A stretch of DNA of 64,000 nt, taken from contig JAILNQ010000054.1 of assembly GCA_024691425.1 (NCBI GenBank), positions 1 to 64,000 on the forward strand, written 5' to 3'. The notes below the pieces were generated by a model. That model saw only the letters and a list, made by a program, of their open reading frames with translations. It searched no databases and had not been told where the DNA came from. Positions within the stretch are counted from its first letter, which is position 1. Each line of letters starts with the position of its first letter. Source of the stretch: Lachnospiraceae bacterium. GTDB lineage: Bacteria; Bacillota; Clostridia; Lachnospirales; Lachnospiraceae. Of the stretch, positions 1 to 64,000 are shown piece by piece. Position numbers and translations under genes: made by a program.

Positions 1-1
1 T

Positions 2-217
2 GTCAATATCGGAGAACTGGTAAAGACCTTGACTGATGAAGTCCGGACTCAGTATAAAGATGTTGCGTGGAAAGAGGCTGCCGGCTTCAGGGATGTTGCG
101 GCTCACAAGTACATGAGTCTTGACATGGGCGATGTATATAAAACAATAAAAGAGGATTTTCCTGTATTCCAAGATAAGCTTGATAGAATATTCATGGAAG
201 CATCGGATGATCAATAG
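2..217 (+). CDS. HepT-like (DUF86) toxin ribonuclease, C-terminal part
   Basis: The 5' end lies outside the window; the frame is open from base 2, giving 71 residues before the stop. The text carries the HEPN/HepT signature R-x4-6-H as GFRDVAAHKY, followed by the usual pattern of aromatic and acidic residues (SLDMGDVYKTI). HepT proteins are the RNase half of MNT/HepT toxin-antitoxin pairs; the nucleotidyltransferase antitoxin would be expected just to the left, outside the window. A rho-independent terminator follows. Family assignment is firm from the motif; activity is inferred. Confidence 0.8.
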   Translation, partial: VNIGELVKTLTDEVRTQYKDVAWKEAAGFRDVAAHKYMSLDMGDVYKTIKEDFPVFQDKLDRIFMEASDDQ

Positions 218-253
218 CATTTGTGACCGGTAAAATATGATATCGAACAAAGG

Positions 254-280
254 AAGACCGCAATATCGCGGTCTTTCTTG
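254..280 (+). terminator. Rho-independent terminator after the HepT-like gene
   Basis: AAGACCGC and GCGGTCTT form a perfect 8-bp stem with a 6-nt loop, followed by a T-rich tail. It lies between the HepT-like gene and the convergent minus-strand gene. Confidence 0.8.
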
Positions 281-296
281 TTGCTTCGCGGATTTT

Positions 297-725
297 TTAT
301 CTTTTTGTGATCACGCCCTCAGTCAGATACCCTTGGATATAGAGATTCCCCAGCCATTCGTTTAATCGGCGATCAAGCTCTCCGGGTGTCTTCTCGTACA
401 GCTTCGGGTTGTAGCAGGAGCTGTTATCTTTCGCGTATATCTCTTCTGTATAGAACGGAGAGGTGCTGAGATAATATATGGGCCTTGCCGATATAATCTC
501 TTCTTTATCGTTCAGGGCGAGTTCTATACGCATGAGAGGGTCAAAGAGCGGATCGCCTTGAAGACTTATGCTCAGACACATCTCGATCGTCAGTGTATTG
601 TCATCGCGGTCAGAGTAATAAATTGAAAGCACCCATTCGCTTTTCGTACGGATCTGCGTATCTCCGGGCCCGATCATTTCGAGTATCTTTGCTATCTGTT
701 TTCCGTTTGCTTCCTGTATATTCAT
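297..725 (-). CDS. DUF6908-like protein of mobile elements
   Basis: A 142-residue soluble protein without signal or membrane segment. Its middle and end (GDPLFDP..., then NEWLGNLYIQGYL) resemble DUF6908 proteins, which are common on clostridial plasmids and integrative elements. The start has a GAGAGG ribosome binding site. It follows the 62-residue gene at 790-978 on the same strand and probably shares its transcript. Function is unknown. The link to DUF6908 comes from remembered sequence pattern, so it is moderate. Confidence 0.6.
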   Translation of the reverse strand: MNIQEANGKQIAKILEMIGPGDTQIRTKSEWVLSIYYSDRDDNTLTIEMCLSISLQGDPLFDPLMRIELALNDKEEIISARPIYYLSTSPFYTEEIYAKDNSSCYNPKLYEKTPGELDRRLNEWLGNLYIQGYLTEGVITKR

Positions 726-789
726 AAGTTTTTTTCCTCTCTGAGTATAGTCGTGTCTGAAGAGGAGAGGGGGAGTCCCCCTCTGCGCT

Positions 790-978
790 CTAGGCTGTTT
801 TTCTGAAGTGCTTGTTCATGTCCACCATAACCGTTTCCTTCGGGAGAGCCTTTCCTGTTCTGCTGTACCTGATCAAGGTGAAGGGCCTCATGTCCGGTTC
901 GCGGACAGTGCGGGGCGCTGATCCGGCGGTCATCTTCTTGACCAGTGCTTTTCCTCTTGATGTTAATCCGATTTTCAT
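790..978 (-). CDS. Small basic protein of unknown function
   Basis: A 62-residue, strongly basic protein (MKIGLTSRGKALVKKM...). It is preferred over the overlapping 144-residue frame at 722-1156 because an AGGAGG ribosome binding site sits correctly spaced before its ATG. It is the first gene of a minus-strand pair with the DUF6908-like gene and is read from the repeat-bearing promoter region near 1050-1105. No family is recognised. Its neighbours suggest a mobile-element accessory protein, possibly DNA-binding. Confidence 0.55.
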   Translation of the reverse strand: MKIGLTSRGKALVKKMTAGSAPRTVREPDMRPFTLIRYSRTGKALPKETVMVDMNKHFRKTA

Positions 979-1049
979 GGCGTTCCCTCCTTGTTCGTGA
1001 TCGAAATGTTCTTTGATGTGAGATGAAGCAAACCGTCATCTTGGTTCTG

Positions 1050-1078
1050 ATTATACGGATATGTATGTACATATTTAT
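1050..1078 (-). promoter_or_regulatory. Promoter for the minus-strand gene pair
   Basis: A perfect TATAAT lies on the minus strand at 1055-1050. The -35 region 17 nt upstream is poor and falls inside repeat copy 1065-1082, as expected for a regulated promoter. It lies in the 313-base gap between 978 and 1291, which otherwise holds the repeats at 1065-1105 and the divergent promoter at 1234-1242. Confidence 0.45.
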
Positions 1079-1105
1079 GTTCTCTGAATGTACATTTTTA
1101 TGTTC
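1065..1105. repeat. Two 18-bp direct repeats, probable operators
   Basis: Two copies of ATGTACATATTTATGTTC (1065-1082, 1088-1105) differ at one base and start 23 bp apart. Each holds an imperfect palindrome ACAT-N4-ATGT. The first copy overlaps the -35 position of the minus-strand promoter, so a dimeric repressor or activator is likely. Confidence 0.55.
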
Positions 1106-1233
1106 ATAAACATAGCGAGAATATGGCTGCAAGCTATTGATCTTGCGACAACACACGAGGAAGTGAATGGATCATTCTGTGAACCGGTTTATGACTGAAT
1201 GATCTTCGGACGGCGAAGTACCGCCTGAAATTA

Positions 1234-1242
1234 TGATATAAT
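1234..1242 (+). promoter_or_regulatory. Extended -10 promoter for the metallo-hydrolase gene
   Basis: TGATATAAT is an extended -10 element (TGn plus consensus TATAAT). No good -35 is visible. It precedes the gene at 1291, which has its own GGAGAGG ribosome binding site. Confidence 0.45.
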
Positions 1243-1290
1243 CAGAACGGTCGAGACCAGACTGAAGGAAAATGACGGAGAGGCAGAAAA

Positions 1291-2655
1291 ATGAACAGTA
1301 TTAAGATTTACCGCGGAACAAACCAGATAGGCGGAATAGTAACGGAATTCCAGAGCAGCGATCACAGGGTTCTTATAGATTTCGGTGCGAATCTTCCGGG
1401 AACAGAAGACGCAAAGATCGGGGATGACGAGCTTGTGGAGATGGTGTTCGGGGACAGAGAGAATCCGCGCGGCGCAGATGCCGTTCTTTTCACCCACTAT
1501 CATGGAGACCATGTCGGGCTCAAAGACCGTATTCCCGAAGGTATCGATATGTATATAGGAGATACGGCAAAAGCCATCATGAAAATGATCGCTGCCCGTG
1601 TTGATAAACTGAATGAAATAAAGGGGAATGACGTCCCTCCTGAACTGCCATTGATAAACAAAATGAAACCATACTGGGAAAACGGAACCGCCAGGGATTT
1701 CGGAGAGATAAAAGTAACACCGCTTATGTGCGATCATTCTGCGATAGATGCTTACATGTTCCTCATCGAGATCAACGGGAAGAGGGTTCTGTACACGGGA
1801 GATTTCAGGGAACATGGGATTCCCGGAACTGAAGCGTTTGAAAACACCATTAAGACGCAAGTCGGCAAAGTCGATATCCTTGTCACGGAAGGAACGATGA
1901 TCTTTAGGACGAACGAGTCAAAGCACGGCATCGTCATGGACGAGGAGCAGCTCGGAAAAGAAGCCAAAAAGATTTTCAGGACTCATAAAGAGAATGTCGT
2001 CCTTGTGTCATCAACGAATCTCGACAGCATAATGGAGTTTTATCATGCCACTCCGGGTGAAAAAGCGTTTCTGTGCGATCCTTATCAGGCGGAGATCATG
2101 AAAATAGCCATCGAAGCCAGAAACAGAGATTATCCCGACAAGTACTGCTATAAGAAGACTATATATGTCCTCTGCCCTGAGCAGAAAATAGCTTACATGT
2201 GGAACGTTAAGGATGTGATGAATCCCAATAACAGGCGCAAGAGCTTTTTTATGGCTGATCCGGATATATATCTGAAGAAGGGGTTCGTGATGCTGGCAAG
2301 GCCTAACCGGAATCCTGATCTTAAGCCGGGAAAATTTGAGGAACGCATGCAGCAGATGGAGGACCCGTTCATCACCTATTCGCTCTGGGACGGTTATCTT
2401 GAAGGCGGTAAAGCTCCCGATCAGGCGATAGTGGATTTCGTTCGGGGAAGGGATGATGAGTCTCATATGAAAAAGCTGCATACGAGCGGACATGCATACG
2501 TGGAAACGCTTGCGAAACTCATGGATATGACGGATCCTGAAGTCATAATCCCGATGCATACGGAAAGCGCCGAAGCATTCAAAATGATGCCTGAGTTTGC
2601 CGATTTTAATGACCGGATCCATACGCTGGCTGACGGGGAGGAATTTATTCTATGA
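1291..2655 (+). CDS. RNase J-like MBL-fold metallo-hydrolase
   Basis: A 454-residue protein of the metallo-beta-lactamase fold. The zinc motif H-x-H-x-D-H is complete (THYHGDH, His69, His71, Asp73, His74), followed by CDHSAIDAY, TGDFREHG and a C-terminal IPMHTE histidine, in the order of RNase J/CPSF-type enzymes. The HTSGHA segment near the end is also typical. It lacks the extra C-terminal domain of true RNase J and is shorter, so it may be a nuclease-like paralogue rather than the essential enzyme. It overlaps the next gene by four bases (ATGA), implying translational coupling. Confidence 0.8.
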   Translation: MNSIKIYRGTNQIGGIVTEFQSSDHRVLIDFGANLPGTEDAKIGDDELVEMVFGDRENPRGADAVLFTHYHGDHVGLKDRIPEGIDMYIGDTAKAIMKMIAARVDKLNEIKGNDVPPELPLINKMKPYWENGTARDFGEIKVTPLMCDHSAIDAYMFLIEINGKRVLYTGDFREHGIPGTEAFENTIKTQVGKVDILVTEGTMIFRTNESKHGIVMDEEQLGKEAKKIFRTHKENVVLVSSTNLDSIMEFYHATPGEKAFLCDPYQAEIMKIAIEARNRDYPDKYCYKKTIYVLCPEQKIAYMWNVKDVMNPNNRRKSFFMADPDIYLKKGFVMLARPNRNPDLKPGKFEERMQQMEDPFITYSLWDGYLEGGKAPDQAIVDFVRGRDDESHMKKLHTSGHAYVETLAKLMDMTDPEVIIPMHTESAEAFKMMPEFADFNDRIHTLADGEEFIL

Positions 2656-3404
2656 ACTATTTTGTAGAAGGATTACAGGGAAGCGGGAAAAGCACTCTTG
2701 TAAAAAAACTGTCCGATGAGCACCCGGAGATGCACGCATATCATGAGGGAGACTATTCTCCTGTCGAACTGGCTTGGTGCGCGTATGTTAGCAAGGCCAC
2801 TTATTCCGCGATCATTGAAAGATATCACGACATTGAAAAAGAGATAAAAGAAAAGAGTCATGAAGAAGATGGGAATATGATCATCTGCTTCACTCAGATT
2901 CTTACGGATATCCCCGGGTTTCACAAGGACCTTGAACAGTATGAGATCTACAACAACCGATTATCGCGTGAGGATTTCAGAAATATAATTCTGAAACGGT
3001 TTTCCCGATGGGATACTGACGGCAACATATTTGAATGCTCGATCTTCCAGAACATAGTAGAGGATATGATGCTGTTTCAGAATGCATCCGACGGGGAGAT
3101 AATCGATTTCTACAAAGAGATCAGAAATGTTCTGGATGGCCGGGATTATCGGATATTATATCTTCTTTCCGAGGATATACGCGCCAATATCAATGTGATA
3201 AGAAAAGAAAGATCTGATGACCAGGGAAACGAACTGTGGTATCCGCTGATGCTCGGATTTTTCAATGAGTCTCCGTATGCGAAGAAGCACGGTGTTTCCG
3301 GAGAAGAGGCCATGCTTTCGCATTTCGGACACAGACAGGAACTGGAACTGAAGATCTGCCGCGAAGTCTTTCCCGACAGACATGAACTGCGTAGAAGGGG
3401 TTAG
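2652..3404 (+). CDS. P-loop kinase-like protein
   Basis: A 250-residue cytoplasmic protein with a perfect Walker A loop near the N-terminus (GLQGSGKST, residues 7-15). The rest is rich in charged helices; an RxxR-rich lid as in nucleoside kinases is not obvious. Start overlaps the stop of the metallo-hydrolase, so the two are co-translated. The substrate is not recognisable. It could be a nucleoside or small-molecule kinase, perhaps working with the RNase J-like partner on nucleotides or RNA; this is only inferred from adjacency. Confidence 0.65.
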   Translation: MNYFVEGLQGSGKSTLVKKLSDEHPEMHAYHEGDYSPVELAWCAYVSKATYSAIIERYHDIEKEIKEKSHEEDGNMIICFTQILTDIPGFHKDLEQYEIYNNRLSREDFRNIILKRFSRWDTDGNIFECSIFQNIVEDMMLFQNASDGEIIDFYKEIRNVLDGRDYRILYLLSEDIRANINVIRKERSDDQGNELWYPLMLGFFNESPYAKKHGVSGEEAMLSHFGHRQELELKICREVFPDRHELRRRG

Positions 3405-3467
3405 CGTTCCAGTTTGACAGCTTCGCAAGCGGACGGCAATTCAGATATCAGATAAAGGAAGATTAAT

Positions 3468-3611
3468 ATGGATTTTTATGAAACGATCGAAAAGAGGAGA
3501 ACCATTAGGGATTTTGAACCGGAGGATATACCGGATGAAGTTGCTTCTGCCGTTTTACGCGTATATAATAATCAGGAAACTGTCAATAGATTCCTTGTAA
3601 GGAGGAAATGA
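3468..3611 (+). pseudogene. Nitroreductase family remnant (N-terminal 30 residues)
   Basis: An AAGGA site and ATG open a 47-codon frame whose first 30 residues (MDFYETIEKRRTIRDFEPED...) match the conserved start of FMN-dependent nitroreductases. After codon 30 the match stops and the remaining 17 residues look like former non-coding DNA. About 80% of the enzyme is missing, including the flavin-binding part. The stop overlaps the start of the membrane-protein gene at 3608. It reads as an internal deletion fused to the upstream region of the next gene. Confidence 0.65.
3541..3569 (+). promoter_or_regulatory. Promoter inside the nitroreductase remnant
   Basis: TTGCTT, a 17-bp spacer and TATAAT (3564-3569) precede the small membrane-protein gene at 3608, which has an AGGAGG site. 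The -35 box lies in nitroreductase-derived sequence. Confidence 0.5.
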
Positions 3612-3892
3612 TGAGCACTGATAACAACTATGGCAATATTCCGTTGGAATATACACCGATCTCAATGTGGGGCTATTTCGGATATGAGCTTCTGTTCTCG
3701 ATTCCCTGCATAGGATTTATTTTCCTGATTATTTATGCGACATCGGCAAGTAACAGGAACCTCAGGAATTTCGCAAGATCTTATTTCTGCTACCTGATCA
3801 TTGTCCTGATCGTTTGCGCCATTGCGCTTTTTGCAACTATGAGTGCCGGATTGTTAGGCGCATTTTCGCCTGCGGATATTTTCGGCAATTAA
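3608..3892 (+). CDS. Small two-helix membrane protein
   Basis: A 94-residue protein with a polar N-terminus, a WGYFGYELLF motif and two hydrophobic segments (about residues 27-46 and 58-82). The AGGAGG site at the end of the nitroreductase remnant sets the start. It is followed after 3 nt by the DUF2752 gene, so the two are one transcript. The family is widespread in Clostridia next to TM2 or DUF2752 proteins, but no function is known. Confidence 0.65.
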   Translation: MMSTDNNYGNIPLEYTPISMWGYFGYELLFSIPCIGFIFLIIYATSASNRNLRNFARSYFCYLIIVLIVCAIALFATMSAGLLGAFSPADIFGN

Positions 3893-3895
3893 GAA

Positions 3896-4345
3896 ATGTC
3901 TGGGACTGCCGGAATGAAAACGACGATGTCATTGATCAAAGAAGATCTGAAAAGAGTGGCACCGGCAATCATTCCGGTGGTCTTTTATTGTGCCCTGACG
4001 CAGCTGCTGTTTCATAGGATCTGCCCGTTCGTATTGATCACAGGATTTCCGTGCCCCGCCTGCGGTATGACAAGAGCCGTTGCATGTTTTGCAACAGGGC
4101 GATGGCATGAAGCGGCATTATATAACATTATGGCAGTGCCGTGGGTAATACTGGGAGCTGCGGCTCTTGTGAGGAGATACGTTATCCCCGGGAAAAAGAG
4201 GATGATGGAGATATCTCTCTGCCTTGTATGTATCGCGACAATTGCATATTATATATTCCGGATCATTTATCTCTATCCATCGGAACCTGTCATGGTATAT
4301 CACGAAGATAACCTGATCGAATTTGTGATTCGGCATAAAGCCTGA
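3896..4345 (+). CDS. DUF2752 membrane protein
   Basis: A 149-residue protein with the DUF2752 hallmark FPCPACGMTRA (two cysteines in CPAC followed by GMTR). Three or four hydrophobic segments surround it. The stop lies inside the terminator hairpin arm. ATG at 3914 is an alternative start; neither start has a strong ribosome binding site, which fits coupling to the gene 3 nt upstream. DUF2752 function is unknown. Confidence 0.8.
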   Translation: MSGTAGMKTTMSLIKEDLKRVAPAIIPVVFYCALTQLLFHRICPFVLITGFPCPACGMTRAVACFATGRWHEAALYNIMAVPWVILGAAALVRRYVIPGKKRMMEISLCLVCIATIAYYIFRIIYLYPSEPVMVYHEDNLIEFVIRHKA

Positions 4346-4374
4346 TGAAATTGATTTTTCATCGGGCTTTTCTG
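4338..4374 (+). terminator. Rho-independent terminator after DUF2752 gene
   Basis: GCCTGATGAAA pairs with TTTCATCGGGC (one G-T pair) around a short loop, followed by TTTTCTG. The left arm includes the stop codon of the gene. Confidence 0.8.
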
Positions 4375-4437
4375 ATATAATACACATATTGACCTGATAT
4401 CTGAGGTGGGAAACTTCGCGTAAACAGGAGACAGCAG

Positions 4438-4503
4438 ATGCAGAAGAGAATAAAGGATACGCCGGTTTATGAGTGCTATTTTCACAAAGGCTTGATAGAG
4501 TGA
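4438..4503 (+). CDS. Possible 21-codon ORF before the acetyltransferase
   Basis: An ATG with a CAGGAG site opens a 21-residue frame (MQKRIKDTPVYECYFHKGLI...) ending 10 nt before the acetyltransferase start. It may be a gene remnant or a translated leader. It is listed because start and spacing are good; there is no homology support. Confidence 0.25.
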   Translation: MQKRIKDTPVYECYFHKGLIE

Positions 4504-4513
4504 GGAATGTATT

Positions 4514-4993
4514 ATGGTTTTTGAAGAAGCTGCAAAAGATGATATAGATGAGCTGATCCGTCTGAGGATCGCATATATGATCGACGATTTCGGTTCGGTT
4601 ACCGATCAAGAGAGAGAAGGCATGGAAAAACAGCTGCCGGACTATTTCGAGCGGAAACTAGGAACGGAGCTTATCGCGTTCGTTGCAAGGGATGCCGGCC
4701 GGATCGTGTCCGTGGCGTATCTGCATATCATTGAAATGCCAGCGAACTCAATACTGCTGAACGGTCTGTACGGAGATGTTCTGAGCGTATACACTGAGCC
4801 GGAATACCGCGGTAAGGGAATGTGCACAAAGCTTATGAAGAACCTTATGGAATACGGCAGAAAACGCGGGCTTGGACGTATTGATCTTCTGGCAACTGAC
4901 AATGGGTATCCGATATATGCGAAGCTCGGTTTCAAGGACAAAGAGCACAGATACAAGGATATGCGGTATAAGTATGAGACGCAGGATCTGTGA
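4514..4993 (+). CDS. GNAT family N-acetyltransferase
   Basis: A 159-residue acetyl-CoA-dependent acyltransferase. The acetyl-CoA loop is clear (VYTEPEYRGKGMCTKLM, motif A with R-G-K-G-M), preceded by the central beta strands and followed by the GYPIYAKLGF segment typical of GNAT C-termini. The single cytoplasmic domain has normal length. A GAGG site precedes the ATG. The substrate cannot be told from sequence; the neighbours give no hint. Confidence 0.85.
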   Translation: MVFEEAAKDDIDELIRLRIAYMIDDFGSVTDQEREGMEKQLPDYFERKLGTELIAFVARDAGRIVSVAYLHIIEMPANSILLNGLYGDVLSVYTEPEYRGKGMCTKLMKNLMEYGRKRGLGRIDLLATDNGYPIYAKLGFKDKEHRYKDMRYKYETQDL

Positions 4994-5091
4994 GGTCTGG
5001 CATAAAGTCAGGTATGTTCTTTTTTACCTAAAAGAGATAGAATAGGGAATGTTGTTATGAAATGTTATAGGGTGATCCGGGAGGCCCGAAA

Positions 5092-6738
5092 ATGAAAAAA
5101 AAGCTGCAGAGCGTTCTGATCGCATTGCTGTTATCCGCTTTCGCAATAAGCGGGTGCGATGAAACCTGGCTTGAAGAAGATGATATCGAGCTCGCGGGAG
5201 AAGCTGAGGAAACTGAAGAGCCTGAAGAGACCGAAGAAAACGATGAATCTCAAGAAGCAGCAGGCAATAGCGTTCACAGAGATAACGATTCAGATGAACT
5301 TGAGAATATAGATGTTGAGCCCGTGGAGATCGGAAACGACGCGGAATCCGCGACGATCATGATCTATCTGAACGGATCCGATCTGGAGACCAAGGCAGGC
5401 GAAGCCACGACCGATATTTCCGAGATGATCAAATCCGGCGCGGGGGAAAACGTCAATGTCATCATCCAGACAATGGGGACGAAGAGATGGCATGATTACG
5501 ATATCTCTTCAGAGACTTCGCAGATATACAGGATACATAACGGTGAATGTGAGCTTGTAAAAGACAATTTAGGACAGCTAGACTGCACGGCATCAAAGAC
5601 GCTGGCCGATTTTATCGATTACGGGAAGAAGAATTACCCGGCCGACAGATACATGCTCATATTCTGGGATCACGGCGGCGGTCCGGTATACGGCTTCGGA
5701 TACGACGAATGGCAGCCGGATACGGCCTCTCTGACACTTGACGAGATACAGGATGCTCTTAAGAAAAATTCGGACATAAGTTTTGACATCATCGGGATGG
5801 ACTGCTGCATCATGGCTAATCTTGAGACGTGCTATGTCCTGTCTCCGTTCTGCAAGTATGCCGTTCTGTCTGAAGACTTTGAGTCAGGGCTTGGGTGGTC
5901 GTATACGGAATGGATGAAACTGATAGAAGAAAATCCCGGGATATCAACTCCGCTGCTCGGGAAGAAGATCATAGACAACATGATAAGCGCGAATGAAGAG
6001 GATGATGATGAGGGCGGATCATCAACGATGATACTCGTGAACGAAAAGGCTGTTCCGGATCTTGTGAAGAAGTGGACGGAATATGCCTACAAGAATACGG
6101 AAAAACTTTTAGGCTCAAACTACAGCAAGCTCCACAAGGCCATCGGAAGAGGATTCTTTGAAAGCTTTTTTGATTCATGGGATGATGATGACAGTTATGT
6201 GACAATGGAAGATTTCTATGTGAGCGACATGATGTCCATTGTCGAGAATGTCGGTGAAGAGGGTGTTTCCACGGACAATCTGCGCTCGTCCCTTAAAGAC
6301 TGCGTTGCATATTTCGGTCACACATCAGATAAAAACGAGCTCACCGGTCTTGCCATATCGCTTCCGTACGGCGACAGGAGCTATTATGACAGGCTGGTCA
6401 AAGTTTATTCGAAATGCGGATTCGATGAAAAGTACATAAACTGGCTCGAAAAATTCGTCGGCGCCGAAGGAAGCAGCAATTACTGCGATTACAGTGAATT
6501 CGAGGATTCGTGGTCCGGATGGGAAACCTATGAGGAAGGATGGGAATCCTGTGACGGAAGCGAAGACTTCGAAGACTGGGAATACGATTACGAGGAGAAG
6601 CTCTGGTATCTTTATGAAGACGGCAATGTCTACTTATATGATGACGAGTCGGATATGATGTTCTTCTATGATGAATATGAAGATGAAATATATTACTATG
6701 ATGAGGACGATGACGACTGGTACATTGTTGAGGAATAG
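5092..6738 (+). CDS. Clostripain-family (C11) cysteine peptidase lipoprotein
   Basis: A 548-residue secreted lipoprotein: signal peptide with lipobox (AISGC, Cys22), an acidic linker to about residue 80, then a C11 peptidase domain. The catalytic His194 is in WDHGGG and the catalytic cysteine in MDCCIMANLE (Cys239, aligned to the DAC of clostripain). Clostripains cleave after arginine or related residues. The last 75 or so residues are an odd tail rich in Asp, Glu, Tyr and Trp, with repeated YYYD-like blocks. GGGAGG gives a clear start, and a TAGAAT -10 lies near 5038. Anchored on the outer face of the membrane. Confidence 0.85.
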   Translation: MKKKLQSVLIALLLSAFAISGCDETWLEEDDIELAGEAEETEEPEETEENDESQEAAGNSVHRDNDSDELENIDVEPVEIGNDAESATIMIYLNGSDLETKAGEATTDISEMIKSGAGENVNVIIQTMGTKRWHDYDISSETSQIYRIHNGECELVKDNLGQLDCTASKTLADFIDYGKKNYPADRYMLIFWDHGGGPVYGFGYDEWQPDTASLTLDEIQDALKKNSDISFDIIGMDCCIMANLETCYVLSPFCKYAVLSEDFESGLGWSYTEWMKLIEENPGISTPLLGKKIIDNMISANEEDDDEGGSSTMILVNEKAVPDLVKKWTEYAYKNTEKLLGSNYSKLHKAIGRGFFESFFDSWDDDDSYVTMEDFYVSDMMSIVENVGEEGVSTDNLRSSLKDCVAYFGHTSDKNELTGLAISLPYGDRSYYDRLVKVYSKCGFDEKYINWLEKFVGAEGSSNYCDYSEFEDSWSGWETYEEGWESCDGSEDFEDWEYDYEEKLWYLYEDGNVYLYDDESDMMFFYDEYEDEIYYYDEDDDDWYIVEE

Positions 6739-6838
6739 AAGAAACAGATTTTGTTTTTGATTTTCCGAAATCGTGATAGAATAGTCTTTAACTGCAGGGC
6801 ATGTCCCTGACAGAAAGGGAAGGATTGACAGAAAAGAT

Positions 6839-7051
6839 ATGGACGCAAATGGTCTTGATCCGGAACAGCAGGCATTGCTTGCAAGCATAATGGGCAACTC
6901 ACCTCAGGCGGGAGGCGGTGCAGCATTTACTGCCGCACAGGTTTCGCCTGCAGCACCTGCGGCCCCTGCAGCAGCACCTGCGGCTTCCGCTAATCCCGGA
7001 AGAGTGCTCTCGCAGGCGGAGATTGATGCTCTCATTGCATCGATGGGGTAG
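6839..7051 (+). CDS. Small protein with C-terminal FliM-like CheY-docking motif
   Basis: A 70-residue protein made of an N-terminal segment (DPEQQALLASIMG), a flexible Ala/Pro/Gly linker and a C-terminal LSQAEIDALIASMG. That last motif matches the conserved N-terminus of flagellar FliM (LSQxEIDALL), the site that binds phosphorylated CheY and related proteins. Here it stands alone, with no switch domain. The ribosome binding site AAGGGAAGGA is about 14 nt from ATG, longer than ideal. The gene ends at a shared terminator facing the EAL phosphodiesterase. Role unknown; a docking or scaffold peptide is the best guess. Confidence 0.6.
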   Translation: MDANGLDPEQQALLASIMGNSPQAGGGAAFTAAQVSPAAPAAPAAAPAASANPGRVLSQAEIDALIASMG

Positions 7052-7085
7052 TTCTTCGATTGCATTTTCCGTTCAGGTTCAAAGA

Positions 7086-7124
7086 AAAAGATAACCGATC
7101 CGTATAGGACCGGTTATCTTTTTT
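7086..7124. terminator. Bidirectional terminator between convergent genes
   Basis: AAAAGATAACCG pairs perfectly with CGGTTATCTTTT, with further TCC/GGA pairs inside. A-rich and T-rich flanks suit both the plus-strand small gene and the minus-strand EAL gene. Confidence 0.8.
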
Positions 7125-7830
7125 ATGCAGGTCTTGCAAGATAGAATCCCTGGAACAGGTCACCCCCCAGACTCACAAGACATTCGAATTCTTCTTTTTC
7201 TTCAACGCCTTCGGCAACAACAAGTATATCTTTGGAATGGAATTCATCCAGAAGTTTTCTGACGTTCTCCTGCTTTTCGGGGATATGGTCGATCCCGGAT
7301 ATCAGTTCTCTGTCGAGCTTGACGATATGCGGATTCATTATCCTGACTCTTTCGAGATTATTGATCCCGATTCCGAAATCATCGACCGCCAGGAGATTGT
7401 CCATTGCCCTTACCGAGCGGCTCTTTTCGTTCCAGTGCTCCAGAGAGAAATACGGATATTCGAGATTCTCGATGATCATTCTTCCGCGTATTTCCTCGCC
7501 GAAGTATTCCCAGAATGCATCGGCTTCTTCCTGCCTCATGCAGTCGGAAGGAAACGAATTGATCGAGACCCTCTCGGGATAACCCCTGAGAAAATATGCC
7601 TGCATGGCGCCGAAAAATGTAGCAACTTCAAGAACATGGAGTTTGTCGAGCTTCGTATACTCGGCAATGAGCTCCGTGACTGTTTCGCCCTCTGGCCGCA
7701 TAAGAGCTTCATAGGCGAAAATCGTTTCGCCGTCAGGCTTATATATCGGCTGAAAAGCATATTCGATTTTCAGTTCACCAAGCGCTTTCAGGATATCCTT
7801 ATCCAACGGCAGATGGTCAAAATAGATCAT
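7123..7830 (-). CDS. EAL-domain c-di-GMP phosphodiesterase
   Basis: A 235-residue stand-alone EAL protein. Residues known to be needed for catalysis are present: Glu41 (YEALMR), Asn91, Glu121 and Glu124 (IENLEY), Asp150-Asp151 (VDDFG), Lys171 (VKLD), Glu207 and Glu210 (AEGVE) and Gln227 (QGFYLARP). It is therefore probably an active enzyme hydrolysing c-di-GMP to pGpG. There is no sensor domain or membrane segment. An AGGGAGG site precedes the ATG. It lies a few kilobases from the MshEN exopolysaccharide synthase, a likely c-di-GMP target. Confidence 0.9.
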   Translation of the reverse strand: MIYFDHLPLDKDILKALGELKIEYAFQPIYKPDGETIFAYEALMRPEGETVTELIAEYTKLDKLHVLEVATFFGAMQAYFLRGYPERVSINSFPSDCMRQEEADAFWEYFGEEIRGRMIIENLEYPYFSLEHWNEKSRSVRAMDNLLAVDDFGIGINNLERVRIMNPHIVKLDRELISGIDHIPEKQENVRKLLDEFHSKDILVVAEGVEEKEEFECLVSLGGDLFQGFYLARPA

Positions 7831-7917
7831 ATAGCTTCCCTCCGTGTCTGCTATATCCTTTATGATGTTTCCGATATAATGTATAATACCATAGACTGAG
7901 ATTAAAAGGTATAAAAA

Positions 7918-9273
7918 ATGAAAAAAACGACTGTCATTGATGAGAATACACCGCCCCTCATTCTGGCGGGTCCGATGTTTTTAGAGCTCTTTCTGAACAC
8001 GATGCTCAATAACGCGGACACGCTCATGCTGAGCCACTACGACGAGTATGCGGTCGGAGCGGTAGGAAATGCAAATACTATCATGTTCATGATGAACATA
8101 CTGTTCAACGTCATAGCGACGGCCACGAGCGTTGTCGTTGCTCAGTACCTCGGCGCTAAACTGTTCGAAAAAATGAACATGGTCTATACGCTCGCGGTCG
8201 CGGTCAACCTTGTAATAGGCATCGCGTTGAGCGGGGCATTCTGCGCGGCGAATCCCCTGATCATGAATTTCCTTCATGTGTCTAAGGAGATGCGCCCCTA
8301 TTCGATGATATATATCTATATCGTCGGCGGGGGCGGATTCGTGACGGCGGTTTTCAACGTTATGCTTCAGATAATGCGGTGCAACGGATATACGAAGATC
8401 GGCATGTGGGTAACGTTCGCGATAAACATAGTCAATATCGGGGGCAACTACCTGTTCCTGTACGGACCTCTCAAATTCCTCGGAATGGGAGTGGCAGGAG
8501 TGGCGATATCGACAGTTACGGCAAGATTCCTTGCAGTGGCTGTGCTCATAGGCTTCTTCTACGTGTCGAAGACCGGACGTTTTTCGCTCCGTTACCTTAA
8601 CCCTTTCCCGGGCAAACTGCTCGCGAAAATGATAAAGATCGGCCTGCCCTCGGGCGGCGAGAACCTTACTTATAACCTTTACCAGACGACGCTCCTTTCG
8701 TTCGTTAACGCCATGGGAAATGATTCGGTGAATGCGAGAGCGTACTGCAACTCGCTGATTTCGTTCGCGATGATATTCTCGAATGCGGCGGCCATGTCGA
8801 CTCAGATAATAACGGGGCATCTCGTAGGCGCAGGAAAATCCGAAGAAGCGTACAGGAGAGTATTCAGGACTCTTCGGACATCGCTTCCTATAACGATAGC
8901 CTTAGCGTCCGTAAATGCCATCATGTGCCGGTATACGTTGCAGTTCTTTACCGAAAATCAGAACATCATCGCTCTCGGCCAGATGATAATGATAGCAGAC
9001 ATATTCGTAGAGGCGGGACGGTGCCTGAACATGACGTTCGTCAGCAGCCTCAAAGCTGCCGGCGCATACATTTTCCCGTTCATAATGGGACTTGTGTGCA
9101 ACTGGGGACTCGGACTTACTACGGGATATGCGGTGGGTGTCGTTCTCGGAGCCGGAGTCTGGGGAATCTATGCCGGAACTGCAACGGATGAGTGCATCCG
9201 CGGCCTTATCGTGATGTACTACTGGTACAAGAAGAAGTGGTGGGGAAAATCTGTCGTAGATGGGAAGGTGTGA
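7918..9273 (+). CDS. MATE family multidrug/metabolite exporter
   Basis: A 451-residue integral membrane protein with about 12 hydrophobic segments. Family features include NNADTLMLSHY near the N-terminus, repeated GxxxxAxAxxT blocks in both halves and IGLPSGGENL at the start of the second half. MATE proteins expel cations or drugs using a Na+ or H+ gradient. Overlapping TATAAT boxes lie at 7875-7887. It is followed by the promoter of the exopolysaccharide operon, so it is probably a separate unit. Substrate unknown. Confidence 0.85.
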   Translation: MKKTTVIDENTPPLILAGPMFLELFLNTMLNNADTLMLSHYDEYAVGAVGNANTIMFMMNILFNVIATATSVVVAQYLGAKLFEKMNMVYTLAVAVNLVIGIALSGAFCAANPLIMNFLHVSKEMRPYSMIYIYIVGGGGFVTAVFNVMLQIMRCNGYTKIGMWVTFAINIVNIGGNYLFLYGPLKFLGMGVAGVAISTVTARFLAVAVLIGFFYVSKTGRFSLRYLNPFPGKLLAKMIKIGLPSGGENLTYNLYQTTLLSFVNAMGNDSVNARAYCNSLISFAMIFSNAAAMSTQIITGHLVGAGKSEEAYRRVFRTLRTSLPITIALASVNAIMCRYTLQFFTENQNIIALGQMIMIADIFVEAGRCLNMTFVSSLKAAGAYIFPFIMGLVCNWGLGLTTGYAVGVVLGAGVWGIYAGTATDECIRGLIVMYYWYKKKWWGKSVVDGKV

Positions 9274-9300
9274 CAAAGTGACAAAAATTTCGTTTTTCTC

Positions 9301-9329
9301 TTGAAACAATAAAAATAAAGGGTTACAAT
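9301..9329 (+). promoter_or_regulatory. Promoter of the exopolysaccharide operon
   Basis: TTGAAA (9301-9306), a 17-bp spacer and TACAAT (9324-9329) precede the glycosyltransferase at 9376. Boxes and spacing are close to the SigA consensus. Confidence 0.65.
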
Positions 9330-9375
9330 GTCATCTGTAATCAAAAATATACAATAAGCGCAGGAGCTGAATTTC

Positions 9376-10368
9376 ATGAATAATGACAATGTGGCAGGTA
9401 AACCTATACTCTGGATGGTCATCCCCTGTTATAATGAGGAGGCTGTTCTGCCGCTCTCCGCTCCGCTTTTTAAGAAGGAACTGGATGAGCTTATCGGATC
9501 AGGCAGGATCAGCGAAAAGAGCAGGATCCTTTTCGTGAACGATTCCTCAAGGGACGGCACGTGGGGAATAATCCGCGCTCTGTCTGAAGAGGATGAACAC
9601 TTCATCGGCATTTCACAGAGCAGAAACCGGGGGCATCAGAACGCGGTGCTCGCGGGAATGATGGAAGCTAAAGATCAGTGCGACATGATAATATCGATAG
9701 ACTGCGACGGACAGGATGATATAAACGCCATGACCGAGATGGTGGACAAGTATCTTGACGGCGCGGAGATAGTGTACGGCGTGCGCAGCGGAAGGGAAAC
9801 CGATACGTTCTTCAAGCGTTTCACGGCGCAGTCGTTCTATAAGATCCTGAAGTCTTTCGGCGCTGAAATTCTTACCGACCATGCTGACTACAGGCTCGTG
9901 AGCTCTGAGGTTCTTGAGGCCTTCTCTGATTTCCGCGAGGTCAATCTTTTCCTGCGGGGCATGTTCCCGCTCGTCGGATACCGGAGCGAAAGAGTATATT
10001 ACAAGCGCAACGAGCGGATGGCAGGTGAGAGCCACTATCCCCTGAAGAAGATGATAAGGCTTGCTATCGACGGCATTACGAGCTTTTCGGTAAAGCCTAT
10101 AAGAATAATCACAGCCATAGGATTCGCGGCGAGCATTCTCGGGTTCATCGGGATCATATGGGCGATCATTGCGGCAGTGATGAACAGGACCGTCGCCGGA
10201 TGGACATCCATGGTCTGTATCGTCTGTCTGCTCAGCGGCATACAGCTGCTCTCGCTCGGCGTCATAGGCGAGTATATAGGAAAGATCTATATGGAAACGA
10301 AGCAGCGGCCGCGATACATAATAAATGATCGCACGTGGGAAGAGAGAAAAAGAAAGTACAAGGGATGA
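9376..10368 (+). CDS. GT2 glycosyltransferase, polyprenyl-phosphate type (GtrB/DPM1-like)
   Basis: A 330-residue enzyme with an N-terminal GT-A domain (IPCYNEEAVLP at residues 17-27, NDSSRDGT, and the metal-binding DCDGQDD) and two C-terminal membrane helices (about 240-300). This layout is that of enzymes making polyprenyl-phosphate sugars on the inner membrane face. The next gene is a multi-spanning GT-C-like protein that could use such a lipid-linked sugar. The two overlap by four bases. The sugar is unknown. Confidence 0.85.
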   Translation: MNNDNVAGKPILWMVIPCYNEEAVLPLSAPLFKKELDELIGSGRISEKSRILFVNDSSRDGTWGIIRALSEEDEHFIGISQSRNRGHQNAVLAGMMEAKDQCDMIISIDCDGQDDINAMTEMVDKYLDGAEIVYGVRSGRETDTFFKRFTAQSFYKILKSFGAEILTDHADYRLVSSEVLEAFSDFREVNLFLRGMFPLVGYRSERVYYKRNERMAGESHYPLKKMIRLAIDGITSFSVKPIRIITAIGFAASILGFIGIIWAIIAAVMNRTVAGWTSMVCIVCLLSGIQLLSLGVIGEYIGKIYMETKQRPRYIINDRTWEERKRKYKG

Positions 10369-11915
10369 AGTACCGCAGAAACGTTTTCATAAGTGAAGAA
10401 GTCGCCCATCAGCGCAGGAATGAATGGCGGATGGCTGCAATAGTTTTCATATTTGAATGGGCGCTCGGCATTTTTCTCGGATATCATCGTGTGCTCCTCG
10501 GAGATGCGATGAGCCGGACTGCGAATGCGTTCTACGTGTTCTATTCGGTTCCTCACCGTCTCACCTCGATGGGACTCGTCTGGAATCCGCTTCCTTCAGT
10601 GATCCAGCTGCCTTTCGTTCTTCTTTCGAAGCTGTGGCGGCCGTTCGTGACGAAAGGCATCAGCATGTCGTTTGCGACCGCACTTTTTGAAGCTTGGGGA
10701 GTAAAGGCGCTGTATAAGTGTTTCCATACGCTGAAGTGCCGTGAGAAGGATGCGCTTCTTATCATAATCCTGCTCGTTCTGAATCCGTATGTGATGTTCT
10801 ACGGCGCTAACGGAATGACCGAGATAATGATGGGAGCCGCAGGCATTCAGATCATCTCGAGCCTTACATGCTGGCTCAGAAAAGGTGAGCCGTATTACAT
10901 CATCGAGATGGGAATGACTTTCGTCATCATGTTCCTTCTGCGATATGAAGCGGTGCCGTTCGCGCTCTTTGTCGGGATCGGCATGGCAATACATATGTTC
11001 ATATCGAAGCGCGAAAAAAAATACTACACGGGGAAGGGGATCGAGCCTTTCTGGTATGTTGAGAGCACGATGTGGGTCACATTCCTGCCGCTCATTTTCT
11101 CCGTTGTATGCTGGATAATATACAACTGGCTCATCACCGGAAATCCTCTGTATTTCATGGATTCAGGATATTCGATGTCCGCGTATTCGGCATACTATCA
11201 GGACTACGGCGGAATACTCTCGGCAGCATCTTTCGTGTTCGAGCGCATCTGGCCGATGCTGATACCGTTCGCCGCGCTCCTTATCGCAAGGCTCGCAACA
11301 AAAACGTTCTTCAAATATGAAACGATCATAATGATCCTTGCCGTTCTCGGCCTTTCGACTTTTACTACCGTACTGATCCTTCTCGGAAAATCAGGCGGCT
11401 ACGTCAGATACGTATGCTATCCTCTGTTTTTCGCCCCGGCGTTCATCCCGTATGCGATCAATGAAGCGAGGGAGAAGGCACGGACCGTCGTAAGGATTTC
11501 TGCAGCGGGCCTTATCATATCGGCGCTCGTTTTCGTATGGGGATTCAGCCAGTCGCCGATGTTCCGCGAGGACCTGTTTTTGAACATACCGGCGAATTCG
11601 GAAACGGTAGCTAAATATCTCAATTCGAACTGCCGCAATTCCCGGGTTCTCATGGATTCATACAGGACGTATTACATCATAATGAACGCCGACGATCCGG
11701 AACAATGGGTGATAAGCTGCAGCCGCGATTTTGAAGACTGCGTTGCTGATCCGGTGGGGACCGGCATTGACTATATGGTAGTTCCTCAGATAGGAAGTTA
11801 CGGAAACATGGATGCTCTGAACATCGCATGGCCGGAACTTTATAATTACGGAGCCGACTGGGCCGAAGAGGTCGCGAGCATCGGCGAATACAAGATTTTC
11901 AAGGTAAGAAAATGA
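10365..11915 (+). CDS. Polytopic GT-C-like membrane protein
   Basis: A 516-residue membrane protein with about 10-12 hydrophobic segments and a soluble C-terminal part after residue 400. A large first loop (GDAMSRTANAFYVF..., with WNPLPS) resembles the extracytoplasmic acidic loop of GT-C transferases that use polyprenyl-phosphate sugars. I chose the ATG overlapping the upstream stop rather than GTG at 10335. It lies between the GtrB-like enzyme and the MshEN synthase, overlapping both by four bases, so it probably modifies the polymer they make. No precise family is recognised. Confidence 0.65.
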   Translation: MKYRRNVFISEEVAHQRRNEWRMAAIVFIFEWALGIFLGYHRVLLGDAMSRTANAFYVFYSVPHRLTSMGLVWNPLPSVIQLPFVLLSKLWRPFVTKGISMSFATALFEAWGVKALYKCFHTLKCREKDALLIIILLVLNPYVMFYGANGMTEIMMGAAGIQIISSLTCWLRKGEPYYIIEMGMTFVIMFLLRYEAVPFALFVGIGMAIHMFISKREKKYYTGKGIEPFWYVESTMWVTFLPLIFSVVCWIIYNWLITGNPLYFMDSGYSMSAYSAYYQDYGGILSAASFVFERIWPMLIPFAALLIARLATKTFFKYETIIMILAVLGLSTFTTVLILLGKSGGYVRYVCYPLFFAPAFIPYAINEAREKARTVVRISAAGLIISALVFVWGFSQSPMFREDLFLNIPANSETVAKYLNSNCRNSRVLMDSYRTYYIIMNADDPEQWVISCSRDFEDCVADPVGTGIDYMVVPQIGSYGNMDALNIAWPELYNYGADWAEEVASIGEYKIFKVRK

Positions 11916-14164
11916 GCACTGGTGATGAGAAAAAAAATGTAAAAGGCGGTCTTGGCGCGAGGCTCGTGAATCAGGGTCTGATCACGGAAGCGCAGCTGAA
12001 CGAGGCGCTCGAATATCAGAAGGATCATGACATGCTGCTCGGCGAGGCGCTCAGCGCTCTCGGGATGCTGTCCCCCGGACAGCTGGCGGCTTTCATCGGA
12101 CAGGACAAGAGTGCGCCTATCGGAGAACTGCTGATCAAGGAAGGCTATCTCAACCGCGAGAAGATGAACGCTGCGCTTGAATATCAGAGAGTGCACGGCG
12201 GACGGCTCGGTTCGATCTGCGTTGAGATGGGATTCCTTACCAATTCGCAGCTTGAGGCCGTTCTTGCGGGACGTCAGAAAGAGAAGACTCTCCTCGGTGA
12301 CGAGCTCATAAGGCGAGGGCTCATCACGCAGGAACAGCTCGACATGGCGCTCGAGCTTCAGAAGAGAAGCGGCGGACGTCTCGGGGATATTCTGCTCTGT
12401 CAGGGCTCTGTCAGGGAAGAGGACCTTTACAGGGCGCTTGCAGACATGATGCAGATGGGACGTCTCGGAATGGGGAGGCTTGGCGCCGACCTTACGGCAC
12501 TTCCTTATGACATGGCGCTGCGTCTCAAGGCGGTCATCGCAGATGAGGCTGCAAGCTATGTATTAGTTACGGCAGAAGAGCAGCTGAATCCGGAAGAGCT
12601 GAAAGAGATAGAGGACTTCACGGGAAGGCATGTTGAGCAGGTGCTTGCGAGCAGCCACGAATTCTTCTCGTGTTTCGAAAACACGTACAGCAACCGTGAA
12701 TCGCACGAGAGCGTGTTCGGACTTTATGAGACGCAGCCGGAGAACTCCGCTATAGTGACTTTCACTTCGGGGCAGATAATAGTCATGCTTGTTACGCTGC
12801 TTACGATAGGACTTGCGGGATTCGTGTTCAACCGTGATAAGATGCTGCTGATACTCATGGCGGTTTTCCAGACGATATACCTACTCATGGCGCTCGCGAA
12901 GTTCGTACTCGTCATGAAAGGAACTCAGAAGGACGGACAGCTGCGCTTCACGCCGAAGGAGATCGCGGCGATAGACGAGCATGAGCTTCCGGTCTATACG
13001 ATACTGATCCCGGTATACAAAGAAACAGAAGTCATCCATCATCTCATAAAGCGTATAGAGGAAATGGACTATCCGAAGTACAAGCTCGATGTGCGTATCC
13101 TTCTTGAAGAGGATGACAAGGAAACGATCGATGCGGTCCGTAAAATGAATCTGCCGCCGTATTTCTATCCGGTCGTCGTTCCGTATTCAACGCCGAAGAC
13201 AAAGCCGAAGGCATGCAATTACGGACTGATCGGATGCAAGGGTGATTTCGTGGTCATATATGATGCAGAGGACAGGCCGGAGCATGACCAGCTCAAGAAG
13301 GCATACCTCGCGTTCAAACGTCTTCCTGAAGATTACGTCTGCGTGCAGGCGAAGCTCAACTATTTCAACAGCTCGGAGAACTGGCTCACTAAACTGTTCA
13401 CTCAGGAATACAGCATGTGGTTCGAGCTTCTCCTCGTCGGGATAATGCAGCTGAACGTACCTATACCGCTCGGCGGAACGTCTAATCATTTCAAGACGTC
13501 GTTTCTGAAGAAAGTCGGCGGCTGGGATCCGTTCAACGTAACTGAGGACGCGGATCTTGGAATAAGGCTTTATAAGCACAAATGCCGTACCGCCGTAATA
13601 GATTCGAGAACGTGGGAAGAGGCGAACTGCAATTTCGCAAACTGGATAAGGCAGAGGTCGCGCTGGATAAAAGGATACATGCAGACGTTCTTCGTCCATA
13701 TGCGTCATCCGCTGCAGTTCATGCACCAGATCGGCCCGCGCGGCATGGCAGGATACTTCGCGATGATTTTCGGAACACCGTTCCTGCCGCTCATCAACCC
13801 GATCTTCTGGGCGATGCTGATCATATGGATCCTGTTCAAGCCGTACTGGATAGAGAGCCTGTTCCCGGGATTGCTGTACTATGTGGCCGCGAGCCAGATG
13901 ATCGTCGGAAACTTCATGTTCGTTTACATGAACATGGTCGGATCGTATTTCGTCATAAGGGACTGTGCGCTGAAGAAGCAGCATCCTTTCTCGTATTCGA
14001 TAATACATTATGCGCTGCTTACGCCGCTGTACTGGGTATTCATGTCGATAGCCGCGTACAAGGCGCTGTTCCAGCTGATTGTCAAGCCGTTCTACTGGGA
14101 AAAGACGGATCACGGACTGTCGTTTGCTGATTCAGTCAGTCATACGCACCCGCAGGCGCAATAA
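11912..14164 (+). CDS. Processive GT2 polysaccharide synthase with three N-terminal MshEN modules
   Basis: A 750-residue protein. Residues 13-178 hold six copies of the roughly 24-residue motif [R/L]LG...G.[L/I]....L...L..Q, grouped as three pairs. Each pair is joined by exactly five residues (KDHDM, RVHGG, KRSGG), the layout of the c-di-GMP-binding MshEN domain. Two membrane helices follow (about 284-305, 310-335), then a cellulose-synthase-like GT2 domain: PVYKE, DAED (451-454), TEDADLG and QRSRW (581-585). More helices lie at the C-terminus. The synthase probably makes and exports a polysaccharide under direct c-di-GMP control. The use of MshEN instead of PilZ recalls NfrB of the phage N4 receptor system, but at the opposite end of the protein. 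Confidence 0.9.
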   Translation: MSTGDEKKNVKGGLGARLVNQGLITEAQLNEALEYQKDHDMLLGEALSALGMLSPGQLAAFIGQDKSAPIGELLIKEGYLNREKMNAALEYQRVHGGRLGSICVEMGFLTNSQLEAVLAGRQKEKTLLGDELIRRGLITQEQLDMALELQKRSGGRLGDILLCQGSVREEDLYRALADMMQMGRLGMGRLGADLTALPYDMALRLKAVIADEAASYVLVTAEEQLNPEELKEIEDFTGRHVEQVLASSHEFFSCFENTYSNRESHESVFGLYETQPENSAIVTFTSGQIIVMLVTLLTIGLAGFVFNRDKMLLILMAVFQTIYLLMALAKFVLVMKGTQKDGQLRFTPKEIAAIDEHELPVYTILIPVYKETEVIHHLIKRIEEMDYPKYKLDVRILLEEDDKETIDAVRKMNLPPYFYPVVVPYSTPKTKPKACNYGLIGCKGDFVVIYDAEDRPEHDQLKKAYLAFKRLPEDYVCVQAKLNYFNSSENWLTKLFTQEYSMWFELLLVGIMQLNVPIPLGGTSNHFKTSFLKKVGGWDPFNVTEDADLGIRLYKHKCRTAVIDSRTWEEANCNFANWIRQRSRWIKGYMQTFFVHMRHPLQFMHQIGPRGMAGYFAMIFGTPFLPLINPIFWAMLIIWILFKPYWIESLFPGLLYYVAASQMIVGNFMFVYMNMVGSYFVIRDCALKKQHPFSYSIIHYALLTPLYWVFMSIAAYKALFQLIVKPFYWEKTDHGLSFADSVSHTHPQAQ

Positions 14165-14195
14165 GATACAGAGCAAGAGGAAAGAGGAAAGAAAA

Positions 14196-16358
14196 ATGAA
14201 AAAGACACTGATGATGTTCGCAATGTTCCTGACTGCCATGGCGCTGTCTTTCAGCAGCGTGCAGGCCGCTGAAAATCAGGACGAGTCGGTTCAGACGTAC
14301 AGGATACAGCTGTTCGATGAGCCGCAGTCGATCAAGCTTCCGAAAGCGGATACGTCGTACTGGTTCACGGTGCCGGCCGCAACAGAGGTTGAAAAGGCGA
14401 TGCTGTCGCTTATCCTCAAGACGAGCGATACATTGCTCGAGGATTATTCCACGGCAACCGTTGAGCTGAACGGAGTAGCGGTCGCAAGCATAAGCCTGCA
14501 GGACCTTGCTGAGCTTCCCGACATGAAATGGGACGTGGAGCTTCCGGTGGAGCTTCTGAAAACGGACGGGTCGATGAACCAGCTGAGCGTAGTGACGGCG
14601 CAGCGTTCGATACTCGGTGACTGTGCGGACATCGACAACCCTGCGAACTGGGTCATAATCAGCGATAAATCTGCTCTGATGCTTTCACTGAAGCGGACTA
14701 AGGAGTTCGTTCTTTCGGACCTTTATCCGTTCGTGTTCAACCGTGCGGAGCTCGGTAACTCGATAAGCACGAGGATGATCATGGCAGGAGCCGACGAAGA
14801 GGCCGAAGGAAGCGCGGCGCTTACGATAGCATCATCAATAGGCGCGAACTTCCCCTATAAGGATATAGACAACCTGACCGTAGGAAAAAGCGAAGAAGAT
14901 GCGGACAGCATTTTTGAGATAAATGCCGATTCAAAATCAGATCCTGCGCTCAAAGAAGGAGAGGGATACCTTGGGATAGGTTCGGATGAGCCAGTGAAAG
15001 TCAAGGTCGCCGGAGGCGGTTCGGAAGGCCTTAAAAAGGCAGTCGGAATGCTTACCGATCCGGATATGCTCTCGCAGTTCGATGAGCCGGGCACAACGAT
15101 AGCGAGCATGCATGAAGGCGGAAAGAATTCGCTCGCGGCACGCGGTGACGGACTGTATGTCCTTCGGGATTTCGGATACGACAATATCAACCTCGCAGGT
15201 GCTTTCCACCAGCAGACGTTTTTCACGATACGTCAGCCTGACGGGATACTCGGAGGTCCGGGTTCGTATTTCGAAGTGCACTTCCGTCATTCGGATGCTC
15301 TTATAAGCGATACATCGCTTCTTACAGTTTTCTTTGACGGAGTGCCTGCTACGAGTGTTCAGCTTTCGGGAACGAATGTCGATGACGGAAAGCTGCGCGT
15401 GAAGATACCGAAGGAATCGCTTTCGAAGGGAAGCTTCGAGATAAGCATTGATGTATATAATTACCTCGGCAAGATAGACTGCTCAAAGGACTGGTATGAT
15501 GTCGCATGGACGCTCATCGACAGGGATTCGGTCATCTATCTTGAGCCGAGCGACAACACGGTAACACCTTCTCTTGCCAGATTCCCTTCAATGTGGGGAG
15601 GGGACACGGTCGCATGCATACCGCAGGGTTCATCTGATGCGCTCATGCAGTCTCTGGTTGCTTTTGCCGCAAGAAACGGACAGAACACGAAGCTTATGAC
15701 CGAGTTCAATTTAAAGCACGCGATAGCAGAAGGCGACGTTTCGGATTCGAACATTGTAATAGCCGGTGAGCGCGGCAGCATAAACATCCCGGCCAAGATA
15801 GCGGATGAGCTGTTCATCGTTCCATCAAAAGACGGATACACGATATCGGATAAAGTCGATACGGTACCGGAAGTTCTTGCCGATAAGGTGATAATACAGG
15901 CAGTACGCTCGCCTTACAATTTCAGACGTATCGTCTATGTCATAACATGGTCAGGAGCAGAAGGAGAGAAGTACTTCTCAGATCTCATGGTGGACAAGGA
16001 CAGGCTTAACAGCCTTGACGGACAGGTCGCTCTTGCAGGTGCCCGCTCCGTAGTGTCTCTCGAGTCAGAGGGTTCGCGCGAGGAAGCGATCCCGCTCTCG
16101 CCGCAGGTCATCACGGCTAAGATAGTCCGTGTTACCGGAATACCTCTTGCAGGCCTTGTGATAATACTTATTCTCGTTATAGTTATCATCGCTCTGATCG
16201 TGCGTCAGGTGAAGGCGAAGAACCGCTTTGATGACGCCAAGGTAAAAGTGGAGCAGGAGAACAAGGAGATAAGGGAAGAATTCGATTCGGAAAACAACGA
16301 GGAAAAATCTGACGGAGATAGTGATGAAGAGGATCCGGACGATTTTGACCGGAACTGA
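14196..16358 (+). CDS. BcsB-like exopolysaccharide synthase subunit
   Basis: A 720-residue protein: signal peptide (cleaved after about VQA), a long extracytoplasmic region with BcsB-type blocks (a paired beta-domain with VELNGVAVASISL and a D-C-x-D-x-x-NPANWVII segment), one C-terminal membrane helix (about 640-665) and an acidic cytoplasmic tail. BcsB proteins guide the nascent polymer beside the synthase. The start at 14196 has an AAAGAGG site and gives a proper signal peptide; the open frame continues upstream but without either. It is the last gene of the operon, followed by a terminator. Confidence 0.8.
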   Translation: MKKTLMMFAMFLTAMALSFSSVQAAENQDESVQTYRIQLFDEPQSIKLPKADTSYWFTVPAATEVEKAMLSLILKTSDTLLEDYSTATVELNGVAVASISLQDLAELPDMKWDVELPVELLKTDGSMNQLSVVTAQRSILGDCADIDNPANWVIISDKSALMLSLKRTKEFVLSDLYPFVFNRAELGNSISTRMIMAGADEEAEGSAALTIASSIGANFPYKDIDNLTVGKSEEDADSIFEINADSKSDPALKEGEGYLGIGSDEPVKVKVAGGGSEGLKKAVGMLTDPDMLSQFDEPGTTIASMHEGGKNSLAARGDGLYVLRDFGYDNINLAGAFHQQTFFTIRQPDGILGGPGSYFEVHFRHSDALISDTSLLTVFFDGVPATSVQLSGTNVDDGKLRVKIPKESLSKGSFEISIDVYNYLGKIDCSKDWYDVAWTLIDRDSVIYLEPSDNTVTPSLARFPSMWGGDTVACIPQGSSDALMQSLVAFAARNGQNTKLMTEFNLKHAIAEGDVSDSNIVIAGERGSINIPAKIADELFIVPSKDGYTISDKVDTVPEVLADKVIIQAVRSPYNFRRIVYVITWSGAEGEKYFSDLMVDKDRLNSLDGQVALAGARSVVSLESEGSREEAIPLSPQVITAKIVRVTGIPLAGLVIILILVIVIIALIVRQVKAKNRFDDAKVKVEQENKEIREEFDSENNEEKSDGDSDEEDPDDFDRN

Positions 16359-16381
16359 CATATCGTAATATGTGAAAGCTT

Positions 16382-16410
16382 AAAGCCCTGACAGGTGTCA
16401 GGGCTTTTTT
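16382..16410 (+). terminator. Rho-independent terminator of the exopolysaccharide operon
   Basis: AAAGCCCTGACA and TGTCAGGGCTTT form a perfect 12-bp stem with a 2-nt minimal loop (in practice fewer closing pairs), ending in TTTTTT. Confidence 0.9.
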
Positions 16411-16498
16411 GCATCAGATTGCGTGTATCGGATCATCTGAAACGGTCTGCCTGCGGATTTGGCAATAGGATCGGACTGTACGGGCAAAACATGGAGCA

Positions 16499-18172
16499 TT
16501 ATGAGAGCACAACGCGTGCCTCATAAGGCTGAAGCATTCCCTTGATGTGCTCGCTGTAGTTCGATATGAGCTCTTCGCCGGCAAGTGGATCGAACAGATC
16601 GCAGCTGACTGTGTTTTCCGTCCAGTTGCAGGCGACTGTCAGAACCTTCCCGTCAAGTGTGCGCTCATATGCGTAGATCTCACCGCTGTCTTCAAGAAGA
16701 GGGCGGAACTGTCCGTACACTATTATGTCGTTCTCGTGACGGAGCCGTATCAGCTTCTGATAGTAATAGAATACCGAATCCTTATCGGCCATTGCCGCTT
16801 CGGCATTGATCGTAACGTAATTCGGATTGACCGCTATCCAGGGCGTTCCGGTCGAGAACCCCGCGTTTTTGTCAGCGTTCCACTGCATCGGCGTTCTCGC
16901 GTTATCGCGCGCTACGGCAGAGAAGCATTTCAGCATCACTTCGGAAGATATCATCTTATGCTCGGTGACATACTGCCTGTACGCGTTTATCTCCTCGACA
17001 TCCTTGCAGTCATCGGGTGAGGTAAATACCATGTTCGTCATACCGAGCTCCTCGCCCTGATAAACATATGGCGTGCCCTTCATCATGTGGAGGAGGGTGC
17101 CGAGCATCTTGGCTGAGACAACGCGGTACTTTTCCGAATCGTTTCCGAAGCGCGACACGGCGCGCGGCTGATCGTGGTTGTCCCAGTACAGGCTTCCCCA
17201 TGCTTTTCCTTCGAGCTCGAGCTGCCATTTGTTGAGTATCGGGCGCAGTTTTTTCAGGTCCGGATGATCGTATCCCCATTTGCCGAGTATCGGAGTCGTC
17301 GTGGCATCAGTATTCACGTGCTCGAAATGGAATACCATGCCTAGCTCACTCCCTTCGCTGTTCGCGTATTTTTTCGCCTCATCGATCGTCACTCCTGCGG
17401 CTTCTCCGACGGTCATGATGTCATACTTCGAAAGCACCCGGCGGTTCATTTCCTGGATATACTCATGCACGTGAGGACCGTTGCACACATACGGCATGAG
17501 ATCGCCATAGATGCCGTCGGTGACTTCGCCGTCAGGATAATCAGGATCCTTGCTCAGCATGCTTATGACGTCCATCCTGAACCCGTCGATGCCCTTATCA
17601 CACCACCATGTCATCATGTCATAGACGGCGTTCCTGACTTTCTCGTTCTCCCAGTTGAGGTCAGCCTGCTTCTTCGTGAAGCAGTGGAGATAGTACTGTC
17701 CGGTTGTCTCATCATATTCCCAGGCGGGACCGGAGAACAGGGACTGCCAGTTGTTCGGAGGATTATCGCCCTTCCCGTCTTTCCATATGTAATAGTCTCT
17801 GTATTTATTGTCTTTTGATTTTCTGCTCTCTATAAACCACGGATGTTCATCGGATGTATGGTTCACGACGAGGTCCATGACGATCTTCAGGCCGAGTTCA
17901 TGAGAGCGCGCGAGCATCCTGTCAAAATCATCCATCGTCCCGAATTCGTCCATGATCTCGCGGTAGTCGGAGATGTCGTAGCCGTTGTCGTCGTTCGGGC
18001 TTTTATATATCGGTGAAAGCCAGATCACGTCTATACCGAGTTCCTTCAGATAAGGAAGATGCTCCGTGATCCCGTTCAGATCCCCGATCCCGTCGCCGTT
18101 GCTGTCCGAAAAGCTCCTCGGATATATCTGATATACGACTGATTCCTTCCACCATGCTCTTTTTTCGTTCAT
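16499..18172 (-). CDS. GH13 oligo-1,6-glucosidase
   Basis: A 557-residue cytoplasmic alpha-glucosidase. It has the GH13 order: DLVVNHTSDEHPWF, catalytic nucleophile Asp201 in GFRMDV, acid/base Glu257 in VGEAAG, and Asp334 in WDNHDQPR. The valine after the nucleophile (Val202) is the residue typical of alpha-1,6-specific enzymes, where maltases have other residues. The start is set by GGAGG seven bases before ATG at 18172; the longer frame has no such site. It is transcribed divergently from the LacI regulator and cleaves imported isomalto-oligosaccharides or related glucosides. Confidence 0.88.
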   Translation of the reverse strand: MNEKRAWWKESVVYQIYPRSFSDSNGDGIGDLNGITEHLPYLKELGIDVIWLSPIYKSPNDDNGYDISDYREIMDEFGTMDDFDRMLARSHELGLKIVMDLVVNHTSDEHPWFIESRKSKDNKYRDYYIWKDGKGDNPPNNWQSLFSGPAWEYDETTGQYYLHCFTKKQADLNWENEKVRNAVYDMMTWWCDKGIDGFRMDVISMLSKDPDYPDGEVTDGIYGDLMPYVCNGPHVHEYIQEMNRRVLSKYDIMTVGEAAGVTIDEAKKYANSEGSELGMVFHFEHVNTDATTTPILGKWGYDHPDLKKLRPILNKWQLELEGKAWGSLYWDNHDQPRAVSRFGNDSEKYRVVSAKMLGTLLHMMKGTPYVYQGEELGMTNMVFTSPDDCKDVEEINAYRQYVTEHKMISSEVMLKCFSAVARDNARTPMQWNADKNAGFSTGTPWIAVNPNYVTINAEAAMADKDSVFYYYQKLIRLRHENDIIVYGQFRPLLEDSGEIYAYERTLDGKVLTVACNWTENTVSCDLFDPLAGEELISNYSEHIKGMLQPYEARVVLS

Positions 18173-18219
18173 ATTTATCCTCCAAAGTTTAAAGCGGTTC
18201 ATGACAGAGTGTATTTCCA

Positions 18220-18247
18220 CTTATATCATGCACATGGTAAAAGTCAA
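18220..18247 (-). promoter_or_regulatory. Promoter of the GH13 glucosidase gene
   Basis: On the minus strand, TTGACT (18247-18242), a 16-bp spacer and TATAAG (18225-18220) lie about 40 bases upstream of the ATG. Confidence 0.6.
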
Positions 18248-18269
18248 CACTTATTTTGCGTTTTGTGTT
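18246..18269. promoter_or_regulatory. Candidate LacI-type operator
   Basis: AACAC-N14-GTGTT is an inverted repeat in the shared regulatory region. It contains a core TTTTGCGTTTT with the central CG usual in LacI operators. It abuts the -35 of the glucosidase promoter and the -10-like TAAAAT of the regulator gene. Confidence 0.4.
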
Positions 18270-18315
18270 AAAATGACAGATGTGACCTACGATATTCCGT
18301 TTCTGGAGGAAATGT

Positions 18316-19278
18316 ATGCCTGGTATCAGGGAAATAGCAGAGCGTGCGGGAGTTTCGATCTCAACCGTGTCGAACGTTCTTCATAATAAAAACAGCGCTT
18401 CGGCACAGACGCGCGAGAAGATTTTAGCGATCGCCGAAGAACTCGGCTATGATCTGCCCGTTGCGAAGAAGCGCAAAAATCATACGATCATATGCAACAT
18501 CAGCGATTTCGACGCGCTGTACTATCTTGACATACTTCACGGCATCAGCGATTTCACGAATGCCAAGGGATACAGCATGCTCATCTGTACGGGAGAGAAC
18601 TTTCTTCATTATGCGGATCCCGAGGTTGTCTGCGGATGCATCGTCAATGACGTCAAGACGGCAGATGATGACCTTCTGAAGGTTGCAGATAAAGGGATTC
18701 CCATAATAGTGCTCGACCGCGAGGTGAACAATCCGAGGATTAAGAGCATCGTGGTCAACAACTATGCGGCCGAAAAGCAGCTTACGGAAGGCTTGATCGA
18801 TGCCGGGTACACGAAATTCGCGTTTCTCGCAGGACTCAATACCGCCGACAATAGGGACAGATACGCGGCATTCCGCGATGCGCTTAAAGAACATGATCTT
18901 ACGTTCCGCAGGAACGATTATTATGAAGGTGACTGGCGTGAAAAGAGCGGCGCTCAGGCAGCCCGCATTCTGATGCTTTCGGAAGAGATGCCGGAGATAC
19001 TCATCTGTGCTAACGACATGATGGCGCTCGGTGCGATAAGGATGATGACAAAGAACGGACTGCGCATACCGGATGACATTGCTGTCGCAGGATTCGATGA
19101 CATCATAATATCGCGCTATGCGGAGCTTACGACCGTCACCGTGCCCGATTATGAGCGCGGGTATCTTGCCGCGCAGGCGCTCATCGACATACTCGACGGC
19201 AAGGGTGATTTCGAGACGGTGCGCATAGGAGCGAGAGTCAAGTGGAGGAAGACCACGAAAAATTTTCGTAAAAATTAA
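18316..19278 (+). CDS. LacI family transcriptional regulator
   Basis: A 320-residue regulator with the N-terminal helix-turn-helix (IREIAERAGVSISTVSNVLH, residues 4-23), hinge, and a periplasmic-binding-protein-like sugar sensor (CANDMMALGAIRMM and VAGFDDIIISRYAELTTV). A GGAGG site precedes the ATG. It sits between the divergent glucosidase gene and the sugar uptake and phosphorolysis operon, so it is the likely local repressor of both. The ligand is probably the imported oligosaccharide or a breakdown product. Confidence 0.9.
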   Translation: MPGIREIAERAGVSISTVSNVLHNKNSASAQTREKILAIAEELGYDLPVAKKRKNHTIICNISDFDALYYLDILHGISDFTNAKGYSMLICTGENFLHYADPEVVCGCIVNDVKTADDDLLKVADKGIPIIVLDREVNNPRIKSIVVNNYAAEKQLTEGLIDAGYTKFAFLAGLNTADNRDRYAAFRDALKEHDLTFRRNDYYEGDWREKSGAQAARILMLSEEMPEILICANDMMALGAIRMMTKNGLRIPDDIAVAGFDDIIISRYAELTTVTVPDYERGYLAAQALIDILDGKGDFETVRIGARVKWRKTTKNFRKN

Positions 19279-19328
19279 GTAAAATCTTCCGAGGATTTTA
19301 CTAAAAATATTATGATTTTACTAAAATC
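19278..19328. repeat. Cluster of AGTAAAATC repeats
   Basis: AGTAAAATC (19278-19286) faces GATTTTACT (19294-19302), and a second GATTTTACTAAAA follows 20 bp later (19314-19326). The first pair forms a 9-bp stem over 7 bases. It may be a multi-site operator between the regulator gene and the transport operon, or part of the regulator's mRNA end. Confidence 0.4.
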
Positions 19329-19330
19329 AC

Positions 19331-19370
19331 AATGCGGATTGGTTATTAGGCATAAACCACCGCATTTTTT
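19331..19370 (+). terminator. Terminator after the LacI gene
   Basis: AATGCGG and CCGCATT pair, with further ATAACCA-type pairing inside, followed by a run of eight T. It ends the regulator transcript, or may act on read-through into the transport operon. Confidence 0.7.
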
Positions 19371-19402
19371 TTGTCTGAAATAAATAAAAAAACAGGGGGC
19401 TG

Positions 19403-19432
19403 TTGTATGTCTTTCAGCGAACATCTGATAAT
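19403..19432 (+). promoter_or_regulatory. Possible promoter of the sugar uptake operon
   Basis: TTGTAT, an 18-bp spacer and GATAAT lie about 80 bases upstream of the binding-protein start. Matches are moderate. Confidence 0.35.
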
Positions 19433-19480
19433 TGAGCCATAAACAGATAGATCCCGGAGAAGGGAAATGTTTCATTTTCA

Positions 19481-19495
19481 TTGCACGATGTGCAA
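19481..19495. promoter_or_regulatory. Short palindrome next to the ribosome binding site
   Basis: TTGCAC-GAT-GTGCAA is a perfect 6-bp inverted repeat ending about 8 bases before the AAAGGAGG site of the binding-protein gene. It could be an operator or an mRNA hairpin affecting translation. Confidence 0.35.
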
Positions 19496-19514
19496 AAGTA
19501 AAGGAGGAAAACGA

Positions 19515-20846
19515 ATGAAAAAGAAAGTATTTGCTATCATGCTTGCGGCAGCAACGGTCTGTGCCACACTCAGCGCCTGCGCCGGAACAGCAGCACCTGC
19601 AGCTCCTGCAGCAGATGCATCAACGGAAGCGGCGGCTCCCGCTGAAACACCTGAAGGCGGCATAAGGCTCGTCAACAACAAGGTTGAGGTTGATGAAGGC
19701 CTCAAGAAGCTTGCAAAGGCTTATGAAGAAAAGACGGGAGTTCCCGTTGTCATCGAGTCTCTCGGCGGCGGTATTGATACGCAGGCTACTCTTAAAGGTT
19801 ACTACCAGGCAGACAACATGCCCGACATCTTCGTATTTGAAGGAGATATTCATTATCCTACATGGGAAGGACTTCTTGCAGATCTCTCCGACGAAGCTTG
19901 GGTAAACGATACGGAAGCTGAATATGTAAGGGACGGAAAGGTTTACGGTTTCCCGACCACGACAGAAGCTATCGGACTCGCATACAACGCAGACATCCTC
20001 GCTAAGGCAGGCGTTGATCCTAAGAGCATCACAGGTCCTGAGAGCATGAGAAAAGCTTTCGAGACGATCGATGCGAAGAAGGATGAGCTCGGACTTACAT
20101 CAGTTCTCGGTTACTATACAGAGTCTTCACAGCTCTGGTGGTCACCCGGCCAGCACGTATTCGGAACATATTTCGATTCAGGACTTGCAAGGGATGACAC
20201 AACTTACATCGATTTGTTCAAGGACGGCGGAAAGCTCGACATGGACCGTGCAACGCCTTGGTCAGAGATGGTAGCGCTCTTTAATGAGTACACGGATCCT
20301 GCAGGTGTTTCAGGAACATATGATGCACAGGTTCTCGGATTCGCATCAGGCAAGTATGCATTCGTAACTCAGGGTTCATGGATCGGCGCAACGCTCATGA
20401 ACGACGACAAGGAAGCGTATGATGCAGCAGGACACTTTGAGATAGGAATGATCCCTTATGCATTCATCGAAGGACAGGATACGATCCTTACGAACTCTCC
20501 TAACTGGTGGGGCGTATACAAGGACGGCAATGTTGAAGAAGCTAAGAAGTTCCTTGCATGGTGCGCAGCAGATGACGGCGGCCAGGAAATCCTTGCTAAG
20601 GACTGCGGATTCATCTCACCTTACGCATCGAACACGCATGCACCTGACGATCCGTTCGCAAAGACGATCGCAGAATACACTGCAGCAGGCACGACATCTT
20701 CATGGCACTGGCTGTCAATGAAGGCAGGTATCGGACAGAACGCAACGGGCGTTGTATTCCAGGATTACGCAATGGGTAATTTCCCTGATGCAAAGACATT
20801 CCTTGATACACTTCAGCAGGTATGCACAAACTACTATGCAAACTGA
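19515..20846 (+). CDS. Sugar ABC transporter substrate-binding lipoprotein
   Basis: A 443-residue family 1 extracellular binding protein. It has a signal peptide with lipobox LSAC (Cys22), an Ala/Pro linker, then the two-lobe fold with PDIFVFEG, YGFPTTTEAIGLAYN and VTQGSWIG, as in oligosaccharide-binding proteins. The start at ATG 19515 follows AAAGGAGG; the longer frame is rejected. It is the first gene of a six-gene operon with a GH65 phosphorylase, so the ligand is likely an alpha-glucobiose or related oligosaccharide. The next gene overlaps its end by 11 bases. Confidence 0.9.
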   Translation: MKKKVFAIMLAAATVCATLSACAGTAAPAAPAADASTEAAAPAETPEGGIRLVNNKVEVDEGLKKLAKAYEEKTGVPVVIESLGGGIDTQATLKGYYQADNMPDIFVFEGDIHYPTWEGLLADLSDEAWVNDTEAEYVRDGKVYGFPTTTEAIGLAYNADILAKAGVDPKSITGPESMRKAFETIDAKKDELGLTSVLGYYTESSQLWWSPGQHVFGTYFDSGLARDDTTYIDLFKDGGKLDMDRATPWSEMVALFNEYTDPAGVSGTYDAQVLGFASGKYAFVTQGSWIGATLMNDDKEAYDAAGHFEIGMIPYAFIEGQDTILTNSPNWWGVYKDGNVEEAKKFLAWCAADDGGQEILAKDCGFISPYASNTHAPDDPFAKTIAEYTAAGTTSSWHWLSMKAGIGQNATGVVFQDYAMGNFPDAKTFLDTLQQVCTNYYAN

Positions 20847-23124
20847 TATAAAACTTGTCAGAAATGAGAATTATGACCCGAAGGAGCTGAATCTCCATGA
20901 AACGCTGTTCTGCAACGCAAACGGCTACATCGGGATCCGGGGCACGCTTGAAGAAGGCGTGCCCAAAGATTTCCCGACGATGCGCGGACAGTATCTCGCA
21001 GGAGCGTATGAGACGATTCCGATGAAGCAGGCGGAGAGCCTATGCAATCTCGTTGAAGAGAAGCAGACGATGCTCAACATCTGCGACACGCAGACCATAT
21101 GCCTTACGGTCTGCAAAGAAGAGTTCATGCCGGCAGCGGGCGGCGTTATCGATAGCGAGAGAATCCTTGACATGGAATGCGGATATACCGAGCGCGTAAC
21201 GCACTGGAAGAGCGCTTCTGGAAAAGAGATAAAGGTCCGCATCAGAAGGATGGCTCATTTCGGAATGAAGGAGCTGTTTACGATCGAGTACGAGGTCGAA
21301 GCGCTGAACTTCTCGGGAGAAGCGGTTTTCGATTCGATACATGATGCTGAAGTAGCGAATTTTTCGGATCCTGATGATCCGAGACTCGCGGATGCCAGCC
21401 CCTGCTATCTGAAGGTTGCTGAGCAGGGATTTTCGGGGAGTGCGTCGTATTCCGTTTCCCGTGCCGAAAACAGCGGCGTAAAGATCGCGGCGGTGACGGA
21501 ACACGTTCTTGATCCGTCGTCGGGCAGCGGCTGCATGATGAGAGAGGAGAACGGCAGGCTCATCACGAGACTCCGCGTTCCCGTCAGGCAGAACGAGAAG
21601 ATCACCGTAATAAAATATGCCGCATTTTCTGATTCCATCCGTGAAAAAGATCCTAAGGCAAAAGCGATGAGCGTGCTGAAGGAGGCAAAGAACAGGCCTA
21701 TAGAAGAGCTCTATGACGAGCAGAAAAAGTATCTTTCGAAGTTCTTTGAACGCTCGCTCATGACCATCGAAGGAGACAATGAGCTCGAGGATGCGGTGCG
21801 GTTCAACATGTACGAGATGCTGTGCGCAGCTCCGCATGATGACCGTTCGGGTATTGCAGCAAAGGGACTTTCGGGCGAAGGATATGAAGGGCATTTCTTC
21901 TGGGACACGGAAATGTACGTCGTTCCGTTCTTCCTTCTCACCGAGCCGTCACTGGCGAAGAACATTCTGTCTTTCCGCTACGCAACGTTACCTGAAGCAA
22001 GAGAGAATGCGGCGCTTCTAGGACACAAAAAAGGCGCTCTCTATCCGTGGAGGACGATAACGGGCAGGGAATGCTCCGGATATTTCCCCAGCGGAAGCGC
22101 GGCATATCATATAAACGGTGCCATAGCTTATGCGGTCATACAGTATTATCTTACAACGTATGATGAAGATTTTCTTCTGGAGAAGGGACTCGAGATCCTC
22201 ATCGAAACCGCGCGGCTCTGGCTCGACACGGGCGTATACGACAGGCAGGGAAGATTCTGCATCCATGAAGTGACCGGCCCGGATGAGTATACGTGCATGG
22301 TGAACAACAACTACTATACGAATGCTTCTGCAAAGCATAATCTTTCGTTCGCCGCATCGCTCTTTGAAAAGTTCAGGAATGATGAGCGAGCTGTACGTCT
22401 TGCCGATAGGATATCAGTCACGGACGATGAGATCGGTAAGATGAAGAAAGCCGCAGAGCATATGTATCTTCCTTACGACAGTGATTACGGCATCAATCCG
22501 CAGGATGATTCGTTCCTCGAAAAACCTGTCTGGGATCTTGCAGCAACCCCGAAGGAAAAGTTTCCGCTGCTGCTTCATTACCATCCGCTCCATCTGTACA
22601 GGTATCAGGTATGCAAGCAGGCCGATACGGTGCTCGCGCATTTCCTGTTCCCGTCGCTCGAGACAAAGGAAACGATGGAGAAGAGCTTCCGGTATTACGA
22701 GAAAATCACTACGCATGATTCATCGCTTTCAACGTGTGTTTTCAGCATGACGGCGTCGATGCTCGGCCTTAAGGACGAAGCGCTTTCGTACTTCGGCGAT
22801 TCCGCTAAGCTCGATCTCATGAACCGTCATGAGAACACAAAGGACGGTGTTCATACCGCGAACATGGGCGGATGCTACATGGCTATCGTGAACGGGTTTG
22901 CGGGACTTCGGATCACCGAGGACGGACTGTCGATAGATCCATATGTTCCCGAGGGACTGAAAAGCTATTCGTTCCCGTTCTCATACAGGGGCAGGAACTT
23001 AAGGCTTACGGTCGAAAAAGATACGGCAGTGCTCGAACTTATAGAAGGAGAGGCGCTGGAATTCAGCGCTGGAGGTAAAAAAGTAGAGCTCGGAAAGGAG
23101 AAACAATGGAAGTGGAAGCTGTGA
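20836..23124 (+). CDS. GH65 alpha-glucoside phosphorylase
   Basis: A 762-residue cytoplasmic enzyme of GH65. It starts with the usual NExLFSLGNGYIG-like block (HETLFCNANGYIGIRG). The catalytic glutamate is Glu484 in TGPDEYT, and the family block NMGGCYMAIVNGFAGL lies near the C-terminus. GH65 phosphorylases split maltose, kojibiose, nigerose or trehalose with phosphate, giving beta-glucose 1-phosphate and glucose with inversion. The adjacent beta-phosphoglucomutase gene fits this product exactly. Which disaccharide is used cannot be read safely. It overlaps the genes on both sides. Confidence 0.88.
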   Translation: MQTDIKLVRNENYDPKELNLHETLFCNANGYIGIRGTLEEGVPKDFPTMRGQYLAGAYETIPMKQAESLCNLVEEKQTMLNICDTQTICLTVCKEEFMPAAGGVIDSERILDMECGYTERVTHWKSASGKEIKVRIRRMAHFGMKELFTIEYEVEALNFSGEAVFDSIHDAEVANFSDPDDPRLADASPCYLKVAEQGFSGSASYSVSRAENSGVKIAAVTEHVLDPSSGSGCMMREENGRLITRLRVPVRQNEKITVIKYAAFSDSIREKDPKAKAMSVLKEAKNRPIEELYDEQKKYLSKFFERSLMTIEGDNELEDAVRFNMYEMLCAAPHDDRSGIAAKGLSGEGYEGHFFWDTEMYVVPFFLLTEPSLAKNILSFRYATLPEARENAALLGHKKGALYPWRTITGRECSGYFPSGSAAYHINGAIAYAVIQYYLTTYDEDFLLEKGLEILIETARLWLDTGVYDRQGRFCIHEVTGPDEYTCMVNNNYYTNASAKHNLSFAASLFEKFRNDERAVRLADRISVTDDEIGKMKKAAEHMYLPYDSDYGINPQDDSFLEKPVWDLAATPKEKFPLLLHYHPLHLYRYQVCKQADTVLAHFLFPSLETKETMEKSFRYYEKITTHDSSLSTCVFSMTASMLGLKDEALSYFGDSAKLDLMNRHENTKDGVHTANMGGCYMAIVNGFAGLRITEDGLSIDPYVPEGLKSYSFPFSYRGRNLRLTVEKDTAVLELIEGEALEFSAGGKKVELGKEKQWKWKL

Positions 23125-23765
23125 TTTTCGATCTTGACGGAGTGCTTGTTCATACAGACAGGTTCCACTATCTGGCATGGGCCGAGCTCGCCGATGAAAA
23201 AGGCATATACTTTGATGAGAACATCAATCAGAGGCTCCGCGGAGTGAGCCGCGAACAGAGCCTTGAGATCATACTTGAAAGATATGACGGACCGGAGCTT
23301 TCTCCTGAAGAAAAAAAGGAGATGACGGATAAGAAGAACGCCACATACCGCAAGTTTCTTGAAAGGATGACGTCCGATGATGTTTCACAAGAGGTCAGGG
23401 ATACGCTGCAGAAACTTAAGGCATCAGGCCTTAAGCTCGCGGTGGGATCCTCAAGCAAGAACACGAAGTTCATTCTTGAAAAGACCGGCCTGGCGGATGA
23501 GTTCGACGCAGTATCCGACGGCACTATGATAAAAAGGACAAAACCGGATCCGGAGGTTTTCCGGCTTGCGGGTAACCTGCTCGGTATGAAGCCGGAAAAG
23601 TGCCTTGTGGTTGAGGATGCTGTTGCCGGGATAGAGGCCGGAAAGGCGGCCGGAATGAAAACGGCAGCATACGGCGAGGCTGCGACTGGCCATATAGCCG
23701 ACTATGATCTTGAACATTTTTCGGATCTTCTGAAGATACTTATAAATCATGCTGACAGGGGGTGA
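23106..23765 (+). CDS. pgmB: Beta-phosphoglucomutase
   Basis: A 219-residue HAD-family enzyme. The nucleophile Asp9 and acid/base Asp11 are in FDLDGVLVHTD, with the phosphate-binding GSSSKN, KPDPEVF and the metal-binding VVEDAVAGIEAG. It converts beta-glucose 1-phosphate from the GH65 enzyme to glucose 6-phosphate. It starts 19 bases inside the upstream gene with a GGAAAGGAG site. The length is normal for the family. Confidence 0.92.
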   Translation: MEVEAVIFDLDGVLVHTDRFHYLAWAELADEKGIYFDENINQRLRGVSREQSLEIILERYDGPELSPEEKKEMTDKKNATYRKFLERMTSDDVSQEVRDTLQKLKASGLKLAVGSSSKNTKFILEKTGLADEFDAVSDGTMIKRTKPDPEVFRLAGNLLGMKPEKCLVVEDAVAGIEAGKAAGMKTAAYGEAATGHIADYDLEHFSDLLKILINHADRG

Positions 23766-23770
23766 ATCAC

Positions 23771-24817
23771 ATGAATTCTGTAGCTAACAAACTGCTTTCG
23801 CCGATACTTCTCATAGCGGGCGCGGCGATGGTCATCATTTCACTTATCATGGACTTTGCAGGAAGCGGATCGTCGCTTAGGGGACCGATGCTCGTGATCG
23901 GTATTCTCGTTTTCTTTGCCGGGCTCTATCTGTTCCCGACTCAGAAACATCATCGGAAGATCGTATATGTCATCTTCCTGTTCCCGCTTCTTTTCACATT
24001 CGCGGTAACGGTCATCATTCCGCTTGTACTCGGAATATGCTATTCGTTCACTGACTGGACCGGAATAAGATTCAACAGCGTTGTCGGACTTACGAACTAC
24101 ATGACGATGTTCAAGGATCCGGCATTCATCTGGTCCATTCTCATAACGTTCATATTCGTTGTGCTGAACATGGTGCTGATTAACCTCGTCGGATTCCTTT
24201 TAGCGCTTCTTTGCACATCGGGTATCAAGGGCGGCGGATTTTTCAGAGCATCATATTTTCTGCCCAACCTTATCGGCGGTATCGTGCTCGGTTACATATG
24301 GCAGTTCGTTTTCAACAACGTCATCATCGATATGACGGACAATATCTCGTGGCTCGCGAGATCGAAGACGGCGCTGTTCGCGATCGTAGTCGTTTACATC
24401 TGGCAGTATGCAGGATATATAATGCTCATTTACATCACCGGTCTTACACAGATACCGGGTGACGTTCTCGAGGCCGCGAAGATCGACGGAGCGAATCCGG
24501 CGCAGACTCTTTTCAAAGTCAAGATACCGATGATAGCATCGACGATCACCATCTGTACGTTCCTGACACTTACGAGCGCGTTCAAGCAGTTCGATGTCAA
24601 CATGGCACTGACGAACGGAGCCGGATCTGTTGCAAACTTCATGGGCAACTATCTTTCGAACGGTACTCAGATGCTCGCGCTCAACATTTATAACACGGCT
24701 ATCTCTAAAAACAATTATGCGCTCGGACAGGCGAAGGCTGTATTCTTCTTCATTATCCTCGCAGTCGTATCGCTTATCCAGGTCCGTGTATCCAATAAGA
24801 AGGAGGTGGAACTGTAA
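23771..24817 (+). CDS. Sugar ABC transporter permease (MalF type)
   Basis: A 348-residue inner-membrane permease with two extra N-terminal helices (about 10-55) before the six-helix core. The EAA loop that docks the ATPase is LEAAKIDGANPAQTLF. ATG at 23771 has GGGGGTG upstream; GTG at 23762 is less likely. It works with the binding protein and the MalG-type permease. No ATPase gene is present here, as is usual in Firmicutes that share one MsmX-type ATPase among importers. Confidence 0.9.
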   Translation: MNSVANKLLSPILLIAGAAMVIISLIMDFAGSGSSLRGPMLVIGILVFFAGLYLFPTQKHHRKIVYVIFLFPLLFTFAVTVIIPLVLGICYSFTDWTGIRFNSVVGLTNYMTMFKDPAFIWSILITFIFVVLNMVLINLVGFLLALLCTSGIKGGGFFRASYFLPNLIGGIVLGYIWQFVFNNVIIDMTDNISWLARSKTALFAIVVVYIWQYAGYIMLIYITGLTQIPGDVLEAAKIDGANPAQTLFKVKIPMIASTITICTFLTLTSAFKQFDVNMALTNGAGSVANFMGNYLSNGTQMLALNIYNTAISKNNYALGQAKAVFFFIILAVVSLIQVRVSNKKEVEL

Positions 24818-25704
24818 TGGGTGAAGGAAGACAGGTAGGAAAAGGCACCAGAGTACGCGCACTCATATGCACGCTCATCGGAATAGTCATAGCGGCATAC
24901 GTTCTGTTCCCGTTTTACCTCGTTCTTTTGAATGCGTTCAAGAACCAGGCGTCAATAGTTGCGAACCCGATCAGTTTCGTCGGGACATCATTCGCACAGC
25001 TGCGGACGAACCTTTCATCGGTCGTCAACAATACTAACTTCAGTTTCTGGTATGCGTTCGGCACATCGGCAGTAATAACGATAATCTCGCTCGTGCTCCT
25101 TGCGGTTCTCGGAGCCATGGCTGCATGGGTCATATCAAGAAACAACAGGAAAAAATGGTCAGTTGTCATCTACATGATCTTCATAGCATCAATGATAATA
25201 CCTTTCCAGGTTGTAATGCTTCCGCTCATCAGCACGTTCAGGGATGTGGGAAAATTCGTAGGCATAAACATGCTTCAGTCAGTTCCCGGAATCGTGTTCG
25301 CATACTGCGGATTCGGCGGAGCGATGACAGTGTTCATTCTCGCAGGATTCATAAAGGGTGTGCCCTATGATCTTGAAGAGGCGGCCGCGATTGACGGATG
25401 CTCACCCGAAGGAACTTTCTTCCGCATCATACTTCCGCTTCTGAAGCCGGTCATTACAACGGTTACGATACTAAACGGAATGTGGATATGGAATGACTAC
25501 CTTCTGCCTTCGCTGATGCTCGGACAGAACGGAAAGGTCAAGACATTGCCGGTTGCAGTTCAGGCATTCGTAGGTTCATACGTTAAGCAGTGGGATCTCA
25601 TTCTTACGGCTGCATTGCTTGCGATACTGCCGATGATAATCATCTTCCTGATAGCACAGAAGCAGATCATGAACGGAATGATCGAAGGAGCGGTGAAAGG
25701 CTAG
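24817..25704 (+). CDS. Sugar ABC transporter permease (MalG type)
   Basis: A 295-residue permease with six predicted helices and an EAA loop (LEEAAAIDGCSPEGTFF). The start overlaps the MalF-type stop (TAATG), with AGGAGG upstream, so the two subunits are made together. It ends three bases before the GH13_4 gene. Confidence 0.9.
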   Translation: MGEGRQVGKGTRVRALICTLIGIVIAAYVLFPFYLVLLNAFKNQASIVANPISFVGTSFAQLRTNLSSVVNNTNFSFWYAFGTSAVITIISLVLLAVLGAMAAWVISRNNRKKWSVVIYMIFIASMIIPFQVVMLPLISTFRDVGKFVGINMLQSVPGIVFAYCGFGGAMTVFILAGFIKGVPYDLEEAAAIDGCSPEGTFFRIILPLLKPVITTVTILNGMWIWNDYLLPSLMLGQNGKVKTLPVAVQAFVGSYVKQWDLILTAALLAILPMIIIFLIAQKQIMNGMIEGAVKG

Positions 25705-25707
25705 AGG

Positions 25708-27585
25708 ATGAACGGATTTGATACAAGGTATGCGCGTTATGCCGATGAGATGAAGCGGCTGTACATGCAGCTTTACAACAATGATGAAAAGGCATTCGAT
25801 TACTTCGTTTCGATGCTGAAAGATTATGAGAGCAGGCGCAGTCCTGCTCTCAAGTCATGGGATGAGAAGCGGACGAAGAAGAGCGAAAGCTGGTACATGG
25901 ACAATAAGCGTTTCGGGATGCTGGCTTATGCGGACTGCTTCGCGGACACGCTTACAGGCGTTCGTGAGCACCTTCCCTACATCTGCAGACTCGGCGTCAA
26001 CTATCTGCATCTCATGCCACTGTTAAAAAGCCCGAAGGACAGAAGCGACGGCGGATACGCTGTATCTGATTTCCGTACGGTCGAGCCGCGTCTCGGAACG
26101 ATGGATGACCTTGCGGATCTCGCGGAAGACTGCCATGAAAACGGGATCAGCCTCTGTCTTGATTTCGTCATGAACCACACGAGCGAAGACCATGAATGGG
26201 CAGTCCGGGCAAGGCATGGTGATAAGGAATATCAGGACCGGTATTTCTTCTATGACGGATGGGACGAGCCGTCGCGCCTTGAAGAAAGCCTTCCGGAAGT
26301 TTTTCCGACAACGGCTCCCGGGAATTTCACATGGTGCAGCGAAGCCGGAAAAGTCGTTATGACGACGTTCTATCCATACCAGTGGGATCTGAATTATCGC
26401 AATCCTGTCGTGTTCAATGACATGACTGCTAACATGCTTTTTCTGTGCAACAGGGGAGTTGATATAATCCGCCTCGATGCGACACCTTACATATGGAAGA
26501 CGCCGGGCACGAACTGCCGGAATCTTCCTGAAGTCCACATGCTTGTGAGATTAATGCGGATAGCATGCGAGATTGTATGCCCTGGTACGCTTCTTTTAGG
26601 CGAGATCGTGATGGAGCCCAAAGAGGTCGTTCCGTATTTCGGAACCATCGACCGGCCGGAATGCCATCTTCTATACAACGTCACGACGATGGCGAGCACC
26701 TGGCACACCGTTGCGACAAAGGATACAAGGCTTCTTTCGGACCAGCTGAACAAAGTGTTCGTGCTTCCGAAGCAGTATGTTTTCATCAACTACTTAAGAT
26801 GCCATGATGACATAGGATGGGGTCTTGACTATGCGTACCTTGAGCAGTTCGGGATCGAGGAGGTTCCTCATAAGAAATTTCTTAATGATTATTTCCGCGG
26901 GATGATCTTTGACAGCGACTCGCGCGGTGAGTTATATAACGACGATCCGCGTCTCGGGGATGCAAGGCTCTGCGGAACCTGTGCCAGTCTGTGCGGGATC
27001 GAAGCGGCGATCGAAGAAGGCGATACCGAAAAGATCGAGATGGGACTTGCTCTTGATATAATGCTGCACGCGTTTCTTCTTACGCTTTCCGGGATTCCGG
27101 TCATATACAGCGGTGATGAGATCGGACAGCGAAACGACAGAACCTACAGGGAAGATCCTGCAAAATCGCAGGACAGCCGTTATCTGCACAGGGGGAAGTT
27201 TGACTGGGAAGCAGCAAAAAGAAGCATGGACGGCAGGTCTTATGAAGGCAGGATCAGAAAATCCCTTTGCGCTCTTTCTAAAATACGCAAAAGCCACAGG
27301 GCATTCGTTAATGAGGCGGACACGTGGCTCGTTCCGCTTGCAAGTGCCGACGGCGACCATAGCGTGATCGGCATAGGCAGGTACCACAAGGGAGAGAAGA
27401 TCATTGCCGTGTTCAATTTCAGCCCCGCAGCAAAGACTGTATATACTGAGGAAAAAGAGAAATACAGCACGCTCATTTCTTCCGGGAATGAATCCGCAAG
27501 GAAAAAGACAGCATCGTCCGGCCTGTCATGCATGCAGCTTCCGGGATACGGATATTCATGGCACGTCATCGATTACGGAAAATAA
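25708..27585 (+). CDS. GH13_4 amylosucrase-like enzyme
   Basis: A 625-residue cytoplasmic GH13 enzyme. The N-terminal helical region and the LHLMPLLKSP...DGGYAVSDF block are those of subfamily GH13_4 (amylosucrase, sucrose hydrolase). Catalytic residues are the Asp in IIRLDATPY, the Glu in LLGEIVM and the RCHDDIGW Asp. Amylosucrase uses sucrose to extend alpha-glucan, or hydrolyses it. It closes the operon with the GH65 phosphorylase, three bases after the MalG-type gene. Substrate sucrose is an inference from subfamily; a related glucoside is possible. Confidence 0.82.
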   Translation: MNGFDTRYARYADEMKRLYMQLYNNDEKAFDYFVSMLKDYESRRSPALKSWDEKRTKKSESWYMDNKRFGMLAYADCFADTLTGVREHLPYICRLGVNYLHLMPLLKSPKDRSDGGYAVSDFRTVEPRLGTMDDLADLAEDCHENGISLCLDFVMNHTSEDHEWAVRARHGDKEYQDRYFFYDGWDEPSRLEESLPEVFPTTAPGNFTWCSEAGKVVMTTFYPYQWDLNYRNPVVFNDMTANMLFLCNRGVDIIRLDATPYIWKTPGTNCRNLPEVHMLVRLMRIACEIVCPGTLLLGEIVMEPKEVVPYFGTIDRPECHLLYNVTTMASTWHTVATKDTRLLSDQLNKVFVLPKQYVFINYLRCHDDIGWGLDYAYLEQFGIEEVPHKKFLNDYFRGMIFDSDSRGELYNDDPRLGDARLCGTCASLCGIEAAIEEGDTEKIEMGLALDIMLHAFLLTLSGIPVIYSGDEIGQRNDRTYREDPAKSQDSRYLHRGKFDWEAAKRSMDGRSYEGRIRKSLCALSKIRKSHRAFVNEADTWLVPLASADGDHSVIGIGRYHKGEKIIAVFNFSPAAKTVYTEEKEKYSTLISSGNESARKKTASSGLSCMQLPGYGYSWHVIDYGK

Positions 27586-27600
27586 AAATCATTTACGCAG

Positions 27601-27630
27601 GAAGGCCCTTGGCACAGGGCCTTCTTTTTA
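27601..27630 (+). terminator. Terminator of the sugar operon
   Basis: GAAGGCCC and GGGCCTTC form a perfect 8-bp stem over 8 bases, followed by TTTTTAT. Confidence 0.9.
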
Positions 27631-27680
27631 TGCGGTCGAACCGGTCATGACAGCGCCTGACAGCGGCAGGTCGTGACCGA

Positions 27681-27717
27681 TTGCAGCCTTTCCGTAAAGA
27701 GTGATAAAATATAGGAC
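27681..27717 (+). promoter_or_regulatory. Promoter of a probable leaderless mRNA
   Basis: TTGCAG, an 18-bp spacer and TAAAAT (27705-27710, with extended TGA) are followed by exactly seven bases and then ATG at 27718. Transcription would start at or beside the start codon. Only a weak AGGA is nearby. Confidence 0.5.
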
Positions 27718-28239
27718 ATGAATTACAATTCGGAAAACGAGATAAAACTGAGACGGCACAGGAACAATCTTGCCGGATGCGGAAGCGGCTTCATCCTCTT
27801 CGGACTGTGGAGCGCTATCAAGACGTTCATGCAGACTATGTTCGATAAGACTGTGCTCAAGGAGATCAAGGACGCTACAGAAATATCCTCGGAAGATATG
27901 TTTTTCTTCAACATTATCGTAGTCATAATTCTGTTCATCATCGCAGCCTTTGTCATCCTTCTGCATCTGTATATCGGTGCCGGAGCGATAAGGTACAGCA
28001 AGGGGAAAGAGAAGAAAGGATTTCTCGTCCTCGCGGCTATAACTTTCCTGGCGATCTTATGTATGATGCCGAGCTACTTTAACAGCGCAAAAGAAGGGCT
28101 GGAGCACATTGATACGATAATTGTTTCTGCAGCGGCTGATATCATGGTGCTTTTCATACTCGCCGATATGTTCTATTCGGTGACGCAGATAAAAAAGCTT
28201 ACGGCCTCTGGCACAAAGGAGGACGGCGATGCAGGCTGA
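27718..28239 (+). CDS. Four-helix membrane protein of unknown function
   Basis: A 173-residue protein with hydrophobic segments at about 19-40, 63-90, 100-115 and 135-155, and charged ends. No domain is recognised. The start seems leaderless (see promoter at 27681). It overlaps the DUF6765 gene by 11 bases, so the two products are probably made together and may act at the membrane as a pair. Confidence 0.6.
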   Translation: MNYNSENEIKLRRHRNNLAGCGSGFILFGLWSAIKTFMQTMFDKTVLKEIKDATEISSEDMFFFNIIVVIILFIIAAFVILLHLYIGAGAIRYSKGKEKKGFLVLAAITFLAILCMMPSYFNSAKEGLEHIDTIIVSAAADIMVLFILADMFYSVTQIKKLTASGTKEDGDAG

Positions 28240-29329
28240 TTTTCACTATTATGCAACTTATGCGGCCGCATACCTGGCCGGTTTTACTCACGAAGAGTGC
28301 ATGGATATATGCTATGGCGCGCAGTTCGTCGACCTTTGCTCGAAGACGTATCTTAAAGGGATAAAGGCACCCCAAACGGCTGCGACGACGATGCTGCAGC
28401 TTGAGATGATGGATATTACAGCTGATATTGCTGCATTTCAGGGCATTACGAGGATATGGTCATCATTCCATTTCCTGCCCCGCAATCTTAATGCCCAGAA
28501 ACCTCAGCGCACGAAGCGCTACATGAACAAATACCGCCTCATCTGCGGACCGAACGGGGAGCTCGCAAAGGAAACGGTGGCTCTTGCTATGGGAAAACCT
28601 CTGCAGTCCGTCGGGATCGCGATGCATGTCATAGCGGACACGTGGGCCCATCAGCATTTCGCGGGTGCGCCGTCGCTCGTTATAAACAACACAACGGATG
28701 ATTTTTACGAGATAGTTTCAAAAGACGGGACGGAAACGGAGAAAAAGCTCAAGTTCCGCCACAATCCGTCCGCGGCCGATGATACCGAAAACGGGATATA
28801 CACGAACAGCCTGTTTCAGCGGAACGAGAATTCCGTAATGAACATCGGACATGGGCGCGCAGGCCATCTTCCCGACTATTCGTTCATCAAATACAGATAT
28901 CTTCCGGCATGGGATGATTACAAGGTCATGGTGAAGGACAATCCGTCCGACTATTATAAGGCGTTCACGCAGATGGTATACGCCATGAAATGCATAAGGG
29001 GTGAAGCCGGTGAGTTTGAGACGGGAGTGTACGACATAAAGACCGTGGAGCCTTATGAGGAACGCATAATGAAAATCATCCGCAAGAGGCAGCTCATCGC
29101 TTCAGATGACTGGAAGGAATTCGGCATGGAACTTTCCGGCCGGGAAGTGGAAGATTTTAACGTCAACAGGTTCCGCGACGAATACATGAGCGCGGAAAGG
29201 AAAGAAGACAGTTTTATCGGCAGGTTCATTGAAGGCGCGCTTGCCCAGAAAGGCATGGTCAGCAGCAGCATCTCCGGATCGGGAAATCCGCTTGCGGGGA
29301 AATTTACGGGAGCACAGGAGAACCGATGA
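28229..29329 (+). CDS. DUF6765 family protein
   Basis: A 366-residue soluble protein beginning DFHYYATYAAAYLAGF, the signature of DUF6765, with HVIADTWAHQHFAG near residue 132. The histidines and aspartates in these two blocks resemble the metal ligands of zinc-dependent phospholipase C/S1-P1 nuclease folds (HxxxDxxxH). That resemblance is my inference. AGGAGG fixes the start within the upstream gene. No signal peptide is visible, so a cytoplasmic role is likely. Confidence 0.7.
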   Translation: MQADFHYYATYAAAYLAGFTHEECMDICYGAQFVDLCSKTYLKGIKAPQTAATTMLQLEMMDITADIAAFQGITRIWSSFHFLPRNLNAQKPQRTKRYMNKYRLICGPNGELAKETVALAMGKPLQSVGIAMHVIADTWAHQHFAGAPSLVINNTTDDFYEIVSKDGTETEKKLKFRHNPSAADDTENGIYTNSLFQRNENSVMNIGHGRAGHLPDYSFIKYRYLPAWDDYKVMVKDNPSDYYKAFTQMVYAMKCIRGEAGEFETGVYDIKTVEPYEERIMKIIRKRQLIASDDWKEFGMELSGREVEDFNVNRFRDEYMSAERKEDSFIGRFIEGALAQKGMVSSSISGSGNPLAGKFTGAQENR

Positions 29330-29372
29330 CCGTTCTGTATGGCTCGGATATTCTGAAACAGGAAAAGGATAA

Positions 29373-29903
29373 ATGATAAAGTATCAGAGACTGAAAGAAA
29401 TATCGCAGGCGCTTCTTATGATCGCAGTTGCCATAGCGCTTCTCGTTGTTCCCGAGTACGGGATACAGGTGATCGTCGTCGTTCTGTCGGTCATTTATAC
29501 CGTCCGCGGCATAGGCACGCTCATTTATTATTTCACGATGGCGAGGTTCATGGTCAGCGGCAGGTCTATTCTCTATACGGGAATGATCATGCTCGATTTC
29601 GGAATTCTTACCGGAACGCTGACTGATGTTCCGCATTACATCATTCTTATATATCTTGCGGTAATACATGCTGTTTCCGGCCTTATCGAGATACTGCGCT
29701 CGCGCGAGTCCGGAAGGTTCGGGAGCGCCTGGCGGCTCAAGCTGTTCCACGGCGTTCTGGATATAGCGATCGCCATTGCCTGCGTGATCTTCATAAAGAG
29801 ATATGAAGCGGCCGTTCTCATATATGCTTCGGGAATGATCTATTCCGGCATTCTTCATTTCATTTCTGCATTCCGCAGGACTAAATTCGTTTATATTCAA
29901 TAA
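29373..29903 (+). CDS. DUF308 (HdeD-like) membrane protein
   Basis: A 176-residue protein with six hydrophobic helices in three hairpins and short charged loops, the pattern of DUF308/HdeD proteins, some linked to acid stress. An AAGGATAA site precedes ATG. It lies 43 bases after the DUF6765 gene and 77 before the c-di-GMP regulator, so it could belong to either transcript. Confidence 0.75.
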   Translation: MIKYQRLKEISQALLMIAVAIALLVVPEYGIQVIVVVLSVIYTVRGIGTLIYYFTMARFMVSGRSILYTGMIMLDFGILTGTLTDVPHYIILIYLAVIHAVSGLIEILRSRESGRFGSAWRLKLFHGVLDIAIAIACVIFIKRYEAAVLIYASGMIYSGILHFISAFRRTKFVYIQ

Positions 29904-29980
29904 TGCCGTTTTCTGTTGCAAATACGGGATTTTCAGAGTATCATATACATTGTGATAATTTACAAGTAAAGGAGCTTGAT

Positions 29981-32353
29981 ATGGCCAGCTGGGTAATCAT
30001 TGTAGATGATGATATCACTAATCTCAAAGTTGCGGGGCAGATACTCTCGAAGAACAACATGCGCGTAACCGCGCTGAAATCAGGCGGGAGCCTTCTTGAA
30101 TACGTTCGGGAGAACGGCGCGCCCGACCTGATCCTTCTCGACATCAACATGCCTGAGATGGACGGATTCGAAACGCTTTCGAAGTTCCGTGAGCTCGAGG
30201 ATGAAAAGGGCATTGCGGCCACGCCGATCGTGTTCCTAACGGCCGATGAGGACTTCGCGAACGAGAGCAAAGGTTTTGAGATGGGTGTTTCCGACTATAT
30301 CAGGAAGCCTTTCAATCCTGATGTGCTCGTGCGCCGCGTGGAGAACATCGTTAGCACACACGGCCAGATGCTGAAGTTCGAGGAAGAGGCGACCATCGAT
30401 AAGCTCACGGGATTCCTCAACAAATATTCGGCTAATGAGCAGATATCAGAAATGTGCCGGACGAAATCCGGAGCGCTCATGATCATAGACCTTGATTCAT
30501 TCAAGCTCGTCAACGACATTTACGGCCACGATATGGGTGACCGTGTTCTATCGGCATTTTCACGCATATTAAAAGACAATATGTACTACCCGAGTGTTTT
30601 CGGAAGGATCGGCGGCGATGAATTCCTGCTGTTCGCGGAGAACATGAAGGAAGAGAAGGATATCAGCAAATTCTCCGATGCGATCAACAGAAACCTCATC
30701 CTTGAGGCGCGCAAGATGATGGGAGAGGATATGAGCATTCCTCTCGGCGCTTCGATCGGCGCGATTTTCGTTCCCGAGCAGGGAACGGACTACAACATTC
30801 TCTTCCGCCTTACGGACAGAGCATTATATACGATAAAGAACAACGGAAAGCACGGATACTCGCTCTATATGGAGGAGGATGCCGCAAATTCCATACCGAC
30901 CGATATCACGCTTGCGATGCTGACGACGATACTCGAAGAGCGCAACATCCCGCAGAATGCGATGTGGATGGGCAAGGAAGCGTTCGGGAACGTTTACAGA
31001 TACATGATCAGATACATGGACAGATACCGCGGAACCGCATATAAGATGCTGTTCTCCGCTAAGTTCATTCCGAACGATCTTTCCGAATCTGAAAAGGAAA
31101 AGATCATGGTAAGCTTGCGTGAGCTCCTTCAGGAATCTTTGCGTAACAGCGATATCATGATGCAGATCGGCGAAAATCATTTCTTCCTGATGCTTCCGGA
31201 GATAAGCGATTATAACGTCAACCGGGTTACCGAGAGAGTCATGCATTCGTGGCGGAACAATGAGTACAGCGGACTTGTCAGGCTTGAGGTCGAGACCGAG
31301 AGCACGGACGCTGAGCTTCATGAGAACTACATCGAGAAGGATGACGGCGAGACGCACATCGTCATCGCCGATGATAACCGGGATGACCTTGACTTCATGA
31401 AGAGCGTCCTTAAGTCAAAAGGCTATGATGTCATTGCGACGCAGAGCGGCCAGGAGCTCCTTGACTACCTTGCAGAGAACAGGCCCGACCTCATGATCCT
31501 GAAGGTAGACATGAAAGGCATGAACGGCTTTGAAACGATAATAAAGATCAGAAAGCAGGGCGGGGCGCTCAGAAAATGTCCGGTCATGTTCATAGCCGGT
31601 GAAGATCCTGCAGTTGAAAAAAGAGGTCTTGAACTCGGCGCGGCTGATTTTCTCCGTATGCCTATTTCTGCTGAGAAACTGTATCTGCGAGTCAGCAACG
31701 TGCTGAAACTTTTCTTCCTCGAAAATCATATGAACCAGGAAGTTGAGAAGAAGACCGAGGAGAATGAGAAGCTCAGCATCCATATAATACAGGCTCTCGC
31801 ATACGCGATAGATGCTAAGGATAATTACACGAACGGCCACTCGAGCCGTGTTGCCGAGTATTCCAAGGAAATAGCGGCGAGGTACGGCTTCAACGAAGAA
31901 CAGCAGAACGATATATACATTACGGGACTTCTTCATGATGTCGGCAAGATCGGTATACCTGATGCCATCATCAATAAGAGAGCGAAGCTCACTGAAGAAG
32001 AATATGATGTGATCAAGAAGCATCCCGTAATAGGCACTCAGATTCTTGAAACGATAAAGGAGATGCCTGAGCTTTCAAGCGGTGCAAGATGGCATCATGA
32101 AAGATATGACGGGAAAGGCTATCCTGACGGATTCGCCGGGACTGACATTCCGGAAGTTGCAAGGATCATCGCTGTTGCTGATTCATATGATGCGATGACG
32201 AGCGACAGAAGCTACAGAGAGCCGCTTTCGCAGAGCGAGGCAAGAGCGGAGATAGACAGATGTTCGGGAACCCAGTTCGATCCTGTTTTCGCAGGAATCA
32301 TGATCGACCTTATCGATGAGGATAAGGATTTTCAGATGAGGGAGCATAAATGA
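29981..32353 (+). CDS. Response regulator with GGDEF and HD-GYP domains
   Basis: A 790-residue cytoplasmic protein. Domains in order: receiver (Asp54 in LLDINMPEMDG), active GGDEF cyclase (GGDEF at 211-215), a degenerate GGDEF-like region (about 310-450), a second receiver (458-580) and HD-GYP (about 600-790; HDVGK at 652 and HHERYDGKGYPDG complete). In the second receiver the phospho-acceptor position is Lys508, so it cannot be phosphorylated normally. The protein can in principle both make and break c-di-GMP. ATG at 29981 has AAAGGAG; the longer frame is not used. It overlaps the next kinase gene by four bases. Confidence 0.88.
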   Translation: MASWVIIVDDDITNLKVAGQILSKNNMRVTALKSGGSLLEYVRENGAPDLILLDINMPEMDGFETLSKFRELEDEKGIAATPIVFLTADEDFANESKGFEMGVSDYIRKPFNPDVLVRRVENIVSTHGQMLKFEEEATIDKLTGFLNKYSANEQISEMCRTKSGALMIIDLDSFKLVNDIYGHDMGDRVLSAFSRILKDNMYYPSVFGRIGGDEFLLFAENMKEEKDISKFSDAINRNLILEARKMMGEDMSIPLGASIGAIFVPEQGTDYNILFRLTDRALYTIKNNGKHGYSLYMEEDAANSIPTDITLAMLTTILEERNIPQNAMWMGKEAFGNVYRYMIRYMDRYRGTAYKMLFSAKFIPNDLSESEKEKIMVSLRELLQESLRNSDIMMQIGENHFFLMLPEISDYNVNRVTERVMHSWRNNEYSGLVRLEVETESTDAELHENYIEKDDGETHIVIADDNRDDLDFMKSVLKSKGYDVIATQSGQELLDYLAENRPDLMILKVDMKGMNGFETIIKIRKQGGALRKCPVMFIAGEDPAVEKRGLELGAADFLRMPISAEKLYLRVSNVLKLFFLENHMNQEVEKKTEENEKLSIHIIQALAYAIDAKDNYTNGHSSRVAEYSKEIAARYGFNEEQQNDIYITGLLHDVGKIGIPDAIINKRAKLTEEEYDVIKKHPVIGTQILETIKEMPELSSGARWHHERYDGKGYPDGFAGTDIPEVARIIAVADSYDAMTSDRSYREPLSQSEARAEIDRCSGTQFDPVFAGIMIDLIDEDKDFQMREHK

Positions 32354-34986
32354 ATAAAGGGGAACCAAAAAACAGAAGCGATCTGTTCGCGTCATCAGGG
32401 CTGATGATGGTCGTCACCTATACTTTCTTTTCCGCGGTCCTTATCGCAGAGATATTCGTCATGAACTGGGAAAGATGGGCAGCGGTCGTGATCGCGGCCG
32501 GAGTCATTGCTGCGTGGTTCGTCCATTTGAGGGCAGCAGGCTCTGAAATGATGAAGATATGGATATTCGGCTTTCTTATGATGGCGACGTTTTTCTATTA
32601 CGGGACGCATGATACGAGCACGTTCGATCTTGCTCCGGTAATCTGTGTCGTGATCCTTCAGCTTACGATGGCAGGGATCCATTCCCTGATCACTCTTTGT
32701 CAGAGCACGTATTATCTTACGATGCTTTATGCCATTATCAATTCAGCATCATCCGGAACGAAATTCACTCCGCTCATCATTTCGAGAACGTTACTGCACC
32801 TCTTCGTTGTCACCCTCATATGCTGGATAGCAAGAAGGATAATAGATAAATGGAATGAGGTTCTTCATCAGTCCGATGAGAAGATATTGACTCTGACCGA
32901 GTCGGCCGCGCGCCTCAATGACTTCATAGCAAACGTCTCTCACGAGATCAGGACTCCTATAAATGCCATACTCGGAATATGCGGGATGGGGCTTGCCGAT
33001 GAGAAGGATGAGGAAAAGCGTGCAAATCTTGTTTCTATAGAGAATGCGGGAAAGAAGATCGGAGAGCAGATAAGCGACATTCTCGATTATTCTGAGATCG
33101 ACAGAAGGGATCTTGCGAACAACTGCGAAGACTATATGCTCTCATCGGTCTTAAACGACCTCGTCAACGAACTGTCCGGATACAGAAAGAAGGACATCGA
33201 GCTGATCATAGATGTTGACGCTTCCATACCGTCCGTCATGAACACTGACGTAGGCAAGCTCAAGAAGATACTGTGGCATCTCATTTCAAACAGCCTGAAA
33301 TATACGAACGAGGGAGGCATCTACGTTCACATTTCCTCAATACCTCATGAATACGGGATAAACCTCTGCATAGAAGTAGTTGATACCGGTATCGGAATGG
33401 ATGCGGATCAGCTTGAGAAGGTTTACGACAGCTTTTACAAAGCTGATTCAGGCAGGGACCGCCGGACAGGCGGGCTCGGACTCGGAATGCGTATCGTTCA
33501 CGGATTTGTGCGCTCACTCGGCGGCTTCATGACGATAGAAAGCGAGATGGAACGCGGCACTACGGTAAGGATCAGCATACCGAACCGCGTTGTCGATCCC
33601 GGAGAGTGCATGTCCGTTAAGGACAGGGATAAGATAAGCCTCGGCGCTTACCTGCACTTCGACAAGTATCCGGATCCTAACGTCCGCGAGTTCTATGACA
33701 GGATGGTCAGGAACATCGTGAAGGGACTCGGATTTGCGATGCACAGGGTGGATAATACCGAAGCGCTTCAGGCCCTTATCGAGAACAAGAAACTGACGCA
33801 TCTCTTCGCAGGCCCTGAGGAATACCTGAGCGCTGCGGATATCATGGAGGATCTTGCCAGAACGATAATCGTTACTGTTATCGCAAATCCCGGCGAGATC
33901 ACGCTTCCGCCGCATTCACGTGTCCGAATAATGCCGAAACCGTTCTACTGCTTCCCTGTTGTGGGCGTTCTCAATAGCAAGCCTGATGATGAAATAGAGG
34001 AAACGGAGATCGTTTCATTCCCTGATGCAAGAGTGCTCGTTGTCGATGATGAGCCGATGAACCTCATTGTTTCTTCGGAGATGTTCAGAAGGTACGGAAT
34101 GATCGTTACTACGTGCGAGTCCGGAATGGAAGCCGTGAAGCTGTGCCAGGACAACGAGTACGAAGTGATATTCATGGATCATATGATGCCGGGCATGGAC
34201 GGCGTCGAAGCAATGAAGAGAATAAGGACTGACAGAGCGAAGGAAAAAGTCATGATTCCGATAGTTGCCTTTACGGCAAATGCAGTCAGCACCGCAAAAG
34301 AGATGTTCAAGCAGGAAGGTTTCGACGGATTCGTAGGAAAGCCGGTTGACCGCGTCGAGCTTGAAAGAGTGTTGAGGCGTCTCCTTCCTGCAGTATTCGT
34401 TAAGATAGAAACCGTAAAGAGTGCTGATGCCGGAAGTTTTCCTGCTCAGGCAGCTCCTGTGCATGATGTAAAAGAAACTTCCAAGGATACTTTGGCAGCT
34501 CATGTACCGGGAAATGAGTCTCCGGATTCTCTGATGAAAAAGCTCGAGGACATCGGAGTCGATACTGAAAAAGGACTTTTCTACTGCCAGAACGACAAGC
34601 CTTTCTATATTTCGCTTCTTGCGCAGTATGCGAAGGAATCCGGCGATAAGCTGAAGATGATCGAAAAGGCTCTGTCCTCATCGGATCTTGGCGCTTATGC
34701 GATACAGGTTCATTCGATAAAGAGTACGTCAAAGACGATAGGAGCGCTCAGCCTTTCAGAGAGCGCAAGAGAATTAGAGCTTGCCGCGAAGAACGGTAAC
34801 CGCTCATTCATAGATGAAAATCATTCGGCCATGCTCGCTGAGTATGACGAGCTGCTTTCCGTTATAAAGAGCGGCAGCTTAACGGCCTCAGCTGATGATT
34901 CCGCCGACGAAGGCGCAAAGGATCCGGATGTGGTATTTGAATTCGGACCCGAAGGCGATGCATCGGAAGGAGGTGAGAGGGCATGA
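32350..34986 (+). CDS. Hybrid sensor histidine kinase with receiver and Hpt
   Basis: An 878-residue membrane kinase: five or six N-terminal helices, HisKA (His198 in NVSHEIRTP), HATPase (DTGIGMD, GGLGLGM), a degenerate receiver-like stretch (about 430-540), a full receiver (Asp610 in FMDHMMPGMDG) and an Hpt domain (His788 in VHSIKSTSKTIG). The relay can end in a free Hpt phosphate, probably passed to the receiver of the GGDEF/HD-GYP protein encoded just upstream. It overlaps genes on both sides by four bases. There is no extracellular sensor domain; the membrane part itself may sense. Confidence 0.88.
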   Translation: MNKGEPKNRSDLFASSGLMMVVTYTFFSAVLIAEIFVMNWERWAAVVIAAGVIAAWFVHLRAAGSEMMKIWIFGFLMMATFFYYGTHDTSTFDLAPVICVVILQLTMAGIHSLITLCQSTYYLTMLYAIINSASSGTKFTPLIISRTLLHLFVVTLICWIARRIIDKWNEVLHQSDEKILTLTESAARLNDFIANVSHEIRTPINAILGICGMGLADEKDEEKRANLVSIENAGKKIGEQISDILDYSEIDRRDLANNCEDYMLSSVLNDLVNELSGYRKKDIELIIDVDASIPSVMNTDVGKLKKILWHLISNSLKYTNEGGIYVHISSIPHEYGINLCIEVVDTGIGMDADQLEKVYDSFYKADSGRDRRTGGLGLGMRIVHGFVRSLGGFMTIESEMERGTTVRISIPNRVVDPGECMSVKDRDKISLGAYLHFDKYPDPNVREFYDRMVRNIVKGLGFAMHRVDNTEALQALIENKKLTHLFAGPEEYLSAADIMEDLARTIIVTVIANPGEITLPPHSRVRIMPKPFYCFPVVGVLNSKPDDEIEETEIVSFPDARVLVVDDEPMNLIVSSEMFRRYGMIVTTCESGMEAVKLCQDNEYEVIFMDHMMPGMDGVEAMKRIRTDRAKEKVMIPIVAFTANAVSTAKEMFKQEGFDGFVGKPVDRVELERVLRRLLPAVFVKIETVKSADAGSFPAQAAPVHDVKETSKDTLAAHVPGNESPDSLMKKLEDIGVDTEKGLFYCQNDKPFYISLLAQYAKESGDKLKMIEKALSSSDLGAYAIQVHSIKSTSKTIGALSLSESARELELAAKNGNRSFIDENHSAMLAEYDELLSVIKSGSLTASADDSADEGAKDPDVVFEFGPEGDASEGGERA

Positions 34987-37727
34987 ATCTTTCCGCCAAG
35001 GATTTTTTACTGTTCGTCTTTCATGAAAAAGGGGCATACGGAAATGAAAAGGAGATATACAAGCTCGTCTGTGAAGCCTCGATAAAGAAGATGCGCGTTG
35101 CCGCACCGATCGTCATATTCGTCGGGATACTCATGCTCATAAGGTCATTCGCAAGATCGGAAGCCTACGGAGAATATCTGCTGAGATACAGATGCATGTA
35201 TCTGCTGCTCATCGCGCTGATGCTGGTAGTTCTGGCCATGCTCGCATATATCAGGCGGGATTTTGAACAGAGATTCAAGATACTGAAGTGGTTCAATCCA
35301 TTGCTTGCATTTTCACTTATCATGTGGGCTATCGGAATGGCCATCCTCGGTTCGCTTCATACGGGCATGCCGCTTCCGAATCTGTACAGGCTCGTCGCAC
35401 TGGCGATCCCGCTATGTGTTTACATGCACCCCCTTGCATATGTCGGAATAGCCGTTGTTACTGATTTTCTCATGATGGGTTCGCTTATGTATTTCGGCAA
35501 CGATCTCGTACAGAGATCTGCAGGCAGCGGGACTATTCTTCCGATGCTCATAGTCCGCGTCGCGCTCGTTGTTTCGTTCTATTATCTGGAATTCTCCGTA
35601 AGAGAAAGGATCATTACTTACGAGGCTCAGAAGAAGGAGATAAGCGACCTCAATAATGCGCAGAACAGGTTCTTCTCAAGCATGAGCCATGAGATCAGGA
35701 CTCCGATAAATACGATAATAGGCCTCAACGAGATGATACTGCGCGAGAAGGTGTCGGATGAGGTCGCAGAGGATGCCGCGAACATACGTGCCGCCAGCAA
35801 CATGCTCCTTCACGTAATAAACGACATACTTGATATGTCCAAGATAAGGTCAGGACAGATGAAGCTCACTCCCGTGGCGTACCGTCCGGGGGATATGCTT
35901 TCCGAGATAGTCGGAATGCTGTGGATGCGCTGCCAGGAGAAAGGGCTCGAATTCCACGTTGAGATTTCTCCTGACATACCTTCGGAGCTTTTCGGAGACG
36001 AGGTGAGGATCAAACAGGTCCTGATGAACATACTCAATAATGCTATCAAGTATACGAAGAAAGGATCGATCACGCTCACGATCGAATGCACCGGTATCAG
36101 TGATGGAAAAGCGGATATCATATATTCGGTGAAGGATACCGGTGTTGGAATAAAGAAGGAAAGCATTCCGCATCTTTTCACTGCGTTCAAACGTGTTGAT
36201 GAGGAAGAAAACCGCTATATCGAAGGTACCGGACTCGGGCTTTCGATCGTAAAAGAGCTTACCGACCTTATGGGCGGTAAGGTTTCGGTCAACAGCGTTT
36301 ATACGCAGGGTTCGACTTTCGTCGTCGAGATTCCGCAGACCGTTACCGACTATTCTACGATCGGCAACATCAACTTCGAAGAAAAGCACAAAGCCAACAC
36401 ATCCGGCAGTTACCGCAGCAGCTTCGAGGCGCCTGAGGCGAACATTCTCGCCGTGGATGATAACGTATCAAACCTCATGGTCGTAAAGAAGCTTCTGCGC
36501 GATACGAAGGTTATGATCGATACTGCCGAGAACGGCGTGCAGGCTCTTGAACTTACGCTCGAGAAAACATATGATGTGATCTTCATGGACCATCTCATGC
36601 CCGAGATGGACGGAATAGAGTGTCTACGAAAAATCAGGAGTCAGACCGGCGGAGCCTCCAAGTCCGCGAAAGTCATCGCTCTTACAGCGAACGGCGGAAG
36701 CGAGATGAGAAAGCTGTATGCGGACGAGGGCTTTGACGGTTATCTCATAAAGCCCGTGAATGCCGAGGAACTTGAAGCCGAACTGATGAGGCTTCTGCCG
36801 AAATCGAAAGTAAGCGTTTCGCACAGTCAGGATAATATTCTCGAGAACAGCATGTCCTGGCTCGATGAGAGCAAGAAGAGGAATCTTATAGCGATAACAT
36901 CCGAGAGCGTTGCCGATATTCCCAAGTCTCTTCTTTCGGAATACAATATCGCTATAATTCCGCATAAGGTTGAGACTGAAGACGGAATATTCTGTGACGG
37001 TGATGAGATCGATTCCGACGGTCTTCTCGACTATATGACCGACAAGCATGTCGCCAGAACACATGCACCTTCGGCCAAGGAATACGAGGATTTCTTTGCA
37101 AAGGCGATATCGAAGGCGAGCAATGTCATACATATAAACCTGTCAAGCTATATAAATAACAGCGGATATTCCGACGCGTTTGAAGGTGCGGTCGCATTCA
37201 ATAACGTTACCGTATTTGATTCGCATCATCTTTCTAGCGGACTCGGCCTCATTGTCCTTATGGCCTGCCGGTACGTCTCTGAAGGGCTGTCGGTCGATGA
37301 GATCATAAACAATCTGACGTATGACAGGAAACGGGTTCAGACCAGTTTCATAGTTGACAACCTCGATCATCTCGCAAACTCCGGCCAGGTCAGCACAAGG
37401 CTCGCGGCAATAGGGAATGCGATGCTGTTCCATCCCGTCTTGGACATGAAGAACGGCAGGCTTGTGACATACAGATTCTATTTCGGCTCCAGGGCATATG
37501 CATGGAAGAGGTACATCAACTCCACGCTCGGATCCGTCTCCGACATAGATACCGAGATGCTTTTCGTGACATATGTCGGCCTGACGCAGAAGGATCTCGA
37601 CTTTATAAGAGAACTCGTTGAGAAGAGAGTAGTGTTCAAGCAAATTTATTTCCAGAAGGCATCCCCGACCATAGCTGTTAACTCAGGTCCCGGAACATTC
37701 GGACTTCTGTTTGTAAGGAAGATATGA
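34983..37727 (+). CDS. Hybrid histidine kinase-receiver fused to a DegV domain
   Basis: A 914-residue protein: about six N-terminal membrane helices, HisKA (His236 in MSHEIRTP), HATPase (DTGVGIK, GTGLGLS), receiver (Asp536 in FMDHLMPEMDG), then a complete DegV/EDD domain from about residue 634 to the end (AITSESVADIP, VFDSHHLSSGLGL, VDNLDHLANSGQVS, LFHPVLDMKNG). DegV proteins bind fatty acids and act as FakB in fatty-acid phosphorylation. Here the domain sits after the receiver, so lipid binding may feed into the relay. The acyltransferase gene starts five bases later. Confidence 0.88.
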   Translation: MNLSAKDFLLFVFHEKGAYGNEKEIYKLVCEASIKKMRVAAPIVIFVGILMLIRSFARSEAYGEYLLRYRCMYLLLIALMLVVLAMLAYIRRDFEQRFKILKWFNPLLAFSLIMWAIGMAILGSLHTGMPLPNLYRLVALAIPLCVYMHPLAYVGIAVVTDFLMMGSLMYFGNDLVQRSAGSGTILPMLIVRVALVVSFYYLEFSVRERIITYEAQKKEISDLNNAQNRFFSSMSHEIRTPINTIIGLNEMILREKVSDEVAEDAANIRAASNMLLHVINDILDMSKIRSGQMKLTPVAYRPGDMLSEIVGMLWMRCQEKGLEFHVEISPDIPSELFGDEVRIKQVLMNILNNAIKYTKKGSITLTIECTGISDGKADIIYSVKDTGVGIKKESIPHLFTAFKRVDEEENRYIEGTGLGLSIVKELTDLMGGKVSVNSVYTQGSTFVVEIPQTVTDYSTIGNINFEEKHKANTSGSYRSSFEAPEANILAVDDNVSNLMVVKKLLRDTKVMIDTAENGVQALELTLEKTYDVIFMDHLMPEMDGIECLRKIRSQTGGASKSAKVIALTANGGSEMRKLYADEGFDGYLIKPVNAEELEAELMRLLPKSKVSVSHSQDNILENSMSWLDESKKRNLIAITSESVADIPKSLLSEYNIAIIPHKVETEDGIFCDGDEIDSDGLLDYMTDKHVARTHAPSAKEYEDFFAKAISKASNVIHINLSSYINNSGYSDAFEGAVAFNNVTVFDSHHLSSGLGLIVLMACRYVSEGLSVDEIINNLTYDRKRVQTSFIVDNLDHLANSGQVSTRLAAIGNAMLFHPVLDMKNGRLVTYRFYFGSRAYAWKRYINSTLGSVSDIDTEMLFVTYVGLTQKDLDFIRELVEKRVVFKQIYFQKASPTIAVNSGPGTFGLLFVRKI

Positions 37728-37731
37728 CGAT

Positions 37732-38772
37732 ATGACTGAAAACGTTTCAGAAAAGAAAGGCCGCGAGAGCGGCCCGGACCTTATCAGAACTATTGCGTGC
37801 TTCTTTGTTGTAGGTGCGCATTTCTATCTTAACATGGATTACTATCAGGAACCGATGGCGGGGACGAAGATGTTCATCATGACAACTCTTCGGTGGCTCT
37901 TCGTGACGGCGGTTCCGCTGTTCTTCATGCTCACGGGCTATTTCAAGAAGAACAAGAAGGCGGACAGGAACCATTATATGGCAGCCGTTCCGCTCATTTT
38001 TTCGTACGTTGCTGTCTCGGTCATGAAGATGCTTCTGTACAACAGGATATACGGGAAGATTTACAGCTTCGGCGATATGCTGAAAAATCTCGGCAACTAT
38101 CAGATCGCCTGGTACATGGGGCTTTACCTCTGTGTATTCCTTCTCATTCCGTTCCTCAATAAGGGATGGTATGCTCTCAGCGAAAAAGAGCAGAACATTC
38201 TCATAGCGACACTCGTATTTCTCTGCACAGTCTATCCGGTGCTGAAATACATAGCGCCTGCATATTTTACCGGTATATATCCGGTTCTGTTCTATTTTCT
38301 CGGGATCGCGGTAAGAGACAGGAGATGGAGGGCAAACAGGCTTGTTCTTGCGGCTGTTCTTTTTGTCACGCTTCTTGCGGAAGGCTTCATCAGCATGAAA
38401 TTCACTTCGACCGGAGTGTTCGACTGGAACCTCATATCAGTATCAGACGGCACATACGGAACGTTTTTCATATCCGTATGCACCGTCTGCATATTTCTTC
38501 TTCTTTATGATGTTAAGATCGGCTCGAAAATCATAAGCCGGATACTGGCATCGGTAAGCGCCGTTTCGTTTGAGATATACCTGTTCGCGGGAGCCTACGA
38601 CGCGATCATCTACCAGTACGTCAAAAAGCATGTGCAGGGTGCGGTGAATGCATTCTGGTGGTTTTTCATCACCGTTCCGGCAAGTTTTCTCTGCGCATAC
38701 ATTTCATCCATAATCTTCACGCGGATACGCGATCTGATCCTAAGAATTCCCGGGCGCTTTTCTCGCAGTTGA
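37732..38772 (+). CDS. Membrane acyltransferase (acyltransferase 3 family)
   Basis: A 346-residue protein with about 10 helices. The N-terminal DLIRTIACFFVVGAHF, with its conserved Arg and His, is the signature of acyltransferase 3 (OatA/WecH-like) proteins, which move acetyl or other acyl groups onto cell-surface sugars. It lies five bases after the kinase-DegV gene and probably belongs to its operon. Its 3' end overlaps the convergent gene at 38740 by 33 bases. Confidence 0.85.
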   Translation: MTENVSEKKGRESGPDLIRTIACFFVVGAHFYLNMDYYQEPMAGTKMFIMTTLRWLFVTAVPLFFMLTGYFKKNKKADRNHYMAAVPLIFSYVAVSVMKMLLYNRIYGKIYSFGDMLKNLGNYQIAWYMGLYLCVFLLIPFLNKGWYALSEKEQNILIATLVFLCTVYPVLKYIAPAYFTGIYPVLFYFLGIAVRDRRWRANRLVLAAVLFVTLLAEGFISMKFTSTGVFDWNLISVSDGTYGTFFISVCTVCIFLLLYDVKIGSKIISRILASVSAVSFEIYLFAGAYDAIIYQYVKKHVQGAVNAFWWFFITVPASFLCAYISSIIFTRIRDLILRIPGRFSRS

Positions 38773-39174
38773 TCCGTTTGCAAGATCCACACCGCCTGCC
38801 TGGCAGTTACGTCTGTGGAACTGCTCGAGAAGCCTTGCATCGCAATGACTTGCATGCTCTATCTTCAGATCGAACATCTCGCTCGTTGCCTTGAACGCCT
38901 TATGCTCATCACGGAGCTGCTGCGCAAGCCAGTCATTGGCTTTGTCATCGCAAAGAACAGAAGAGTTCTTCTTATCGCCCATGTCGCGGCTCACGCTCAC
39001 TATGTCCCCATGAGGCTTATAATTCGTGTATTTCGGAGCGGAGGGCTTTGCATTCGCCCGCCTCGTCGGCGCAAACTGGCTCTTCTGCTCAGAGGAAGCG
39101 TTCATTTTCAACGACCGTTTTATGAACAGAAAGAAGATTCCGACTATAATTATAACCGATACTAAACCGCTCAT
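38740..39174 (-). CDS. Single-helix membrane protein downstream of SPFH gene
   Basis: A 144-residue protein with one N-terminal helix (VSVIIIVGIFFLFI) and a basic, polar cytoplasmic part. The start overlaps the SPFH stop by four bases, so the two are co-translated. No family is recognised; in many bacteria SPFH genes are paired with NfeD membrane proteins, and this small protein occupies that place without NfeD features. Its 3' end overlaps the acyltransferase gene on the other strand. Confidence 0.6.
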   Translation of the reverse strand: MSGLVSVIIIVGIFFLFIKRSLKMNASSEQKSQFAPTRRANAKPSAPKYTNYKPHGDIVSVSRDMGDKKNSSVLCDDKANDWLAQQLRDEHKAFKATSEMFDLKIEHASHCDARLLEQFHRRNCQAGGVDLANGSTARKAPGNS

Positions 39175-40061
39175 GATTTAGCACTCTCCGAAAGTGCGGT
39201 TATCGCACCGGCAAGGTTTGCAAGGTCAGACGGCACGATAACTTTCGTGGCCTGTCCGTCGGCCATCTTTGCAACTGCATCAAATGACTGAAGCGTAAGG
39301 TACTGCTTTGTAGGATTGGCTTCATTGATGAGTCTGATACCCTCGGCTTTTGCCTTCTGAACTGCAAGCAGAGCTTCGGCTTCACCTTCGGCTTCGCGTA
39401 TGCGCTGTTCTTTGACGGCCTCTGCACGGAGTATTGCCGCCTGCTTTTCACCTTCTGCAAGAGTGATGGCGGACTGCTTCTTACCTTCAGCTGTAAGGAT
39501 CGCTTCACGTTTCTCACGCTCGGCTCTCATCTGCTTCTCCATCGCATCCTGTATGGACTGCGGAGGCATGATGTTCTTGACTTCGACACGGCTTACTTTG
39601 ATTCCCCATTTATCAGTCGCTTCATCAAGTATCGCGGTGATCTGCGAGTTGATATCGTCACGGCTCGTGAGAGTCTCATCGAGCGTCATGCTTCCGATTA
39701 TGTTACGGAGCGTCGTTGCTGAAAGATTCTCTATAGCGGCTATGGGACGCTCAACTCCGTATGTGAAGAGCTTTGCATCGAATACAGAGAAGAATACGAC
39801 CGAGTCAACCATCATCGTAACGTTATCCTTCGTGATAACGGGCTGAGGTTCGAAATCCGCAACCTGTTCCTTTAATGAAACCTTCTTGACGATCCTGTAG
39901 AAGAACGGGACCTTGAAGTGGAGTCCGGCAGCCCAGGAGCTATGGTATTTTCCGAGAAATTCCACTACCCACGCATTCGCCTGCGGAACGATGCAGATGC
40001 ATCTTACGCAGAAGATGATGATGATAAAAAGGACAATAAGAAAAGCTATTAATTCTTGCAT
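39171..40061 (-). CDS. SPFH/stomatin family membrane scaffold protein
   Basis: A 296-residue protein: N-terminal helix (about 3-22), SPFH domain (about 25-185; QPVITKDNVTMMVD, TLDETLTSRDDIN), then a long Ala/Glu-rich coiled coil (AEREKREAILTAEGKKQSA) and a hydrophobic end. These features match the QmcA/stomatin type that forms membrane rings and organises microdomains. ATG at 40061 has GGAG seven bases upstream; the longer frame is not used. Divergent from the lipid kinase gene across 63 bases. Confidence 0.88.
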   Translation of the reverse strand: MQELIAFLIVLFIIIIFCVRCICIVPQANAWVVEFLGKYHSSWAAGLHFKVPFFYRIVKKVSLKEQVADFEPQPVITKDNVTMMVDSVVFFSVFDAKLFTYGVERPIAAIENLSATTLRNIIGSMTLDETLTSRDDINSQITAILDEATDKWGIKVSRVEVKNIMPPQSIQDAMEKQMRAEREKREAILTAEGKKQSAITLAEGEKQAAILRAEAVKEQRIREAEGEAEALLAVQKAKAEGIRLINEANPTKQYLTLQSFDAVAKMADGQATKVIVPSDLANLAGAITALSESAKS

Positions 40062-40108
40062 TGTCTTTCTCCTTTCAGACAAAAAATATGGATATATTAT
40101 ACCATATA

Positions 40109-40124
40109 TGATAGAATTTTTCTT
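40109..40124 (+). promoter_or_regulatory. Extended -10 of a probable leaderless mRNA
   Basis: TGATAGAAT (extended -10) ends seven bases before ATG 40125, with no Shine-Dalgarno sequence between. The -35 region is weak. Confidence 0.5.
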
Positions 40125-41006
40125 ATGAAAAATCTGCTGTTCATATACAATCCGAAGGCCGGAAAGGCCAGCATCGGCAACCATGTCGGTGATATAGTGG
40201 ATATTTTCACGAAGAGCGGATACAGAGTTACGGTCTATCCGACTCAGTGCCAGGGCGACGGCGAAGTGGCCGCTACGCAGTATGCGTCTGAATATGACCG
40301 GATCGTGTGCGCCGGAGGCGACGGGACACTAGACGAGATCGTAACGGGGATAATGTCAGCAGGCGTAAAAGTTCCGATAGGATATCTTCCGACAGGCTCG
40401 ACGAATGATTTTGCCAGAAGTCTCGGGATTCCGAGAATGATAAGAAAAGCGGCGTTGACCGCATCTTCGGACAGGACATTTCGATGCGACATAGGGAGGT
40501 TTAATTCCAGATACTTCGTATATGTCGCCGCTTTCGGGCTTTTTACGGACGTAACATATGAAACGGATCAGGGCATGAAGAATATTTTCGGATATACGGC
40601 ATACCTTGCCGAGGCAGTAAAAAGGCTTCCGAACGCCCGGTCCATCCCCCTTAAGATAAGGTATGATGATGAAGAGATCATCGGCAGTTTCATAGTCGGG
40701 CTCATCATGAACTCAGATTCGGTCGGCGGCATCAAAGCCATTCCGGGGCCTGACGTCAAGCTCGATGACGGTTTTTTCGAGGTCATGCTCGTGAAAGAGT
40801 GGGAGAATTTATTCGAATTCAATTCGATCGCGCCCGCTATACTCGACCGAAGGAAAAAATCAGATAATGTCATCTGTTTCAAATGCTCAAGGATTACGAT
40901 AGAATCCGATGAACCTATTCCGTGGAATCTCGACGGCGAATTCGGCGGAATGGTGGATCAGGCGGAAATAACAAATATGCGCGAAGCGGCGGAGTTTGTC
41001 ATATGA
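40125..41006 (+). CDS. Diacylglycerol/lipid kinase (DgkB/YegS family)
   Basis: A 293-residue kinase with the NAD/DAGK fold: NPKAGK at the N-terminus, CAGGDGTLDEIV for nucleotide binding and PTGSTNDFARSLG. It phosphorylates diacylglycerol or a similar lipid, in lipid recycling at the inner membrane face. No ribosome binding site precedes ATG 40125, matching the leaderless promoter. It overlaps the patatin gene by four bases. Confidence 0.88.
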   Translation: MKNLLFIYNPKAGKASIGNHVGDIVDIFTKSGYRVTVYPTQCQGDGEVAATQYASEYDRIVCAGGDGTLDEIVTGIMSAGVKVPIGYLPTGSTNDFARSLGIPRMIRKAALTASSDRTFRCDIGRFNSRYFVYVAAFGLFTDVTYETDQGMKNIFGYTAYLAEAVKRLPNARSIPLKIRYDDEEIIGSFIVGLIMNSDSVGGIKAIPGPDVKLDDGFFEVMLVKEWENLFEFNSIAPAILDRRKKSDNVICFKCSRITIESDEPIPWNLDGEFGGMVDQAEITNMREAAEFVI

Positions 41007-41848
41007 CGGGACTTGTACTTGAAGGCGGAGCGATGCGCGGGATTTTCACCGCAGGTGTGCTCGATGTCTTCATGGAAAACGGCATCAGGTTTGATAATGT
41101 GATCGGCGTTAGCGCCGGTGCCTGCTTCGGCTGCAATTATGTATCGGGGCAGATCGGCAGGACGATCCGCTATAACATGAAATATGCGAAGGACAAGAGA
41201 TACTGCAGCGTCTCTTCGCTGATCCGTACCGGAGATATGTTCGGTGCGCAGTTCTGTTACCACACGCTTCCGATGGAGCTTGATAAGTTTGATGAAGGCG
41301 CTTTCATACAATCCGGCATTCCTTTTTATGTTGTCGTTACCGACGTGGAAACGGGTGAGGCCGGGTACCATCAGATGAAGGATGCAAGCTACGAAGAGCT
41401 TGAATGGATGCGCGCCAGCTCGTCAATGCCGCTCGTGTCCAACATCGTTACTATAGACGGCGGAAAATATCTCGACGGCGGGATTTCCGACTCGATACCT
41501 CTTAAGGCATCTGAGGCACTTGGCTGCGAGAGAAATGTCACCATCCTCACAAAGCCGCGCGGATACCGCAAGGAACAGGACAGGACGCTGCCGCTCATAA
41601 AGCTTAAATACAGGGATTATCCGAATCTTGTTAAGGCTATGTCCGTAAGGCACATCGCTTACAATGAGCAGTTTGAATACTGCTTAAGACAGGAAAAAGC
41701 AGGAAGCAATTTCGTGATCTGTCCGAAATCGCCTCTGCCGCTCGGCCATGTTTGCCATGATCCTCTCGTCATGCGCGAGACGTATGAGATAGGACGGAGC
41801 GAGGCGAACGAGCTGATGCCGGCGCTTCTGCGTTTCCTGGGAATATAA
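41003..41848 (+). CDS. Patatin-like phospholipase
   Basis: A 281-residue serine esterase. Anion hole EGGAMRG (7-13), nucleophile Ser37 in GVSAG, and the catalytic aspartate in YLDGGISDSIP complete the patatin Ser-Asp dyad. It resembles the YjjU-type patatins of Firmicutes. It is translationally coupled to the lipid kinase through an ATGA overlap, suggesting linked lipid turnover. No signal peptide. Confidence 0.88.
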   Translation: MTGLVLEGGAMRGIFTAGVLDVFMENGIRFDNVIGVSAGACFGCNYVSGQIGRTIRYNMKYAKDKRYCSVSSLIRTGDMFGAQFCYHTLPMELDKFDEGAFIQSGIPFYVVVTDVETGEAGYHQMKDASYEELEWMRASSSMPLVSNIVTIDGGKYLDGGISDSIPLKASEALGCERNVTILTKPRGYRKEQDRTLPLIKLKYRDYPNLVKAMSVRHIAYNEQFEYCLRQEKAGSNFVICPKSPLPLGHVCHDPLVMRETYEIGRSEANELMPALLRFLGI

Positions 41849-41872
41849 ATATTTACAGGGGTTTTACCGTTT

Positions 41873-42871
41873 ATGAAAAAATCATTGATACTTATAGTTT
41901 TTACCATGGTGCTTGCCATAGGAAGCACATGTATTGCCTATGCCGACGTTGCCGTTCCAACACCGGCTCCGACAATTGTTCCGGAACCGACGGTTGCTCC
42001 GACACCGGTTCCAACTGAAGCACCAACACCGACGCCAGTGGTGGCACCTTCAACGGTTCCCGTTGAAGCTGCAGATCCGACACCGGAACCTACACCAGAG
42101 GCGGCGCCCGCAGTTCAGCCTCTCAAGACGGTCGATCTCGTGATTTTCGCAGGACAGAGCAATATGTCCGGCAGAGGCGGTAATGCGGCAGCCGCACCGG
42201 CAGTTGCGGTAGATACAGGCTATGAATTCAGATACGGAACGTGTCCTACGGGAATGTATCCGATGACAGAGCCGTTCGGGATATACTCAAACGGATATCT
42301 GTGCGATCTTCCGGCACTTCGCGGCGGATCTCTTGCATCGGCATTCATGAACACGTATTATAACAGTACGGGAGTGCCTGTACTCGCATTTTCGGCCGCA
42401 AGGGGCGGATCATCGATCGGTTACTGGCAGGGTGCTGAAGTGCAGGGAGAACTTTCGCAGAAATATGATATGATAAAGGCATGGTGCAACTCCAATCACG
42501 TAGCCATCCGCAGATCATACGTTGTATGGCTCCAGGGCGAGACGGACGGAGTGGCGAACATCGCCATGAACGATTACAAGGTCGGACTTTCGAATGTTTT
42601 CGCGAATCTGTTCGCAAAGGGTCTTGATCAGGTGTTCGTTATAACGATCGGACGATATGCAGGGCTTCCGGGAACCTATGATAATGTCATCGCGGCACAG
42701 ATAGAGCTGTGCGCGCAGGATCCGCGCTTTTCGCTCGGGTCGGATGCGCTCAGAAATCTTCCCGAGACTTATCTTACGGACGGATGCCATTACAATCAGG
42801 CGGCGCTCAACATTGCCGGCAGCCAGTGTGCGAATGCGGCAGCGGCAAGATCGAAAATGATGGGGAACTGA
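41873..42871 (+). CDS. Secreted SGNH/sialate-O-acetylesterase-like carbohydrate esterase
   Basis: A 332-residue secreted protein: signal peptide ending near YADVA, a Pro/Thr-rich linker (about 27-82, repeats of PTP/EPT) and an SGNH esterase domain with the SASA/CE6 motifs GQSNMSG (Ser96), WLQGETD and DGCH (Asp303, His306). It probably removes acetyl groups from plant or host glycans outside the cell. No anchor is seen, so it is free or linker-bound to the wall. The LacI-sensor cyclase starts one base after the stop. Confidence 0.8.
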   Translation: MKKSLILIVFTMVLAIGSTCIAYADVAVPTPAPTIVPEPTVAPTPVPTEAPTPTPVVAPSTVPVEAADPTPEPTPEAAPAVQPLKTVDLVIFAGQSNMSGRGGNAAAAPAVAVDTGYEFRYGTCPTGMYPMTEPFGIYSNGYLCDLPALRGGSLASAFMNTYYNSTGVPVLAFSAARGGSSIGYWQGAEVQGELSQKYDMIKAWCNSNHVAIRRSYVVWLQGETDGVANIAMNDYKVGLSNVFANLFAKGLDQVFVITIGRYAGLPGTYDNVIAAQIELCAQDPRFSLGSDALRNLPETYLTDGCHYNQAALNIAGSQCANAAAARSKMMGN

Positions 42872-42872
42872 A

Positions 42873-44708
42873 ATGTACAATCTCGCGGTTTTTCTCGGTG
42901 AACTTCAGCTTGATACGCAGCGTAAAGTACTAGAGGGAATAGTCGATGCGGCAAAAGCCGATGGCAACAATGTCATCGTTTACTGCTTAACGCTCGCAGT
43001 CGATGATGAATTCAACAAGGGTGAATCCGCGGCGATGCTGTATGATGATTTTTCAGTCTATGACGGTTTCATCATTTATGCGGAGAGCATATATTCCGCT
43101 AAGATCAGGACGAAGCTCATATCAAAGATACTTGATCAGAACAAGCCTTCAGCTTCGATAGACTGCCATATCCCGGGAATGATAAACGTCAGCAGCGATA
43201 ACGAATCTGCGATGCAGAAGCTTTCAAAGCATCTGATAGGCGAACATCATATAAAGACCGTGAATTTCATAAGCGGTCCCGAGGACTCGTTCGATTCTGT
43301 TACACGTAAGCGCGTGTTCGAAATGGAAATGATAAGGGCCGGGATGAGCGTAGACAAGGAACGCTGCTATACCGGAGATTATTATGCAAGAAGCGGCAGG
43401 GCCGCAGTTAAGTATTTCGAAAGCAAGGGTCTGCTCGAGGCCGATGCGTACGTGTGCGCGAACGACCAGATGGCGCTCGGCGCGTTCTATGCGCTCTCAG
43501 ACCGCGGGATAAAAGTGCCGGAAGATACGATACTGTCCGGATACGATAATATTTTCGAGGCGGCGAACCATTACCCGAGAGTAACATCCGTCAACAGATT
43601 CGAAGAAAAGATCGGAAAGACGGCGTACAATAACATCATAAAATGCCTTGAAGGCAAGGAATACGATAAAAATCCGGTCATCGAGTCTGAACCGGTATTC
43701 GCCGAGAGCTGCGGCTGCTCAGCGGTACGTCCTGTAAACCACAGGCTCGTGATCAATCAGTATTCAAGGAACCATCTTCGCGAGGCAAGATACGCGGAGA
43801 TGGTCAGCGAGCTGAATGTCGAGCTGACTAATGCGCAGTCTCCGGAAGATATATGTACATCGCTGAAACCCCGTGTTCCCGATCTCGGAGGCGACGCATT
43901 CTGCCTCGTTATAGGCGAAGAGGATGCAGAAGGACCCGACATAAGCGTGACCGCCGGAGTGAACTATTATAACGGACGGTTCGGACCGGTGACGAAAGAA
44001 TACATTAAAGACCGTCATCCGAGGTTCGATCCGAACGTCGGCGGACATTTCTATATTCTGTACAGTCTCCACTACAGGGAGAAATTCTACGGACTTGCCA
44101 TAATCCGCAACTCCACGATGCCTCTTTTCTCTGAATTCTACAGAGTGCTCATGATGACGCTGTCAAGCGCGCTCGAGCAGGTCAACAACGTCCAGAAGAT
44201 GCAGAAGATGATAAGAACGCTCGATGAAATGTGGGTGTTCGATCCTATGACTCATGTATATAACCGTGCAGGCTTCTTCAAGTTCTCGGAAGAGATAGTT
44301 AAAGAAGCGCGCAAGACGCAGGAGGATATGTATTTCCTGTTCCTTGATCTTGACGGGCTCAAGAATGTCAACGACGCATACGGACATGAAACGGGAGACC
44401 ACATGATATGCGACATGGCTGATGTCCTTCGCAAGAACCGCAACAAGGAAGAGCTTCTGATGAGATACGGCGGTGATGAGTTCGTTGTATTCGGAAAAGG
44501 TCTTTCAGAGGATGAAGTAGAAAAAGATGTCGTAAGGATCCGCAAGGCCATGGAAGAGGTCAATAAGAAGAGCGGCAAACCATATAAGCTGGATGCGAGC
44601 ATCGGATTCCACATGGTGCCTTACGACAATGACAAACCGCTCAGCGCGCTCATCGAGCTGGCCGATCAGGAAATGTACAAGGAAAAAAGAGAAAAACATA
44701 AGAGGTAA
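42873..44708 (+). CDS. Diguanylate cyclase with LacI-type sugar-sensor domain
   Basis: A 611-residue cytoplasmic protein. Residues 1-275 form a LacI/periplasmic-binding-like sensor (ANDQMALGAFYALSDRGIKV) without the DNA-binding helix-turn-helix. A GAF-like region (about 300-430) and a short coiled coil follow, then an intact GGDEF domain (GGDEF at 533-537; DPMTHVYNRAGF at its start). It would make c-di-GMP in response to a sugar or similar ligand. It follows the secreted esterase by one base, so esterase products or their sugars are candidate ligands. Confidence 0.87.
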   Translation: MYNLAVFLGELQLDTQRKVLEGIVDAAKADGNNVIVYCLTLAVDDEFNKGESAAMLYDDFSVYDGFIIYAESIYSAKIRTKLISKILDQNKPSASIDCHIPGMINVSSDNESAMQKLSKHLIGEHHIKTVNFISGPEDSFDSVTRKRVFEMEMIRAGMSVDKERCYTGDYYARSGRAAVKYFESKGLLEADAYVCANDQMALGAFYALSDRGIKVPEDTILSGYDNIFEAANHYPRVTSVNRFEEKIGKTAYNNIIKCLEGKEYDKNPVIESEPVFAESCGCSAVRPVNHRLVINQYSRNHLREARYAEMVSELNVELTNAQSPEDICTSLKPRVPDLGGDAFCLVIGEEDAEGPDISVTAGVNYYNGRFGPVTKEYIKDRHPRFDPNVGGHFYILYSLHYREKFYGLAIIRNSTMPLFSEFYRVLMMTLSSALEQVNNVQKMQKMIRTLDEMWVFDPMTHVYNRAGFFKFSEEIVKEARKTQEDMYFLFLDLDGLKNVNDAYGHETGDHMICDMADVLRKNRNKEELLMRYGGDEFVVFGKGLSEDEVEKDVVRIRKAMEEVNKKSGKPYKLDASIGFHMVPYDNDKPLSALIELADQEMYKEKREKHKR

Positions 44709-44724
44709 CCGCGTGTTACCTCTT
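44700..44724. terminator. Bidirectional terminator
   Basis: AAGAGGTAAC and GTTACCTCTT form a perfect 10-bp stem with a 5-nt loop, followed by T-rich DNA. It overlaps the ends of both convergent genes (stop codons at 44708 and 44716). Confidence 0.8.
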
Positions 44725-45324
44725 TCTTATTTCTATGCTGCCTCCGTCCGTTAAGTCCTTGCCGTCGAGCAGAAGAAGCTTTTCGGCAAGAAGCTTTGAG
44801 AAACCGGCGGAAATCGTGCACATTATGATAAGATCCTCGGTCTCTGCCGTGCTTTCCTCGATAATGTCCTTATGGTCGAGTATCGGTCCGGCAAGAAGAC
44901 GTATCTGCTTCAGGAAATACTGAACTGTCTGTTTGTGCCTTTCTGAGTACCTGTCGTATATTTCCCTGACCTTATCCTCCGGGTTTTCCGTGGGGATTAT
45001 CTTCGTTATGACCGCGATCGGCAGGATCTGTTTCATCGTGCAGATCATGACGAGATAAGCGATGTGAACCCTGTAGTATTTCTTCTTCACGGGCTCAGGC
45101 ATGATCTTCGTCCTGACATAGTTGTTTATCGTGGCCGCGGTGATTATCTGCTCATCCTTCAGCTCGGGCGGAAGGTAGTCGAGATATTCCTTCAGGAGGA
45201 TTATCACCTGCTCCATGTAAAGTCCTATGTTCGGAATGTCGTTCCACGAAGGAAGCTTGAAGTCCTCTAAGTATTTTTCCCACCGGCGGAGCTTGCCGGC
45301 AACGAGTTCTTTGTTGTAGTTCAT
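44716..45324 (-). CDS. DUF1836 family protein
   Basis: A 202-residue soluble protein whose N-terminal two thirds match DUF1836: LPSWNDIPNIGLYMEQVI, then TINNYVRTKIMPEPVKKKYY and the IAYLVMICTMKQIL helix. The order suggests a MerR-like winged helix fold, possibly DNA-binding. AAGGATAAGG precedes ATG. An extended -10 (TGATATAAT) lies on the minus strand at 45378-45370. Function unknown; the family is common in Clostridia and Bacilli. Confidence 0.85.
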   Translation of the reverse strand: MNYNKELVAGKLRRWEKYLEDFKLPSWNDIPNIGLYMEQVIILLKEYLDYLPPELKDEQIITAATINNYVRTKIMPEPVKKKYYRVHIAYLVMICTMKQILPIAVITKIIPTENPEDKVREIYDRYSERHKQTVQYFLKQIRLLAGPILDHKDIIEESTAETEDLIIMCTISAGFSKLLAEKLLLLDGKDLTDGGSIEIRKR

Positions 45325-45412
45325 ACCTTATCCTTTCGGCGCATAAGGGCGCGAGGGGTCATTTCTGTCATTATATCATTTATAACACTAGATTTCATCA
45401 TCTTATTTTATA

Positions 45413-45441
45413 TTGACATAGTGACATACTCTTGCTAATCT
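45413..45441 (+). promoter_or_regulatory. Promoter of the DegV gene
   Basis: TTGACA (45413-45418), a 17-bp spacer and TAATCT (45436-45441). The -35 is perfect; the -10 is weaker and lies inside a palindrome. Confidence 0.65.
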
Positions 45442-45459
45442 AATATAGAAGATTAGATT
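45437..45459. promoter_or_regulatory. Palindromic operator over the DegV promoter
   Basis: AATCTAAT-N7-ATTAGATT is a perfect 8-bp inverted repeat covering the -10 box and start site of the DegV gene, the usual place for a repressor. The regulator is not identified. Confidence 0.55.
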
Positions 45460-45490
45460 GATTGTTCACACAAAATTTATTGGAGGTTTT

Positions 45491-46354
45491 ATGAACGATT
45501 ACGTTATCATGACGGACAGCGGATGCGATATAAGCTTCAGGACTCTGAGGGAATGGGGAGTCGGATTCTGCGGCCTGTCTTTTCAGTTCGAGGACGGAAT
45601 AGAACATGCTGAAGGCGAGATGACGATGAGCGAGTTCTACGGAAGGATGAGAAAAGGCGAGGTCAGCAAGACGAGCGCCGTCAATTCTCAGAGCTTCAAG
45701 GAACTTTTCGAATATGTATTAAGGGACGGAAAGGATGTACTCTACCTAGGATTTTCGTCAGGAATTTCAGCTACGTCCAATTCGGCAGAAATGGCGGCGA
45801 AGGAGCTGCGTGAGGAATATCCCGACAGAAAGCTTATCACGATCGATACGCTTGCCGCGTCAGCAGGACAGGGACTGATACTGTATTATGCGGTCGAAAA
45901 GAAGAAGGCCGGCGCAGATATAGATGAGAATGCAAAATACGTAAAGGACATGCTTCTTAAGATCGCGCACTGGTTCACGGTTGAGGACCTCGTGTATCTG
46001 AAAAGGGGCGGAAGAGTGAGCGCGGCAGCCGCGTTCGCGAGCGGTGTGCTCGGAATAAAGCCCGTTATGCATGTCGATAACGAAGGACATCTTATCAACA
46101 TGATGAAGGTCAGGGGAAGGGCGCAGTCGCTGAAGTCGATAGCGAAGAAGTATTTCGATACCGCCATCGATCCGAAGGACGGAACGTATTTCATTTCTCA
46201 CGGAGACTGCCTTGATGATGCGAAAGAGCTCGAGAGCCTGATCATCGCAGGAGGCGGAAAGGAATGCGCGCTCATCACCGAGGTCGGAATGGTGATAGGT
46301 TCCCATTCAGGTCCTGGCACGCTCGCGCTTTTCTTCCTCGCAAGCGAAAGGTAG
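45491..46354 (+). CDS. DegV family fatty-acid-binding protein
   Basis: A 287-residue soluble protein with the DegV/EDD fold: VIMTDSGCDIS at the N-terminus, GFSSGISATSNSA, DTLAASAGQGL, and VEDLVYLKRGGRVS in the second half. DegV/FakB proteins hold a fatty acid while a FakA kinase phosphorylates it. GGAGG seven bases before ATG 45491 fixes the start. It is a separate gene from the kinase-DegV fusion at 34983. A palindrome over its promoter suggests dedicated repression. Confidence 0.88.
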   Translation: MNDYVIMTDSGCDISFRTLREWGVGFCGLSFQFEDGIEHAEGEMTMSEFYGRMRKGEVSKTSAVNSQSFKELFEYVLRDGKDVLYLGFSSGISATSNSAEMAAKELREEYPDRKLITIDTLAASAGQGLILYYAVEKKKAGADIDENAKYVKDMLLKIAHWFTVEDLVYLKRGGRVSAAAAFASGVLGIKPVMHVDNEGHLINMMKVRGRAQSLKSIAKKYFDTAIDPKDGTYFISHGDCLDDAKELESLIIAGGGKECALITEVGMVIGSHSGPGTLALFFLASER

Positions 46355-46357
46355 AAG

Positions 46358-47728
46358 CTATTCGGGCATATCCTCTTTCGGCGTCTTAGAGAAGAACCAT
46401 CTCGCCATTATGATGGCGGGCAAAACGCCGAGAATATATGAAAGCGGCTGAGCTTCCTGTACACCTGCAAGGCCTCGCAGTGAAGGAAGGATCAGCAGGA
46501 GCGGAATGAACAGAATACCCCCGCGCAGTGATGACAGAACTGCGGCGGGGAGTTTTTTTCCGCTCGACTGCATGAGCATCTCTGTTACCATGATGAGCGG
46601 CAGGAAAATCTGCGCTACGCACTGAAGCATTAATGCGCGCGTACCGATGACTACGACTTCGGGATCATCTCTGAACAGCCTGACAAGCTCTTCAGGAAAG
46701 ATCATGGCGAAAATGGTGAGCACCGCGAGAACTATTTCCGACAGGATTATCGTGAACTTGTAGGCGTCTCTCTGACGCTTGTATTTTCCGGCTCCGTAGT
46801 TGAACGCGCACACCGGCTGGAATCCCTGGCCGATACCGAGAGCTATCGCGAACAGGAAGAAAGATACACGGGTCACTATCGTCATTGCGGACACGCCTGC
46901 ATCGCCCGCATATCTTGCGGCTTTGAAGTTGACGAGAATCGTTGCAGTGCTCCCGAGTCCCTGACGCAGGAGCGAAGGAAGACCGACGCCTGCAATTTCC
47001 GCGAGCATGCCGTTCATGGGATGTATATTTTTGAATGCCAGTTTGGACTGAGTCCTGTTGGACATGAACATATAGAAAAGCAGGGTGAAGCTTATCACCT
47101 GCGAGATCGCAGTGGAAAGGCCCGCACCCGCTATCCCCATATTCATTCCGAAGATGAAAAGAGCGTCGCCGCCTATGTTGAGTATTCCGCCTGTAAGCAG
47201 GCCGATCATGCCGAGATTCGCTTTTCCCTCATAGCGGAGCATGTTGTTGAGCGTGAAGCTTGAAGAACAGAAGGGCGCGACGATCATGATGTATTTGAGA
47301 TATGATTTTGCATACGGAGCGATCGTCGGAGTGCTGCCGAGGATGTTTATCAGACTGTCTTCGAAAGCGAATCCGAGAATGGCTATGATGGCACCGCAAA
47401 CGAAAGACGCCGTAAACCCTGTCGAAGCTATGATGCTAGCGGTGTGCGGATCTTTTGCCCCGAGCTTTCTCGAAAGAAGGCTTCCTGCGCCCTGTCCGAA
47501 CATGAATCCGAAAGCCTGGAGTATGGACATGAAACCGAATACGACACCGACCGCGCCGCTCGCCGAAGTACCGAGGCGTCCGACGAATGCCGTGTCAACG
47601 AGGTTGTATATTGTTGTCACCATCATGCTCAGAATGGTAGGTATCGCAAGAGTTATGACGAGCTTCTGAACAGGTACCTTTGTCATTCTGTCATATTGCT
47701 TGATCGCATTATCCCATGTCTTATCCAT
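46358..47728 (-). CDS. MATE family exporter
   Basis: A 456-residue membrane protein with about 12 helices. PTILSMMVTTIYNLVDTAFVG at the N-terminus and FGFMFGQGAGSLLSRKLG are typical of the MepA-like branch of MATE exporters. The start at 47728 is chosen because a perfect TATAAT sits seven bases upstream, implying a leaderless mRNA, and because the longer frame would begin inside the promoter. It converges on the DegV gene with only three bases between. Confidence 0.85.
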   Translation of the reverse strand: MDKTWDNAIKQYDRMTKVPVQKLVITLAIPTILSMMVTTIYNLVDTAFVGRLGTSASGAVGVVFGFMSILQAFGFMFGQGAGSLLSRKLGAKDPHTASIIASTGFTASFVCGAIIAILGFAFEDSLINILGSTPTIAPYAKSYLKYIMIVAPFCSSSFTLNNMLRYEGKANLGMIGLLTGGILNIGGDALFIFGMNMGIAGAGLSTAISQVISFTLLFYMFMSNRTQSKLAFKNIHPMNGMLAEIAGVGLPSLLRQGLGSTATILVNFKAARYAGDAGVSAMTIVTRVSFFLFAIALGIGQGFQPVCAFNYGAGKYKRQRDAYKFTIILSEIVLAVLTIFAMIFPEELVRLFRDDPEVVVIGTRALMLQCVAQIFLPLIMVTEMLMQSSGKKLPAAVLSSLRGGILFIPLLLILPSLRGLAGVQEAQPLSYILGVLPAIIMARWFFSKTPKEDMPE

Positions 47729-47735
47729 AAACGTG

Positions 47736-47741
47736 ATTATA
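47736..47741 (-). promoter_or_regulatory. -10 box of a probable leaderless mRNA (MATE gene)
   Basis: A perfect TATAAT on the minus strand ends seven bases before ATG 47728. No ribosome binding site fits between them. The -35 region (TTTTCT) is weak. Confidence 0.55.
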
Positions 47742-47793
47742 CAATAATTCCATAATAAAGAAAACAATACAGGTAGGCGATACGCATGTGAGG

Positions 47794-47802
47794 TGGTATA
47801 AT
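47794..47802 (+). promoter_or_regulatory. Extended -10 of a probable leaderless mRNA (Nudix-PgeF gene)
   Basis: TGGTATAAT (extended -10) ends seven bases before ATG 47810. It is divergent from, and 53 bases away from, the equally placed -10 of the MATE gene. Confidence 0.55.
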
Positions 47803-47809
47803 CTCTGAC

Positions 47810-49033
47810 ATGGATTCAACACTGTGCTACATAAAAAATGAGAATAACGAATATCTTCTGATACACCGTAACCGCAAGGAAAATGACCTCAATGAAGGCA
47901 AATGGATAGGTGTCGGCGGGAAGTTCGAGGAAAATGAGACCGCCGAACAGTGCGTCATCCGGGAAGTGTATGAGGAGACGGGGCTTACGCTTACTGACTA
48001 TCATATTCACGGGCTTGTCAAGTTCATTTCCGATACATGGGAAAATGAGGATATGTACCTGTTCTCGGCGACCGGTTTTACCGGAGAGCTGAAGACTGAC
48101 TGTGACGAAGGCGAGCTTGAGTGGGTAGCCGCCGACAAGGTGCTGTCGCTTCCGACATGGGAAGGCGATAAGTATTTCCTGACTCCGCTCCTTAACGGAA
48201 AGGACAGGATAGACATGCTCGTTGAATACGAAGGCGAGAAGCTTATAAGGTGCGAGGATCTTACTGAAAAGATCAGAACGCTGAAATCCCCGCTCATAAA
48301 GTGTCCGCACGGATTTTCGACAAGAACGGGCGGTGTCAGCGACGGTATGTTCGCAACGCTGAACCTCGGCATGAACCGCGGCGATGAGAAGTCAAGAGTC
48401 ATTGAGAACTGGAACCGCTTCCTTGATTCTGCCGGGATCGGAAGCCGCAGCTTCGTGTGCGGACAGCAGGTTCACGGGAACAATGTTGTCATCGCGGGAA
48501 AGAAGGATATACGTCCTGCATACGGAAAAGGGAAGATGAATGTGTGCGACGGATATGTTACGGCTGAGCCGGGCATTCCGCTTGCGATTTTTACCGCCGA
48601 CTGCGTACCGCTTCTTCTTCACGATCCTGTAGCCGGAGCTATCGGTGCTGTGCACTGCGGATGGAGGAGTGCGGCCGCCGACATAGAAAAGAACACAGTG
48701 TCCGCACTTGAATCTCTCGGTTCGAAGCCGAGCAACATACGTGCGGCCATCGGTCCTGCGATCGACAGGTGCTGCTTTGAAGTCGGATCTGAAGTCATTG
48801 ATGCTATGCGGATCCTCATAGGCAGCGATATAGAAAACTACTATGATGCCCGAGGAGAAAAATTCATGCTGGACCTGCGGGGAGTCGTCCGGCGAAGGCT
48901 CGAAGCACTCGGGGTACGGCCTGAAAACATTGATACCGTGGGAAACTGTACGATGTGCCATCCCCTGGAATATTTTTCGCACAGGGGAACGAAAGGCAAC
49001 AGAGGAAGTCTTGCATCCGTCATATGTTTGTGA
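47810..49033 (+). CDS. Nudix hydrolase fused to PgeF (YfiH/laccase-domain) protein
   Basis: A 407-residue fusion. Residues 1-130 are a MutT-like Nudix domain with a complete Nudix box (GGKFEENE at its start, REVYEETGL at its end). From about 165 to 407 is a PgeF/YfiH domain: QQVHG, FTADCVPLLL, AVHCGWRSAA, IGPAIDRCCFEVG and CTMCHPLEYFSHR, with the His/Cys/His zinc site. YfiH proteins edit cell-wall precursors or act on purine nucleosides; Nudix enzymes clean oxidised nucleotides. The start appears leaderless. The fusion suggests a linked nucleotide-salvage or repair role. Confidence 0.87.
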   Translation: MDSTLCYIKNENNEYLLIHRNRKENDLNEGKWIGVGGKFEENETAEQCVIREVYEETGLTLTDYHIHGLVKFISDTWENEDMYLFSATGFTGELKTDCDEGELEWVAADKVLSLPTWEGDKYFLTPLLNGKDRIDMLVEYEGEKLIRCEDLTEKIRTLKSPLIKCPHGFSTRTGGVSDGMFATLNLGMNRGDEKSRVIENWNRFLDSAGIGSRSFVCGQQVHGNNVVIAGKKDIRPAYGKGKMNVCDGYVTAEPGIPLAIFTADCVPLLLHDPVAGAIGAVHCGWRSAAADIEKNTVSALESLGSKPSNIRAAIGPAIDRCCFEVGSEVIDAMRILIGSDIENYYDARGEKFMLDLRGVVRRRLEALGVRPENIDTVGNCTMCHPLEYFSHRGTKGNRGSLASVICL

Positions 49034-49086
49034 TATAACATTCGAAACGGATCACCCGTTAACAATACAGAAAGGAGGAAAACGTT

Positions 49087-49617
49087 ATGAACAGAAAGCT
49101 TCAGCTTATCGTGACCGCATCGATGCTTGCGGCAATGACGACGATCGCGACTATGGTGATCAAGGTTCCGACGCTCGGCACGAACGGATATGTGAACATC
49201 GGTGATTCGATGGTGCTCATTTCCGCATGGCTTCTCGGCAACCCTTACGGAGCTCTTGCGGCACTCGTCGGTTCGGCTCTTGCGGATCTTCTGTCAGGTT
49301 ATCCGGCGTATGTTCCGGGAACCGCTATCATCAAAGGCCTGATGGCCGTTGTCTGCACGCTTGTTTTTTCGGCCGTGCACAAAAAGAACATTCCGCTTCC
49401 GTTTGCGTATGTCAGCAGCAGTATCGCGGCAGAGATCGTCATGATCGTCGGATACTTCGCATATGAGTCGGCGGTGCTCGGATACGGGATGGCGGCAGCG
49501 GCGTCGATAGTCAGCAATGCAGTACAGGCCGTCACCTGCATCATTCTCGGAAACACGCTTATAGCCGTTCTTTCCAGGGTCAGGTTCATAAACCGTATGA
49601 CGACCGGAGAGCCGTAA
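49087..49617 (+). CDS. ECF transporter S component
   Basis: A 176-residue membrane protein with about six helices. NIGDSMVLISAWLLGNPYG followed by GSALADLLSGYPAY and PGTAIIKGL is the pattern of vitamin-precursor S components (HmpT/pyridoxine-like) of energy-coupling-factor importers. AAAGGAGG precedes ATG. The EcfAAT energising genes are not in the window, as is usual for group II systems. The vitamin is not certain. No riboswitch fits in the 53 bases upstream. Confidence 0.8.
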   Translation: MNRKLQLIVTASMLAAMTTIATMVIKVPTLGTNGYVNIGDSMVLISAWLLGNPYGALAALVGSALADLLSGYPAYVPGTAIIKGLMAVVCTLVFSAVHKKNIPLPFAYVSSSIAAEIVMIVGYFAYESAVLGYGMAAAASIVSNAVQAVTCIILGNTLIAVLSRVRFINRMTTGEP

Positions 49618-49634
49618 AAAAATTTTTTCAAAAC

Positions 49635-49668
49635 ACCTATTGACATAGTAGGTTAATAGTGCTATATT
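49635..49668 (+). promoter_or_regulatory. Promoter and operator of the metY-cysK leader
   Basis: TTGACA (49640-49645), a 17-bp spacer and TATATT (49663-49668) form a near-consensus promoter. ACCTA-N9-TAGGT (49635-49653), a 5-bp inverted repeat, covers the -35. A site of this form is compatible with an Rrf2-family (CymR/IscR-like) repressor of sulfur genes; that identity is inferred. Confidence 0.6.
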
Positions 49669-49713
49669 ACAGAAAACGCTTCACCGAATATGGTGGAAGA
49701 AAGGAGACAGACA

Positions 49714-49830
49714 ATGTATATAAGACCGAACAACCTTCATGACAAAATATGGTGTTGTCTTACTTGCCCGGGCTCGAATTGCGGCCGGAGCAGGCACTGT
49801 CTGCGTCCGAACAAACGATGCGGATGCTGA
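49714..49830 (+). CDS. Cysteine-rich leader peptide
   Basis: A 38-codon frame that begins about 40 bases after the predicted transcription start, behind a good GGAG site seven bases from ATG. Seven codons are cysteine (14, 15, 18, 23, 29, 36, 38), with tandem TGT-TGT at 49753-49758. It ends 30 bases before a terminator and is followed by metY and cysK. The composition, place and following structure are those of a leader peptide that senses charged tRNA-Cys. An alternative is a small metal-binding protein. No known family is recognised. Confidence 0.6.
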   Translation: MYIRPNNLHDKIWCCLTCPGSNCGRSRHCLRPNKRCGC

Positions 49831-49864
49831 TCTGCAGCTATGATGCATTGAACCGCAGCCCGGG
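49767..49864 (+). promoter_or_regulatory. Candidate antiterminator of the cysteine leader
   Basis: CCCGGGCT (49767-49774) is fully complementary to AGCCCGGG (49857-49864), and GCGG (49781-49784) to the adjoining CCGC (49853-49856). This helix uses the left arm of the terminator, so the two exclude each other. The 5' strand lies just after the first Cys codons, where a ribosome moving on would cover it. CCCGGG is itself palindromic, so chance cannot be excluded. Confidence 0.5.
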
Positions 49865-49886
49865 AATTTCGCATTCCCGGTTTTTT
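49860..49886 (+). terminator. Attenuator terminator before metY
   Basis: CCGGGAAT and ATTCCCGG form a perfect 8-bp stem with loop TTCGC, followed by TTTTTT. It lies after the Cys-rich frame and 106 bases before metY, which makes regulated termination likely. Bases 49887-49991 hold no further structure that I can see, apart from the metY ribosome binding site. Confidence 0.85.
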
Positions 49887-49991
49887 AATGCCCATATGTC
49901 GGATGTATATTAACCAATATCTGAAACAGGAAAACAGAAACGGACAGAAAACTGAAACAGCAGATCAGATGATCAGAAAAGGAGAAATAAA

Positions 49992-51269
49992 ATGAGCGAT
50001 TACAGATTTGAAACACTTCAGCTGCACGTAGGACAGGAATCACCCGATCCCGCAACGGACGCAAGAGCGGTCCCGATCTACCAGACGACATCATACGTCT
50101 TCCGCAACAGCAAGCACGCCGCAGACCGTTTCGGTCTCGCAGATGCAGGTAACATTTATGGAAGGCTTACGAATTCGACACAGGATGTTCTTGAGAAAAG
50201 ACTTGCCGCGCTTGAAGGCGGAAGCGCAGCACTCGCGGTCGCATCAGGAGCCGCAGCTATCACTTATACAATAGAAGCGCTTGCCGCAAACGGCGGACAT
50301 ATCGTTGCACAGAAGACAATTTACGGAGGAAGCTACAACCTTCTCGCACATACGCTTCCGCAGTACGGGATCAGAACAACGTTCGTCGATGCCCATGATC
50401 TTAAGGCAGTCGAGGATGCAATAGAAGACGATACGAGGGCAATATATCTTGAGACGCTCGGAAATCCGAACAGCGACATTCCCGATATCGATGCGGTTGC
50501 TGCTATCGCTCATAAGCATGGTCTTCCGGTAGTTGTTGATAACACATTCGGAACACCTTACCTTATAAGACCTATCGAGCACGGTGCGGACATTGTTGTT
50601 CATTCCGCAACGAAGTTCATCGGCGGACACGGAACAACGCTCGGCGGTATAATCGTTGAGTCAGGAAAGTTCGACTGGAAGGCTTCAGGAAAGTATCCGA
50701 ACATCGCCGCCCCCAACCCCAGCTATCATGGCGTATCGTTCTATGATGCCGTAGGTCCGGCCGCATTCGTTACATACATCCGTGCGATTCTGCTCAGGGA
50801 TACGGGCTCGACCATTGCACCGTTTTCCGCATTCCTTCTTCTTCAGGGTGTTGAGACTCTCTCACTCAGACTCGAGAGACATGCAGAGAACACGAAGAAG
50901 GTCGTTGAGTATCTTTCAAAGCATCCGAAGGTTGAGAAAGTCAATCATCCTTCGCTTCCGGATCATCCGGATCATGCTCTTTATCAGAAGTACTTCCCGA
51001 ACGGCGGCGGTTCGATTTTCACCTTCGATATAAAGGGAGGTCAGAAAGCAGCCTGGAAGTTCATAGATAACCTCAAGATATTCTCTCTTCTGGCTAACGT
51101 AGCTGACGTAAAGAGTCTCGTCATCCATCCGGCTACAACGACTCATTCGCAGCTTTCCGAAGAGGAGCTGAAGGATCAGGGGATCAATCCCGGCACGATC
51201 CGCCTGTCGATCGGAACAGAGCATATAGACGATATAATCGCCGACCTTGAAAATGCATTCAATGCGTAG
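49992..51269 (+). CDS. metY: O-acetylhomoserine sulfhydrylase (PLP-dependent)
   Basis: A 425-residue Cys/Met-metabolism PLP enzyme. The long form, QLHVGQESPDPATDARAVPIYQT at its start in pieces, VVDNTFGTPYL, the lysine of HSATKFIGGHGT and the C-terminal SIGTEHIDDII are those of O-acetylhomoserine aminocarboxypropyltransferase. It makes homocysteine (and acetate) from O-acetylhomoserine and sulfide. AAAGGAG precedes ATG. It is followed 41 bases later by cysK, and preceded by the Cys-rich attenuator leader. Confidence 0.9.
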   Translation: MSDYRFETLQLHVGQESPDPATDARAVPIYQTTSYVFRNSKHAADRFGLADAGNIYGRLTNSTQDVLEKRLAALEGGSAALAVASGAAAITYTIEALAANGGHIVAQKTIYGGSYNLLAHTLPQYGIRTTFVDAHDLKAVEDAIEDDTRAIYLETLGNPNSDIPDIDAVAAIAHKHGLPVVVDNTFGTPYLIRPIEHGADIVVHSATKFIGGHGTTLGGIIVESGKFDWKASGKYPNIAAPNPSYHGVSFYDAVGPAAFVTYIRAILLRDTGSTIAPFSAFLLLQGVETLSLRLERHAENTKKVVEYLSKHPKVEKVNHPSLPDHPDHALYQKYFPNGGGSIFTFDIKGGQKAAWKFIDNLKIFSLLANVADVKSLVIHPATTTHSQLSEEELKDQGINPGTIRLSIGTEHIDDIIADLENAFNA

Positions 51270-51310
51270 CATAATCATAATAATTCATAGAAAGGGAAAG
51301 GATAAAAATC

Positions 51311-52240
51311 ATGTCGAAAATATATAAAAGCGCAGTTGAACTCATAGGTAACACGCCTCTCGTTGAGGTTAAGAACATTGAAAAGGAACTCGGCCTTGAG
51401 GCTACGGTTCTCGTTAAGCTCGAGTATTTCAATCCTGCAGGATCCGTAAAGGACAGGATCGCGAATGCGATGATCGAGGATGCTGAGAAGAAGGGGCTGC
51501 TCAAGGAAGGATCGGTCATAATCGAGCCTACGAGCGGCAACACCGGAATAGGACTTGCATCCATAGCTGCAGCAAAAGGATACCGTGCGATCTTCACGAT
51601 GCCCGAGACAATGAGCGTTGAGAGAAGGAACATCCTTAAGGCATACGGCGCAGAGATCGTTCTTACGGAAGGTGCGAAGGGAATGAAGGGCGCGATAGCA
51701 AAAGCTGAGGAGCTTGCTAAAGAGATTCCCGGAGGATTCATTCCCGGACAGTTCGTCAATCCCGCCAATCCTGCGATCCACAAAGCTACAACGGGCCCCG
51801 AGATCTGGAACGATACGGACGGGAAAGTAGACATCTTCATCGCCGGCGTAGGAACGGGCGGTACCGTTACAGGAACGGGAGAGTACCTCAAGGAGCAGAA
51901 TCCTGCCGTCAAGGTCGTTGCGCTTGAGCCCGAGGATTCACCGGTTCTGTCGGAAGGCAGGAGTGGAGCTCATAAGATACAGGGAATCGGCGCAGGCTTC
52001 GTACCCGATGTTCTCAACACGAAGGTATATGATGAAGTCTTCAAGGCACCGAACCAGGCCGCATTCGATACCGCTAAGCTCCTTGCTAAGAAGGAAGGCA
52101 TTTCAGTCGGTATATCGAGCGGAGCTGCTCTCTACGGAGCGATAGAGCTTGCGAAGAGACCTGAGAACAAGGGCAAGACGATCGTAGCGCTTCTTCCCGA
52201 CAGCGGAGACAGATACTATTCGACGGCGCTTTTTGAGTGA
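51311..52240 (+). CDS. cysK: Cysteine synthase A
   Basis: A 309-residue fold-type II PLP enzyme. IGNTPLVE, the PLP lysine in NPAGSVKDR, substrate loop [11 protein letters not shown] and phosphate loop [12 protein letters not shown] are all present. The C-terminal [15 protein letters not shown] is typical of O-acetylserine sulfhydrylase. It makes cysteine from O-acetylserine and sulfide. AAAGGA precedes ATG. Second gene of the metY-cysK operon, so cysteine is the expected feedback signal for the leader. Confidence 0.93.
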
Positions 52241-52265
52241 TCGATGTGAAATGCCTACTTTTCTG

Positions 52266-52294
52266 TTGACTTTTCAGTCCGCGGGATATATATT
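52266..52294 (+). promoter_or_regulatory. Promoter upstream of purA
   Basis: TTGACT (52266-52271), a 17-bp spacer and TATATT (52289-52294). Predicted start near 52301, just before a hairpin. Confidence 0.6.
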
Positions 52295-52307
52295 CTTCTT
52301 TGGGCGA

Positions 52308-52344
52308 GGGTGTCATAGCAGGGTTATGGCACCCTTTTATTTTT
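52308..52344 (+). terminator. Hairpin with T tail between cysK and purA
   Basis: GGGTGTCATA and TATGGCACCC pair (one mismatch-tolerant T-G position) over 7 bases, followed by TTTTATTTTT. It can end the cysK transcript. Because it lies after the purA promoter, it could also attenuate purA. Confidence 0.75.
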
Positions 52345-52372
52345 CAGAGCATAAAAGGTTGGAGGTATCAAT

Positions 52373-53671
52373 ATGGTCAAAGCAGTTGTCGGTGCCAACT
52401 GGGGCGATGAAGGAAAAGGAAAGATAACGGACATGCTGGCGCAGAACGCCGATGTCGTGATCAGATTCCAGGGCGGAGCGAATGCCGGACATACGATAAA
52501 GAACAAGTACGGAAAATTCGCGCTCCATACTCTTCCGTCCGGAGTATTCAATGAGAACACCGTTAACATCATCGGAAACGGAGTTGCGCTCAATATACCG
52601 ATACTTATGAGCGAGATCGACAACATAGTCGCAAAAGGCGTTCCGAAGCCGATATTACTCATATCGGAGCGCGCGCAGATCATAATGCCTTACCATATAA
52701 AGTTCGACGAATATGAGGAAGAGCGTCTTGCAGGAAGATCGTTCGGATCGACGAAATCAGGAATCGCACCTTTCTATTCAGACAAGTTCGCCAAGATCGG
52801 TTTCCAGGTGAGCGATCTCTGGGACAGCGAAGAAAACCTTCGTGAAAAGATCGAAAGCGTATCAGTTCAGAAGAACGTTCTTCTTGAGCATCTGTACCAC
52901 AAGCCTCCCATCGATGCCGATGAAACATACAGAACGCTCATGCAGTACAAAGAAATGATCGGTCCGTATGTGTGCGACGTTTCTTCATACGTGCAGGATG
53001 CGATAAAAGCAGGAAAAACCGTTCTTCTCGAAGGACAACTCGGAACGCTCAAGGACTGCGACCACGGTATATATCCGATGGTCACCTCTTCGAATACTAT
53101 AGCGGCATACGGCGCAGTCGGATGCGGTATCCCGCCTTATGAGATAAAGCAGATCATCTCCGTGTGCAAGGCTTATTCATCTTCCGTAGGCGCAGGCGAA
53201 TTCGTCAGCGAGATCGAGGATGAGGCTGCTGCCGAAGAGCTCAGGAAGCGTGGCGGCGACGGCGGCGAGTACGGTGCTACTACAGGACGTCCTAGAAGGA
53301 TGGGCTGGTTTGACTGCGTTGCATCAAAATACGGATGCCGTCTTCAGGGGACAACCGATGTAGCCTTCACGGTGCTCGATGTTCTCGGCTATCTCGATGA
53401 GATACCCGTATGCACCGGATATGAGATTGAAGGCAAGGTTACGACTCAGTTCCCTGTAACAAGGCTTCTCAAGACTGCAAAGCCAGTATATGAGACTCTT
53501 CCCGGATGGAAATGCGACATCTCCGGAATACGCGAATATGAACAGCTTCCTGAGAACTGCAGAAAGTACATTGAATTCATCGAGAAGCATATCGGTTACC
53601 CGATCACGATGATAAGCAACGGCCCAGGAAGGGACGATATAATCTACAGGACGTCACCGCTCAAGGCATGA
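52373..53671 (+). CDS. purA: Adenylosuccinate synthetase
   Basis: A 432-residue GTP-dependent enzyme joining IMP and aspartate on the way to AMP. The phosphate loop GDEGKGK (12-18), GGANAGHT, the Arg/Ser-rich QLGTLKDCDHGIYP block and GATTGRPRRMGWFD are all in order. It is a complete protein of normal length. A TTGGAGG site precedes ATG 52373. It is transcribed alone, ending at a terminator; purF lies further right. Confidence 0.95.
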   Translation: MVKAVVGANWGDEGKGKITDMLAQNADVVIRFQGGANAGHTIKNKYGKFALHTLPSGVFNENTVNIIGNGVALNIPILMSEIDNIVAKGVPKPILLISERAQIIMPYHIKFDEYEEERLAGRSFGSTKSGIAPFYSDKFAKIGFQVSDLWDSEENLREKIESVSVQKNVLLEHLYHKPPIDADETYRTLMQYKEMIGPYVCDVSSYVQDAIKAGKTVLLEGQLGTLKDCDHGIYPMVTSSNTIAAYGAVGCGIPPYEIKQIISVCKAYSSSVGAGEFVSEIEDEAAAEELRKRGGDGGEYGATTGRPRRMGWFDCVASKYGCRLQGTTDVAFTVLDVLGYLDEIPVCTGYEIEGKVTTQFPVTRLLKTAKPVYETLPGWKCDISGIREYEQLPENCRKYIEFIEKHIGYPITMISNGPGRDDIIYRTSPLKA

Positions 53672-53699
53672 CGGACTGCAAAAAGAAAGGACGTAAAAG

Positions 53700-53733
53700 A
53701 AAACCTGCATCGGATAGCTGATGCAGGTTTTTG
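53700..53733 (+). terminator. Terminator after purA
   Basis: AAACCTGCATC and GATGCAGGTTT form a perfect 11-bp stem over 8 bases, followed by a T tail. Confidence 0.9.
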
Positions 53734-53738
53734 TTCGA

Positions 53739-53768
53739 TTGACCATCGGAAGCAAGAGATATTATAAT
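53739..53768 (+). promoter_or_regulatory. Promoter of the xylanase gene
   Basis: TTGACC (53739-53744), an 18-bp spacer and perfect TATAAT (53763-53768) precede the gene at 53831. Confidence 0.65.
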
Positions 53769-53830
53769 ATAGAACACTCCATTGGAAACAGGAAATAGAG
53801 TGTCAATAATAGAAGATAAGGAAGAAAATC

Positions 53831-55246
53831 ATGAGAAAACTGATCACTGTCATTATTTCGATCGCACTAGCTGTGAGCATGACGGCTTGCGCGTCCGTAT
53901 CTTATACGGTTTCAAAGCCTGAAGAAGATGCTAAGGCAGAAAGCGCTGCCGATGTTACAAGCTCTGAAGATATTGAGGATGATACACAGAAAAATGAGAA
54001 GGAACAGCCCGGAACTAAGAACGATGCCGCAGAAAATGATGCGGATGAAAATCAGGGCGACATACCGGCGCTTCGTGATTCGATAGCATCTTCTGACGGA
54101 CTCGGAGAGAATGCGATATGCGGCGCATGCATCGGATCGATGGGAATACATGATCAGCAGCTTACGGACCTTGCGAAGAAGCATTTCAATGCACTGACGC
54201 TCGAGAACGAGCTCAAGATGGATGCGATGTTCGGATATAGCAATGATGCCCCGAAAAATGGAAGCATCCATGATGAAGAGCTGAACGGGGAAGTGATCGC
54301 AGTTCCCGAGCTCGACCATTCGAGGGCCGATGCGATACTTGACATGATAGCGGCATGGAATGCCGAAAATCCAGAGCGCGCGATAAGAGTCAGAGGCCAC
54401 GTGCTCGTATGGCATTCGCAGGCACCTGAGTGGTTTTTCCATGAAGGATACGACAAGAACAATGACTACGTATCAAAGGAAGAGATGGACAGGAGGCTTG
54501 AGTGGTACATAAAATCGATGCTCGAGTACTATACAGGGGATGACAGCAAGTATAAGGGAATGTTCTACGGATGGGATGTAGTCAATGAGGCGGTAAGCGA
54601 CCGCGGCGGGAACTACCGCAGCGACATCGAGCAGGGCAGCGATTCACTTACCGACAGCACACACGGGACGAAATCAAGCTGGTGGAAGGTTTACGGAAGC
54701 AATGAATTCATAATCAACGCGTTCAGATATGCCAATAAGTATGCGCCTGCGGATCTTGACCTTTATTACAATGATTACAATGAATGCGACAAGACGAAAA
54801 GGCGCGGCATCATCACGCTCATCAATGACGTGAAGTCCGCCGAGGGAACAAGGCTTGACGGTTTCGGGATGCAGGGGCATTACTCAGTGAACGCGCCGAC
54901 GGCAGAGCAGATAGAAGAGGCCGCAAGGGAGTACGCCGAGGCGGCGGGAAAGATAATGATCACCGAGCTTGACGTGAAGCCGAGCATGTTCTATGACGGA
55001 ACGAGTGAAAAACTTCCGGAGGAATTCATGAGGCAGGGCCGGTATTATCTGGCGATATACGATACTATGAAAGCCCTCAGGCAGGACGGGATCGATGTGC
55101 AGGGTATAACGTTCTGGGGAATCGTCGATACGTTCTCGTGGCTGCAGGGTCAGAATCCTCTGCTCTTTGACGGCAGCTACAACGCAAAGCCTGCATACTG
55201 GGCGTTCGTTGACCCTTCCGTATTAGATGATGATAAGACGGATTGA
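53831..55246 (+). CDS. GH10 endo-1,4-beta-xylanase lipoprotein
   Basis: A 471-residue lipoprotein: signal peptide with lipobox (MTAC, Cys20), an acidic Asp/Glu linker (about 28-75) and a GH10 barrel. The acid/base Glu253 is in WDVVNEAV and the nucleophile Glu379 in ITELDVK; RGHVLVWHSQAP and FWGIVDTFSW are further GH10 blocks. It cleaves xylan at the cell surface, held by the lipid anchor. It has its own promoter and terminator between purA and purF, so it is an independent unit. No carbohydrate-binding module is seen. Confidence 0.92.
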   Translation: MRKLITVIISIALAVSMTACASVSYTVSKPEEDAKAESAADVTSSEDIEDDTQKNEKEQPGTKNDAAENDADENQGDIPALRDSIASSDGLGENAICGACIGSMGIHDQQLTDLAKKHFNALTLENELKMDAMFGYSNDAPKNGSIHDEELNGEVIAVPELDHSRADAILDMIAAWNAENPERAIRVRGHVLVWHSQAPEWFFHEGYDKNNDYVSKEEMDRRLEWYIKSMLEYYTGDDSKYKGMFYGWDVVNEAVSDRGGNYRSDIEQGSDSLTDSTHGTKSSWWKVYGSNEFIINAFRYANKYAPADLDLYYNDYNECDKTKRRGIITLINDVKSAEGTRLDGFGMQGHYSVNAPTAEQIEEAAREYAEAAGKIMITELDVKPSMFYDGTSEKLPEEFMRQGRYYLAIYDTMKALRQDGIDVQGITFWGIVDTFSWLQGQNPLLFDGSYNAKPAYWAFVDPSVLDDDKTD

Positions 55247-55288
55247 CATGGCGGCCCATCAGTAATAAACTGTTTGTTGATGAAGCAA

Positions 55289-55323
55289 TGGCGCTTCGCT
55301 TTAGGCGAGGCGTCACTTTTTTT
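55289..55323 (+). terminator. Terminator after the xylanase gene
   Basis: TGGCGCTTCGC pairs with GCGAGGCGTCA (11 pairs, two G-T) over TTTAG, followed by CTTTTTTT. It ends 20 bases before purF; it could also act as a leader element for purF. Confidence 0.75.
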
Positions 55324-55342
55324 ATGGGAAGAAGGACTGCAG

Positions 55343-56719
55343 ATGGACTTTGACGGAATCCATGAGGAATGCGGCGTATTCGGAGTGTACAGCCGCGAGA
55401 ACATAAATGCAGCCGGGTATATATACTACGGCCTGACTGCACTGCAGCACAGAGGGCAGGAATCAGCGGGCATAGTCGTGTGCGACACGTGCGGACCGAT
55501 AGGCAACATATGCGCACATAAAGATATGGGGCTCGTGAACGAGGTGTTCCACAGGGAGGATCTCGAGAAACTGAAAGGCAACATCGGAATAGGACACGTC
55601 AGGTATTCAACGGCAGGAGGCAGCACGAAGGAGAACGCGCAGCCTGTGTTCATAAACTATGCGAAGGGAACGATAGCTCTCGCGCATAACGGCAACATCA
55701 TAAACATAGATGAGATAAGGGACGGCCTCATAAAAGAGGGAGCCGTCTTTTCAGGCAACGCCGATTCGGAAGTCATAGCATATAAGATCGCTGAGGAGAG
55801 GATGCATTCGTCATCCATAGAGGAGGCCGCGGAAAAGGTTTCAAAGCTTCTTAAGGGAGGCTTCGCGCTTCTTATATTAAGCCCTCAGAAACTCATATGC
55901 ATCAGGGATCCGTGGGGCCTGAAACCTCTGTGCCTCGGAAGCATCGGAGACATTCATGTGTGCGCATCCGAAAGTACAGCGCTACGTGCGATAGGCGCGG
56001 ATTATGTCAGGGATGTCGAGCCCGGCGAGATGGTTATGATCACCGACGGGAAGATCATCTCGAAACAGATACTCCGTTCTGAAAAGAAGGCACACTGCAT
56101 TTTCGAATACATATATTTCGCCAGGCTTGATTCTAAGATAGACGGAATAAGCGTTTATGCCGCGCGCATCGAGGGCGGAAAATCGCTTGCGAGACGTTAT
56201 CCGGTCGAAGCCGATGTTGTGACAGGTGTTCCGGATTCAGGGCTCACGGCCGCAGCAGGCTATGCAGAACAATCGGGAATACCGTTTCGGAGCGCGTTTG
56301 CCAAGAACAGCTACGTCGGCCGGACGTTCATAAAGCCGACGCAGGAAGAGAGAACGAGCGCAGTGATGATAAAGCTGCGTGTCATAGAAGATGTAGTTAA
56401 GGGCAAGCGCGTTGTTCTGACTGATGACTCAATAGTCCGCGGAACAACTCTTGCGAACATAATAAAAGAGATGAGAAGATTCGGCGCGCTCGAGGTGCAT
56501 GTTCGGATTTCATCGCCGCCGTTCCTCCATCCGTGTTATTATGGAACGGACGTGCCGGATAATTCGCAGCTGATCGCGAACGGACATACAAAGGAACAGA
56601 TAAGGCAGACGATAGGAGCGGACTCGCTCGAGTATCTCGACATAGAAGACCTTGATAAGATGACGCATAACCTGCCGACGTGCAGGGCATGCTTCGATGG
56701 GAATTATCCCGTGCTGTAA
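55343..56719 (+). CDS. purF: Amidophosphoribosyltransferase, Fe-S type
   Basis: A 458-residue first enzyme of purine synthesis, adding the glutamine amide to PRPP. A nine-residue propeptide precedes the catalytic Cys10 (HEECGVFG), as in Bacillus-type PurF. The PRPP loop is LTDDSIVRGTTLANI. Cysteines in KAHCIFEY, HPCYYG and PTCRACFDG fit the 4Fe-4S cluster of oxygen-sensitive PurF. GAAGGA precedes the ATG; the longer frame would start in the terminator. It is followed by carA. Confidence 0.95.
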   Translation: MDFDGIHEECGVFGVYSRENINAAGYIYYGLTALQHRGQESAGIVVCDTCGPIGNICAHKDMGLVNEVFHREDLEKLKGNIGIGHVRYSTAGGSTKENAQPVFINYAKGTIALAHNGNIINIDEIRDGLIKEGAVFSGNADSEVIAYKIAEERMHSSSIEEAAEKVSKLLKGGFALLILSPQKLICIRDPWGLKPLCLGSIGDIHVCASESTALRAIGADYVRDVEPGEMVMITDGKIISKQILRSEKKAHCIFEYIYFARLDSKIDGISVYAARIEGGKSLARRYPVEADVVTGVPDSGLTAAAGYAEQSGIPFRSAFAKNSYVGRTFIKPTQEERTSAVMIKLRVIEDVVKGKRVVLTDDSIVRGTTLANIIKEMRRFGALEVHVRISSPPFLHPCYYGTDVPDNSQLIANGHTKEQIRQTIGADSLEYLDIEDLDKMTHNLPTCRACFDGNYPVL

Positions 56720-56724
56720 CGCCT

Positions 56725-56748
56725 GTCATGCTTTTGTGAAAGCATGAC
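56725..56748 (+). other. Intercistronic hairpin between purF and carA
   Basis: GTCATGCTTT-TGTG-AAAGCATGAC is a perfect 10-bp hairpin with no T tail. It may protect or separate the purF and carA parts of an mRNA. Confidence 0.5.
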
Positions 56749-56802
56749 ATGAAAACCATGATCATGAACAGACCAGAATCCAGGCAGATGATGGGAGCAG
56801 AA

Positions 56803-57909
56803 ATGGAAAAGAAACCGGACAGAAAACTAATACTTGAAGACGGAAGCGTATACGAAGGCTTCGGCTTCGGAAGCCGCACCGACAGGTTCGCCGAGATCGT
56901 GTTCAACACTTCCATGGTCGGATACCAGGAGATCATTTCCGATCCTTCCTATACCGACCAGGCCGTCGTAATGACTTATCCGGCCATAGGCAACTACGGA
57001 ATATGCGCGGACGACTTTGAATCGGATGTGCCGAAGATATCGGGGCTCATAGTAAGGAACTGCTGCACATTCCCGTCGAATTTCAGATGCGGCGGCGGAC
57101 TTGAGGCGACGATGGAAAAGTACGGCATAGCCGGAATATCCGGAATCGATACGAGGATGCTGACAAGGCACATCAGGGATTTCGGAAGCATCATGGGACT
57201 TATAGCTGACGCTGAAAAGGATAACGATCTTCTGCTCGAGATGCTTCATGATCACGTGCCGAAAACCGATCAGGTAAAAAGAGCCGGCACGGACAGGCCG
57301 TACGAGTTCGGATCTGTTAAAACTTCAAAAAACACAAAGCCGATCGTCGTCATCGACTGCGGAATAAAGAAGAACATACTTCGCATGATGTCAGCATACG
57401 GTCTTCCGCTCATCGTCGTGCCGTGGGATACGAACGCGCAGACGATAATGGGATACGATCCCGCAGGAGTGTTCATATCGAACGGTCCCGGAAACCCTGA
57501 GGACTGCGTGCCTGCGATCATGACGATAAAAGAGCTGAAAGGGAAGCTTCCGATTTTCGGCATATGCCTCGGACATCAGATCATATGCCTTGCATACGGT
57601 GCGAAGACATACAAGCTCAAATTCGGGCACCGCGGCGGAAATCATCCCGTCAAGAATCTTTCGACGGGAAAGATAGAGATCACATCGCAGAACCACTCGT
57701 ATGCGGTCGTGCCGTCAAGCCTTGAAGGCACGGGGCTTACGGTCACCCACGTCAATCTTCTCGACGATACGGTTGAAGGCGTTGAGTGCAGGACCGACAG
57801 GCTGTTCAGCGTCCAGTACCATCCTGAGAGTGCTCCGGGACCGTGCGACAGTGCATATCTTTTCGACAGGTTCTTCAGACACATAATACCGTCGGGCATG
57901 CAGGGATAA
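56803..57909 (+). CDS. carA: Carbamoyl-phosphate synthase small subunit
   Basis: A 368-residue glutamine amidotransferase subunit. The N-terminal half (LILEDGSVYEGFGFG, NTSMVGYQEIISDPSY) is the CarA-specific domain. The C-terminal half is a class I amidotransferase with nucleophile Cys in GICLGHQ and the His/Glu in QYHPESAPGP. It feeds ammonia to CarB. I chose ATG 56803; ATG 56749 upstream lies next to the hairpin and would add 18 residues unlike the family. carB follows 11 bases later. Confidence 0.93.
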   Translation: MEKKPDRKLILEDGSVYEGFGFGSRTDRFAEIVFNTSMVGYQEIISDPSYTDQAVVMTYPAIGNYGICADDFESDVPKISGLIVRNCCTFPSNFRCGGGLEATMEKYGIAGISGIDTRMLTRHIRDFGSIMGLIADAEKDNDLLLEMLHDHVPKTDQVKRAGTDRPYEFGSVKTSKNTKPIVVIDCGIKKNILRMMSAYGLPLIVVPWDTNAQTIMGYDPAGVFISNGPGNPEDCVPAIMTIKELKGKLPIFGICLGHQIICLAYGAKTYKLKFGHRGGNHPVKNLSTGKIEITSQNHSYAVVPSSLEGTGLTVTHVNLLDDTVEGVECRTDRLFSVQYHPESAPGPCDSAYLFDRFFRHIIPSGMQG

Positions 57910-57920
57910 GGAGAGAATGA

Positions 57921-60900
57921 ATGCCAAAACGAACTGATATAAAAAAGATTCTCGTCATAGGATCGGGGCCGATAGTCATCGGACAGGCCGCAGAGTTCGA
58001 TTATGCGGGTACGCAGGCGTGCTTAGCGCTTCGCGAGGAGGGCTATGAGGTAGTGCTCTGCAATTCTAATCCCGCAACGATCATGACGGATAAAGTCATA
58101 GCGGACAAGGTATACATGGAGCCGCTCACGCTCGAGTTCATAGCGAAGATAATCAGGATGGAGCGCCCCGATGCGATACTTCCCGGCATCGGCGGACAGA
58201 CAGGACTTAACCTCGCGGTAGCTCTCGAGAAAAAGGGCGTATTGGAAGAATGCAATGCGCAGCTTCTCGGAACGAGGATAGAGAGCATCGAGATGGCGGA
58301 AGACAGAGAGCTCTTCAAGGAACTGTGCCAGAAGATCGGAGAGCCTATCCTGCCCTCGATGATAGCAGGTTCGATGGAAGAAGGACTTGCTGCCGCAAAG
58401 GAGATCGGTTTCCCGCTCGTTCTGCGTCCTGCCTATACGCTCGGAGGAACCGGAGGCGGATTTGCCGACAACGAGGAGGAATTTCGCGAGATCATGAAGA
58501 ACGCCCTCGCGCTTTCCCCCGTCCATCAGGTGCTGGTAGAGAAGAGCGTCAAGGGCTATAAGGAAATAGAGTATGAAGTCATAAGGGATGCGAACGACAC
58601 CGCCATAACGGTCTGCAACATGGAGAACATCGACCCTGTCGGGATACATACCGGCGACTCGATCGTAGTATGCCCGTCGCAGACACTGACGAACAAGGAC
58701 TATCAGATGCTGAGGAGCTCCGCTCTGAAAATCATCCGTGCGCTGAAAGTCGAAGGCGGGTGCAACGTCCAGTTCGCGCTCGATCCTGATTCATTCAACT
58801 ATTATCTGATCGAAGTCAATCCCAGGGTGTCGAGATCATCGGCGCTCGCATCTAAGGCGAGCGGATATCCGATAGCGAGGGTGTCGGCCAAGATAGCCGT
58901 CGGAATGCGGCTTGAGGAGATCGAGCTTGCAAACACGGTTGCCGCTTTTGAGCCATCTATGGACTATGTCGTCACGAAGATGCCGAGGTTCCCGTTCGAT
59001 AAGTTCGCAGATGCTAACAACAGTCTCGGAACGCAGATGAAGGCGACGGGCGAGGTGATGAGCGTCGGACGCTCGATAGAAGAAAGCCTGCTGAAAGCGG
59101 TAAGAAGCCTTGAGGCGGGTGCGTATCATCTTCACATCGACAAGTTCGATGACTGGGATGACAACAGGCTTTTCGAATACATCGGAATAGGAACCGATGA
59201 CAGGATATATGCGATAGCAGAGATGCTGCGCCGCGATGCCGATGAAGAAGCGATCTCAGAAAAAACCGGAATAGACAGATTCTTTGTCAGCATTTTTTCT
59301 AACATCATCGCCATGGAGAAAAATCTCGCCAAGAATGTGAACGACATCGGAACCTTGAAAATGGCGAAGCAGATGGGATTTTCGGACCGCGGTATCGGCG
59401 ATATATGGAAGATGAGCGCGCATGAGATTTTCAACCTCAGAAAAGAACACGGCATAATGCCCGTTTATAAGATGATAGATACTTGCGCATCTGAGTTCAG
59501 ATCGTACGTTCCGTATTTCTATTCGACGTATGAGGACGAGAATGAATCGGTCGTTACATCCGACAGGAAGATAATCGTGCTCGGCTCGGGGCCCATAAGG
59601 ATCGGACAGGGGGTTGAATTCGACTATTCGACAGTTCATGCGGTCAAGACGATAAAAGAGCTCGGATATGAAGCCATAATCATCAACAACAATCCTGAGA
59701 CGGTATCGACAGATTACACAACAAGCGACAAGCTCTATTTCGAACCGCTGTGTGTCGAGGATGTCGTCAACATTATCGAGACGGAGCAGCCTGAAGGTGT
59801 CATAGCGATACTCGGCGGACAGACCGCGATAAACCTCGCAGAGCCTCTTCTGGAGTACGGAGTCAGGATAATAGGAACCGGATGCGATGCGATCGAGCGG
59901 GCGGAAAACCGCGACGCGTTCGAAAGGGTTCTGATGGATCTTTGCATCCCTCAGCCGAAGGGTGTTGCAGTGACCGATGTGGAAGCCGGAGTTAATGCCG
60001 CAAAGGATATAGGTTATCCCGTTCTTGTGCGTCCCAGCTTCGTGCTGGGCGGACGCGCTATGCAGATAGTGTCGAAGGAAGAGGAGATGAGACGGTATCT
60101 CAAGAGCGCGGTCGAGATAGATGAGGACAGGCCGGTGCTTGTCGACAAGTACATAAAGGGCAAGGAGGTCGAGGTGGATGCAGTGTGCGACGGGATAGAT
60201 GTTTTCGTTCCCGGCATCATGGAGCTAGTTGAGCGCACCGGAGTGCATTCCGGCGATTCCATAAGCGTATATCCGCCGTTCTCGCTCTCCGACAAGGTGA
60301 AGGGAACGATACTCGAATACACGAAGAAGCTCGGCGTCGGCATCGGAATAGTAGGGCTTTTCAACATACAGTTCATCGTGGATGACGATGAGAAAGTATA
60401 TATCATAGAGGTGAATCCGAGGTCCTCGAGAACCGTGCCGTTCCTTTCGAAGGCGACAGGTTATTCGCTCGCTGACATAGCAACGAAATGCATACTCGGG
60501 ATCAGTCTGAAGGAGCAGGGGATATTTACGATCTATCCTGAAGAGAGGAAGAGATGGTGCGTCAAAGTTCCCGCCTTCTCGTTCTCGAAACTCAAGGGAA
60601 TGGATTCATATCTGTCGCCCGAGATGAAATCGACCGGCGAAGCGATCGGATATGATGAGAAGCTGCACAGGGCGATGTACAAGGCGCTCGTGGCATCGGG
60701 GATCAAGCTCCGCAATTACGGCACGGTAATAGTGTCGCTCGCGGACGAGGATAAGATCGAGGGAATGCCTCTCATAAAGAGATTCTATGACATGGGATTC
60801 AACATCGAGGCGACAACTCTCACCGGCGAGTATCTCATTAACTACGGAGTCAAGACTCGGATCAGGAAGAAACTCAGCGAGGGCAGCGAGGAGATACTTG

Positions 60901-61097
60901 ATGCGATACGGTCAGGAAATGTCGCATATGTTATAAACAGCCGCGCAGTTCTGTCGGGCGTCCACTATGAGGACGGAGCGGCTATAAGACGCTGCGCGAT
61001 AGAGAACAACGTCACGATATTCACGTCTCTTGATACAGTAAGGGTACTGCTTGATGTGCTTGAAGAACAGACGATAAAGGTTTCGACGATCTTTTAG
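57921..61097 (+). CDS. carB: Carbamoyl-phosphate synthase large subunit
   Basis: A 1058-residue enzyme with the usual internal duplication: two ATP-grasp halves, each opened by a GSGPI(V/R)IGQ loop (near residues 14 and 555), ATP sites [13 protein letters not shown] and [12 protein letters not shown], and a C-terminal MGS-like regulatory domain. It makes carbamoyl phosphate for pyrimidines and arginine. GGAG precedes ATG. The stop overlaps the convergent kinase gene by four bases. Confidence 0.95.
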
Positions 61098-64000
61098 TCT
61101 TCACCGCTCGGGGCGAACTCGAGTATTTCGTCATCGCTTGCATCATCGGCGGAAACATCGATTATGCTTCCGATGAGCGCACATGCGTCCTCATAAATCT
61201 TCATCGTTTTGTCATGATTTTTTTCTATGACAGAAATGTTGCCTTCCTTTGAGGCTTTCTCCAGGGCGAGCGCAAGCTCTGAAAGCCTGTTGGCTCCGAT
61301 CGTCTTTGATGAGCTCTTAAGCGAATGGACGAGCACTGAATAATCGTCCCATGATTTTTGGGCACGGAATGCTTCAATCCTGTTTTTCTTTTCTGCCGAT
61401 TCGGCAACGAATTCACAAAGAATAGAGCGGTATATCGCGGGATCGTTCTGGCAGAACGAAAGAGCGCTGTCCGTATCAAAGCCCGCCTCTTTGAGAGCGG
61501 CTATCGCAGCAGCCGTATTCTCGTCCGGCGAGATGTCAGAGGCTGATTCCTTTACAGATGTTACTTCCACTTTATCAGCAGGCAGATAGCGCAGCATCAT
61601 CTTTTCAAGCTCGCGGCCTTCGACAGGCTTTGCAAGATAATCCGTGAATCCTTCCGCCATATATCTTTCCTTTGCGCCTCTTATCGCATCGGCGGTAAGG
61701 CATATCGCAGGCGTGTCTGCGTTAAGCCCGCCGCGCGCCCTGATGGTTGTGAGCGTTTCAGTTCCGTCCATCCCGGGCATGCGCTGGTCGAGAAGGATAA
61801 CGTCATATGCGTTCTTTTCGCACAGCTCGATCGCATCTTTTCCGGACATCGCTGTATCGATAGTAAGTCCTGTATCTTTGAGGAGATTTTCTGCGACCAT
61901 GATGTTCATCTTCGTATCGTCGACTATGAGAACACGGGCATTCTCGGCGTGGAATGATTCCCTGTACGAATCCGACGGTTCCTCGACCGAGGCGCTTACT
62001 GAGTATTCACCTATAGGTTCGCTGCTTTCGATTTTCTGCCACAGGTCGAACGAGAACACGGAACCTTTCCCGTATTCGCTTGAAACCCTGAGAGCGCTTC
62101 CCATGAGATACAGAAGCTTTGTAACGATCGACAGGCCGAGTCCGGTTCCTTCGATGTTGCGGTTTCGGATCACGTCAAGGCGCTCGAACGATTCGAACAG
62201 GCGCTCCATGTCAGACTCTCTTATACCGATGCCGGTATCCTTTACCTCGACCGATAGAAGTATCATGTCGTCCTTTTTTTCTTTGCCTTCAACAGTGAGG
62301 GTTACGGATCCTTCATGCGTATATTTGACGGCGTTTGTCAAGAGATTAAGTATGACCTGGTCTATGCGCGAATCGTCTCCGTACAGCTCAGAAGGAAGCT
62401 TCGGGTCGACGTTCACGATGAAGTCGAGCTTCTTTTCCCTCACTCTCTCATTGACTGAATTGACGAGATAGGTGATGAGAGTCGAAATACTGTATCGGAC
62501 CGGAACGATCTCCATCTTTCCGTCCTCGATCTTCGAAAAATCGAGTATGCTGTTTATGAGATGAAGAAGGTTTCTGCCGGATGATTTTATGTTCCGGGAA
62601 TAGCTGAGGACTTCCGGATCGCCGGCCTTGCGCAGTATCATTTCGTTCATTCCGAGTATCGCGTTGATCGGTGTGCGGATCTCATGCGACATATCGGCGA
62701 GGAATCCGCTCTTGGCCCGGTTAGCTTCATCGGCGGCAAGCTTTTCTAGCTTCAGCACCTCGGCCTCGTATTCCTGCTTCTGGCGCCCGATCTTCATTTC
62801 CTCGACCTTTTTGCCGTATGCCTGCTCATTGCAGTAGCCCATGTAATAGAAGCATGTGATGAGCGCGAATATGACGAGGGAGACGAGTATGTTAACGACG
62901 AGCTGCGAGCTTACCTCTTCGAGAAACTCGCTGCTGCTGACGATGAGCATGACAGTCCACTGGTCGAGTATCGGGCTGATGAAAAGCGTGGTCTTATCAT
63001 CGCTGTGAACTTTTGATGATGGATCGGCCATGAAACTGTCATACAGCTCGGGCGAGATGATACTGCTGATGTTGACGCCGGTCATCTGCGGGTCCTTATG
63101 CGCGATCACAGTTCCGTCCCGGTCGATGATAAGAGCATATCCTTTTCCGCCTATGTCAACCGTCTCGACGACTTCCTGTATATATCCGGTTATAACGTCG
63201 AGAGCTACGACCTCCGGTTCGTGGTCATCACTGTAAGAAAGAAGCTTGCATATCGTTACGACAACAGAGTGGGTCTGCGCGTCAACGTACGGAGGAACGA
63301 TCAGCGTCTGCCCGTCAGAGGTGACCGCGGCCTTGTACCAGTCCCTTGTCTTAACATCATATCCTTCGGGCGGTACCCAACTCAGCCCGTCCATGTATTC
63401 GCCGCGGATGTATCCGTAGATCCCGGTGAAGTTATCGTCAAATTCGGCGGCCTGACGTTCGGTCTGGTTGAGGATGTACTGCAGTATCTTTTCCTGAGGC
63501 TCACCGCTGTAAAGCATCATATCGACGGTATCGGCCGCGACGCCGAGGGTCGATTTTGCAACGGCCAGATAATTCTCAAGGCTGTTGGCCGTCGATTCGG
63601 CTTTGTCTTCGCCGTCTTCATACAGCCTTGTTACGGCCACGTTATAGAAGAGCCTAGAATTATATACTACGGAGAAAATCATGAGTCCGAGCGTGATGAG
63701 TATGGTGAACAGAAGATTGAAACGGTTGCGCCGCTTGTCCGGTTCCGAGATCCGCTCATCCTTTACCGCTTTATATCTTATAGTTATGAAATACATGATG
63801 GCGAGTATGAGCAGCACCATGAATATCGACAGGATGAAAAGCATGATGGCTATTATCCTGTAGACATCCGAGCTGTCCGCGCCCGAAGGAAGGGCCTGCT
63901 TCATCCAGCCGGCGAGATAGTATCCGATGGCGCATCCTCCGAAAATAATGAGCGACACGCTTATCTGGATGCGCAGCTGGAACCTTAATTCGTCAGCGTT
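61094..64000 (-). CDS. dCache hybrid sensor histidine kinase with receiver and Hpt (5' end outside window)
   Basis: At least 968 residues; the frame stays open to the window edge, and the first helix begins upstream of the GTG at 63958, so the true start is probably beyond 64000. Order: two or three membrane helices with an extracytoplasmic dCache domain ([20 protein letters not shown]), a short coiled coil, HisKA ([10 protein letters not shown], visible residue about 439), HATPase (DTGIGIR, GTGLGLS), receiver ([11 protein letters not shown]) and Hpt ([12 protein letters not shown]). dCache domains sense small molecules such as amino acids. Partner response regulator not visible. Confidence 0.9.

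Follow-up and report, generated by a model that had tools for sequence, protein, structure and literature searches.

How is the metY-cysK gene pair of this Lachnospiraceae bacterium adjusted to the supply of cysteine? Textbook cysteine control in the phylum relies on tRNA-binding T-boxes and CymR-type repressors. In the 64,000-nucleotide stretch of DNA analyzed here (the window; contig JAILNQ010000054.1), the two genes lie downstream of a gene for an ECF-type S component (49087–49617), a short cysteine-rich frame and a terminator, and a first-pass annotation had read the leader as a cysteine attenuator. Our analyses support that interpretation. It is highly probable that this leader governs metY-cysK through ribosome-mediated transcription attenuation, with charged tRNA-Cys as the signal sensed; ribosome stalling would throw the switch in response to cysteine. 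The DNA and its comparison with relatives established the predicted parts of the element, its homology to a family of leaders, the conservation of its Cys codons, the covariation of the putative antiterminator and the kinds of genes found downstream. The features of the locus are as follows.

49635–49652, forward strand: candidate operator ACCTATTGACATAGTAGG, an imperfect inverted repeat across the −35 box, Rrf2-type by association
49640–49668, forward strand: putative sigma-70-type promoter TTGACA-17-TATATT, 11 of 12 consensus matches
49701–49706, forward strand: Shine-Dalgarno sequence AAGGAG of the leader frame, seven bases 5′ of the ATG at 49714, read from the sequence
49714–49830, forward strand: leader peptide frame (ORF translation), 38 codons with 7 Cys, stop codon UGA at 49828
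49714–49752, forward strand: leader codons 1–13, MYIRPNNLHDKIW, kept as peptide in three same-genus leaders
49735–49902, forward strand: whole element as delimited by covariance model R1 (34.8 bits, E = 5.7e-8 in a search of the window)
49753–49758, forward strand: tandem Cys codons 14–15 (UGU UGU), predicted control codons, from covariance-model alignment to the relatives' UGUUGU and the mask test
49767–49774, forward strand: putative antiterminator left arm, helix 1, CCCGGGCT, from pairing search, folding and covariation in relatives
49781–49784, forward strand: putative antiterminator left arm, helix 2, GCGG, after a 6-nt bulge, from folding and a similar layout in relatives
49853–49864, forward strand: putative antiterminator right arm, CCGC followed by AGCCCGGG, from pairing search and folding
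49860–49886, forward strand: predicted intrinsic terminator CCGGGAAT-TTCGC-ATTCCCGG plus T6, an 8-bp stem (49860–49880) followed by six T
49992–51269, forward strand: metY, O-acetylhomoserine aminocarboxypropyltransferase/cysteine synthase (TIGR01326, 633 bits, cut-off 495)
51311–52240, forward strand: cysK, cysteine synthase A (TIGR01139, 450 bits, cut-off 351)

The promoter, ribosome binding site, 38-codon frame with seven cysteines, terminator and metY-cysK pair described in the first-pass annotation were all recovered by inspection of the sequence, by our searches and with NCBIfam models. The promoter match is not significant on its own, because shuffled sequences average 1.2 such sites against the single one found. 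Cys occupies codons 14, 15, 18, 23, 29, 36 and 38 of the leader frame, which matches leader profile A1 with an E-value of 6.4e-8, the window leader itself being among the 25 rows of A1. One terminator was found, compared with 0.5 expected from shuffles; 49860–49867 pairs with 49873–49880 in its stem, and its fold has a z of −2.9, with equal stability in 2 of 200 shuffles. The competing pairing of 8 plus 4 base pairs proposed earlier also stands: helix 1 joins CCCGGGCT at 49767–49774 to AGCCCGGG at 49857–49864 (8 bp), helix 2 joins GCGG at 49781–49784 to CCGC at 49853–49856 (4 bp), and 49766–49866, when folded in isolation, adopts this very antiterminator, with a z of −4.1 and none of 200 shuffles equally stable. 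Folding of the full leader without a ribosome yields the terminator. The left arm of the terminator had been equated with the antiterminator partner. Bases are indeed shared, but the antiterminator right arm (49857–49864) and the terminator left arm (49860–49867) overlap by 5 nt and do not coincide. Four features of an attenuator were found together in this leader: a frame with a Shine-Dalgarno sequence, suitably placed Cys codons, a terminator before the first gene and an antiterminator supported by comparison.

In the mechanism that we propose, transcription would start just 3′ of 49668 and the leader frame would be translated as RNA polymerase moves on. When Cys-tRNA is short, the ribosome would halt at Cys codons 14–15 and leave 49767–49784 open; this stretch would pair with 49853–49864 to form the antiterminator, the terminator would lose its left arm and the polymerase would continue into metY-cysK. 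When Cys-tRNA is plentiful, the ribosome would instead reach the UGA at 49828 and the antiterminator left arm would be masked or trapped in a local hairpin. With that arm unavailable, the terminator at 49860–49886 would end transcription.

As relatives we used the 80 metY genes most like that of the window, with their upstream DNA; they come mostly from rumen Lachnospiraceae, and three had less than 500 nt of it. At 39 of the 80 loci, the core CGAATG-n6-[ACT]C[CT]C[GA][GA][AG][CT] (TCCCGGG or a near form) is present no more than 500 nt upstream. Both Eubacterium ruminantium FB3002 (L036) and Lachnospiraceae bacterium AC2029 (L014) carry it. Within the window's genus, 8 of 29 loci have the core, the window not being among them, and the canonical form is missing from the other 21. 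The metY-selected loci contain 43 distinct elements that fit this pattern, which makes no demand on Cys, and every one of the 43 has at least one Cys among the four codons preceding CGA. Elements from other searches have Cys in the same place in 54 of 55 cases, and only the metY group is independent for this count because those other searches favored Cys. Cys codons in the metY set are TGT 80 times and TGC 6 times. When any Arg codon was admitted behind the Cys block, CGA still stood there in 159 of 161 rows; the rows include duplicates and loci picked through the CGAATG pattern. The two rows without CGA are apparent chance matches within coding sequence. In most relatives the core reads AUG-UGU-UGU-CGA-AUG, with AUG codons flanking the Cys codons. 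A loose leader pattern occurred in 62 of 129 metY upstream regions, a figure that is not a prevalence because the set is redundant and partly leader-selected.

The antiterminator was compared across 81 non-redundant elements. The pattern used to pick them prescribes CGAATG and most of the initial bases of the arm, and the invariance of CGAATG among them is therefore partly by choice. The arm finds its best partner at a median distance of 103 nt downstream of CGA (middle half, 99–107), and this partner is complementary at 9 of 9 positions, G-U pairs allowed, in 75 of the 81. Alignment A2 retains 74 of them; L165, L133, L077, L162, L161, L154 and L052 were set aside for an odd arm, spacing or sequence. 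In A2, 96.5% of antiterminator cells are paired and two-sided changes occur at 9 of 14 pairs (0 of 500 shuffles). The comparison of relatives suggested by the first-pass annotation showed compensatory changes in the alternative pairing as well as conserved Cys codons, and not the lack of conservation that would have refuted its reading. Sliding the partner by 1–3 columns reduced pairing to 22–49%, and RNAalifold, run without a given structure, recovered a ten-pair helix 1. Arm pairs from the alignment include UCCCGGACA with UGUCCGGGA (L036), UCCCAGGCA with UGCCUGGGA (L116), UCCCGGGCU with AGCCCGGGA (L021) and UCCCGGGUA with UACCCGGGA (L093). An additional base follows the arm in four elements (L015, L149, L160 and L163), and the downstream peptide therefore changes there; helix 1 is still complementary at 9 of 9 positions.

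Further pairings were also considered. A left-arm trap, CGAAUG with CGUUCG plus UCCCGG with CCGGGG, pairs in 80% of cells and gave no covariation signal, for which reason we treat it as hypothetical. A second inner hairpin, GGGGCG with CGCCUC, is modestly supported (1 of 500 shuffles; 78.7% paired, and still 67% after a two-column shift). Pairing of CGAAUG with CAUUUG of the right arm, considered by eye, was dropped because the CAUUUG stretch varies.

Covariance model R1 was built from the 74 elements of A2, with the window excluded from training. When R1 was run on the window's genome, the leader was the sole match at E up to 0.01 (2.3e-6; these E-values are rough). This match is the best evidence that the window's element is not a chance assembly. 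In the R1 alignment, the window lacks six bases, which are the CGAAUG core after the Cys block, and is therefore a diverged, variant member of the R1 family. The CCCGGG arm is also read in a different frame, as Cys-Pro-Gly in the window versus Ser-Arg-Ala in relatives. The order of helix 1, left unpaired stretch and helix 2 is kept; in the window the unpaired stretch measures 6 nt on the left with nothing on the right, whereas the left stretch is 7 nt long in 67 of 74 relatives and a right one of 2 nt is present in 67 of 74, and helix 2 is GCGG/CCGC in the window and mostly UGGC/GCCA in relatives. A ribosome-mediated cysteine attenuator had been deemed unusual for Firmicutes; the leader is no one-off, given the family to which it belongs.

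Among 51 loci that mostly lack the canonical core, R1 gave 8 matches at E up to 1 in 6 loci (L026, L055, L034, L084, L042 and L044) and none in the other 45. R1 matched in 48 of 299 genomes of the family (E up to 0.01) and in 14 of 321 genomes of the class (E up to 0.001), 12 of the latter outside the family and two of these weaker than 1e-6; among 199 genomes of the phylum, it matched only the window's own. In a search with the DNA pattern, 25 of 397 family genomes yielded 26 sites and 9 of 391 class genomes yielded 10; the reversed control pattern gave one site in the former set and none in the latter. Judged by sequence homology, the element is a member of a family of leaders that occurs in Lachnospiraceae, as assigned from record titles, and in a small number of further families within the class. 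The distribution of this family is patchy.

Its genomic contexts center on sulfur amino acids and uptake. Among 52 distinct elements from other searches with a downstream gene, 24 precede metY. On our reading, the 28 non-metY genes comprise 8 of the polar-amino-acid ABC binding protein type, 7 of the MetQ/NlpA type, 3 other Cys/Met PLP enzymes, 2 cysK (one of them just a C-terminal portion), 2 ABC permeases and 6 others, and related elements also lie upstream of cystathionine enzymes. One of the six others, a glycyl-radical enzyme, most resembles sulfopropanediol dehydratase. The substrates of the binding proteins are putative, because their matches, "cystine" included, fall below NCBIfam cut-offs. 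Altogether, 17 of the 28 had a family match at the E-values applied, several of them scoring under the curated cut-off; nine were named only by likeness to tested genes, and the downstream genes of L206 and L167 gave no match in the family tests. The desulfurase, TrpB-like and Nudix assignments were checked and confirmed. As the downstream gene we took, within ~1 kb, the longest frame preceded by a Shine-Dalgarno sequence, so a short first gene could be skipped.

We also carried out equilibrium folding with the ribosome footprint masked, for the window RNA and the 74 relatives of A2. In the window, helix 1 of the antiterminator has a probability of 0.04 without a ribosome and of 0.55–0.85 with a stall at Cys14 or Cys15 and downstream edges of 12–14 nt; with the ribosome on the stop codon, it falls to 0.00 and the terminator forms. 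The outcome is sensitive to the edge, since a 10-nt edge gives 0.11–0.18 at Cys14 and a 16-nt edge gives 0.02 at Cys15. The first-pass annotation had placed the stall at codons 14–18. Codons 14 and 15 free the arm under most masks, but a ribosome halted at codon 18 or 23 sits on the arm, which leads to the terminator, and the predicted control codons are therefore 14–15 rather than 14–18. A stall at codon 29 gives the antiterminator and hence readthrough. A ribosome well upstream (A site at 49702–49738) also favors the antiterminator, at 0.41–0.89, and with the A site at 49744–49750 it mostly did not form. Among the 74 relatives, the antiterminator was more probable with the ribosome stalled than at the stop codon in 42 and less so in 9 (Wilcoxon 1.6e-7); a ribosome nine codons upstream was as effective as one at the Cys codons (0.715 versus 0.721), and without a ribosome the antiterminator already wins in 43. 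The contrast that the first-pass annotation expected between folding with and without a ribosome thus appeared for most Cys14/15 stalls and for the stop codon, but was not specific to Cys codons. Within this folding model, the results support the direction of the predicted switch and not its specificity for Cys codons; specificity for cysteine, as proposed here, rests on the conserved Cys codons.

The leader peptide is constrained in a further way within the genus. Codons 1–13 of three same-genus loci read MY[IV]R[PE]NNLHDK[IL]W, 19 of the 24 base differences in this part lie at third positions, and simulation gave more amino-acid changes than are observed (0 of 20,000; 0.0068; 0.0001), the three comparisons not being independent. 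Peptide-level selection is seen on codons 2–13, which argues that the leader frame is translated. Exact matches to the motif came from 4 of the 37 genus genomes, one of which is the window's own, and only these were used because four hits with two mismatches were matched by four in the reversed control. Two of the four carriers, L083 and L090, stop directly after Trp-Cys or Trp-Met; the tandem Cys codons are missing from both, L083 having one Cys in its leader and L090 none, and neither showed a terminator by eye or an R1 match. Simple Cys counting does not explain this constraint on the N-terminus. A joint reading, which we hold as tentative and rather doubtful, is that the nearly invariant core UGUUGUCGAAUG-n6-UCCCGGGC does more than encode Cys: CGAAUG, kept at the nucleotide level in the footprint of the stalled ribosome, would be an additional site with a function, and the core lost from the window's clade would have been replaced there by the conserved nascent peptide, which would tune or cause the stall. 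If so, the switch would read Cys-tRNA and a second signal seen by the ribosome.

The same observations bear on a related alternative, in which the attenuator stalls mainly through a nascent arrest peptide that senses a sulfur metabolite and not through lack of Cys-tRNA. Amino-acid-level selection on the motif in four genus genomes, and its retention in L083 and L090 despite the absence of the tandem Cys and of a visible terminator, would fit such a peptide; family-wide, however, alignment A1 shows no conservation of the residues that precede the Cys codons, whereas Cys is kept in every metY-selected element, and we consider this explanation unlikely. Joint sensing of Met and Cys is suggested by the AUG codons of the relatives' core and by the use of the controlled genes for both amino acids, yet the window leader contains no internal Met codon, which leaves this reading very unlikely. 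That the leader is a riboswitch for a metabolite or tRNA (T-box, S-box or a new type) with a frame inside it by chance is highly improbable. Its antiterminator/terminator layout is compatible with one, two T-box matches below Rfam's cut-off lie elsewhere in the genome, and Cys T-boxes precede cysK in C. perfringens (PMC2940859). Against this, no Rfam family reached its gathering score in the window, and the frame has a Shine-Dalgarno sequence and base changes mostly at third positions. The T-box (RF00230) and SAM riboswitch (S-box) models gave no match at the leader, a permissive Rfam search over 49560–50010 returned one far-below-cut-off match to an unrelated family, Rfam searches of 20 more loci (13 leader-bearing metY loci plus 7 of other kinds) found only a tRNA, and no T-box was found in 20 metY loci chosen mostly as leaderless. 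Hardly credible at all is a functional small Cys-rich protein, for metal or redox purposes, with the terminator as a mere 5′ pause and no switching. Seven Cys in 38 residues would suit such a protein, but the C-terminal length and number of Cys vary freely, the peptide after the arm is frame-changed in the four elements with an extra base while RNA pairing is kept, and the leader peptides had no match in NCBIfam and two weak single-member hits in Pfam. Attenuation governed by charged tRNA-Cys is the reading that we retain.

Attenuation is probably not the only control, as the candidate operator suggests that the promoter carries a second, Rrf2-type one. The whole genome holds four ACCTATTGACATAGTAGG-like sites with two mismatches allowed: one is the metY-cysK leader promoter, two lie upstream of the two above-cut-off Rrf2 matches of the genome, one at each, and the remaining site is upstream of a NifS-type cysteine desulfurase. 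A looser operator motif occurs in 41 of the 80 metY upstream regions (31 of 39 with the leader core and 10 of 41 without it) and in 16 of the 29 loci of the window's genus, the window counted in. From this distribution we infer that the metY-cysK operon may be under autoregulated Rrf2 control. The first-pass annotation had let attenuation take the place of T-box or CymR control; this part is not upheld, because the candidate operator overlaps the −35 box, making dual control more likely than attenuation alone. The operon would be a further case of one seemingly controlled both at initiation and by attenuation.

The proposed switch resembles several known systems. In trp-type attenuators of Enterobacteria, ribosome position selects antiterminator or terminator; the logic here would be the same for another amino acid, a likeness of mechanism. 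Mycobacterial leaderless polycysteine short ORFs are reportedly cysteine-responsive attenuators of operons, going by the title of a 2020 study by Canestrari. Both systems have Cys codons in short leader frames, but, in contrast to ORFs that are leaderless by that title, the window has a Shine-Dalgarno sequence, a predicted intrinsic terminator and a covarying antiterminator. An earlier Actinobacteria survey describes Cys runs near the stop codon and no conserved terminator hairpin (PMC1262725). Also described is uORFC-8-2 before cysS in Rhodobacterales, likewise a predicted attenuator with tandem Cys codons, usually at 14 and 15, and a terminator with a U-run (PMC8632094); compared by description only, it differs in belonging to Alphaproteobacteria, in preceding only cysS and in having its Cys codons within the first stem (PMC8632094). 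Our Rfam searches of the window, the leader and the 20 loci returned no match named uORFC-8-2. Within Firmicutes, His leader peptides before hisS/hisZ in bacilli are predicted (PMC2965389) to use classical attenuation in place of T-boxes; they are the same predicted kind, for histidine and in Bacilli. Cys T-boxes, acting by premature termination, and CymR provide cysteine control of cysK and uptake genes in Firmicutes (PMC2940859); these differ in that the tRNA itself binds the RNA, or else a repressor works at the promoter.

The mechanism is of a known kind and the clostridial leader family appears to be new, because it has no Rfam or NCBIfam match and a literature search by title and start of abstract, with little coverage of subscription papers, found no cysteine leader family in Clostridia. 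The family aligns cleanly, and is therefore directly testable in the named carriers. If our reading is correct, it would name a control for metY, cysK and amino-acid uptake genes at scanned loci that no Rfam family covered, and rumen and related Clostridia would possess a translation-based cysteine sensor alongside the textbook T-boxes and CymR-type repressors.

Comparison of the leader frame of the window with the leaders of three loci from the same genus (L083, L084 and L090) revealed a shared peptide start:

Window 49714-49752, plus strand: conserved leader N-terminus, MY[IV]R[PE]NNLHDK[IL]W, identified by sequence comparison and found also at L083, L084 and L090.

Base changes in the codons of this motif between the window and the three loci are mostly synonymous. 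The motif is retained even in loci that have no visible tandem Cys codons and terminator. In the alignment of 74 non-redundant leader elements from relatives, which excludes the window, the CGAATG that follows the Cys codons is nearly invariant at the nucleotide level (columns 25 to 30). In a separate set of 161 rows, which includes duplicates and loci picked by the CGAATG pattern, CGA is present in 159. Alignment to these relatives showed that the core is absent from the window leader. At L084, a second UGUUGUCGAAUG is retained at the end of the frame. Within the window leader, the ribosome binding site and start codon (49703-49716) share 79% complementarity across 14 nt with a segment later in the frame (49795-49808), a pairing that could limit re-initiation behind the first ribosome.

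The leader promoter carries a candidate operator, and a two-domain frame lies nearby:

Window 49635-49652, and L178, L180 and L181: Rrf2-type operator candidate, ACCTATTGACATAGTAGG, so named by association.
Window 47810-49033: single frame encoding two domains, Nudix at residues 3-124 and PgeF at about 170-407.

Of the ACCTATTGACATAGTAGG sites, one lies upstream of metY, two precede Rrf2 genes and the fourth precedes the gene for a NifS-type cysteine desulfurase. Among 80 metY loci, a looser form of the operator motif tracks with the leader, being present at 31 of the 39 with the leader core and at 10 of the 41 lacking it. Neither of the two T-box matches in the genome of the window (L264 and L265, both below Rfam's cut-off) lies at metY; one precedes the gene for an ABC binding protein, the other that for a TrpB-like enzyme.

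Leader elements were also found at other genes:

L257 762-2459, minus strand, and L213 1-1341, minus strand: single protein in which an amino-acid ABC binding domain is joined to a second binding domain, of the MetQ/NlpA type.
L214 1752-3176, plus strand: glycyl-radical enzyme gene with the leader upstream, its frame cut by the end of the locus.

The fusion is preceded by the canonical leader in both genomes, and a genome from another family of the same class carries the element three times within ~37 kb (L237, L243 and L224; G667 contig 8). The nearest match of the L214 enzyme is (2S)-3-sulfopropanediol dehydratase, with a score below the cut-off. The leader before this gene thus suggests, from sequence, that the regulon may include sulfonate sulfur.
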